From NCBI GenBank assembly GCA_014382535.1, contig JACNJN010000170.1:1-36137 (forward strand): DNA of 36,137 nucleotides, given 5' to 3'. The notes beneath the pieces are model-generated. The model ran no database searches. It was not told the origin of the DNA and saw only the letters and a program-made list of their open reading frames with translations. The translations under genes and the position numbers were made by a program. Numbering within the stretch: the stretch's first letter is position 1; every line of letters starts with the position of its first letter. The stretch comes from Candidatus Desulfolinea nitratireducens (GTDB lineage: Bacteria; Chloroflexota; Anaerolineae; Anaerolineales; Villigracilaceae). Of this stretch, positions 1 through 36,137 are shown in pieces.

Positions 1-340
1 TTATTAAGATGAGGATTTTCCATTTCTTTTTCATAAGTTTTCCTTTATAAAATATTAGATATGGTGTTATTCTGATTCCTTACAAGTTTATTGGAAAGCG
101 GGAAAAAATAAAATATTTGGATAATCCATAGTGGATGTATTCTAGAGTTAAGTTTTTTGCACTTTTTGATCGAATAGACCAAAGGCCAAAGGTACTAGAC
201 TGTTGAAGCTGTCCAAATTTAGGTAAAATAAATACAGCAATTGTTGTATACTGGCAGTATATTGCTAAATGACCATCATAGTTAGATAGCAAAAGGCATC
301 GTCTTTTAAGTAGGCAGGCCAATAGAAGCGAGGTGAGGGT
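1..340. other. AT-rich stretch without a recognised gene
   Basis: No open frame here resembles a known protein. The minus-strand frames overlapping it have no plausible ribosome binding site and look like chance. The stretch is AT-rich and ends in the GAGGTGAGGG-type ribosome binding region of the pilin-like gene. A TATACT at about 246-251 could be a -10 box for that gene, but I see no convincing -35 partner. Confidence 0.5.
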
Positions 341-760
341 ATGAACCGATTCTGTTCTGAAAAACGACCTTCTGAGAAAGGGCAAGGGCTGGTGGAGTAC
401 GCCCTTATTCTGGTATTGGTGTCTGTGGTTGTTCTGGCCGTGTTATTGATATCCGGGCCTACACTTGGCAATGTCTTTACTGAGGTAGTTAGCGCGATAG
501 ATAACCCTGGAGGGGGAGGCGGAGGTGGAGGCGAGGAGGATGTGGTTTCGATTACCACAGCGGCCTATAGCGCAGGGAACTTGCATCTGGATGCCACTTC
601 TGATGGTGGTTATGACCCCGGCGTGACACTGACTGCCTCACCAGGTGGTGTGATGACACAAGCGGGCGGACATTATCACCGCAATATCTCAATAGTCTGT
701 CCATGCACAGTCACTGTCACCTCAAGTGAGGGTGGGTCAAGCATAGTAAATGTACCCTGA
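341..760 (+). CDS. Flp/type IVb pilin-like protein with glycine-rich linker and extra C-terminal domain
   Basis: Encodes 139 residues. Residues 14-40 carry the Flp-pilin signature: a GQGLVEYALIL core, in which Glu is the usual fifth residue of the mature pilin, followed by a hydrophobic Val/Leu-rich helix. Typical Flp pilins are only 50-70 residues. Here the helix is followed by an eight-glycine run (about 57-64) and a roughly 75-residue Ser/Thr/Gly-rich tail that I do not recognise. The protein is probably processed by a TadV-type prepilin peptidase and kept at or outside the membrane. No Tad secretion genes lie nearby, so it is an orphan. The ATG at 341 follows a GAGGTGAGGG purine stretch. 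It could be a pseudopilin or pilin-anchored surface protein rather than a filament subunit. Confidence 0.75.
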   Translation: MNRFCSEKRPSEKGQGLVEYALILVLVSVVVLAVLLISGPTLGNVFTEVVSAIDNPGGGGGGGGEEDVVSITTAAYSAGNLHLDATSDGGYDPGVTLTASPGGVMTQAGGHYHRNISIVCPCTVTVTSSEGGSSIVNVP

Positions 761-864
761 GAATATAAAAACGGAGGCGGTATTGAAAGAGTCGGGGAAG
801 GTTATCTGCAAAATAATCCCGGTTTCCAACCGCTGAATTCTTCCGTTAATCATATGCCAATAAG

Positions 865-899
865 AAAAAGGAGGGCTTCCCACGAAGCCCTCCTTTTTC
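865..899. terminator. Rho-independent terminator (bidirectional)
   Basis: A perfect stem (AAAAAGGAGGGCTTC against GAAGCCCTCCTTTTT) with a three-to-four-base loop is flanked by A and T runs, so it can stop transcription from either side. It lies about 105 bases after the pilin-like gene and about 230 bases past the end of the convergent glycosidase gene. Confidence 0.85.
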
Positions 900-932
900 A
901 ATAATCCCTAGGTATCCATCCTGAAATATCCC

Positions 933-1100
933 GTAGTGGCGACTTTATTGATGTTCACTTAAGTTGGTTAATTATCTCTACGTAAACCGTCCCGCAGGTT
1001 CCCGTGATTGAGATTTTAAAGCAACATAAACCTGCGGGACGCTCATAACCTGTTTATCTGAATATCAATAGTCGCTCTTTACGACTGAAGCCATTACTAC
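933..1100. repeat. Nested inverted-repeat element, about 168 bp
   Basis: The outer left arm GTAGTGGCGACTTTATTGAT (933-952) is complementary, with a gap, to 1060-1074 (ATCAATAGTCG core) and 1090-1100 (GCCATTACTAC). Inside it is a second perfect 12-bp pair, GTCCCGCAGGTT (989-1000) and AACCTGCGGGAC (1029-1040). No ORF is carried. The outer motif resembles the palindrome at 7745-7770, so it is probably a dispersed non-coding repeat. Between 761 and 1126 I see nothing else except the terminator. Confidence 0.65.
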
Positions 1101-1126
1101 AAAAGAATTTTAGAAAGGGTTCAAAG

Positions 1127-2446
1127 TTAATCCGGGAAAATTTTCTCCATCACTTCGGGACAATATTTTTTCAGTGTTTCTGAAGAGATCGAATTTGTTT
1201 TACAGATTTCCTCATATAAATCTGCCGACTTCCTCTTGCGGCGCTTCTGTGTCTCCACATCCAACTCCCAGAGACCAAAACGCTGTGTCCAGCCGCGTTC
1301 CCATTCAAAGTTGTCAACAAGCGACCAGTGGAAATATCCCTTAATCGGCCAATTGAAATTGACCGCCCGCCACATTTGATGGATATGCTCTGCCAGATAG
1401 CGCGGACGCATCTCGTCGGGGGCATCTTCCACGCCGTTTTCGGTGACGATGATATCCTTTTTGAAACGATTTGCCCATTTAAGTGCTTCATAGAAGCCAT
1501 CTGGTTCGTTGGCGATAAAGCCGGTTTCGCTCAGATCGGCATTTTTGGCAAAGGAGCGGCGGCCAAATAATTCACTGGCCATTCTCAGATCAAAGGAGAC
1601 ATAATCACGGGTGTAATAGTTCAAGCCCATAAAATCCTGCGTCCCAGCCGCCTCGGGGATATTAACCCTCCTCCACAGGAATTTTACTTTCCCATCCGTG
1701 ATTGCCCGCGGGAAAAGATCGTTAAATATGCGAGATTGTGTTTTCGTAACCCATCGGTCGAGTGGAGATCTGGGATTCTTAGGATAGAGCGAACGATACT
1801 GATGCGCCATTCCCACACGCGCTTCGCGCTGTACCTCGTGGATGACCTGATAGGCCAGTGCGTGTCCGCGCACTAAATTCACCATCACCTTAAATGCGAC
1901 TTTTAAATCCTTTTTGCCAGGAGGAAAAATACCCGCCACATATCCCATAAATCCGTAAACATTCGGCTCGTTGATCGTCACCCATAAATTAGCATATTCT
2001 TTCAGGGCAGAAACTGTTTTACGCACAAAATCTGCAAATAGCTGTGGCGCTTCATCGCTTTCCCAACCGCCTATTTCCATGAACCAGAGTGGATCTGTAA
2101 AATGATGCAAGGTGACCAACGCCGTCATATTGCGTTCGCGCAAACCGCGCAGCATCTCACGATAGCGATCAAGAGCATTCTCATCCCAACGATCACGCGC
2201 AGGTTGAATACGACTCCATTCTACAGAAAACCGATGTGCATTTTGTCCGGTCTCGGCAGCACGGTCAAAGTCTTCCTTCCAGCGGCCTCCCCACCAATCA
2301 CAGGCCAGCCCCGATCTATGCTCGGTATGCCCTGCTTCTTCCCAGGCATGCCAATTATTATTCGTATTATTACCTTCCACCTGATGTGACGATGTCGCAT
2401 TTCCCCATAAAAAGCCACGAGGAAATTGAAATTTTGCTTTTGCCAT
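1127..2446 (-). CDS. Family 1 glycoside hydrolase (beta-glucosidase/beta-galactosidase type)
   Basis: A 439-residue cytoplasmic TIM-barrel retaining glycosidase that removes beta-linked sugars from small glycosides. The N-terminal FPRGFLWGNATSSHQVEG segment is the GH1 signature. The acid/base Glu160 lies in TINEPN and the nucleophile Glu336 in IVTENG. The C-terminal YFHWSLVDNFEWERGW stretch that lines the sugar site is also present. Length is normal for GH1. I chose the ATG at 2446, preceded by AAGAGAGAGAAA, because family similarity begins immediately after it. A longer frame reaches 2512 but adds 22 residues unlike the family. It lies 83 bases behind rlmB on the same strand. The exact substrate cannot be read from the sequence. 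Confidence 0.93.
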   Translation of the reverse strand: MAKAKFQFPRGFLWGNATSSHQVEGNNTNNNWHAWEEAGHTEHRSGLACDWWGGRWKEDFDRAAETGQNAHRFSVEWSRIQPARDRWDENALDRYREMLRGLRERNMTALVTLHHFTDPLWFMEIGGWESDEAPQLFADFVRKTVSALKEYANLWVTINEPNVYGFMGYVAGIFPPGKKDLKVAFKVMVNLVRGHALAYQVIHEVQREARVGMAHQYRSLYPKNPRSPLDRWVTKTQSRIFNDLFPRAITDGKVKFLWRRVNIPEAAGTQDFMGLNYYTRDYVSFDLRMASELFGRRSFAKNADLSETGFIANEPDGFYEALKWANRFKKDIIVTENGVEDAPDEMRPRYLAEHIHQMWRAVNFNWPIKGYFHWSLVDNFEWERGWTQRFGLWELDVETQKRRKRKSADLYEEICKTNSISSETLKKYCPEVMEKIFPD

Positions 2447-2529
2447 TTTCTCTCTCTTTATCCTTGTTGTAATGCTCTGCGTTGCAACATTTGCCAAACC
2501 AACGCGGAGCATTGGTTTTAGGATGACTA

Positions 2530-3270
2530 CTATTTATTTTTTCTTGCCAAATATGCCAGGTAAAGAGCGACTGATCCGGCAACTGCCGCGTTGAGCGACT
2601 CGATCTCACCTTGCATGGGTAGTTTCATGAGTAGATCACAGGATTTGCGGACGAGTGGACGCATCCCGTGCCCCTCCGAGCCGACGACGATCCCCACTGC
2701 CCCATCCAGCCGGATCTCTCCCGGACTTTGGGCTTGCTCGTCGTTACCCTCGAGGCCGATGATCCACGCCCCGGCGTCTTTTAGTGTGGTGATCGCCTGG
2801 GCAAGATTTGCCTGGACAATCAGCAGATGTTCGCTCGCCCCGGATGAGGCATTCACCACCGAAGCTGTGATCTGCGCCGTCCGCGCAAGGGGGATGACAA
2901 CCCCATGCACACCAACGGATTCAGCTGTCCGCAGGAGCGTACCGAAATTTTGGGGGTCCTGGAGGGTGTCGAGGAGCAGCACAAAGAGTGGCTCGCCTCG
3001 TTTTTCGGCGCGATCCAAAATATCCAGGACATTATGATAAGGGTAGCCGCTAACTTCCAGCGCAATGCCCTGATTATTGGGAGCGATCTTATCCATGCGT
3101 TTGCGCGGAGCACGGATAACCTTCACCTTTTGCGCCTGTGCCATTTGAATGATCTCACCCAAACGACCTTTTTCCTGCGCGCCCTCGCTGACCAATAGTT
3201 GAAAAAACTGCCGCCTTTTGGCGCGCAGTGTTTCGTAAACCGGATTCCGTCCGTAAATGAATTCTTTCAT
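2530..3270 (-). CDS. rlmB: 23S rRNA (guanosine-2'-O-)-methyltransferase RlmB, SpoU/TrmH family
   Basis: Encodes 246 residues. An N-terminal substrate-binding domain (FIYGRNPVYETLRA, residues 4-17) precedes the knotted SPOUT methyltransferase domain. Motif 1 NFGTLLRTAESVG starts at Asn108 and contains Arg114. Motif 2 is VVGSEGHGM (about 196-203) and motif 3 is SLNAAVAGSVALY (from 225). Together they bind S-adenosylmethionine in the trefoil knot. The likely target is G2251 of 23S rRNA, based on family membership. Length is typical. It is transcribed away from the GGDEF-EAL gene, with about 110 bases of shared promoter region. Confidence 0.92.
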   Translation of the reverse strand: MKEFIYGRNPVYETLRAKRRQFFQLLVSEGAQEKGRLGEIIQMAQAQKVKVIRAPRKRMDKIAPNNQGIALEVSGYPYHNVLDILDRAEKRGEPLFVLLLDTLQDPQNFGTLLRTAESVGVHGVVIPLARTAQITASVVNASSGASEHLLIVQANLAQAITTLKDAGAWIIGLEGNDEQAQSPGEIRLDGAVGIVVGSEGHGMRPLVRKSCDLLMKLPMQGEIESLNAAVAGSVALYLAYLARKNK

Positions 3271-3339
3271 GCGCTTATTTTACCCGCAAAAGCACTGACA
3301 CACCTTCCATATTGCATGGAGTGAACTTCAATATATAGG

Positions 3340-3345
3340 TATAAT
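3340..3345 (+). promoter_or_regulatory. Candidate -10 box upstream of the GGDEF-EAL gene
   Basis: A consensus TATAAT lies 38 bases before the ATG at 3383. No good -35 element is present at 16-18 bases. A GGAG about 16-17 bases before the ATG is the only ribosome binding candidate and is unusually far away, so translation may be weak. Confidence 0.45.
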
Positions 3346-3382
3346 GGTAATAGTACCCTGGTAGGAGTATTATTATAAATTT

Positions 3383-5245
3383 ATGAAAAGCCCTTCACTT
3401 CGCAATTTTCTTCTTTCTGTTTTGGGGAAGTTAATTGAACCTCATCCTTCAATAAAAGACCAAAGAAAGAGATTGGAAGCGAAAATGGTTTCTTTCATGG
3501 TATTAGTAATGATAGTTGGGATTGTCCTGAATTATATATTTTCCAAGGGACTTACCATTTATACCCTAATAGGTATTGGACTCGGCTACATTATCAGCCG
3601 CACAAAATATTATCAAATCTCGATTTATTTGCTTATTGGAGGTTTGCTCGCATCCACAATTTATTCGATATTGGTGGGTCGTGAATTTGATAGCCATACA
3701 ATATTCATACATGTTGCCTGGCTTTCCCTTTCGCTGGTTTTTGCAAGTATTCTTCTGACAGTTAGAAAATCAATTTTTGTAGCCATTATTCATTTAGTTG
3801 CCATTTTCTCTCTTGCGTATTTTGTTCCCGATATTGATCTAAGGGCAATTGGTGTTTCAATTGGATTTCTTTTGGTATTTTCTTCCCTCTTGATTACCAC
3901 CATGCAGCTACGAAATTTACTAGAAGAAACCAGACAAGAAGAAATCAGCATTCAGGCTACCCATGACCAACTGACTGGTTTGCCAAATCGTATTTTATTC
4001 CATGATCGTTTAGAGCAAGCCCTGGCCCGGGCCGAAAGAAGAAAAACGATCTTTTCTGTTTTATATCTGGATCTGGATAATTTCAAATATGTAAATGATG
4101 AGTATAGTCATGATGACGGAGATCGAACGCTAAGAATAATAGCGGAGCGGATTAAAAAGTGTATTCGTAATTCAGATACTGCCGGACGGATTTCTGGGGA
4201 TGAATTTCTTGTTTTGCTTGAAAATATTGAAAACTCCGAAAACGCAGCCGCAATATCTCAAAAGATTCTTGACGCCATATCAAGGCCAATCACAAGTAAT
4301 GGCCCAGAGATCATGATAACTGCCAGTATTGGGATTACAATTTATCCAGAAGACGGGAAAACCAATGTTGAGTTAATGCAAAACGCAGATATAGCGATGT
4401 ATTATGCTAAATCAGAGGGCAAGAATTCCTTCTCCTTTTTTAGGCCTGAAATGAAATCGGAGATCCTCAAAAATATAGCACTGAGCAAAAACTTACAAAC
4501 TGCACATGATAATAATGAATTCTATCTTGAATACCAACCCCAATATGATATTCGCACAGAAAAAGTATTTGGCGCTGAGGCGTTAATTAGATGGAGACAT
4601 CCCCAACAAGGGCTCATCAAACCACGCGAGTTTATTTCTGTTGCAGAAAATAATGGGATGATCATCCCAATTGGGGAATGGGTGATTAAGGATGTGCTAT
4701 CGCTTCAAAATAATTTTGAAAATTCTTCCCGGCAAAGAGTTCGAATATCGGTAAACGTCTCGGGGCGCCAAATCAAAGACCCCCATTTTATAAAAAAACT
4801 TGATGAAATCATTACCACCTCAAAGATCAACCCAAATTGCCTTGAATTGGAGATCACAGAAGGTACTATTTTTGAGAATTATGACCAAACTGTTTCTGTT
4901 CTAAAAGAAATAAGATCCTTAGGTATCCGGTTAGCGATTGATAACTTTGGTACCGGCTATTCATCTTTATGCCATTTAGAAAGTCTTCCGTTTGACACAT
5001 TAAAAATTGATAGTTCCTTTATCCATAGAATTTCAAATCCGAAGGTGAGCCCGCCAATATTAACAGGCATAATTTCAATTGCGGCTGACTTAGGTTTAGA
5101 GGTAATTGCAGAGGGAGTTGAAAACAGGACTCAGCTAGAATTCCTGAGGGCCAGTGGTTGTTATTTGGTTCAGGGATATCTTTTAAAACCATCTCTTGAC
5201 CAAAACAAGTTTATAAACCTTTTAGCCAAACAACATATTGAATGA
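3383..5245 (+). CDS. Membrane-anchored GGDEF-EAL cyclic-di-GMP enzyme
   Basis: Encodes 620 residues. Residues about 35-180 form five or six membrane helices without a recognisable ligand-binding fold. A GGDEF domain follows (about 195-355), opening with DQLTGLPNR and carrying LDLDNFKYVND. Its signature is SGDEF at 271-275 rather than GGDEF. The EAL domain (about 370-615) keeps E399 in GAEALIRW, NVSGRQ, EITEG, KIDSSF and AEGVEN, but loop 6 reads DNFGTGYSS in place of the usual DDFGTGYSS. It should make or break cyclic di-GMP at the inner face of the membrane. The EAL half looks largely complete, so net phosphodiesterase activity is plausible. The GGDEF half may be active or may only bind GTP. 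It is a stand-alone gene with convergent neighbours. Confidence 0.93.
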   Translation: MKSPSLRNFLLSVLGKLIEPHPSIKDQRKRLEAKMVSFMVLVMIVGIVLNYIFSKGLTIYTLIGIGLGYIISRTKYYQISIYLLIGGLLASTIYSILVGREFDSHTIFIHVAWLSLSLVFASILLTVRKSIFVAIIHLVAIFSLAYFVPDIDLRAIGVSIGFLLVFSSLLITTMQLRNLLEETRQEEISIQATHDQLTGLPNRILFHDRLEQALARAERRKTIFSVLYLDLDNFKYVNDEYSHDDGDRTLRIIAERIKKCIRNSDTAGRISGDEFLVLLENIENSENAAAISQKILDAISRPITSNGPEIMITASIGITIYPEDGKTNVELMQNADIAMYYAKSEGKNSFSFFRPEMKSEILKNIALSKNLQTAHDNNEFYLEYQPQYDIRTEKVFGAEALIRWRHPQQGLIKPREFISVAENNGMIIPIGEWVIKDVLSLQNNFENSSRQRVRISVNVSGRQIKDPHFIKKLDEIITTSKINPNCLELEITEGTIFENYDQTVSVLKEIRSLGIRLAIDNFGTGYSSLCHLESLPFDTLKIDSSFIHRISNPKVSPPILTGIISIAADLGLEVIAEGVENRTQLEFLRASGCYLVQGYLLKPSLDQNKFINLLAKQHIE

Positions 5246-5301
5246 GCTACCCTCTGGTTGAGAATAATTTCGCAATAAATCCTTATTTGGAGTTCGGGTC
5301 C

Positions 5302-7635
5302 TTAGCTGTATTTTGCCAAATCCTTTGCCATTTCTCTCAGTCGTTTGTCTGCATGCTCAAAAATGGTATCTGATTCACCAGTCAGTACCTCGATCCCATC
5401 TTCAATGGTTTCGACAGCCCAGACGTGAAACTCACCATTTTTTACAGCATCTAAAACATCTTGCTTTAACATCAGATTATTTACATTGCTGGCCGGGATC
5501 ATCACTCCCTGATCGCCTGTCAAACCTTTGAGTTTGCAAATTTCAAAAAAACCTTCGATTTTTTGGTTGACCCCACCAATCGCCTGCACCTCCCCTTTTT
5601 GGTTAACGGACCCAGTCACCGCAACTTCCTGCTTGATCGGAACCTCTGCCAATGCAGACAAAATAGCGTATAACTCCGTACTGGAGGCGCTGTCACCATC
5701 AATGCCCCCGTAATTTTGTTCGAATGCCAGGTGCGCGTTCAAGCTCAGCGGTTTATTCCGGGCAAATTTTTGAGCCAGATATCCAGAGATGATCAGAACA
5801 CCTTTTGTATGGGTCGGGCCGCTCATATTGGCTTCACGCTCAACGTTGACCACGCCCTGCTTTCCCAGCCCAATATTGGCCGTTATCCGGCTGGGTTGTC
5901 CAAAACTGAGATCGCCTAATTGCAACACAGATAGACCATTGATCTGCCCAATCTTCTCCCCACCGACTTCAATCTTGATCTTGTCATCAGCAATCCTCTC
6001 CCGCAAACGATCCTGTATCAGGCTGGCCCGGTAATAACGTTCTTCAATCGTATTATTAATATGGCTAGCTGTAATGAGCTCAGCGTTTTCCTTTCCAGCG
6101 TAATAATTTGCTTCGCGGATCACATCAGCGAGATCGCCGAATCTTGTGGAAAGTTTTCTTTGGTCATCAGCCAATCTTGAACCATGGTCAACAATTCGCG
6201 CCAGACCAGATTGATCAACATGCCTGAGATTTTCATATTCACAAAGCGTACAAACAAAAGAGACATATTCCTGAATGCGCTCATCGTTTCGTTCCATTTG
6301 TGAATCGAAATCAGCCTTCACTTTGAACATTTCCCTGAAATCATCATCATGCGCCAGCAATAATTGGTATGTATCCGGACGACCAATTAAGATCACCTTC
6401 ACATTTAGCGGGATAGGTTCTGGACGTAAACTTTTCGTTGTGAAAACGGAACGTTCCCCTGGTTGCTCAATGCTGATCTCACGGTTGAGCAAGCTACGTT
6501 TCAGGCTCTCCCAGGTAAATGGGTTTTTGAGCACATCTTCAGCGGGCAATACGAGATAGCCACCATTTGCCTGGTGTAGGGATCCACCTCGAATCAAAGT
6601 GAAATCTGTTACCAACGCCCCCATAAAGGCTTCTTGTTCTATGCGCCCAAAGAGATTTGTATAGGTTGGGTTTAGCTCTACTACAACAGGTGCCCCTTTA
6701 ACTTTAGAGTTATCGACCAGCAAATTTACCTGATATTTATTTGTCTGTGGTTTTGCCGGGGCAGACTTCGGTTGAGTCTCCTCTTTTAGTTCTGTTTTGA
6801 ATTGCGAAAGATTTTCCAGCACATCATGATGAAGGGAATCCAGATGAGATAATACATCTGGAATATCTTTGTATTTTTCTTTTAGATTATCTACGAGATG
6901 ATGAAGCACAAAATGTGCCACTTCCTGGTCAAGTTGGGCATGTGCTTCTTGCGCTTTACTATCCAATTCCTGTGTTTGACGTACAGCCGCCTCTATCTCG
7001 CCCTGAAGTTGCTCCTGTTTCTTGAGGAATTGCTCCTGTTCAGCCTCATCCAGTTTTAGAAAATCTTCCTCGCTGATAGGCTTACCATCTTTAAGCGGTA
7101 AGGCCATAATTCCCCTTGCGGACATTTGCAAATCGAAGCCCTTCTCTTTTGAGATTTTGCCAAGCTCCTTGAAGAGTTGCTCCTTTTGCTCTTGAAAACC
7201 CCCAAGAGTAGCCTCAAGCTGGGTACGATAGCTCTCACCCTCAAAAGCAGCTCGAATATCTGCCGTAGCCGATTTGTTTAATGATTCCAGATCTTTCTCG
7301 TATTCGGATGCTCTGCCAGCGGGCAGGCGAATGGCATGGGGACGGTAGTTATCATCAAAATTGTGAACATAGCACCAATCTGAAGGCGTTTTTTTATTAG
7401 TAGCAATACTCTCCAAAAAACGCTCTACTGCTGTTGTGCGCCCTGTTCCCGAGACACCAGCAGCGAAGATATTAAAGCCATGATCTTGAATGTCCAGACC
7501 AAAGCGCATGGCGTGAACGGCCCGTTCCTGGCCAAAAATAGTTCTTTGGGGTTTAACATCAGCACTACTTTTACAGCTCAACGAAAGTGGATCGCAGGTA
7601 TTGTGTAATTTGCTGACTGCCAGTTCTTCAATCAT
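5302..7635 (-). CDS. LonH/YcbZ-type ATP-dependent protease (AAA_32 plus Lon proteolytic domain)
   Basis: Encodes 777 residues. An N-terminal ATPase region has a P-loop GVSGTGRT at residues 60-67, with Arg where a lysine is canonical. A long Glu/Gln/Lys-rich, probably coiled-coil, region (about 150-290) interrupts it. The C-terminal S16 peptidase domain carries the Ser-Lys dyad: Ser649 in GIDGDSASS and Lys692 in GVNQKIEGF. The domain order matches Lon-like proteases of the AAA_32 family rather than classical LonA, as there is no LAN domain. The ATG at 7635 follows AGAAAGGAAA. It faces the GGDEF-EAL gene tail to tail with only 56 bases between them. It presumably degrades cytoplasmic proteins; substrates are unknown. 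The Arg in the P-loop may reduce or alter ATP hydrolysis. Confidence 0.9.
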   Translation of the reverse strand: MIEELAVSKLHNTCDPLSLSCKSSADVKPQRTIFGQERAVHAMRFGLDIQDHGFNIFAAGVSGTGRTTAVERFLESIATNKKTPSDWCYVHNFDDNYRPHAIRLPAGRASEYEKDLESLNKSATADIRAAFEGESYRTQLEATLGGFQEQKEQLFKELGKISKEKGFDLQMSARGIMALPLKDGKPISEEDFLKLDEAEQEQFLKKQEQLQGEIEAAVRQTQELDSKAQEAHAQLDQEVAHFVLHHLVDNLKEKYKDIPDVLSHLDSLHHDVLENLSQFKTELKEETQPKSAPAKPQTNKYQVNLLVDNSKVKGAPVVVELNPTYTNLFGRIEQEAFMGALVTDFTLIRGGSLHQANGGYLVLPAEDVLKNPFTWESLKRSLLNREISIEQPGERSVFTTKSLRPEPIPLNVKVILIGRPDTYQLLLAHDDDFREMFKVKADFDSQMERNDERIQEYVSFVCTLCEYENLRHVDQSGLARIVDHGSRLADDQRKLSTRFGDLADVIREANYYAGKENAELITASHINNTIEERYYRASLIQDRLRERIADDKIKIEVGGEKIGQINGLSVLQLGDLSFGQPSRITANIGLGKQGVVNVEREANMSGPTHTKGVLIISGYLAQKFARNKPLSLNAHLAFEQNYGGIDGDSASSTELYAILSALAEVPIKQEVAVTGSVNQKGEVQAIGGVNQKIEGFFEICKLKGLTGDQGVMIPASNVNNLMLKQDVLDAVKNGEFHVWAVETIEDGIEVLTGESDTIFEHADKRLREMAKDLAKYS

Positions 7636-7744
7636 GATTTTTCCTTTCTCCCATCTGCCCTTTGGGAGTATACCATTTTGGGAATTTATTAGCCTAAAAG
7701 CTTCTGGTTTGATGTTTTGAAAAGGGGATTTATTTCCTCTTTTG

Positions 7745-7770
7745 GTAGTAGCGACTAAAGTCGTAACTAC
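7745..7770. repeat. Short palindrome GTAGT..ACTAC
   Basis: GTAGTAGCGACT pairs imperfectly with AGTCGTAACTAC around a short centre. The same GTAGT-GCGACT motif forms the outer arms of the element at 933-1100. It lies just beyond the cysS terminator, in a gap of about 200 bases with no gene. Confidence 0.6.
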
Positions 7771-7783
7771 AACGGATTATAAA

Positions 7784-7811
7784 AAAAATCGCGCTAAAAA
7801 GCGCGATTTTT
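7784..7811 (-). terminator. Terminator of the PIN-TRAM/cysS operon
   Basis: A perfect 11-bp stem AAAAATCGCGC / GCGCGATTTTT with a six-base loop lies 30 bases past the cysS stop. On the minus strand the stem ends in a T run, as expected for intrinsic termination. Confidence 0.85.
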
Positions 7812-7840
7812 GTGTGAGGGAAGGCGTAGATTAAGATGTT

Positions 7841-9232
<1,392 letters not shown>

Positions 9233-10321
9233 TTATTCTTCCTTATTATCAACCTGTTCACTTATGCGAGCGAAGATCATTCGTCCAGCAGCAGTTTGAA
9301 GCACTTTCGTTACGCTGACATCGCTGTATTCGCCGATCTCATCATGTCCATTCTCGACGACAACCATGGTACCATCTTCCATATAACCGACACCCTGATC
9401 GCGTTCTTTGCCTTCTTGAATAATATTGATGTGCAGGAACTCTCCAGGAAGTACTACTGATTTGACTGCATTCGCCAACTCGTTGATATTAAGAACGGTG
9501 ACGCCTTGCAGCTCAGCAATGCGATTTAGGTTATAGTCGTTGGTCAGCACTGGACATTTGAGTTGTCGCGCGAGGACAACCAGCTTGCTATCCACCTCCC
9601 GAACACCGTCCACGTCAATATCACTGATGCGTACCATCACGTTTGAGTCTTTCTGCAAATTAGAGAGTACTTCCATACCCCTGCGGCCACGTTGGCGGCG
9701 CAATCCATCTGGAGAATCGGCGACATACTGTAATTCGTTTAATACAAAACGCGGAATAAGCAAGGTGCCAGGCAAAAAGCCGGTGCTGGCAATATCAGAA
9801 ATCCGCCCGTCAATGATCACACTTGTATCGAGCAAAATAGTGCGATTTATCTTTGACCAACTGTTCCCATTGCCATTTCCGCTATCGGTATTATCTCCGC
9901 GGTTTGTTATGGATGAGATCATACCCATGATGTCGCCTTGACGCATTACAAATATGGAAACACCCAAATATCCAAAGACTAAAACGCCCACGAAAGGAGC
10001 AATATCCCCAATAATATTGGGCAGCGTCGAAAGAGGGAATGCCAAAAGCGCAGCGACAATCAGCCCGCAAAAAAGTCCCATCAATGCGGCGAATAGTGTT
10101 TCAGCGGCGATCCGTCCCAGCAAGGAGCGGAGAGTTCGCATGGGGCGCGTTGTGACATAAGGCGTCAGGATTAGCCCGATCAACGCACCTATTAGCGCAA
10201 AGGTAATTACGTAAGTTGTCGTCAAAGATTCGTTAAGTTGACCGAGTTCAATCCCTGCATATGCGCCCGCGATTGCCAAACCTGCCATGCCAAAAAGACG
10301 GAAAATAATTTCCACACTCAT
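9233..10321 (-). CDS. PIN-TRAM membrane protein, YacL-like putative RNase
   Basis: Encodes 362 residues. Four membrane helices occupy about residues 8-125. A cytoplasmic PIN nuclease domain (about 160-285) has the acidic metal site Asp165, Glu196, Asp244 and Asp262. A C-terminal TRAM domain, a probable RNA-binding beta barrel, spans about 292-353. This is the architecture of B. subtilis YacL. I chose the ATG at 10321 because it has a GGAGG seven bases upstream. A longer frame to 10393 adds 24 residues with no family likeness. It is the first gene of the pair with cysS, which also fits a role in RNA metabolism. RNA substrates are unknown. Confidence 0.92.
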   Translation of the reverse strand: MSVEIIFRLFGMAGLAIAGAYAGIELGQLNESLTTTYVITFALIGALIGLILTPYVTTRPMRTLRSLLGRIAAETLFAALMGLFCGLIVAALLAFPLSTLPNIIGDIAPFVGVLVFGYLGVSIFVMRQGDIMGMISSITNRGDNTDSGNGNGNSWSKINRTILLDTSVIIDGRISDIASTGFLPGTLLIPRFVLNELQYVADSPDGLRRQRGRRGMEVLSNLQKDSNVMVRISDIDVDGVREVDSKLVVLARQLKCPVLTNDYNLNRIAELQGVTVLNINELANAVKSVVLPGEFLHINIIQEGKERDQGVGYMEDGTMVVVENGHDEIGEYSDVSVTKVLQTAAGRMIFARISEQVDNKEE

Positions 10322-10452
10322 AATAAGGCCTCCAGAAAAATAAAAAAATAAAAAATGCTTTTGGATAATAGCATGCCTGTTACTCTCCGTCAATCATATG
10401 CTTCTTTATGATGTTTATGAAAAAACATAAATTTTGTTTGTAGAATCGCTCA

Positions 10453-10481
10453 TTGACCCTCTTTCTGTTTTCTCGTACAAT
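10453..10481 (+). promoter_or_regulatory. Sigma-70-type promoter for kamA
   Basis: TTGACC (10453-10458) and TACAAT (10476-10481) are separated by exactly 17 bases. The predicted start at about 10488 leaves a leader of about 125 bases before kamA. Confidence 0.7.
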
Positions 10482-10487
10482 CCAGCT

Positions 10488-10559
10488 ATGTTAGTGAGTT
10501 ACTTCCCTGTCTCTGGAGGCTTCTATCGCCCAGATCACGATCCGCCGTTTTATTATTAA
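10488..10559 (+). CDS. Possible 23-residue upstream ORF in the kamA leader
   Basis: An ATG lies seven bases past the -10 box, so the message would be leaderless or nearly so. The frame runs 23 codons to a TAA, beginning MLVSYFPVSGG and ending FYY. No terminator hairpin follows, and kamA begins 53 bases later. Short open frames arise easily by chance, so this is recorded only because the uraA leader shows the same start-site arrangement. Confidence 0.25.
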   Translation: MLVSYFPVSGGFYRPDHDPPFYY

Positions 10560-10612
10560 CCTGAGAGAGATTGTTATCTGCCTATATTAATTAGCCTTTA
10601 GATGGAGAAAAA

Positions 10613-11953
10613 ATGATTGCAAAATTTACATCCCGTCGTGCTCCGATTTATGATGACATCCCTGACGAAAAATGGAATAATTGGCGATGGCAACTGAGCC
10701 ATCGCTTGAACACTGTTGAAGAGATCGAAAAAGTTTTTAAATTGACCGATAGTGAACGTAAAGCACTCGCGACCCAAAACTTGTTTCGGGTTGATATTAC
10801 GCCTTATTTTATTTCTCTAATTGATCCCGACAACCCGAATGATCCGATCCGCAAGCAGGTTGTCCCCACGGCAACTGAGATGGTTCCCTTCACTGCGATG
10901 ATGGAAGATTCTCTTGCAGAAGATAAGCATTCTCCCGTTCCAGGATTGGTACATCGTTACCCGGATCGTGTGTTAATGCTTGTCACCACACAATGTGCCA
11001 CTTATTGTCGTTATTGTACGCGCTCTCGTATTGTTGGTGACCCCTCTGCGACTTTCTCTCGGGATGAGTTTGAGCAGCAAATTGAATATCTCAAAAACAC
11101 ACCTCAGGTACGTGATGTGTTGCTCTCTGGTGGTGATCCGCTTGTGCTGGCGCCAAAAATCCTTGAAGAGATTTTGCGTCGATTGCGCGAAATTCCCCAC
11201 ATTGAGATCATTCGAATCGGTTCGCGTGTACCGGTTTTTCTGCCGATGCGCGTCACCAGTGAATTGACCGAAATGCTTGAGAAGTATCATCCGCTCTGGT
11301 TGAATATCCATGTTAATCATCCCAACGAAATTTCAGAGGAATTGGCCGAAGCCACCGACAAACTTGCCAAGGCAGGCATTCCTTTGGGAAATCAATCTGT
11401 GTTGATGGCAGGTATCAACGATTGCTCTCATATTCAGAGAGACCTGGTACAAAAGTTGGTCCGGATCCGTGTGAGACCTTATTATCTTTACCAGGCCGAT
11501 CTTGTTGAAGGCGCTGGCCATTTTCGTACACCAGTTGCCAAAGGAATTGAGATCATTGAGGCTTTACGTGGGCATACCTCTGGCTATGCAGTTCCCCAAT
11601 TCATTGTGGACGCGCCCGGAGGAGGTGGTAAAATCCCGCTTCAGCCCAATTATTTGCTGAGTTCGTCGGATCATAAAATAGTCTTGCGTAATTATGAAGG
11701 TTATATTACAACCTATGAAGAACCTTCAGAATATCAACACCATAATCCAAAGACTTGTGCCTATTGTCAAAACAAACGTCCTGAACCTGGGCAAAGCGGA
11801 ATTGCGGGATTGTTGGATGGCGAACAGATGTTTATCAAACCAGAAGGATTCGACCTGCTTCATGAGCGCGGCGGTATCCAGCATCGTCTTAAAGACGATG
11901 CGAAGTGGCAGCCGCTGGGCATTGGAAGTGGGAAATCTGAAAAAGATTCATAA
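10613..11953 (+). CDS. kamA: KamA-family radical SAM aminomutase (lysine 2,3-aminomutase-like)
   Basis: Encodes 446 residues. The 4Fe-4S/SAM cluster motif is Cys128-x3-Cys132-x2-Cys135 (QCATYCRYC). The PLP lysine is Lys340 in DAPGGGGKIPLQPNYLL. YQADLVEGAGHFRTP, which contributes a substrate-binding Asp in the family, is present. The C-terminal tail has a CAYCQNK pair that may hold zinc, as in characterised lysine aminomutases. The enzyme moves the alpha-amino group of lysine to the beta carbon. Glutamate or arginine relatives share these motifs, so the substrate is not certain. The products can serve as compatible solutes or in lysine fermentation. GGAG precedes the ATG. The first lipoprotein gene starts 11 bases after the stop, suggesting one transcript. 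Confidence 0.9.
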   Translation: MIAKFTSRRAPIYDDIPDEKWNNWRWQLSHRLNTVEEIEKVFKLTDSERKALATQNLFRVDITPYFISLIDPDNPNDPIRKQVVPTATEMVPFTAMMEDSLAEDKHSPVPGLVHRYPDRVLMLVTTQCATYCRYCTRSRIVGDPSATFSRDEFEQQIEYLKNTPQVRDVLLSGGDPLVLAPKILEEILRRLREIPHIEIIRIGSRVPVFLPMRVTSELTEMLEKYHPLWLNIHVNHPNEISEELAEATDKLAKAGIPLGNQSVLMAGINDCSHIQRDLVQKLVRIRVRPYYLYQADLVEGAGHFRTPVAKGIEIIEALRGHTSGYAVPQFIVDAPGGGGKIPLQPNYLLSSSDHKIVLRNYEGYITTYEEPSEYQHHNPKTCAYCQNKRPEPGQSGIAGLLDGEQMFIKPEGFDLLHERGGIQHRLKDDAKWQPLGIGSGKSEKDS

Positions 11954-11964
11954 AAGGAGTACCT

Positions 11965-12645
11965 ATGAATATGCTCAAGAAATATAGTTTTGTTACCATG
12001 ATTTTGGCTGCCGCTTTTTTACTTTCAGCTTGTTTCCCTTCCGGAGCAACGGATGGCTCAACTATTAATTCGACCCAGGCCGCAGAGTTGATCGAAACTG
12101 CCGTTGCACAGGCCCTGAACGCCCAGGCGACCCAAAATGCTGCTGCTGCTCCGCAAGCGACAGCAACGCCAGTGGTATCTGAAGAAACTAGTACCCCTAC
12201 TCCCACGCCAACCCTCACTCTCGTTCCAACCATCACACCTCTTGTTCTCGTGCCGACTGCTACCGTGGCAAGCGGCGGTGGCGGTGGTGGTGGCACGACA
12301 TATACCCCTCTGAAGGAAAACTGTGACCCAGATCTAATCAAACGCCCCTTTGATAATACTGAATTGCGCCCCGGTGACCCATTTGATATTAAATTCACCA
12401 TTGAAAATACAGGCACAGAGACCTGGCCGGCTGGTTACGATCTTGTTTTCTTTTCCAGTACAGATGGTACCGATTGGATTAACGGTGGCTTTACCACCTT
12501 GCAGCTCGGAGAAATGAAACCAGGAGACCGATTCAGTGTTGGCCCCTACGACGCAACAACGCCTGCTGGAAAAGGTTTCCATGTGATGACCTTCAAACTT
12601 CAAGGAGGCTTTTGCTGGCCTTACGTTGCGATCAATGTGAAATAA
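11965..12645 (+). CDS. Lipoprotein with C-terminal NBR1-like (four-tryptophan) domain
   Basis: Encodes 226 residues. A lipoprotein signal peptide ends in LLSAC at Cys23 or so. An Ala/Gln-rich helix (about 35-65), a Thr/Pro-rich linker and a seven-glycine run (about 105-111) follow. The last 105 residues form an immunoglobulin-like NBR1/FW domain with the IENTGTETWPAG signature. Such domains are common in surface lipoproteins of Chloroflexota. The protein is probably anchored outside the membrane and holds the domain away from the cell. The start is supported by AAAGGAG. The function and ligand are unknown, and the link to kamA may be only transcriptional. Confidence 0.85.
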   Translation: MNMLKKYSFVTMILAAAFLLSACFPSGATDGSTINSTQAAELIETAVAQALNAQATQNAAAAPQATATPVVSEETSTPTPTPTLTLVPTITPLVLVPTATVASGGGGGGGTTYTPLKENCDPDLIKRPFDNTELRPGDPFDIKFTIENTGTETWPAGYDLVFFSSTDGTDWINGGFTTLQLGEMKPGDRFSVGPYDATTPAGKGFHVMTFKLQGGFCWPYVAINVK

Positions 12646-12726
12646 GCATATTTGCATAGAATAAACTTAAAAAATCTGCACTTATGCATATTCGAATTTA
12701 CAGCCAGAGATGAGGAGGCAGCCGAG

Positions 12727-13383
12727 ATGAAAAACAAATCTTCTATCTATACTCTTATAGTCTTGGTTCTTGTTCTCTCTGGCTGTATGCCTACTACACC
12801 GGAGGCACCTATTGTTTCTGTTGAGACTATCGTGGCGGCGACCTATGCCGTGATACAGGCACAGACAGCAGCAGCAGAAGCAGTGATCCCAACGGCAACA
12901 CTTATCCCTCCAACACCTACAAAATTGTTTGCCACATTTACTCCCATCGCCACATCTACAAGCTTTATCGTTTCGTCTCTCACTCCTGTGCCGACCGCAA
13001 CCATGCCTCCTTCACTTACGCCAACCAATGTTACGAGTGGTTCTGGCGATATCCTGTATTCATGTGAAGTTGTTGGCTCATCGCCTGCAAGTGGTTTTGA
13101 AGTGAAGAAAAATAAAGAGTTTACCTGGACCTTACACGTAAAGAATATAGGCACCACAATATGGAGTGGTGGGGATACAAAACTAGCTCATATCAAAGGG
13201 GCAGAATACTATATATTAAAAAGAGTTCTAATAGAAAAGACTACCAATGCCGGAGAAATAGGTGAATTTAGAGTTGCGTTGTTTGCTCCTGAAGAGCCAG
13301 GTAGATACTCATCCACCTGGACAATGCGCAGAGGCATCAATGATTTTTGCGAAATTAAATATCAGATATATGTGGTGAAGTAG
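12727..13383 (+). CDS. Second NBR1-like domain lipoprotein, paralogue of the preceding gene
   Basis: Encodes 218 residues. The signal peptide ends in LVLSGC. A helix rich in Ala and Gln, a Thr/Pro-rich linker and a C-terminal domain with VKNIGTTIWSGG follow, matching the neighbour in layout though not closely in sequence. I chose the ATG at 12727 because of GGAGG eight bases upstream; the longer frame from 12652 would bury the signal peptide. The pair looks like an old tandem duplication. It ends five bases from the stop of the convergent DUF5671-like gene. Confidence 0.82.
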   Translation: MKNKSSIYTLIVLVLVLSGCMPTTPEAPIVSVETIVAATYAVIQAQTAAAEAVIPTATLIPPTPTKLFATFTPIATSTSFIVSSLTPVPTATMPPSLTPTNVTSGSGDILYSCEVVGSSPASGFEVKKNKEFTWTLHVKNIGTTIWSGGDTKLAHIKGAEYYILKRVLIEKTTNAGEIGEFRVALFAPEEPGRYSSTWTMRRGINDFCEIKYQIYVVK

Positions 13384-13388
13384 CTGAT

Positions 13389-15299
13389 CTAGAAGCCGTC
13401 AAACACGATCACCAGCAAGAAGAATAATATCTCCAAACCCATCATTCCTGCCAAAATATAAACTACGATCATCCAGCCCGGCGACTTACTGGCTAATTTT
13501 AACCTTTCGCCTTCTGCCAATTGGCGGACGGCTTTCGCCGCGTCTGATGCACTTTTCATCCAGAGCCAGTCGGATGCCTCACTCGATTCACTCGGGATAA
13601 TCAGCTTGCTCCCGTTAAATTGACGCAGCCATGCCCTTAACTTTTCCGTTGGTTCAAGAGCCAGATTCTCTGGCAGGATCACCGCTTGGACGCTTTTTCC
13701 CGTCTTGGCAGGGATGGATTTGTCGGCTGGATGAATGAGCAATTTTAGTTGTCGAGATTCTTTTTCCATGGCGGCAGCAAGTTGATTGGCGAGCGTACCG
13801 CTCCCATCGTCGATCAGCATGACAGTGAAATCGGCATGTTTCTTCTCCAGATTTTCGCTGGCATGCATCCCGTCCCGCCGCAGGCTTTGCCAATGGTAGG
13901 CCAGCAAGCCGCCGAAAAGGATCAGCATTTGAAGGGTATTTAATAGATCTGTGGTGAACCCGCTGGGAGTTGCGCCAAGTAGTGCTTCAAAAAGTAGTGA
14001 TGCCAATTGTACAGCGGCGATCATTCCGCCCACCACGCCGATGAAGAGAATCAGATAGAGATAGGTTTTTCGGACAAGCGAGCGGCGCGCATGGTTGCCA
14101 GCATCGTCAGAAGCAAAGGCTTCAGCCTGCATTGGGCGCCAGGTGAGCAGCCAGAGGGGCAGCCCAACGATGAGCGTTGCCAGCGATGATGCCAGCTGTG
14201 GACGTAAATTGCCCACCCAAACACCCGTGCCGATGGTCGTGTCGATGACGAATGAGAGCAGCAAGGTGATGCCGGTGAAAGTTGCTCCCAGCCCGATCAA
14301 AGCAAGAATATAGGTGTAGAGCCGATTCATCCCGGCACGACGCGGGGCATCTGGTAAGGCCTCGAGATCACGTTGGAGCCAATATCCATAATAGGCCCAG
14401 ACTGCCCCAAGCGGGATGCCAATGGAAAGGGGCTCATTAATTTCGCGCATTAATTCCTGGAAGCTGCTGATTTCGCCAAGAATCATTTGCAGAAAATTAT
14501 TAACGACAATCCCCGTGACCGAGAGGACAAAGATCACACCTGATAAAGAGAGTAGATAGAGCACACCCAAACGAAGTAAAGAGGTGCGTTCAGCTTCGTC
14601 GCTGGTCGAATCTTGGACAACTTTCCAGGTCCAGAGCCAGAGCGGCACACCGACGAGAGTCAACACAAGACCATTGGCAAACCAAACATCATCAGTGTAG
14701 TATGTGGAACTGGTAGCCGAAGGACTTAGCAGGTAGCGCAATATCTGTTGCACGCCCGCAATCGACATAATCAGTGAATAGAATACCCAGATATATCTGT
14801 AAATGCGGCGGGTAATTTGTAACGAAATACTATCTTTTACGCTTTGCCAATCCGCACGTAGAACAGAGATGAAATAAGTTGCTAATAAGGCATTCATCAA
14901 GGCAGCGATCAGGTTATCGCTTAGGTTTTGAGAACCGCCAAAAACTGCCCGCGATACAGATAGATCGAAGGCAGTCAGTATTAACCGATTGAGAAAGGCC
15001 AGACCATTTTGCACGAGGGGAACGAGCAACGCAAGCAATGCCGCATAAAGGAAAAAGGCACGCACGCCAGATTCGTGTTCGCCTGCATCTTTTTTAGCGC
15101 TGCGCTGCGCTGCCCACCAGTGGATCCCGAAAACCGGGACACCGACCAGGATCAACGCGAGGGCTTGTGCAAGTTGATCCACACCGCCGCCAACTGAATC
15201 TGAAAATATGGAGCGAGCCAATCCGATCAATCCCCAGAGCACCACTTCCATGCTGATGAACGCGACTGCATAGAAATATAAACGACGAATTGTTTTCAT
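13389..15299 (-). CDS. Multi-pass membrane protein built of six DUF5671-like repeats
   Basis: Encodes 636 residues. I count six copies of a unit of about 80-90 residues. Each begins with a basic-aromatic motif such as RRLYFYAV, RRIYRYIW, NRLYTYIL or RKTYLYLI, and ends in a second helix such as VGVPLWLWTWKVVQD or VGLPLWLLTWRPMQ. That gives roughly 18 membrane helices to about residue 490. A soluble stretch (about 495-605) and a last helix (WMIVVYILAG) follow. Units 2, 4 and 6 are more diverged. The start at 15299 has GGAGG seven bases upstream; the longer frame to 15326 is less likely. DUF5671 has no assigned function, and none can be inferred from neighbours. Confidence 0.8.
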   Translation of the reverse strand: MKTIRRLYFYAVAFISMEVVLWGLIGLARSIFSDSVGGGVDQLAQALALILVGVPVFGIHWWAAQRSAKKDAGEHESGVRAFFLYAALLALLVPLVQNGLAFLNRLILTAFDLSVSRAVFGGSQNLSDNLIAALMNALLATYFISVLRADWQSVKDSISLQITRRIYRYIWVFYSLIMSIAGVQQILRYLLSPSATSSTYYTDDVWFANGLVLTLVGVPLWLWTWKVVQDSTSDEAERTSLLRLGVLYLLSLSGVIFVLSVTGIVVNNFLQMILGEISSFQELMREINEPLSIGIPLGAVWAYYGYWLQRDLEALPDAPRRAGMNRLYTYILALIGLGATFTGITLLLSFVIDTTIGTGVWVGNLRPQLASSLATLIVGLPLWLLTWRPMQAEAFASDDAGNHARRSLVRKTYLYLILFIGVVGGMIAAVQLASLLFEALLGATPSGFTTDLLNTLQMLILFGGLLAYHWQSLRRDGMHASENLEKKHADFTVMLIDDGSGTLANQLAAAMEKESRQLKLLIHPADKSIPAKTGKSVQAVILPENLALEPTEKLRAWLRQFNGSKLIIPSESSEASDWLWMKSASDAAKAVRQLAEGERLKLASKSPGWMIVVYILAGMMGLEILFFLLVIVFDGF

Positions 15300-15314
15300 T
15301 TCAAACCTCCGAAT

Positions 15315-15348
15315 CCCCTCTCCCAAAAGGGGAGGGCCAGGGTGGGAT
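15315..15348. repeat. GC-rich hairpin repeat, pyrF-insert family
   Basis: CCCCTCTCCC, four A, GGGGAGGG and then a GGGTGGGA tail. This is a partial copy of the element found inside pyrF at 26276-26323. It lies just upstream of the ribosome binding site of the DUF5671-like gene. Confidence 0.6.
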
Positions 15349-15352
15349 GTTT

Positions 15353-15814
15353 CTAATTATCTTCCTGATACCAATTCCAGGACCAATAAGAATAAGGCAT
15401 CTGGAATATTTTCCATTCACCCTCCTGCTTAATTAATAACGCAGATTCAGAATAGCTGTATTGGTCAAAAAATGGCCCTCTGTTACTCTCAGTAATGGTG
15501 ATCGATACCGAAGCCGTGTCTTCGCTGATCTCAACTTCACCGATCTGTAAGCCCCTTCTTCCGTTTCTATCTATGAATAGGTCCTGACGAAACTCGTCGT
15601 AGTCGGGCTTATTTTTCTTATCTGCCAAATAGTCATATGCTCTTTCATAATCCCCTTGTTCCAGAGCAATAATATAATTGTGGATGATGCCCTCGGGGGT
15701 ATTATCAGAAAGGTAAGTGGTTGTATCCTCTTTTAAAAAGAAAACACCCAGGGATAAGGCCACAAGCAGGCCGATTACTACCAGGATGACGGTTAGAAAA
15801 CGATCTTCTTTCAT
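15353..15814 (-). CDS. Membrane-anchored protein with NTF2-like (DUF4878-type) fold
   Basis: Encodes 153 residues. One membrane helix (about 7-27) is followed by a soluble domain beginning with the pattern PEGIIHNYIIALEQGDYERAYDYL, typical of NTF2-like lipoprotein or DUF4878-type domains. It ends in beta strands and a Tyr/Trp-rich tail. The domain would face outward. The ATG at 15814 is preceded by GGAGG. It is likely co-transcribed with the small PLDc_N-like gene upstream and the DUF5671-like gene downstream. No enzymatic residues are evident. Confidence 0.7.
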   Translation of the reverse strand: MKEDRFLTVILVVIGLLVALSLGVFFLKEDTTTYLSDNTPEGIIHNYIIALEQGDYERAYDYLADKKNKPDYDEFRQDLFIDRNGRRGLQIGEVEISEDTASVSITITESNRGPFFDQYSYSESALLIKQEGEWKIFQMPYSYWSWNWYQEDN

Positions 15815-15835
15815 GGAATACCTCCGTACGTTATA

Positions 15836-16051
15836 TTAGGGAAGAGGGATTTGTCTCCGTTTACTGGAACGTTGCCCTGGCCTTAAGGCGATCACGAGAA
15901 ATGGGCCTAGTGCGGGGATCAGCAATGCGAATAATCCCCAAGTGGCATATTCGCCAAAACTGAGCTTGCGGCCTCGCAAATAAAAAATAGCCAGCAGAAA
16001 TTGGATGATCAAAAAACTGAATAGGATAATGCGCAGGGTTTCTGGAGTCAT
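15836..16051 (-). CDS. Small PLDc_N-type two-helix membrane protein
   Basis: Encodes 71 residues. Two helices (about 5-22 and 31-55) with GEYATWGLFALLIPALGPFLVI between match the PLDc_N domain often found at the front of membrane phospholipase D-like and immunity proteins. Here it stands alone, ending in a basic tail. The ATG at 16051 has GGAG seven to eight bases upstream. Longer frames to 16144 include bases from the terminator region and are unlikely. Stand-alone PLDc_N proteins have no settled function. Confidence 0.7.
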   Translation of the reverse strand: MTPETLRIILFSFLIIQFLLAIFYLRGRKLSFGEYATWGLFALLIPALGPFLVIALRPGQRSSKRRQIPLP

Positions 16052-16117
16052 GGTACTCCAATTGTATGATATTTTCAATAAAATGCAAGAACAAATATTC
16101 TGTAAAAGGGGATATAT

Positions 16118-16151
16118 AAAAGCCTTGCAAGAAATTTTTCGCAAGGCTTTT
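16118..16151 (-). terminator. Terminator of the glutamate dehydrogenase gene
   Basis: An 11-bp stem AAAAGCCTTGC / GCAAGGCTTTT with a 12-base loop, about 65 bases past the gdhA stop. It separates gdhA from the small membrane-protein genes. Confidence 0.75.
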
Positions 16152-16164
16152 ATGTTTTGCTTTA

Positions 16165-16210
16165 TCTCCCCCGCTTGCGGGGGAGATGCCCTTTAGGGCA
16201 GAGGGGGGAA
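16165..16210. repeat. CTCCCCCGC double-hairpin repeat
   Basis: A perfect TCTCCCCCGC-TT-GCGGGGGAGA hairpin is followed by TGCCCTTTAGGGCA, itself a perfect palindrome, and a GAGGGGGG tail. It ends six bases before the gdhA stop. The first hairpin is nearly identical to one at 19214-19235 and related to the element inside pyrC. Confidence 0.75.
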
Positions 16211-16215
16211 AGCCT

Positions 16216-17502
16216 TTAAACCCAGCCGCGCAATTCCATCGCCTTGACCACGCTGCCAATCGCGACCATATAAGCTGCATCACGCATATATACATTTTCT
16301 TTTTCAGACATCGCCAAAACGGCATTAAATGCGGTTGTCATCTTTTGGTCGAGTTTTTGCAATACCTCTTCCTCGGGCCAGTAGAAGTTCATATCGTTCT
16401 GAACGCCTTCAAAATAAGAAACCGTCACACCACCAGCATTGCAGAGGAAATCAGGAATATTGAAGATGCCTTTTTCTTTGAAGAAATCATCCGCTTCGGG
16501 GGTTGTGGGACCATTGGCGCCTTCCGCGACGATTTTCACCCGGCTGGAAATCTTCTTGACGCTCTCCTCATTTACCTGGCCTTCGAGCGCTCCAGGCATA
16601 AGCACATCGGCTTCTTTGCTGATCCAGGCGTCACCATCCTCGCGGATATAACCAGCAGCATCCGCTTTTTCTTTATTGATCATCCCATATTGGTCGGTGA
16701 TCGATTGCAGGAAGCGTGGGTCACAACCTTGGGGGTGACTGTATGTGTAGGCTGTGCGATCTTCGCGATCCCAGCAGGAGACACAGGCAACTTTTCCGCC
16801 GAGCATTTCGACAAAACCAATTGCTGCATATTGGGTCACATTACCAAAACCCTGCATGGCTGCAATTGAAGTTGTCGGATCAATACCAAGATGTTTCATG
16901 GCTTCGCGGACGGTGTAGATCACGCCATAGCCTGTCGCTTCGGTGCGTCCCAACGATCCGCCGCCGCCGAGGGGTTTTCCAGTGAAAACGCCGGGTGTAT
17001 ATTCACCGACCAGGGTTGAATATTCGTCCATCATCCAGCCCATCATCTGGGGATTTGTACCCACATCCGGGGCGGGGACATCCTGACGTGGTCCAATATT
17101 CCGCCACATATTTTTTACCCAGCCGCGGGTCAGGCGTTCTTTTTCAGCGGAGGAAAGCGTTGCGGGATCAACAATGATGCCGCCTTTACCGCCACCCAAT
17201 GGAATATCTGCGACGGCACATTTCCAGGTCATCCAGGTTGCCAGTGCGCGGACGGTGTCGAATGTCTCTGATGGATGGAAGCGAATGCCGCCCTTATTGG
17301 GGCCGCGGGCATCGCTATGCTGAACCCGAAATCCCTGGAAAACACGCAAGGTGCCATCATCCATCCGCACGGGGATCCGGAAAGAAAATTCACGAGCAGG
17401 CCAGCGCAGCACTTCAGCAATCTGCGGGTCTAAATTCAGCAATTCCGCAACATGATCGAATTGTTCTTGCGCCATCTCAAATGCATTGATCGTTTCAGAC
17501 AT
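16216..17502 (-). CDS. gdhA: Glutamate dehydrogenase (Glu/Leu/Phe/Val dehydrogenase family)
   Basis: Encodes 428 residues. It interconverts glutamate and 2-oxoglutarate plus ammonia. The substrate loop has GPNKGGIRFHP, Lys94, and Lys106 in PLGGGKGG. PAPDVGT follows, and the nucleotide fold has GFGNV near residue 215. The next residues read TQYAA where GSYAA is more usual, a small departure at the dinucleotide site. The final NAGGVTVSYFEGVQN is typical of the roughly 420-residue class. The coenzyme cannot be assigned with confidence. AAGGAG lies seven bases before the ATG. Its own terminator suggests a single-gene transcript, though gatB is upstream on the same strand. Confidence 0.94.
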   Translation of the reverse strand: MSETINAFEMAQEQFDHVAELLNLDPQIAEVLRWPAREFSFRIPVRMDDGTLRVFQGFRVQHSDARGPNKGGIRFHPSETFDTVRALATWMTWKCAVADIPLGGGKGGIIVDPATLSSAEKERLTRGWVKNMWRNIGPRQDVPAPDVGTNPQMMGWMMDEYSTLVGEYTPGVFTGKPLGGGGSLGRTEATGYGVIYTVREAMKHLGIDPTTSIAAMQGFGNVTQYAAIGFVEMLGGKVACVSCWDREDRTAYTYSHPQGCDPRFLQSITDQYGMINKEKADAAGYIREDGDAWISKEADVLMPGALEGQVNEESVKKISSRVKIVAEGANGPTTPEADDFFKEKGIFNIPDFLCNAGGVTVSYFEGVQNDMNFYWPEEEVLQKLDQKMTTAFNAVLAMSEKENVYMRDAAYMVAIGSVVKAMELRGWV

Positions 17503-17543
17503 TTTGTCTCCTTAAAGACGGGAATAGATTGTTAAAATATAAA

Positions 17544-17574
17544 CGGGCAGACCGGTTTCGGCTGCCCGCTTTTT
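17544..17574. terminator. Hairpin between gatB and gdhA
   Basis: CGGGCAG (17544-17550) pairs with CTGCCCG (17562-17568). A T run follows on the plus strand and a T-rich stretch on the minus strand. It lies about 100 bases beyond the gatB stop and probably terminates gatB transcription. Confidence 0.6.
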
Positions 17575-17673
17575 CAAAGGGATTTTTGTGGGTATTCTCA
17601 TATAGAATTCACCGGCAATAGGTTAATCGAAATTATACCCAACGTCAATAGGATACTTATCACCTCGTAAAAA

Positions 17674-19146
17674 TTACATCCAGGATTTTAATTGCCTCAT
17701 TAATTCTTCTCTGAGGATTTGCGGATTGGCTTGTCCGCGTGCCTTTTTCATCACCTGGCCAAATAACCAATTCACCACCCCCTCTTTCCCTTCCCTATAG
17801 CTCGTGACCTCAGGCTGATTCTCGTTTAAGACCTCTGATACCAGTCCCGCGATCAGGTCACCGTCTGAGACTTGCCCCAGCCCACGTTCGGTGACGATGG
17901 CTTTCGGGCTTTTTCCACTTGCGAAAACCTCACCCAAAACTTCTTTGGCAGTATTCTTATTGATCCCACCCTCTGAGACCAATATCACCAATTCTGCCAA
18001 TGCAGCAGGCGTGACTTTGATCTCATCAATCCCCACCTCGGCCTGGTTCATCAAGGCAAAAAGCTCACCGCTCATCCAATTGAAAAGCATTTTCGGTTTA
18101 ATTGTAGCGGGTAATTTCTTGAGGGCGCTTTCAAAATAATCAGCGATCGCTTTCTCAGAGACCAAAACCCTGGCATCATATTCGCTCAGTTTAAATTCGG
18201 TGACGAAACGCTGGAATTTGGCATCGGGTAATTCGGGGAGTTCGGCGCGGACCCTATTCACCCAATCAGCATCTATTTTTAGCGGTGGCAAGTCCGGTTC
18301 AGGGAAGTAACGGTAATCATGCGAATCTTCCTTACCGCGCTGGGTATAGGTTTCAGCCTTGGCCTCATCCCAGCCCATCGTCACCTGATCCACTTCGCCG
18401 CCCTCTTCGATGAGCTTGCTCTGACGGTCGATCTCGTAATTGATCGCATCTTCCATCGCGCGGAAGGAGTTCAGGTTTTTAACCTCGGTGCGCGTCCCAA
18501 GCTCGGATGTTCCCACGGGTCGGACAGAGGTATTTGCCTCGAAGCGGATGACGCCTTTTTCCATATCGCCGGAGTTGACGCCGAGATAGCGCAGAATATT
18601 GCGCAGATTTTCGGCGTAGGCACGGGCCTCGGCGGCGGAGTGCATATCCGGCTCTGAGACGATCTCGAGCAGCGGAACGCCCGCACGATTGAGATCGACC
18701 AGGCTGGTACCTCCCGAAGGTTTCAAACCTTCGGGAGGTTTTATATGCGTCAGCTTGCCCGCATCCTCTTCAAGATGGGCGCGGAGAACGCGGATCGTTT
18801 TTTCGCCATCTTCTGTTTGGATACGCATCTCACCGTTGGTGGCAAGGGGTTCTTCAAACTGTGAGATCTGATAGCCTTTGGGAAGGTCCGGATAGAAATA
18901 ATTTTTGCGCGCAAAGATACTGACCGGCTCGATCTTGCAGCCCAGGGCCAGCCCGACGCGCATCGCAAATTCGACAGCGCGCTCGTTGGCAACGGGCAAT
19001 GCCCCGGGCATTCCTGCACACACGGGGCAGACAGCAGTATTTGGCTCTGCTTCGACTGAATCAACAACCGGGCAGCCGCAAAACATCTTTGATTCGGTTG
19101 CCAGTTCAACGTGGACTTCAAGTCCGATAACGGGTTCAAATTCCAT
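17674..19146 (-). CDS. gatB: Aspartyl/glutamyl-tRNA amidotransferase subunit B
   Basis: Encodes 490 residues. GatB phosphorylates Glu-tRNA-Gln or Asp-tRNA-Asn, and with GatA and GatC turns it into the amide. The opening [11 protein letters not shown], the zinc-type cysteines (CGC at 23-25, CPVCAG at 40-45), [18 protein letters not shown] and [20 protein letters not shown] are all present, as is the C-terminal YqeY-like tail. gatA and gatC are not in the window. Residues 135-146 ([12 protein letters not shown]) are extra relative to the family and are encoded by a palindromic repeat. The only ribosome-binding candidate, GGGGAG, lies 13-14 bases before the ATG and inside another repeat. Confidence 0.96.
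18709..18739. repeat. Perfect palindrome inside gatB, in frame
   Basis: Two perfectly complementary 15-base arms (ACCTCCCGAAGGTTT and its complement) around a single C. It encodes most of the extra [10 protein letters not shown] peptide between two conserved GatB blocks and keeps the frame open. Confidence 0.85.
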
Positions 19147-19160
19147 AAAATTTCACTGTT

Positions 19161-19235
19161 CTCCCCCTGTGAACGGGGGGAGTTAGAGGGGGGCAAAATA
19201 AGCCCCCACCTGACCTCCCCCGCTTGCGGGGGAGG
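19161..19235. repeat. CTCCCCC composite repeat between gatB and the hydratase gene
   Basis: Three hairpins in a row: CTCCCCC..GGGGGGAG (19161-19182), GGGGGGC-aaaataa-GCCCCC (19188-19207) and CCTCCCCCGC-TT-GCGGGGGAGG (19214-19235). The last is nearly the same as the hairpin at 16165-16186. It fills the gap after the hydratase stop and supplies the purine stretch before the gatB start. Confidence 0.75.
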
Positions 19236-19242
19236 AATTTGA

Positions 19243-20019
19243 TTAAAGAAAATTCGGATGTTCTTTCTTCAGAAAGGCATCCACCCCAATTCGATGTTCT
19301 TCGCTCTTCCCTGCCACGTCCTGCAATTCGCCCTCAAATTCGAGGACATCTTCGAGATTTGACAGCACAGCCCGATTGTAGGCTTTCTTTGTCGCCCCAA
19401 AGGCTCCCACTGGCCCCATCGCCAGCATTGCCGCGATTTGGGCAACTGTAGCGGCCAAACCCTCGGCGGGAATGAGGCGATTGACCAACCCCCAATTCAA
19501 CGCATCCTGCGCGGAGATGGGGAGATTGCTAAAGGTGAATTCGGTGGCCCGTCCCAGCCCGATCAGTGCAGGGAGCAGCAGCGAGATACCTGAATCCGGG
19601 ACGAGGCCGATGCCGGTGAACCCGACCGTGAACTCGGCAGAATCAGCGGCTATTCGCAGATCGCAGGCCAGCGCAACCCCGAGGCCCGCCCCTGCTACCG
19701 GCCCGTTGATCGCGGCAACAATCGGCTTTTCTATTTGGCGGATTTGCAATATAAGCGGATTATAGGTCTCGCGCAGATGCTCGTGATAGGAGACATCAGA
19801 ATCCTGTCCAGCCAGCATCTCAGAGATATCCTGCCCGGAGCAGAAAGAACTCCCTGCTCCAGTGATGACTATGCAGCGAATATTGTCGTCCTGCGCGGCT
19901 TCATCCAGTGCGGATTGTAGCCCTAAAATCATGTCCCGATTGAAGGCGTTGGCCTTATCGGGACGATTGAGGGTAAGTGTTAGGGTATGATGTTGAAAGA
20001 AAGAGAGGATCAGGGGCAC
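19243..20019 (-). CDS. Enoyl-CoA hydratase/isomerase family protein, PaaG-like
   Basis: Encodes 258 residues of the crotonase fold. Oxyanion-hole segments are FCSGQDISEM (about 59-68) and NGPVAGAGLGVALACDLRIA (about 105-124). The active-site stretch GLVPDSGISLLLP has Asp where hydratases have the second catalytic Glu. This resembles PaaG-type isomerases of phenylacetate breakdown more than true hydratases. No other paa genes are nearby, so the substrate is open. The start is a GTG with GGAGG four bases upstream, 14 bases behind the preceding gene; the two are probably co-transcribed. Confidence 0.88.
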   Translation of the reverse strand: MPLILSFFQHHTLTLTLNRPDKANAFNRDMILGLQSALDEAAQDDNIRCIVITGAGSSFCSGQDISEMLAGQDSDVSYHEHLRETYNPLILQIRQIEKPIVAAINGPVAGAGLGVALACDLRIAADSAEFTVGFTGIGLVPDSGISLLLPALIGLGRATEFTFSNLPISAQDALNWGLVNRLIPAEGLAATVAQIAAMLAMGPVGAFGATKKAYNRAVLSNLEDVLEFEGELQDVAGKSEEHRIGVDAFLKKEHPNFL

Positions 20020-20033
20020 GGGGCCTCCACTAC

Positions 20034-20399
20034 TCAGTAGTCTATATCGTCATCCGTGTTTTCGTCATCACCGAGATCGATTTCAAATTCAACCATATCC
20101 CGGTCCAGATAAACCCAGAGAAGCAGGACTGCCCCTTCTTCGGTTTCAACAGCCCGAACTGCCTGGATGGGAGTCTCTTGTTCAAGCCCCATATCGTTGC
20201 GGTATTCCAGATACATGGGTGAGAAATTGCGCCAGGAACGATAACAGCGCTCGACCAATTCAGGGCCATTAAAAGTGCGGAGTTTTGTAACTGCATTAAC
20301 AAGGGAACTGGGCCCTTCGCTGAGGCCCAACGCCCAGCCATCCTGCACAGGTTCGAAAACAGGTGGGGGTCCTTCGATGATTGTAATTTTATTATCCAT
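20034..20399 (-). CDS. Conserved-looking hypothetical acidic protein
   Basis: Encodes 121 residues without signal peptide or membrane helix. It has a mixed alpha/beta pattern (LVERCYRSWRNFSPMYLEYRN) and a strongly acidic tail. I do not recognise the family. AAAGG lies seven bases before the ATG. It is followed after 14 bases by the crotonase-fold gene, so a shared transcript is likely. Confidence 0.65.
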   Translation of the reverse strand: MDNKITIIEGPPPVFEPVQDGWALGLSEGPSSLVNAVTKLRTFNGPELVERCYRSWRNFSPMYLEYRNDMGLEQETPIQAVRAVETEEGAVLLLWVYLDRDMVEFEIDLGDDENTDDDIDY

Positions 20400-20464
20400 A
20401 GTTTTTACCTTTTAGGTGCAAAAATAATACCATTAAAACCCTGCTGATTTTATAGGATTTTCGT

Positions 20465-20470
20465 TATAAT
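20465..20470 (+). promoter_or_regulatory. Candidate -10 box for the EthD-like gene
   Basis: A consensus TATAAT lies 36 bases before the ATG at 20507, in the divergent gap. The -35 position is poor. Confidence 0.4.
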
Positions 20471-20506
20471 CCATTAACAAATTCATTAAGAGTGGTCTCA
20501 AAACTT

Positions 20507-20836
20507 ATGCATAAAATAACGATCTTCTTTTATCTCCCTCTACCCGGCCAGGATTTCAATTCAGGCTGGCAAAAATTTATGGGACTGGCTGAAAAAATGC
20601 CTGGCCTGCGAAGGGAAACGGTCAGCGAAATTTCAGAACTGGTTTTTGGCAGCCAGGGGCATCAGTTTATCAAGATCCACGAATTTTATTTTGATTCACG
20701 CCAGTCCCTCAATGCTGCCCTGCAATCGCCGGAGGGACAAGCTGCCGGAGATTGGCTGCATGTCTTTACCCGCAAGCGCTTTTCCATGTTGGTCGCCGAG
20801 CATAAGGAGGCCTTGCCGGAGGAGTTTGTTCGGTAG
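20507..20836 (+). CDS. EthD-like dimeric alpha-beta barrel protein
   Basis: Encodes 109 residues from the ATG at 20507, or 114 from a GTG at 20492. The pattern KITIFFYLP...F...MPGLRRETV...EFYFDSRQSLNAALQSPEGQAAGDWL is that of EthD-type ferredoxin-like small proteins, whose members include subunits or helpers of degradative oxidations. No catalytic residues can be assigned. It is a lone plus-strand gene between minus-strand genes, and its ribosome binding site is weak. Confidence 0.75.
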   Translation: MHKITIFFYLPLPGQDFNSGWQKFMGLAEKMPGLRRETVSEISELVFGSQGHQFIKIHEFYFDSRQSLNAALQSPEGQAAGDWLHVFTRKRFSMLVAEHKEALPEEFVR

Positions 20837-20875
20837 GGGCGACGTTTTGTTGCCCTAGGCGGGAACACTCCGCCC

Positions 20876-21970
20876 CTATAGGGTTTTTATTATTTCCTTT
20901 ACAAACCCCGGCCCCTGATAGACCAGACCTGTATAGATCTGTACCAGCGTCGCCCCCATGTCGAGGCGGCGTTTTGCGTCGTCTGGAGTCATGATCCCGC
21001 CTGCGCTGATAACGGGGATCTTCCCATTCACTCTTTTAAGAATTCGACTTAAAGCCGCTTCGCTCGTGGACCGGAGCGGGCTTCCGCTTAAACCGCCTGA
21101 TTCTGTCCGATGAACAGATTTCAGCCCCTCGCGGGCAAGGGTGGTATTTGTCGCGATGATCCCGTCCATATTGGTGGCAAGTATGACGTCAAGGGCGTCA
21201 TCGAGTTCCGCATCCGAGAGATCAGGAGAAAGCTTGACGAGCAAGGGTATTTTTTTGCGCAGGGTCTTCTGTTCAAATTTTCGCTGATAATCCAGTTGGG
21301 TGAGGAGTTCTTCGAGCGCGGCACGACCCTGAAGATCCCGCAATCCCTCGGTGTTTGGCGAGCTGACGTTGATCGTCAGGTAATCGGCGCAGGGGGCAAA
21401 AAGCTCGAGCAGCGAAAGATAATCGAGGACGGCTTCCTTGTTGGGGGTGGTTTTATTTTTGCCGATATTCACGCCGAGGATCATGGATGATTTGCGGCGC
21501 CGATTTGTTTCGGGGTAAAAACGTCTCAGGTTGATCACGCGGGATGATTTTTTTGACGCGTATTTGCAATAACCAAGCTTTGATAAGGCTTTGACGACTT
21601 TTGTCGCGCCTTTGGAGGGGAATCCCATCCGGTTGATGATGGCCTCATCTTCGGGTAATCGGAAGACTCGCGGCTCAGGGTTGCCCAATTGGGGGAGGGG
21701 TGTGACGGTACCGACTTCGATATGCCCAAACCCTAGCATGGAGAGGCCGCGCACGGCGGCGGCATTTTTATCGAATCCGGCCGCCAGCCCAACAGGATTG
21801 GGAAAGGTCAGCCCGAAGGCTTCAACAGGTTTGGGAGGTGCGGAGAAGATCTGTTTGAGCAGCCACTGAGCACCAAAGATATAACGGGTATTGTTGAGGG
21901 CATCCAGGCTCAGGGCGTGAATATCTTCAGGGTTTGGTTTGAAAAGAAGGGGACGAATTTTTTTATACAT
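20876..21970 (-). CDS. pyrD: Quinone-dependent dihydroorotate dehydrogenase (class 2)
   Basis: Encodes 364 residues. It oxidises dihydroorotate to orotate and passes electrons to membrane quinone. The N-terminal amphipathic segment (about 1-45) is the class 2 membrane and quinone site. FMN-binding and catalytic segments are GLAAGFDKNA (61-70), INRMGF, LGVNIGKNK, NVSSPNTEGLR with the catalytic Ser204, and VISAGGIMTPDDA. Residues about 134-162, between INRMGFPSKGA and LGVNIGKN, are basic and longer than usual in the family, and may be an insertion. A YasFM-type class 1 enzyme is excluded because catalysis uses Ser rather than Cys. It is the last pyr gene of the minus-strand run. Confidence 0.95.
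   Translation of the reverse strand: MYKKIRPLLFKPNPEDIHALSLDALNNTRYIFGAQWLLKQIFSAPPKPVEAFGLTFPNPVGLAAGFDKNAAAVRGLSMLGFGHIEVGTVTPLPQLGNPEPRVFRLPEDEAIINRMGFPSKGATKVVKALSKLGYCKYASKKSSRVINLRRFYPETNRRRKSSMILGVNIGKNKTTPNKEAVLDYLSLLELFAPCADYLTINVSSPNTEGLRDLQGRAALEELLTQLDYQRKFEQKTLRKKIPLLVKLSPDLSDAELDDALDVILATNMDGIIATNTTLAREGLKSVHRTESGGLSGSPLRSTSEAALSRILKRVNGKIPVISAGGIMTPDDAKRRLDMGATLVQIYTGLVYQGPGFVKEIIKTL
21485..21550. repeat. 9-bp direct repeats bounding extra segment in pyrD
   Basis: GGATGATTT occurs at 21485-21493 and 21542-21550, exactly 57 bases (19 codons) apart, each encoding Lys-Ser-Ser in PyrD. The segment between them makes up most of the non-conserved basic stretch. This could be a duplicated insertion target or coincidence. 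Confidence 0.5.
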
Positions 21971-22009
21971 AGTCGGTTGAAGGTTGCAAGTTTTAGGCTA
22001 AATAAACCT

Positions 22010-22101
22010 GTCATCACGAGTTGCTGATGTTTTTCGGCGGCGCGGCGATCTCCTCGATAGTAAAGGGGATTGCCGCGGTCGCTTCGCTCCCTCGCAATGA
22101 C
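22010..22101. repeat. GTCATTGCGAG-type REP/MITE-like element
   Basis: The ends GTCATCACGAG and CTCGCAATGAC are imperfect inverted repeats. Inside are GGCGATCTCC and GGGGATTGCCGCG..GCTTCGCTCCCTCG segments typical of the widespread 'GTCATTGCGAGGAGC' bacterial repeat. It sits between the pyrD start and the next gene upstream. A relative lies in frame within the membrane-protein gene at 22892-22981. Confidence 0.75.
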
Positions 22102-22113
22102 AAAATTAGTTGA

Positions 22114-22575
22114 TTATTTTTCACTATTATGCCTGTCCGCAAATTTTTTACATTCTGCCAGATAATCATCTGCGCGCTTGATCAATTTTGGCAAAAGGGT
22201 GAAATCTCCTTTTAGAAAGTCTGTGCCAAACTTTAATAGTTGATCGCTCTTTTTCTTTAGCTCAGCTTCGAGTTGGCCCTCGTCCATCTTGGCAGGAAGA
22301 AAAGCTTCATCGACCCTTGGAGTCTCTCTCTCCCCTAGTTCCACGAGTAACCAATCGAGCGAGGCCTTCTCAGTTTCAGGATCTTTGATATCTGCGATGA
22401 TCAGCCAGGGGAAGACACCGATCTCGTAATTCAGATGGACTTCGGTTGTAGGGTTTTTAAAGCGGACAAATACGCCTCCCCTGTGGTAGGTGGTCTCGAT
22501 CCTTTTAAAATCATATATATTTTCAAGAGACCGAAAGCATTTATCTACAATCTGTTCAAATTCGGATTTTCTCAT
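22114..22575 (-). CDS. Hypothetical soluble protein, 153 residues
   Basis: I do not recognise a family. The first half looks alpha/beta (FEQIVDKCFRSLENIYDFKRIE, then strands VFVRFKN and EVHLNYEIGVFPWLIIADI). The second half is helical and rich in Lys, Leu and Asp. No signal peptide or membrane helix is seen. The general look recalls small immunity-like or phage-type accessory proteins, but that is only an impression. GTG and ATG start codons are adjacent; the ATG at 22575 has GGAG seven bases upstream. Confidence 0.65.
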   Translation of the reverse strand: MRKSEFEQIVDKCFRSLENIYDFKRIETTYHRGGVFVRFKNPTTEVHLNYEIGVFPWLIIADIKDPETEKASLDWLLVELGERETPRVDEAFLPAKMDEGQLEAELKKKSDQLLKFGTDFLKGDFTLLPKLIKRADDYLAECKKFADRHNSEK

Positions 22576-22676
22576 CACGGTGCTCCTTTAGCGGTTCTCG
22601 GTTTGAGACGCGCCAGCCGCAGCAGCGGAGAGCGGGTTTCGGGGTCAAGATCGTTATTGGATAATGACCATATCAT

Positions 22677-23315
22677 TTATCTTTTCATGAAGACCAATTT
22701 TACCCCACCTATTAGTGCAAGCAGAAAACCGATCCCGATCAGAGTCCATTTCAGGGAGGTAAAGATGGTCGTCGTCCAGGCGAGAGGAGTTAGCTCAGTC
22801 GGGTAACTCAAAAATAAAGTTGCCAAGCCAAAGTTTTCAAGATAGTCGAAGAGCACCCCACCCCAGGGGATGAAGATAATAATATCCAAAATGTCTTTGC
22901 GAGGAAGGCGATAGCCTGACGTGGCAATCTCATCGTCTGGGAGACTGCTTCGTTGCAAAAGCATGCTCCTCGCAGAATCATCCATGCTTTGTGTTGATAC
23001 AGGAAAGGCGCGCCGAAAGGTGACAATGAGCAACAAGCAGATCATCAGCCCATAGATGAGGGGATAGATGATATCAAGGGTCAAACGCGTCATCGCCGCG
23101 GCCTGGCGCAGTTCGGGTGTGTACGCGCTGATGATCTCATATGCACGTTGGGGTGTGTAAAAGAATTGCAGGTCGAGGACAGGCAAATCATGCGTATCGC
23201 TGGAAGACGCACTCGGCATAATCACCAGATTGAAAAGCATTTGGAGCGCAAAGAGCGCCAGAATGCTTTTCCAATTGGCCCATTTTTCGAAGATGGTCAG
23301 GAGTTTAGTTTTCAT
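22677..23315 (-). CDS. Multi-pass membrane protein with in-frame repeat insertion
   Basis: Encodes 212 residues with about four or five membrane helices (near 18-35, 80-100, 143-170 and 178-208). A loop after the first helix has the pattern DLQFFYTPQRAYEIISAYTPELR. I do not recognise a named family. Residues 112-141, between a helix and the conserved-looking DILDIIIFIPWGG, are encoded by a REP-like element and are polar, so they probably form a cytoplasmic loop. Its ATG follows the NUDIX stop by two bases, so it is translationally coupled to that gene. Confidence 0.72.
   Translation of the reverse strand: MKTKLLTIFEKWANWKSILALFALQMLFNLVIMPSASSSDTHDLPVLDLQFFYTPQRAYEIISAYTPELRQAAAMTRLTLDIIYPLIYGLMICLLLIVTFRRAFPVSTQSMDDSARSMLLQRSSLPDDEIATSGYRLPRKDILDIIIFIPWGGVLFDYLENFGLATLFLSYPTELTPLAWTTTIFTSLKWTLIGIGFLLALIGGVKLVFMKR
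22892..22981. repeat. REP/MITE-like element inside a membrane-protein gene, in frame
   Basis: About 90 bases with inverted ends (TGTCTTTGCGAGGA against TCCTCGCAGAATCA) and inner pairs GGCAATCTC / GGGAGACTGC. The order and motifs match the GTCATTGCGAG-type element at 22010-22101. It adds 30 codons without a stop. Confidence 0.75.
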
Positions 23316-23317
23316 GT

Positions 23318-23950
23318 TTATTCAAATACGGTTCTTTTTGATGAATCGTCCGCCTGCGCGAAAGCATCTTCAATAATACCCCGATTCGTTCTATATTTGG
23401 ATAGCGGGGGTAACTCATTCAGCTCGAAGAAACCCACATCAGGGGTCTCGTGGCTGGGGCGAATTTTTCCGCCTTCGATCTTGCAGAGAAAGAGTAATTT
23501 ATAGGCATGATAGAAAGGCATCATTGTCTCGTCGGGGACGCGATTCGCATCGTAAATGCCGACCACGCTCAAAACACGGACGTCGTATCCGCTTTCCTCA
23601 CGCACCTCCCGGATGATCGCCTCCGAGGGGGTGTCGCCCACATCTGCCCAGCCGCCGGGTAGACTCCAGCGCCCATCGTTGGCTTCCTGAACGAGCAGGA
23701 TTTCCCCATCGCGGATCACGGCGGCGCGCACATCGATTTTCGGAGTGATATAGCCGGGCTGCATCGCAAAACTTTCCTGTATCTCTTCTTCAGAGAGCAT
23801 GCTTTGCTTGCTGATGATCTCAGCCGCAAGTTCCCGCAGCCTTACGTAACGTTCGGTCTCGTAGCCGTTTTGGGCATATTCCAGCCCAACCTGCGACATT
23901 GCATGCAATTCGCGGGCGATTTTTAGCCATTCCGGGGTGTTTTTATTCAT
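23318..23950 (-). CDS. NUDIX hydrolase with Nudix_N2-type N-terminal domain
   Basis: Encodes 210 residues. The helical N-terminal region WLKIARELHAMSQVGLEYAQ...YERYVRLRELAAEI (about 8-60) matches the domain that precedes some ADP-sugar or nucleoside-diphosphate-linked NUDIX enzymes. The NUDIX box runs from Gly100 to Tyr122 (GDTPSEAIIREVREESG), with Asp106 in place of the first Glu. It hydrolyses a nucleoside diphosphate linked to some group. The ATG at 23950 has AAAGGA five to six bases upstream; the longer frame to 24013 overlaps the previous gene and is unlikely. It is tightly coupled to the downstream membrane gene. Confidence 0.9.
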   Translation of the reverse strand: MNKNTPEWLKIARELHAMSQVGLEYAQNGYETERYVRLRELAAEIISKQSMLSEEEIQESFAMQPGYITPKIDVRAAVIRDGEILLVQEANDGRWSLPGGWADVGDTPSEAIIREVREESGYDVRVLSVVGIYDANRVPDETMMPFYHAYKLLFLCKIEGGKIRPSHETPDVGFFELNELPPLSKYRTNRGIIEDAFAQADDSSKRTVFE

Positions 23951-23969
23951 GGTTATCCTTTGGGATATT

Positions 23970-24347
23970 TTACCCAGCAAAGAGAGCAACAGCATATAAA
24001 CTGGTTCCGCCAAGGAAAATAAATAAGAATAACCAGCTAATTCCTTTTTTCAATTTGAAGAAGATGATTTGCTCAATGGCTCTGAGAAACCAGAAGAAAG
24101 CGATCATAGCGGTGAGTGCCCGCCCCAATTCTGTTTCAAGCATTTGCGCCCGGTACCGTAACGAGAGCATCCCAAAGATCACAAAAACCAATGCCAGGCA
24201 TAAATTGATTACCTGCATAATTGCGCGGTTGATTGAAGAAAGTTTGGCCAGATCGTTTTTCCAGTCGAAAATTTGCCAGAATAACAGATGGAATACCGCA
24301 AAAACAAGGCTGTAGATTCCACCGATCAATAATAAAGATTCGCTCAT
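23970..24347 (-). CDS. Small four-helix membrane protein
   Basis: Encodes 125 residues with four predicted helices (about 4-22, 45-63, 77-93 and 103-122), separated by short basic loops. It starts at the ATG at 24347, with GGAAG eight bases upstream, and runs between pyrE and the NUDIX gene with 17-19-base gaps. I do not recognise the family. Confidence 0.7.
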   Translation of the reverse strand: MSESLLLIGGIYSLVFAVFHLLFWQIFDWKNDLAKLSSINRAIMQVINLCLALVFVIFGMLSLRYRAQMLETELGRALTAMIAFFWFLRAIEQIIFFKLKKGISWLFLFIFLGGTSLYAVALFAG

Positions 24348-24364
24348 TAGATTTCTTCCAATCT

Positions 24365-24973
24365 TCAAGACCTCAAAAGAAATTCTCTTGCCGCATCAAT
24401 TTTTTCTTTCCCCACTTTTTCGGATTGCTCCCAAAGGTCGAGCATTTGCGGCAACGTGAAAACGCTGTGCAGGCTATAGCCATGCTCCCCCATAAAATCC
24501 ACGCCGGCAGATTGACGGTCGATCAGCACGACAATATCTTTGACTTCCAATCCGGCCTGGTTCAGTTTTTGGATGCCCTCCAGCTTGCTCCCGCCTGAGG
24601 AGATCAGATCATCGATCACAACTGCGCGTTGCCCGGCATCGTAGACGCCCTCGACCTCGACCTTGGTTCCGTATCCTTTCACCTCCTTGCGCGGATAGAT
24701 CATCGGCCACCCGCCGTGGAGGCTGATCGCCGTGCCGATCGGCATCGCCGCGTACGGCAGGGCGGCGAGTTGGTCGAACTCAAGATTGTTTAGAATTTCA
24801 GCATAGGCCGCAGCCACATCTTTGAGCAATTCCGGGAAGGCGACCAATCGGCGCAGATCAATGTAGATGGGAGATTTCTGGCCTGATTTAAGCGTGAATT
24901 TGCCAAATTTGACACAGCCAGCTTTGAGAAGGCCGTCGGCGAGAGATTGGGTGGATGAGTTTAATTTCTTCAT
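24365..24973 (-). CDS. pyrE: Orotate phosphoribosyltransferase
   Basis: Encodes 202 residues. It transfers ribose phosphate from PRPP to orotate, giving OMP. The PRPP loop is VVIDDLISSGGSKLEG, with the flexible-loop region PRKEVKGYGTK ahead of it. The N-terminal KFGKFTLKSGQKSPIYIDLRRL is the bacterial PyrE pattern. It lies 53 bases behind the D-2-hydroxyacid dehydrogenase gene and is probably part of the pyr transcript. AGGA lies six bases before the ATG. Confidence 0.95.
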   Translation of the reverse strand: MKKLNSSTQSLADGLLKAGCVKFGKFTLKSGQKSPIYIDLRRLVAFPELLKDVAAAYAEILNNLEFDQLAALPYAAMPIGTAISLHGGWPMIYPRKEVKGYGTKVEVEGVYDAGQRAVVIDDLISSGGSKLEGIQKLNQAGLEVKDIVVLIDRQSAGVDFMGEHGYSLHSVFTLPQMLDLWEQSEKVGKEKIDAAREFLLRS

Positions 24974-25002
24974 AAAAATTCCTAATTTGACCGATTAGTC
25001 CC

Positions 25003-25023
25003 TCCCCTGCACGCGGGGGGAGA
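25003..25023. repeat. CTCCCC..GGGGAG hairpin between dehydrogenase gene and pyrE
   Basis: CTCCCC and GGGGAG arms around TGCACGCG. It is a minimal member of the CTCCCC family seen at 16165, 19161 and inside pyrC. It has no T run on the minus strand, so it is not a convincing terminator. Confidence 0.5.
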
Positions 25024-25026
25024 ATC

Positions 25027-25962
25027 TTAATAACCACGCTCAAAATCAACTTGATAATTAAGTGCTTCATCTTTTATATAGCGATGATAATTCTCGATAA
25101 ACACCTGTGAAATATCTTTTGGAAGACTTGGGGCGGCTGTGTGGAAAGTTATCCACAGGTTAGGCGTTGTCCAAAAGGGATGTTCTTTGGGCAAAGGTTC
25201 TTTGTCAAAGACATCCAAAACTGCGCCTGCAATCTTTTCTTGTTCCAAAGCTGCTTGTAATGCTTCATCGTCTACGGCACTGCCACGTCCGACATTGATA
25301 AATATAGCGGTTTTGGGTAAGGCATCAAAAACCGAAGCATCTAAAAGTTTTTGTGTCTCCGGGGTGTTGGGGAAAATGTTTACGAGATAGTCCACGCCGC
25401 ACGCAAACTCTATCAGATCATCGTGATGGTACACATCCACATCGGGGCTGGATTGGCTGGAACGTGTGTAACCATGCACGATCATCCCAAAATGTTTGGC
25501 TGTTTTGGCAACATGCGCGCCAATTGACCCGACGCCCAGCAACCCGATGGTCTTGTCGCGCAAAGAGCCGGTATCGCTACCATCCCAACTTTTTTTGGCC
25601 TGTAACTGATGGTGTTTAAAGATCTGCCTTTCATGGAAAAGCAGATATCCAAAAACATATTCAGCCATCAATTCACCGAAGACGCCGCGTGCATTGGTCA
25701 GAACATAATCGCGACGCAGGGAGGGGAGAAGAAGCAACTCCACACCTGCCGACAAGGTTTGCACCCAGCGCAATTTCGCCAGGGACGGAAGTAAATCGCG
25801 TATCAGGGAGGGGTAGCCCAGCACGATTTCGCACTGATTGGCAATTTTGGCTTTGACATCTGCATTTTTGAAAGCAAATATCTCAAGGTTTGGTAGCTTC
25901 GCAGCTTGGATCAAATTTTCGTATTGCTCCGCTCTATCGGAAAGTATGAGTAGTTTTGGCAT
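25027..25962 (-). CDS. D-2-hydroxyacid dehydrogenase (NAD-dependent)
   Basis: Encodes 311 residues. The nucleotide site is GLLGVGSIGAH (about 140-150). Catalytic residues are Arg226 in INVGRGS, Glu255 in DKEPLP and His274 in ITFHTAAPS. It is closer to the short glyoxylate/hydroxypyruvate-reductase-like group than to SerA, as no ACT domain is present. The substrate is unknown. Its ATG overlaps the pyrF TGA by one base (TGATG), so it is translated together with pyrF even though it has no obvious pyrimidine role. Confidence 0.92.
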   Translation of the reverse strand: MPKLLILSDRAEQYENLIQAAKLPNLEIFAFKNADVKAKIANQCEIVLGYPSLIRDLLPSLAKLRWVQTLSAGVELLLLPSLRRDYVLTNARGVFGELMAEYVFGYLLFHERQIFKHHQLQAKKSWDGSDTGSLRDKTIGLLGVGSIGAHVAKTAKHFGMIVHGYTRSSQSSPDVDVYHHDDLIEFACGVDYLVNIFPNTPETQKLLDASVFDALPKTAIFINVGRGSAVDDEALQAALEQEKIAGAVLDVFDKEPLPKEHPFWTTPNLWITFHTAAPSLPKDISQVFIENYHRYIKDEALNYQVDFERGY

Positions 25963-26810
25963 CAGTATCCAATCTCTCGTTTGATATTGGCGATCTCATC
26001 CCGCAATTCAGCCGCGGCTCTCTTCGGGCTTTCAGCCCTTGCAATTGAGCGCGAGACGTTTATCAGCATGCCCTTGCCATCTTTACGGAGACCGGCCTTG
26101 AGCGCGGTCTCGAGGTCACCGCCCTGTGCGCCGACGCCGGGTGCCAGGAACCATAGGTCTGGCGCGGCAGCCCGGACCTTGGCTAATGCCTCCGGTTGAG
26201 TCGCGCCGACAACGAGTCCGATATTATTGGCAGTATTCCAGGATTGGGCGAGGTGGGCAACGTGTTCGTATAATGCCCTCACCCTTTGTCCCTCTCCCTC
26301 AGGGAGAGGGGTTGGGGTGAGGGATAAGTCCTGGAAATCCTTCGCCCCTGGATTACTCGTCTTGCATAATAGAAATGCGCCTTTCTCAGGATAGCCTAAA
26401 AAGGGATCAATCGAATCTTTACCCAGATAAGGATTAAGCGTGATCGCATCCGCGCCGAGATGCTCAAAGGTGGATTTAGCGTAAGCCTCTGCTGTTGAGG
26501 CGATATCGCCGCGTTTGGCATCCAGGATGACGGGGATCATCGAGCCGAGCTTTTTTGATTCTTCGCCAATGGCTTCAATGAGCTGCTTGAGGGCCGTCCA
26601 GCCTTCGGCGCCGAAGAATTCGAAGAAGGCCGCGTTGGGTTTAAAGGCGGAGGCGTAGGTCGATGTCTCTCGGACAATCCGCAAGCTGAAATCAAGGGCG
26701 GCCTCGGCTGTGGGAGAGTCGAGGTCGGCAAGATGAGGATCGAGTCCGATGCAGAGCAGGGATGAGCAATCATCCACACGTCGTTCTAAAAATGAGAAGA
26801 AAGTTTCCAT
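25962..26810 (-). CDS. pyrF: Orotidine 5'-phosphate decarboxylase (long bacterial type)
   Basis: Encodes 282 residues. It decarboxylates OMP to UMP. The catalytic cluster is Asp97-x-Lys99-x2-Asp102 in ILDAKRGDI. FKPNAAFFEFFGAEGW, LNPYLGKDSIDPF, GATQPEAL and APGVGAQGG are typical of the roughly 270-residue type. Residues 163-178 (SLTPTPLPEGEGQRVR) are extra and come from a palindromic repeat. I chose the ATG at 26810 because similarity starts there; no clear ribosome binding site is seen. A GTG at 26852 opens a longer frame. Confidence 0.95.
   Translation of the reverse strand: METFFSFLERRVDDCSSLLCIGLDPHLADLDSPTAEAALDFSLRIVRETSTYASAFKPNAAFFEFFGAEGWTALKQLIEAIGEESKKLGSMIPVILDAKRGDIASTAEAYAKSTFEHLGADAITLNPYLGKDSIDPFLGYPEKGAFLLCKTSNPGAKDFQDLSLTPTPLPEGEGQRVRALYEHVAHLAQSWNTANNIGLVVGATQPEALAKVRAAAPDLWFLAPGVGAQGGDLETALKAGLRKDGKGMLINVSRSIARAESPKRAAAELRDEIANIKREIGY
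26276..26323. repeat. 48-bp palindrome inside pyrF, in frame
   Basis: CCCTCACCC and CCCTCTCCC followed by their complements GGGAGAGGG and GGGTGAGGG, with short spacers. Its length is exactly 16 codons, and it encodes the LTPTPLPEGEGQRVR peptide. A partial relative lies at 15315-15348. Confidence 0.85.
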
Positions 26811-26869
26811 AATTTTGATGGGTAAAAAGTGAAACGTGAGCAAATGCTTCACGCATCACTCTTCACGAT

Positions 26870-27853
26870 TCAGGCTTTTCCCAATACCATCGCCAGCAGC
26901 GCCATCCTGACATATAGTCCATATTCCATCTGAAGGAAATAGGCGGCGCGGGGATCGGTGTCGAAGTCGGGGCTGATCTCTCCAACGCGTGGCAGGGGGT
27001 GCATGACGATCATTTCCTGTTTGGCAGCTTTCATGATCTCGGGATTGACGACAAAGGAGCCAGCCACCTTCTCATAATCGGCGGGATTTTCGAAGCGTTC
27101 CTTTTGGACGCGGGTGACATAGAGCACGTCGGTTTCGGGGAGGACTTCCTCTAGGGTAGTGTACTCGGTTTGAGGGATATTTTTTGCAGAAACTTCGTCC
27201 ATCACATCTTTGGGCATGCGCAGGATCTCGGGGGAGACGTAATTGAGCTTGACGTCGAAAAGGGTCAACAGACGGGCCAGTGAGTGGACGGTGCGGCCAT
27301 ATTTCAGGTCGCCGAGCATGGTGATCGTCAGGCCATCCACTTTGCCAGCACCGAGTTCTTCAAAAATCGTGAAAAGATCCAGCAGTGCCTGGGTTGGATG
27401 CTCGCCGACGCCGTCGCCCGCATTCAGCACGGGTTTTTCAGCTGCTTCCGCGGCAATCGCCGCCGAGCCAACTTCGGGATGGCGCAAAACGATCACATCC
27501 GTATAGCATTCCAGCGTGCGGATGGTATCGGGCAGGCTCTCGCCCTTTGAAACCGAGGAGTATTTGACCTCGTTGATCGCCACAACGCTCCCGCCCAATC
27601 GCTGCATGGCGGCCATAAAGGATGAGGCCGTACGCGTGGAGGGTTCGTAGAACAGGTTGGCCAAAATTTTGCCTTTGAGCAGATCGAATGTGCCAACGCG
27701 CTCGACCATCCCGCGCATCTCGTGGGCTACGCCGAAGATGTATTCCAGATCGGCGCGGCTGAACTGCTTGACCGAGAGGATATCTTTGCCGTACCACTCC
27801 GCGTGGGTGTTGTCGCCAAAGGGCAGGTGGGGGGATTGGGATTCAGTGGGCAT
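26870..27853 (-). CDS. pyrB: Aspartate carbamoyltransferase, catalytic chain
   Basis: Encodes 327 residues. It joins carbamoyl phosphate and aspartate, the first committed pyrimidine step. The carbamoyl-phosphate site FYEPSTRT lies at 68-75, [16 protein letters not shown] is the 80s loop, and [12 protein letters not shown] and HPLPRVGEI complete the active site. No regulatory pyrI chain is next to it. It is followed by pyrF after 59 bases and preceded by the lipoprotein gene. AGGAG lies eight to nine bases before the ATG. Confidence 0.96.
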
Positions 27854-27994
27854 AATTTGGTCTCCTAGTTTGGTGGTCTTTTAGTCAAATAGTCTTTTGG
27901 TTGATAAGTTGAACTTGATATTTTGAATCGTGATGAGTGACCGGTTCGCGCTTGAATTTAGTTTGCTACTGTTTAAGCGGCGTTTTCTGGGTTG

Positions 27995-28582
27995 TTAGTC
28001 TGTGCCGCCAGTGTTGCAACCAAATCCTGTACAAGAACCATCACCGCTATCTCCATCGCTACCATCCTGTGGCGCGTTCGTGGGTTTCGTAAATGTGAAG
28101 AAATCGCTGTTGCAAATCTCTTCGCCGTCGGCATTCAGGGTGGTCACATTCCATTGGTGCTCGCCGCCCTGGTTGTAAGCCGGGTGCATGCTGAAGGCTT
28201 CCATGTAGCGGTTCTTGCTGGTTTCGGCGGTTTCGAATTCTAAAGCTAATCCATCCGGGAAGATGAAATTTAAAATATATAACTCTGCTTCATCCAACGC
28301 TGTCCAGGTGAAGGTCACTTTTCCCTCGGCGGGGAGTTCGACTTTGTCGAGGGGAGTGAGCAGTTCTACGCAATCAGGATGCTCTGGGGTAAAGGTCGCT
28401 GTGGACGCAGGTTTTTCATCTTTTACTTCTGGTGCGGCGTTGATCTTCGCAGGTTCGGGAGTGAAAGTCGCAGTTGGATCTTCCTGCGCGGCGTCATTGC
28501 TTGGAGCGGGGGTGGGTGTGCTAACGCCACAGGCGAGTGTTCCAAGTAAAAGTGCGAGGATAAGTATTAGTTTTGATTTCAT
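27995..28582 (-). CDS. Lipoprotein with Thr/Pro-rich linker and Cys-containing tail
   Basis: Encodes 195 residues. The signal peptide ends in LLGTLAC at Cys18. A Pro/Thr/Glu-rich stretch (about 20-70) precedes a beta-rich domain (LPAEGKVTFTWTALDEAELYILNFIFPDG), which looks like a fibronectin- or Ig-like fold. The tail is rich in Gly, Asp and Cys (SCTGFGCNTGG). It is probably surface-anchored, and I do not recognise a named family. AGGA lies six bases before the ATG. It is inserted between pyr genes without an obvious link to them. Confidence 0.75.
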   Translation of the reverse strand: MKSKLILILALLLGTLACGVSTPTPAPSNDAAQEDPTATFTPEPAKINAAPEVKDEKPASTATFTPEHPDCVELLTPLDKVELPAEGKVTFTWTALDEAELYILNFIFPDGLALEFETAETSKNRYMEAFSMHPAYNQGGEHQWNVTTLNADGEEICNSDFFTFTKPTNAPQDGSDGDSGDGSCTGFGCNTGGTD

Positions 28583-28600
28583 TTTTTCCTAAACTCAGAA

Positions 28601-28707
28601 CTGCATTGCATCCGCTTTTGGATGCGTTGCAGGTCGGCTTCACAAAATAGCACGTCAGCATTCGCCAGACCCACAGTGCAACGCATCCTATCGGATGCAA
28701 TGCACTG
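28601..28707. repeat. TGCATTGCATC double-hairpin repeat, copy 1
   Basis: A first hairpin, CTGCATTGCATCC against GGATGCGTTGCAG, lies at 28601-28632. A second, AGTGCAACGCATCC against GGATGCAATGCACT, spans 28675-28705. Between them lies GTCGGCTTC. The same order of motifs appears at 33671-33794. It ends at the truncated hydrolase copy. Confidence 0.75.
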
Positions 28708-28827
28708 CTACTTCTCAACTCTTTTTCTCACAAACTCCCCGATCTCATCAAAGGCCGCGCGGCTCTCCGGCAGAAAGCCAAGCGTCTGCCAGACGTGCCA
28801 CATGCCCTCGTAAACCGATAGGGTCAT
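28708..28827 (-). pseudogene. Duplicated C-terminal fragment of the alpha/beta hydrolase gene
   Basis: Forty codons including a TAG stop encode EGMWHVWQTLGFLPESRAA and flanking residues, closely matching the last 39 codons of the neighbouring intact gene. The copies lie 126 bases apart and differ by several substitutions and one codon in length. The fragment is in the same orientation, has no start region, and is bounded on both sides by TGCACTGCTAC. It is a leftover of a tandem duplication or of a lost paralogue. Confidence 0.8.
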
Positions 28828-28836
28828 GCACTGCTA

Positions 28837-29727
28837 CTAGCGTTCTATCCTCTTCACAAACGCACCGATCTCCTCAATGGCCGCGCGGCTCTCCGGCAGG
28901 AAGCCAAGCGTCTGCCAGACATGCCACATGCCCTCGTAAATCGTTAGGGTCATGTCCACATCTGCGGATTTGGCATTTTCTGCCAACAGTACAGAATCAT
29001 CCAGCAATATTTCTTCGCTGCCCACCTGGATCAACAAGGGTGGAAAACCAGCAAAGTCCGCGAAAACGGGCGAAATCAACGGATTTCGCAGATCAGCTTC
29101 GACCGCATAGCTGGATGCCCACAGGCGCAAACTCTCTTTAAGCAGCATCGCCTCAGCTTTGGCTTTGCTTTGATGGGATTCCCCGCTTAAGCTCAGGTCT
29201 GTCCATGGGGAAAGGCAGATCACGCCTGCCGGGAGGGGTTGCCCCTCAGCGCGCAGGGAGAGTGTCGCAGCAAGGCTTAATCCGCCGCCCGCCGAGTCTC
29301 CCGCGATGATGATGTTTTCAGCCCTGAAGCCCTCTCCCAGCAGCCACCGATAGGCAGCCACAGCATCGTCAACCGCTGCGGGGTAAGGATGCTCCGGTGC
29401 AAGACGATATTCCGGCAGGAAAACACGTGCTTTTGTTTTTTGCGACAATGTCGCAGATAGCAAACGATATAAAGCGATATTTCCGATGACATAGCCACCG
29501 CCATGTAGATACAAGATCACCTTCTCCGGATCTGAATCTAGATTGTAGATCCACTCGGCATTAAGTCCATTGCTATTTACTTTCTCAACAGTGATGGATG
29601 CGGGCAGCTTTCCCATCCATTTCGCAGATCGTTCTGAATTTGCACGGCTCTCTTCAATCGGGCCATACTTCTTGAAGATCAATTTGAGAAGCGTTCTGAA
29701 GATGGAATTCCTGAGTTTTGTCAACAT
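28837..29727 (-). CDS. Alpha/beta hydrolase, hormone-sensitive-lipase-like esterase
   Basis: Encodes 296 residues. The oxyanion motif HGGG (75-78), nucleophile Ser145 in GDSAG, an acid at Asp243 or Asp244 (LLDDS) and His269 (MWHVW) form a complete HSL-family (fold-3) esterase site. It should hydrolyse short-chain esters in the cytoplasm; the true substrate is unknown. The start lies three bases after the EamA stop, so it is coupled to that gene. A broken copy of its 3' end follows immediately. Confidence 0.93.
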   Translation of the reverse strand: MLTKLRNSIFRTLLKLIFKKYGPIEESRANSERSAKWMGKLPASITVEKVNSNGLNAEWIYNLDSDPEKVILYLHGGGYVIGNIALYRLLSATLSQKTKARVFLPEYRLAPEHPYPAAVDDAVAAYRWLLGEGFRAENIIIAGDSAGGGLSLAATLSLRAEGQPLPAGVICLSPWTDLSLSGESHQSKAKAEAMLLKESLRLWASSYAVEADLRNPLISPVFADFAGFPPLLIQVGSEEILLDDSVLLAENAKSADVDMTLTIYEGMWHVWQTLGFLPESRAAIEEIGAFVKRIER

Positions 29728-29730
29728 TTT

Positions 29731-30792
29731 TCAATCCTGCTTTGACGATTTTTCGTCATGCTCATGCCTGTGATGGATATCAGGCATGTGGTCGTGTTCA
29801 TGCTCTTCAGCAAGATGCTGATGTTCGCCCGCATGAGCTGCTGTGGCGAGGTCATGTCCGTGCGCTGGATCATCATGTCCATGTCCGTGCTCATGGAGTA
29901 AAGCCGTATGAATATGTGTATGCTGATGCTCTTCATTGACCAATAAATAGGCCCCACCCAGCATCAATAGGGTCGCAAATACAAAAGCGATTGTAGGCAT
30001 TTCGCTAAAAATGACAATAGAAAGCAACACACCTGCAAGTGGGGATGTTCCATATAATGCGCTGGTGCGCGCAGCGCCCAATCCACGCATCGAACGGATG
30101 AAGAGAAATGTGCTCAACCCATAGCTGATCCAGCCAAGCAGCAGGGTCCACAAGATCGAAACGAGGGGGGGAATCTGTTCGCCGAGGCTGAGTGCCAGAA
30201 AAAACGAGAATATGCCCGCGACCAACCCTTTCCACGCAACAATGGATAGGGGGTCTTTTCCGGAAATATTGCGGGTGAAATTATTATCCACACCCCAAAG
30301 CGTGGTTGCCAGCAATACCCCAAGGGCTCCCAACGATAGCCCCCATCCGCTTTCAAAATTTGTAGAGATAATGATGCTTGCCAATGTAATCACTAAAATC
30401 GCACTCCACGCGCGGCGGCTGATCGCCTCTCTAAAGACGAGCATCGCGATCAGGGTTGTTGCCGCTCCCTCGAAATTGAGCAGCAGCGATGCGCTGGAGG
30501 CGGGCGTTTTTTCCAAACTGAGCATCAAAATGATCGGCGCAGCGATCCCGCCAGAGATGATCGCGCCAGCCAGCCATTTAATATCCGTTTTACGGATCCC
30601 CGCTTCTTTTCCTTTTGATGGTTGCGCAAATTTGATCAATGCGATTCCTGATCCGCTGCCAAGATAGAGAAATGCAGCCAGAAAGATAGGATTAACATCC
30701 CCCAGTAATAATTTTGAGAGTGGCGCGCTGATTCCGAAAAATAGAGCAGCTAATAATGCTTGAATGATATAGGGGAAATTATTGGATTTCAT
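29731..30792 (-). CDS. EamA/DMT-family transporter with histidine-rich tail
   Basis: Encodes 353 residues. Two EamA repeats give about ten membrane helices (up to about 285), with FFGISAPLSKLLL opening and GTSPLAGVLLSIVIFSE in the second half. The last 65 residues are a hydrophilic tail with some 20 His plus Asp and Glu (HEHGHGHDD, HEHDHMPDIHHRHEHD). Such tails usually bind Zn, Ni or Co, so metal export or metal-regulated transport is a reasonable guess. Plain EamA proteins carry metabolites. It lies five bases after pyrC and three before the hydrolase gene, so it sits within the pyr transcript. Confidence 0.88.
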   Translation of the reverse strand: MKSNNFPYIIQALLAALFFGISAPLSKLLLGDVNPIFLAAFLYLGSGSGIALIKFAQPSKGKEAGIRKTDIKWLAGAIISGGIAAPIILMLSLEKTPASSASLLLNFEGAATTLIAMLVFREAISRRAWSAILVITLASIIISTNFESGWGLSLGALGVLLATTLWGVDNNFTRNISGKDPLSIVAWKGLVAGIFSFFLALSLGEQIPPLVSILWTLLLGWISYGLSTFLFIRSMRGLGAARTSALYGTSPLAGVLLSIVIFSEMPTIAFVFATLLMLGGAYLLVNEEHQHTHIHTALLHEHGHGHDDPAHGHDLATAAHAGEHQHLAEEHEHDHMPDIHHRHEHDEKSSKQD

Positions 30793-30797
30793 CTGCT

Positions 30798-31901
30798 CTA
30801 CTCTCTAATATTTGAACCAAAACCCTTTTTAGCCAAAATCTTTCCATCTTTAACCACCTCTTTCCCGCGGAGGAGAACCCGTGTCACGCGCCCTTTGACT
30901 TGCCAGCCTTCGAAGGGCGTCCAGCCGCATTTGGTGAATTGCTCCGCACTACGGATCTCATACCGGGCATCCTCATCCACCTCGATCCAGGTCTCGGGTT
31001 GATCCGGTAGATTGAAGATCCGTTTGGGGTTGGTATGCATCTTTTCGATGAGGTCGTCAATCCTAAGGCGGCCCTCATCTACAGCTGTGAGCAGCAGCGG
31101 AAGCGCCGTCTCCAGCCCCGGAAATCCCGGTGGGGGATTCTCGGAATCTTTCTCTTCAAGGGTATGTGGTGCGTGGTCAGTAGCGATGCAATCGATGACA
31201 TCGAGGTTTGCCCAGAGGGCATCCACGTCGGCTTGGGTGGCGAGGCGTGGGCGGACTTCGAGACGCCCCCCCCTAGCCCCCCCCGTAAACGGGGGGGGGA
31301 TGAGGGTTTCCCCACCGCTCGCGGGGGGGACGGAAGAGGGGGCGGTTAGAAGTAAATGATGCGGAGCAACTTCGCAGGTGACTTTGATTCCCTTTTCCTT
31401 GGCAGCCTTGATCAGCAAGACTTCTTCCTTTAGTGAAATATGGGCAATATGGACGGGACGATCATAGATCGCAGCGAATAAAATTCCCGCGGCCATTGTT
31501 CGGGATTCTGAGTGCAGGACAATAGGGAGATTTTTGGGGAAGCTGGCAAAATGTGCCATCCAGAGAGACATATCATCCAAACGGAGTTCGCCAAAGGTCG
31601 AGTCGAGATACATCTTTAGCCCGGCAGCGCGCGGCGCCAGCTCTGCGGCGAGTGAGGCATTATCGGGTCCGGCGCCGAGGAATTGAGCGTAATCACAGCG
31701 CGCTTTTTCTTTGGCGGAAGCAAGCCCAAGGTCGAGGGTCTTTTCGTCAAATATTGGCGGAGTGGTATTCGGCATGGCAAGAATCGTGGTGAATCCACCC
31801 GCCAACGCGGCCTGGGTCGCTGTATCCCAATCTTCTTTATGCGTGGCGCCAGGTTCGCGAACATGAACGTGGGGGTCAATTAATCCGGGGAGTTTTATCA
31901 T
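30798..31901 (-). CDS. pyrC: Dihydroorotase, CAD-like short type
   Basis: Encodes 367 residues. It closes carbamoyl-aspartate to dihydroorotate. Zinc and catalytic residues are His11 and His13 in DPHVHVREPGATHKEDW, carbamylated Lys96 in AAGLKMY, His130, His154 in HIAH, and Asp242 in TDHAPHTLEEK. The start at the first histidine motif, without an N-terminal beta domain, and the PPPGFPGLETALPLLLTAV segment resemble the dihydroorotase domain of CAD. Residues 188-213, just after the APHHL motif, are a Pro/Gly-rich insert encoded by a repeat. The ribosome binding site is poor (AAAAAAAGAACC). Confidence 0.94.
   Translation of the reverse strand: MIKLPGLIDPHVHVREPGATHKEDWDTATQAALAGGFTTILAMPNTTPPIFDEKTLDLGLASAKEKARCDYAQFLGAGPDNASLAAELAPRAAGLKMYLDSTFGELRLDDMSLWMAHFASFPKNLPIVLHSESRTMAAGILFAAIYDRPVHIAHISLKEEVLLIKAAKEKGIKVTCEVAPHHLLLTAPSSVPPASGGETLIPPPFTGGARGGRLEVRPRLATQADVDALWANLDVIDCIATDHAPHTLEEKDSENPPPGFPGLETALPLLLTAVDEGRLRIDDLIEKMHTNPKRIFNLPDQPETWIEVDEDARYEIRSAEQFTKCGWTPFEGWQVKGRVTRVLLRGKEVVKDGKILAKKGFGSNIRE
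31263..31345. repeat. GC-rich double-hairpin repeat inside pyrC, in frame
   Basis: Runs of C and G form CCCCCCCCGTAAACGGGGGGGG and then TCCCCACCGCTCGCGGGGGGGA, with outer CGCCCCC / GGGGGCG arms. It belongs to the CTCCCC family of 16165 and 19161. It encodes the PPASGGETLIPPPFTGGARGG peptide. Long homopolymer runs here invite both real slippage and sequencing error. Confidence 0.8.
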
Positions 31902-31942
31902 GGTTCTTTTTTTAGTCAGTAAGGAAAACGGATAGTATCTTA

Positions 31943-31948
31943 ATTATA
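31943..31948 (-). promoter_or_regulatory. Candidate -10 box for the pyrC transcript
   Basis: TATAAT on the minus strand, about 42 bases before the pyrC ATG and just past the uraA terminator. The -35 region is the terminator's T run and is not a good match. Confidence 0.4.
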
Positions 31949-31960
31949 GCGATTCTCGCA

Positions 31961-31996
31961 AAAAAAGGGATCAGGCTTATTCCCGATCCCTTTTTT
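31961..31996. terminator. Terminator after uraA
   Basis: A perfect 12-bp stem AAAAAAGGGATC / GATCCCTTTTTT with a 12-base loop, T runs on both sides, 14 bases past the uraA stop. It separates uraA from pyrC unless it is bypassed. Confidence 0.85.
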
Positions 31997-32009
31997 AATA
32001 AATAGAATA

Positions 32010-33359
32010 CTATTCTGAAGGTTTGAAGATCACGAAAACCAGATTCATCAGTATACCGATGATGGCTGAAAAGACGATAGCCGGAATGCCAGCCGGGAAA
32101 ACGCCGGGGATGACGAAGGGGAAGAGACCATCGGGCAGCGCCAACGCGCCACCAATGCCGGTGATGATTATTGTTGCCCCAACTGCCAGATTTGCTGGTG
32201 AAAACAAATCTACATTTTCAGACATTTTAAGGGCAATGCCTTGCATGGCGATTACGCCAAACAGATAAATGGCTAAACCACCTGTGACTGCGACAGGGAC
32301 GCTGTTGACGATGCCTGCTAGTTTTCCTATAAAACCAAGCAGGATTGCAAAGATACCAGCCGTGATCAAGACGGGCACGGAATAGTTTCGGGTGATTGCC
32401 ATCAGCGAATTATTTTCACCATAGTTGGTGCCTGCTGCGCCACCAAGGAAGCCGACGACCATATCATCGACACCATCGGCAACCAGATTCAAACCGATCA
32501 GCTCTTTGATATTGAGCGGATCGCGTTTGAGTTGCTCGGCCAGGGCATCTATGTAAAGACTCATCTGGTAAAGATGGGCAGTTGATTCCGGGATGGTCGC
32601 GATAGCGATCAAGGCAATGCTGATCACCAAGCCCCACGCGTTCGGATCTGTGAAGGCCGGGAGGGTGATATTCGGCATGCGCACCCAGGCGGCGTTAGTA
32701 ATAACGCTAAAATTTACAATACCGAGCGCGGCAGAAAGCAAATATCCAACCAACGCACCAAGTAGAATAGGCAGCATGCCAAGTAATCCTTTGCCACGCA
32801 AATAAACTGAAAAGAGTACGGTGGCAATCAGGGTAACAAAGGCAACCAACCAGTTTGCAGAAGCCATACCGAGTGCTGCACCAGCCAGCGCCACACCAAT
32901 GACAATGGCGACTGAGCCGGTTACGATGGGTGGTAAAATTTTATCGAGCGCAGCTTTGCCGATTTTCATAATGAGAAGACCGATCAGGATATTAAATAAC
33001 CCTGTTCCCATAATACCGACTTGCACCAGGCGAACACCTTCTGGGCAGTAGAAAGTATTGGGATCGCTGAAGCAGTCACCAGCGTAGAGTGACATGGCGG
33101 TTACGACCACGGCTATATATGAAAATGACGATCCATAATACATTGGGATTTTGCGTTTCGAGACCATGAGCGCAATGATCGTACCAATGCCTGATGCCAA
33201 CAGCGTCACACCGACGTCAAACTTGGTCAGGATGGCAACAAGGACTGTGGCCGGGAACATGGTTAGTACCTGTTGGAAACCAAGCGATAGCATGGCTCCG
33301 ACGGGAGGTTTATCTCCCGGCAGATAACCTTGAACAGCGGATGTTTTTGTGGCAGTCAT
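32010..33359 (-). CDS. uraA: Uracil permease, NCS2 family
   Basis: Encodes 449 residues with about 14 membrane helices. Segments diagnostic of uracil-type NCS2 carriers are IPESTAHLYQMS (about 262-273), with the transport Glu, and GAAGTNYGENNSLMAITRNYS (about 309-329). A loop with two cysteines (DCFSDPNTFYCPEG) follows helix 3. It imports uracil, probably with protons. Xanthine or broad uracil/xanthine specificity is less likely given the NYGEN motif and the pyr neighbours. AAGGAG lies six bases before the ATG. The leader contains a promoter, a short ORF and a terminator hairpin. Confidence 0.93.
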   Translation of the reverse strand: MTATKTSAVQGYLPGDKPPVGAMLSLGFQQVLTMFPATVLVAILTKFDVGVTLLASGIGTIIALMVSKRKIPMYYGSSFSYIAVVVTAMSLYAGDCFSDPNTFYCPEGVRLVQVGIMGTGLFNILIGLLIMKIGKAALDKILPPIVTGSVAIVIGVALAGAALGMASANWLVAFVTLIATVLFSVYLRGKGLLGMLPILLGALVGYLLSAALGIVNFSVITNAAWVRMPNITLPAFTDPNAWGLVISIALIAIATIPESTAHLYQMSLYIDALAEQLKRDPLNIKELIGLNLVADGVDDMVVGFLGGAAGTNYGENNSLMAITRNYSVPVLITAGIFAILLGFIGKLAGIVNSVPVAVTGGLAIYLFGVIAMQGIALKMSENVDLFSPANLAVGATIIITGIGGALALPDGLFPFVIPGVFPAGIPAIVFSAIIGILMNLVFVIFKPSE

Positions 33360-33426
33360 TCTTTCTCCTTATGGATTAGCGCACACTCAGATAGAGCATG
33401 TTTTTACCTACACCGCATGCAGGTAT

Positions 33427-33454
33427 AAAAAAAGAGAGCCGCGAAAGGCTCTCT
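33427..33454 (-). terminator. Attenuator-type terminator in the uraA leader
   Basis: On the minus strand AGAGAGCC pairs perfectly with GGCTCTCT around TTTCGC, followed by seven T. It lies about 70 bases upstream of the uraA ATG and downstream of the promoter, so it must be read through for uraA to be made. Confidence 0.8.
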
Positions 33455-33533
33455 AATGAACGAAAGGAAAAGCAGGCTCGGCCCCAATGGGCGAGGCGGC
33501 TTGTGGAGTTATGTGAAAGGGATACTTAACCAT
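33453..33533 (-). CDS. Candidate 26-residue leader peptide of uraA
   Basis: The ATG lies ten bases past the -10 box, so the message would start at or only a few bases before it. The frame (MVKYPFHITPQ...AFPFVH) ends in a TAG that overlaps the first bases of the terminator stem. The last codons are T-rich on the minus strand (GCTTTTCCTTTCGTTCAT). There is no room for a ribosome binding site, so translation would be leaderless. The arrangement resembles the pyrL leader of enterobacterial pyrBI. Confidence 0.5.
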   Translation of the reverse strand: MVKYPFHITPQAASPIGAEPAFPFVH

Positions 33534-33542
33534 ATCGTTGTG

Positions 33543-33570
33543 ATTATATGCAAGCTGATGTTCTTGTCAA
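33543..33570 (-). promoter_or_regulatory. Consensus sigma-70 promoter of uraA
   Basis: TTGACA (33570-33565) and TATAAT (33548-33543) are both perfect consensus with 16 bases between. The predicted start at about 33536 gives a leader of about 175 bases. Confidence 0.85.
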
Positions 33571-33670
33571 GAGAGTTGACGCTTTTCAGTACCATTTTTT
33601 CTATATTTTTATGTACACTGTGTATGTAGAGGATAAAAAGAATATATAGAACCTATCCTAAAAATAAGTG

Positions 33671-33794
33671 AGATGTGCATTGCATCTGGATGATGCGTTG
33701 CACATCGGCTTCGAGCAAGAAAATATATTCTTGAAAACCCGACTTGCAATAGCATGCCCTTTGGGTACGCACTTGCGAAGTGCAATGCAAATCT
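33671..33794. repeat. TGCATTGCATC hairpin repeat, copy 2
   Basis: GATGTGCATTGCATC pairs with GATGCGTTGCACATC (two mismatches), followed by the shared CGGCTTC. Further hairpins CAAGAA..TTCTTG (33715-33733) and GCACTTGCGAAGTGC (33769-33783) follow, then TGCAATGCAAATC. The left half matches the element at 28601. It lies between the divergent uraA and icd genes. The rest of the 33571-33886 gap shows nothing recognisable. Confidence 0.7.
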
Positions 33795-33886
33795 AACATC
33801 CTTTCATTACGAATTTTAGGATAGATATTTAGTATTTTTGTATGCAACATATCCGGCGAAATTACATCTAAAAAGTATGGTATTGA

Positions 33887-33928
33887 TGACAATCGTCACT
33901 GACTAGTCAGTTTTCCCCCTGCTATAAT
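33887..33928 (+). promoter_or_regulatory. icd promoter with two palindromes
   Basis: TATAAT at 33923-33928 lies 37 bases before the icd ATG. A perfect 12-bp palindrome CTGACTAGTCAG (33899-33910) overlaps the -35 position, and TGAC-aatc-GTCA (33887-33898) directly abuts it. Together they look like an operator for a dimeric regulator. Confidence 0.55.
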
Positions 33929-33965
33929 AGTTTGGCTAATTTGAATATTTTTGAAGGAGAAAGAA

Positions 33966-35372
33966 ATGGGTTACGAAAAAATTAAAGTCCCCGCTGAAGG
34001 GGCAAAGATCACCGTGAATGATGGGGTTTTACAGGTACCAGAAAATCCGGTTTTACCCTTTATAGAAGGGGATGGTACCGGCCGTGATATTTGGAAGGCT
34101 TCGGTGCGTGTTTTTGATGCGGCTGTTGAGAAGGCCTATGGTGGCAAGCGGAAAGTGCATTGGATGGAAGTCTATGCCGGCGAAAAAGCTTATGAACTAT
34201 TCAATGAATGGCTGCCAGCTGAGACCATTACAGCCTTTAAGGAATATATCGTTGGGATCAAAGGTCCGCTGACTACTCCGATTGGTGGCGGCATCCGTTC
34301 TCTGAATGTTGCCCTGCGCAAGCTGCTTGATCTGTATGTCTGCCAACGCCCTGTAGAGTATATTGAAGGTGTGCCTTCTCCTGTGAAGCATCCTGAATAT
34401 GTTGATATGGTCATCTTCCGTGAGAATACCGAAGATATCTATACTGGCGCAGAATTTGAATATGGTACAGAAGAAAATAAAAGATTCCTTGCTATGCTAA
34501 AAGAAGAATTCCCCGAGCAATATGAAAAAATCCGTTTCCCGGACACGGCCGGTATCAGCATCAAGCCGGTTTCCAAAGAAGGCACAGCCCGCCTGGTGCG
34601 CTCTGCCATTAAATGGTCGTTGGATAATGGACGCAAGGATGTCAGCCTAGTACATAAAGGGAATATCATGAAATTCACCGAAGGCGCTTTCCGGGCCTGG
34701 GGCTACGAGATCGCCAAGGGTGAATTCCGCAATGAGATCGTTACCGAGCGCGAGACCTGGATCTTGGGCAATAAGGAAGCCAATCCTGGCCTGGCCGTCG
34801 ACGAGAATGCCAAGATGATCGATCCTGGTTTTGAAATGATGGCTCCCGATAAACAGCAGGAAATCATCGACGAGGTTAAAGAAGCGATGGGCCTCTGGGA
34901 AACGCACGGCGATGGCAAATGGAAGACCAAACTTCGCATTCGCGATACCATTGCCGATATTGTTTTCCAGCAGACGATCACCCGAGCTAAATCATTTGAT
35001 GTTTTGGCGACGATGAATCTGAACGGCGATTACCTCTCGGATGCGCTGGCCGCCCAGATCGGCGGGATGGGGATCGCCCCCGGGGCCAATATTAATTATG
35101 AAACCGGACATGCGATCTTCGAAGCGACGCATGGTACCGCGCCCAAGTACGCCGACCTCGATCAGGTCAACCCCGGCTCTGTCATTCTCTCTGGCGAGAT
35201 GATGTTCCGTTATATGGGCTGGCACGAAGTTGCGGATCTGATCCTGAAAGGGATGCGCGGCGCAGTGGCAGCGAAGACCGTCACCTACGATTTTGACCGC
35301 CTGATGGATGGCGCGACCAAGGTCAAATGCTCTGAGTTTGGCGATGCCATGATCAGGCATATGGATGATTAA
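33966..35372 (+). CDS. icd: NADP-dependent isocitrate dehydrogenase
   Basis: Encodes 468 residues. It converts isocitrate to 2-oxoglutarate in the TCA cycle. Motifs line up with the E. coli enzyme: [32 protein letters not shown] (the substrate loop with the regulatory serine), [16 protein letters not shown], and [17 protein letters not shown]. The Lys-Tyr pair in APKY favours NADP over NAD. The protein is longer than E. coli Icd, by about 50 residues. I chose the ATG at 33966, with AGGAG seven bases upstream; an ATG at 33951 would overlap that site. It supplies 2-oxoglutarate, the substrate of the glutamate dehydrogenase encoded at 16216. Confidence 0.95.
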
Positions 35373-35383
35373 GCTTTCAGACA

Positions 35384-35418
35384 TTAGACCTTAGACTTTA
35401 GACCTTAGACTTTAGACC
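35384..35418. repeat. Five tandem heptamers TTAGACY
   Basis: TTAGACC and TTAGACT alternate for five perfect units just after the icd stop, before the terminator. No coding role is seen. Confidence 0.85.
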
Positions 35419-35422
35419 TTAG

Positions 35423-35455
35423 CAAACCCCTCTTCGGAAACGAGAGAGGGGTTTG
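35423..35455 (+). terminator. Terminator-like hairpin after icd
   Basis: CAAACCCCTCT pairs perfectly with AGAGGGGTTTG around an 11-base loop. The T run after it is weak, so efficiency is uncertain. Confidence 0.6.
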
Positions 35456-35489
35456 TGCTAGAATGGAGACGTTGTTACCTTAAATAACC

Positions 35490-35933
35490 ATGAAACGTCG
35501 CCTTCTGCTCAAACTTAGTCTTTTTCTTATTCTTGTTGCCCTGCTGGTGGGATTTGCCTATCTGCGATATATCGACTGGCCTTCGTTTGGTGGGGCAAAA
35601 GAGGTTCGCGTCTATCTACCCGAAGAATACCCTGTCAAAGACGCGCATCATTACACGCTCCGCAGCTTCATGGACACCTGGGAGCTCTACCGATTCGCGA
35701 CCACGCCCGATGCGATCAATTTCCTCGTTGAAAATCTCAATCTCGAATCGCATGGTCTTGTTTATGAATTCCCCCTGATCGTTTCAAAGCCTCCCCCATA
35801 CTGGTGGAACCCGGAGCTCTTGCGCGAAGCCGAATACTTTTCAAGCCGAGAGCGAGCCCCAGATGGGCGCCTTTATGATCTGCTCTACTCTATGGAAAGG
35901 GGAATTGTTTATTTGATCCGCTTTGATGGGTAG
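35490..35933 (+). CDS. Hypothetical single-pass membrane protein
   Basis: Encodes 147 residues. A basic start and one helix (about 5-25) anchor a soluble region with many aromatic residues (DTWELYRFATTPDAINFLVENLN, PPPYWWNPELL). No lipobox is seen, and I do not recognise the family. No Shine-Dalgarno sequence lies close to the ATG. TAGAAT at 35458-35463 could be a -10 box. The reading frame is full length with a clear stop, and codon use resembles the neighbours. Confidence 0.65.
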   Translation: MKRRLLLKLSLFLILVALLVGFAYLRYIDWPSFGGAKEVRVYLPEEYPVKDAHHYTLRSFMDTWELYRFATTPDAINFLVENLNLESHGLVYEFPLIVSKPPPYWWNPELLREAEYFSSRERAPDGRLYDLLYSMERGIVYLIRFDG

Positions 35934-36137
35934 GAACGCTAAGGTAGTTTTCTTGTGATAAATCTTCCATCCAATGTTACCGAACAGAAACATATTGACC
36001 ACTACGTTGTGACATGTATTGATTACACTTAGAATATTCAATTTTATCTGAAAGAGGTGTAAACAATGTTTCTAAATAAATACTAGCCACCTGACAGTTT
36101 TGCATCAACGGTAGGTACACATCGAAATGTTGAATAA
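35934..36137. other. AT-rich end of window, no gene recognised
   Basis: I see no gene-like frame, tRNA or strong hairpin. A gene could begin just beyond the end of the window. Confidence 0.5.

Follow-up and report, generated by a model that had tools for sequence, protein, structure and literature searches.

A cluster of pyrimidine genes occupies the minus strand of the window, the 36,137-nt stretch of Candidatus Desulfolinea nitratireducens DNA analysed here (contig JACNJN010000170.1), and is headed by a short leader 5′ of uraA (Table 1). After uraA, the same-strand order runs through pyrC, a DMT-type transporter, a hydrolase, a lipoprotein-like gene, pyrB and pyrF, followed by a hydroxyacid dehydrogenase, pyrE and, further on, pyrD; the downstream pyr genes are probably co-transcribed from the leader. 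The permease is closest to uracil permease models but scores under their curated cut-offs, so its specificity for uracil rests partly on gene context. The DMT-type transporter of the cluster (29731-30792, minus strand) carries a long C-terminal tail rich in His, Asp and Glu that resembles metal-binding sequences.

Read along the minus strand, the leader begins with a promoter and an AUG that opens an ORF of 26 codons; a T-rich tract and then an intrinsic terminator follow. All of the features named in an earlier sequence-only reading of this DNA were found exactly where it had placed them, including the promoter described as a perfect consensus, whose 12/12 match is the only one between 31900 and 34000, and the ORF stop said to overlap the base of the stem, where TAG shares the first two stem bases. 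The stem and loop read AGAGAGCC-TTTCGC-GGCTCTCT (33454-33433) and are followed by T down to 33427. The hairpin was also considered as the terminator of an upstream gene, which is ruled out because a promoter stands 88 nt upstream of it and because it is linked to uraA or pyrC. In the window, a second stable hairpin, TACCTGCAT-GCG-GTGTAGGTA (33360-33426, minus strand), separates the terminator from the ribosome-binding site of uraA.

Table 1. Coordinates of the leader elements and pyrimidine genes in the window.
Feature	Position	Strand	Remarks
-35 hexamer TTGACA	33565..33570	-	Kept, with small variation, in 45/45 aligned uraA leaders
-10 hexamer TATAAT	33543..33548	-	16-nt spacer to -35; found in every uraA leader
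Putative transcription start, leaderless	33533..33536	-	0-3 nt 5′ of AUG, from promoter spacing
Leader ORF MVKYPFHITPQAASPIGAEPAFPFVH, 26 codons, TAG at 33455-33453	33453..33533	-	Frame kept in 99 leaders
U-rich tract GCTTTTCCTTTCGTT	33459..33473	-	Proposed UTP-dependent pause region
Intrinsic terminator (attenuator): 8-bp stem, 6-nt loop, seven T	33427..33454	-	
AAGGAG, ribosome-binding site of uraA	33365..33370	-	
uraA-like NCS2 uracil/nucleobase permease	32010..33359	-	First regulated gene
pyrC, dihydroorotase	30798..31901	-	Relatives carry leader directly 5′ of pyrC
pyrB, aspartate carbamoyltransferase	26870..27853	-	
pyrF, orotidine-5′-phosphate decarboxylase	25962..26852	-	
pyrE, orotate phosphoribosyltransferase	24365..24973	-	
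pyrD, dihydroorotate dehydrogenase (quinone)	20876..21970	-	

The leader recurs throughout the family to which the organism belongs. Permease homologues and their upstream DNA were taken from 80 and then 152 genomes, giving 46 uraA leaders that all share the same layout, and a covariance model built from these leaders was used to search genomes. The model detected no second copy in the organism's own 3.65-Mb genome (next best E-value 0.22, versus 6e-9). Within the family, 95 of 152 genomes carry the element, as do 23 of 26 genera, and 61 of the 88 good assemblies are positive. A sample of the class yielded 20 positives among 396 genomes, two of them from other families, and a sample of 400 genomes of the phylum yielded 19, none outside the order. 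The gene that follows is uraA or pyrC in every case where it could be read: 52 of 58 further model matches lie before pyrC and one before a uraA homologue, with five unresolved in the stretch read. Seven genomes carry two copies, and in at least three of these (G026, G045 and G107) a single contig holds both, one copy preceding uraA and the other pyrC. When 84,980 species genomes were searched for exact copies of one hairpin variant, without regard to the ORF, 22 matches were returned, all in Anaerolineae/Chloroflexota records; every one of them has the promoter and an ORF that is leaderless by promoter spacing, and lies 5′ of uraA or pyrC. Viral contigs gave no match to the exact hairpin.

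Presence of the leader separates two kinds of permease locus. As read by eye, pyrC follows directly after a leader-bearing uraA in 21 of the 29 loci with enough sequence, versus none of about 18 uraA homologues that lack the leader, at least nine of which stand beside xanthine-dehydrogenase-type genes; given these neighbours and the missing pyrC, the leader-less homologues are probably purine permeases. Nine permeases that are ~69-78% identical to the window uraA (L003, L005, L006, L007, L013, L037, L038, L042 and L050) adjoin xanthine-dehydrogenase/CoxM-type genes and lack the leader, and several of them have an upstream segment containing AGGAGGTG and resembling a further conserved leader. 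In the window's own genus, the leader is also found 5′ of pyrC, with recognisably related peptides (own SPIGAEPAFPFVH, G003 SPTGAEPAIYFIH). Since matches away from uraA precede pyrC, in this genus as elsewhere, the leader seems to be the older partner of pyrC and uraA a frequent insertion behind the leader.

The reading frame of the leader is kept open up to the hairpin. None of 99 distinct leaders has an in-frame stop before the hairpin region (before position -13 relative to the stem), compared with 59 and 49 in frames +1 and +2; the leaders are related and such counts are not independent events, which makes the other two frames the fairest control. No leader that keeps the hairpin and has lost the ORF, the case singled out as contrary in the sequence-only reading, occurs among these 99 or among the 22/22 exact-hairpin matches, and because the latter were found blind to the ORF and all carry one, that objection falls. 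The ORF stops between -13 and +14 nt of the stem in 76 of 99 leaders and in 42 of the 46 uraA leaders, for which dinucleotide shuffles predict 7.7 and the counts in frames +1 and +2 are 12 and five; in uraA leaders the stops fall in three places, namely the stem base, up to 13 bases before the stem, and the loop. One leader with a 17-nt spacer (L134) was indexed one base off in the 99-leader count, and direct reading places the end of its ORF 10 nt before the stem. Substitutions, too, show the frame evolving as coding sequence: across 19 disjoint leader pairs, codon position 3 takes 115 of the 241 substitutions (p ~3e-6), and dN/dS is ~0.34 in frame, versus 1.76 and 0.79 in the other frames. 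Translation of the ORF is very probable, with some constraint on the peptide. The stop position emphasised in the sequence-only reading is thus upheld in part: early in-frame stops are absent and three-quarters of the stops lie at the hairpin, but 23 of 99 leaders read through it. Those reading past the hairpin include four uraA leaders and 16 pyrC leaders, which counts against the pyrBI-type reading; as nearly a quarter do so, mostly before pyrC, the exact stop position is inessential, and what is kept is access of the ribosome to the 5′ arm of the hairpin. The four uraA leaders (L010, L023, L025 and L046) miss the canonical stop because the frame shifts within the T-run or close to it (L046 has about one T more than its close relatives), and these changes could reflect assembly error, polymerase slippage or true readthrough.

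The start codon lies close to the promoter. The window's own AUG (ATG at 33533) stands 9 nt past the -10 hexamer, and the distance is 8-11 nt in 99/99 distinct leaders; canonical promoter spacing would place the transcription start at ~33536-33535 and hence the AUG 2-3 nt from the 5′ end. The sequence-only reading had called the ORF leaderless and unlike pyrL, and the spacing says the same in every relative, which would make this a true difference from pyrL and not a local oddity. Other promoter-to-ATG spacings of the leaderless kind occur in the organism's genome 5′ of full genes, and leaderless genes account for ~5% in the Chloroflexi genomes where they have been detected (PMC3160421).

The end of the ORF is selected for T beyond the needs of the peptide. 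Across the 99 leaders, T peaks at 65% in the segment 20-11 nt before the stem, versus 21-35% over most of the upstream ORF. Phenylalanine is encoded by TTT over TTC at a ratio of 123:51 near the hairpin, versus 60:97 further upstream, such that TTT is preferred only near the hairpin; more generally, T- and C-ended codons in T-containing boxes number 321:99 in the tract, versus 185:193 further upstream. This preference at synonymous sites points to selection on the nucleotides themselves, and the T-rich tract proposed from the single sequence is thereby confirmed as a conserved and selected element. The window's own T-tract is less pure than that of most relatives, which counts against the pyrBI-type reading.

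The hairpin is the only conserved structure in the leader. A consensus fold of 45 aligned leaders revealed no conserved structure besides the terminator and no antiterminator. An AGAG/CUCU stem core is invariant in the 45 leaders (alignment A1, columns 130-133/154-157), while the rest of the leader diverges, and the core was also found with a generic hairpin finder. Its near-invariance exceeds the needs of termination and counts against the pyrBI-type reading.

The sequence-only reading had proposed a pyrBI-type attenuator, and this proposal is borne out as regards the terminator, the conserved, coding-type ORF tied to the hairpin, the U-tract, the lack of a competing structure and the linkage to pyrimidine genes; it departs from the model in that the ORF would be leaderless and not Shine-Dalgarno-led. 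The leader is likely to be a pyrBI-like, translation-coupled attenuator with a leaderless leader peptide, in which UTP would be the signal sensed. Transcription would begin at the AUG or within ~3 nt of it, allowing a 70S ribosome to load on the 5′ end without a Shine-Dalgarno sequence. At low UTP, RNA polymerase would slow where the ORF ends in its U-rich tract, with perhaps a second slowing in the all-pyrimidine 3′ arm and T-run (CUCUCUUUUUUU); the ribosome would close up, reach the stop at or inside the 5′ arm and block folding of the hairpin, so that uraA-pyrC, and probably the downstream pyr genes too, would be transcribed. When UTP is plentiful, the polymerase would outrun the ribosome, the hairpin would form and transcription would end. 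Stops at -13 to +14, or readthrough, place the ribosome on the 5′ arm, and as the consensus fold holds no other structure, the ribosome itself must decide the outcome. The downstream pyrimidine genes and the selected U-tract make UTP-dependent polymerase speed the natural candidate signal, as in pyrBI. In E. coli, termination fell from ~90% to <10% when translation stopped 5 bp ahead of a terminator, and it was maximal only beyond ~27 nt between stop codon and terminator (PMC4824070); at pyrBI, the terminator is prevented by a ribosome coupled to the polymerase across pyrL (PMC5021804).

Other explanations account for parts of these observations. The hairpin may contain a second sensor, in which the near-invariant stem and the pyrimidine-only 3′ arm and tail would slow polymerase at low UTP or CTP, with a contribution from the leader peptide; this extended scheme is a minority reading, and if true would describe a dual-input pyrimidine switch operating via leaderless 70S initiation, unlike pyrBI in both its signal and its ribosome loading. 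In nascent-peptide control, a pyrimidine compound would cause the leader peptide to stall its ribosome close to the hairpin, in the manner of arrest peptides, and the U-tract would be incidental. The purifying selection on the peptide (dN/dS ~0.34) lends this some weight; it is unneeded in a pure ribosome spacer and so counts against the pyrBI-type reading. Members of a sublineage also have peptide motifs in common (HQHFFGM, RDFLFEP, FKPTDFVF and MTNRF..D..PDS). However, different genera combine unrelated peptides with the same architecture, no residue after Met is invariant, and the T preference at synonymous tract sites points to the RNA or DNA level, leaving control by the peptide improbable.

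Regulation at initiation is more doubtful still. A nucleotide-sensitive choice of start site, or slippage at the promoter, would alter use of the leaderless AUG, and the variable spacing of the AUG to the -10 hexamer is in keeping with this, since a start shift of 1-2 nt would alter the 5′ end. However, UTP-dependent reiterative transcription as at carAB needs a U run (PMC6245113), which the start regions (CAATG, GATATG and AATATG) lack, and such a scheme gives no account of why the ORF end, U-tract and hairpin are conserved; initiation control is accordingly considered very unlikely. Amino-acid attenuation, with the ribosome stalled over the 5′ arm by scarcity of charged tRNA for Phe or His, has in its favour that Phe codons are common close to the hairpin, an excess that follows the T-tract, with Val, Leu, Ile and Ser codons likewise T-ended. 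With no universal codon, no run of regulatory codons, no alternative hairpin and linked genes that belong to pyrimidine metabolism, it can be given little credence. Control of the terminator by PyrR or a riboswitch is almost certainly wrong: a terminator in a pyrimidine leader and an AGAGAG with a superficial resemblance to PyrR loops speak for it, but, as the sequence-only reading had held in finding no PyrR-type site, Rfam gave no match at gathering score, and with E-values allowed up to 10 neither PyrR nor any riboswitch was matched, the leader alignment contains no conserved structure besides the terminator, and the best score for the PyrR protein model used is 23.6 bits in the organism's genome, versus a cut-off of 138.

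The UTP-sensing, translation-coupled attenuator favoured here has partial counterparts in known systems. It is closest to E. coli pyrBI/PyrL, sharing a short ORF with a U-rich stretch, an intrinsic terminator and then a pyrimidine gene, as well as the proposed blocking of the hairpin by a ribosome close behind the polymerase. In pyrL, GTTTTTCTTCCCGTT lies 5′ of the hairpin, somewhat further from it than the U-rich stretch here, and the ORF reads through the hairpin, as in 23 of the 99 leaders, whereas most ORFs of the present leaders stop at the stem. The two also differ in phylum, gene order (uraA/pyrC) and peptide, and pyrL, 44 codons long, is preceded by an untranslated region that carries a Shine-Dalgarno sequence, in contrast to an AUG that would stand at the 5′ end here; a Shine-Dalgarno-led leader peptide is a trait of the E. 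coli case and not of the mechanism. In the E. coli pyrE attenuator, the upstream gene is translated to a stop codon just before the hairpin, a similar placement achieved by a full cistron instead of a dedicated leader ORF. PyrR-dependent pyr attenuators (RF00515) likewise control termination before pyr genes, but their RNA motif is absent here and PyrR is not above its cut-off. Mycobacterial polycysteine ORFs provide a precedent for a leaderless short ORF that controls a downstream operon (Canestrari 2020, as cited in PMC13236596); they sense cysteine via Cys codons, a run of which is lacking here, where UTP is the signal suggested by the U-tract and by the genes linked to the leader.

One other attenuator-like leader was found in the organism's genome by a search for the promoter-plus-ATG pattern, 5′ of lysX. 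It is represented by L106 (own genome, C217:6339-6379, minus strand) and by L222, L223, L224 and L226 from the same genus, and combines a conserved leaderless peptide (M.ST...EAKAKPQPASAPSVIGFVGS) with a terminator (GCTCTCCGA..TCGGAGAGC). The KAKAK run of the peptide suggests lysine-responsive attenuation.

No published account of the Anaerolineae leader was found in the literature searched, which excluded most subscription journals. If the interpretation is correct, ribosome-coupled UTP attenuation, best known in E. coli, would extend to Chloroflexota, with a leaderless leader peptide replacing the Shine-Dalgarno-led one. A near-consensus promoter, a frame of 70-80 nt and a hairpin would together form a very compact switch that needs neither a protein nor a riboswitch, and the roughly one hundred natural variants in ORF end, U-tract and hairpin would make the geometry of ribosome-polymerase coupling testable.
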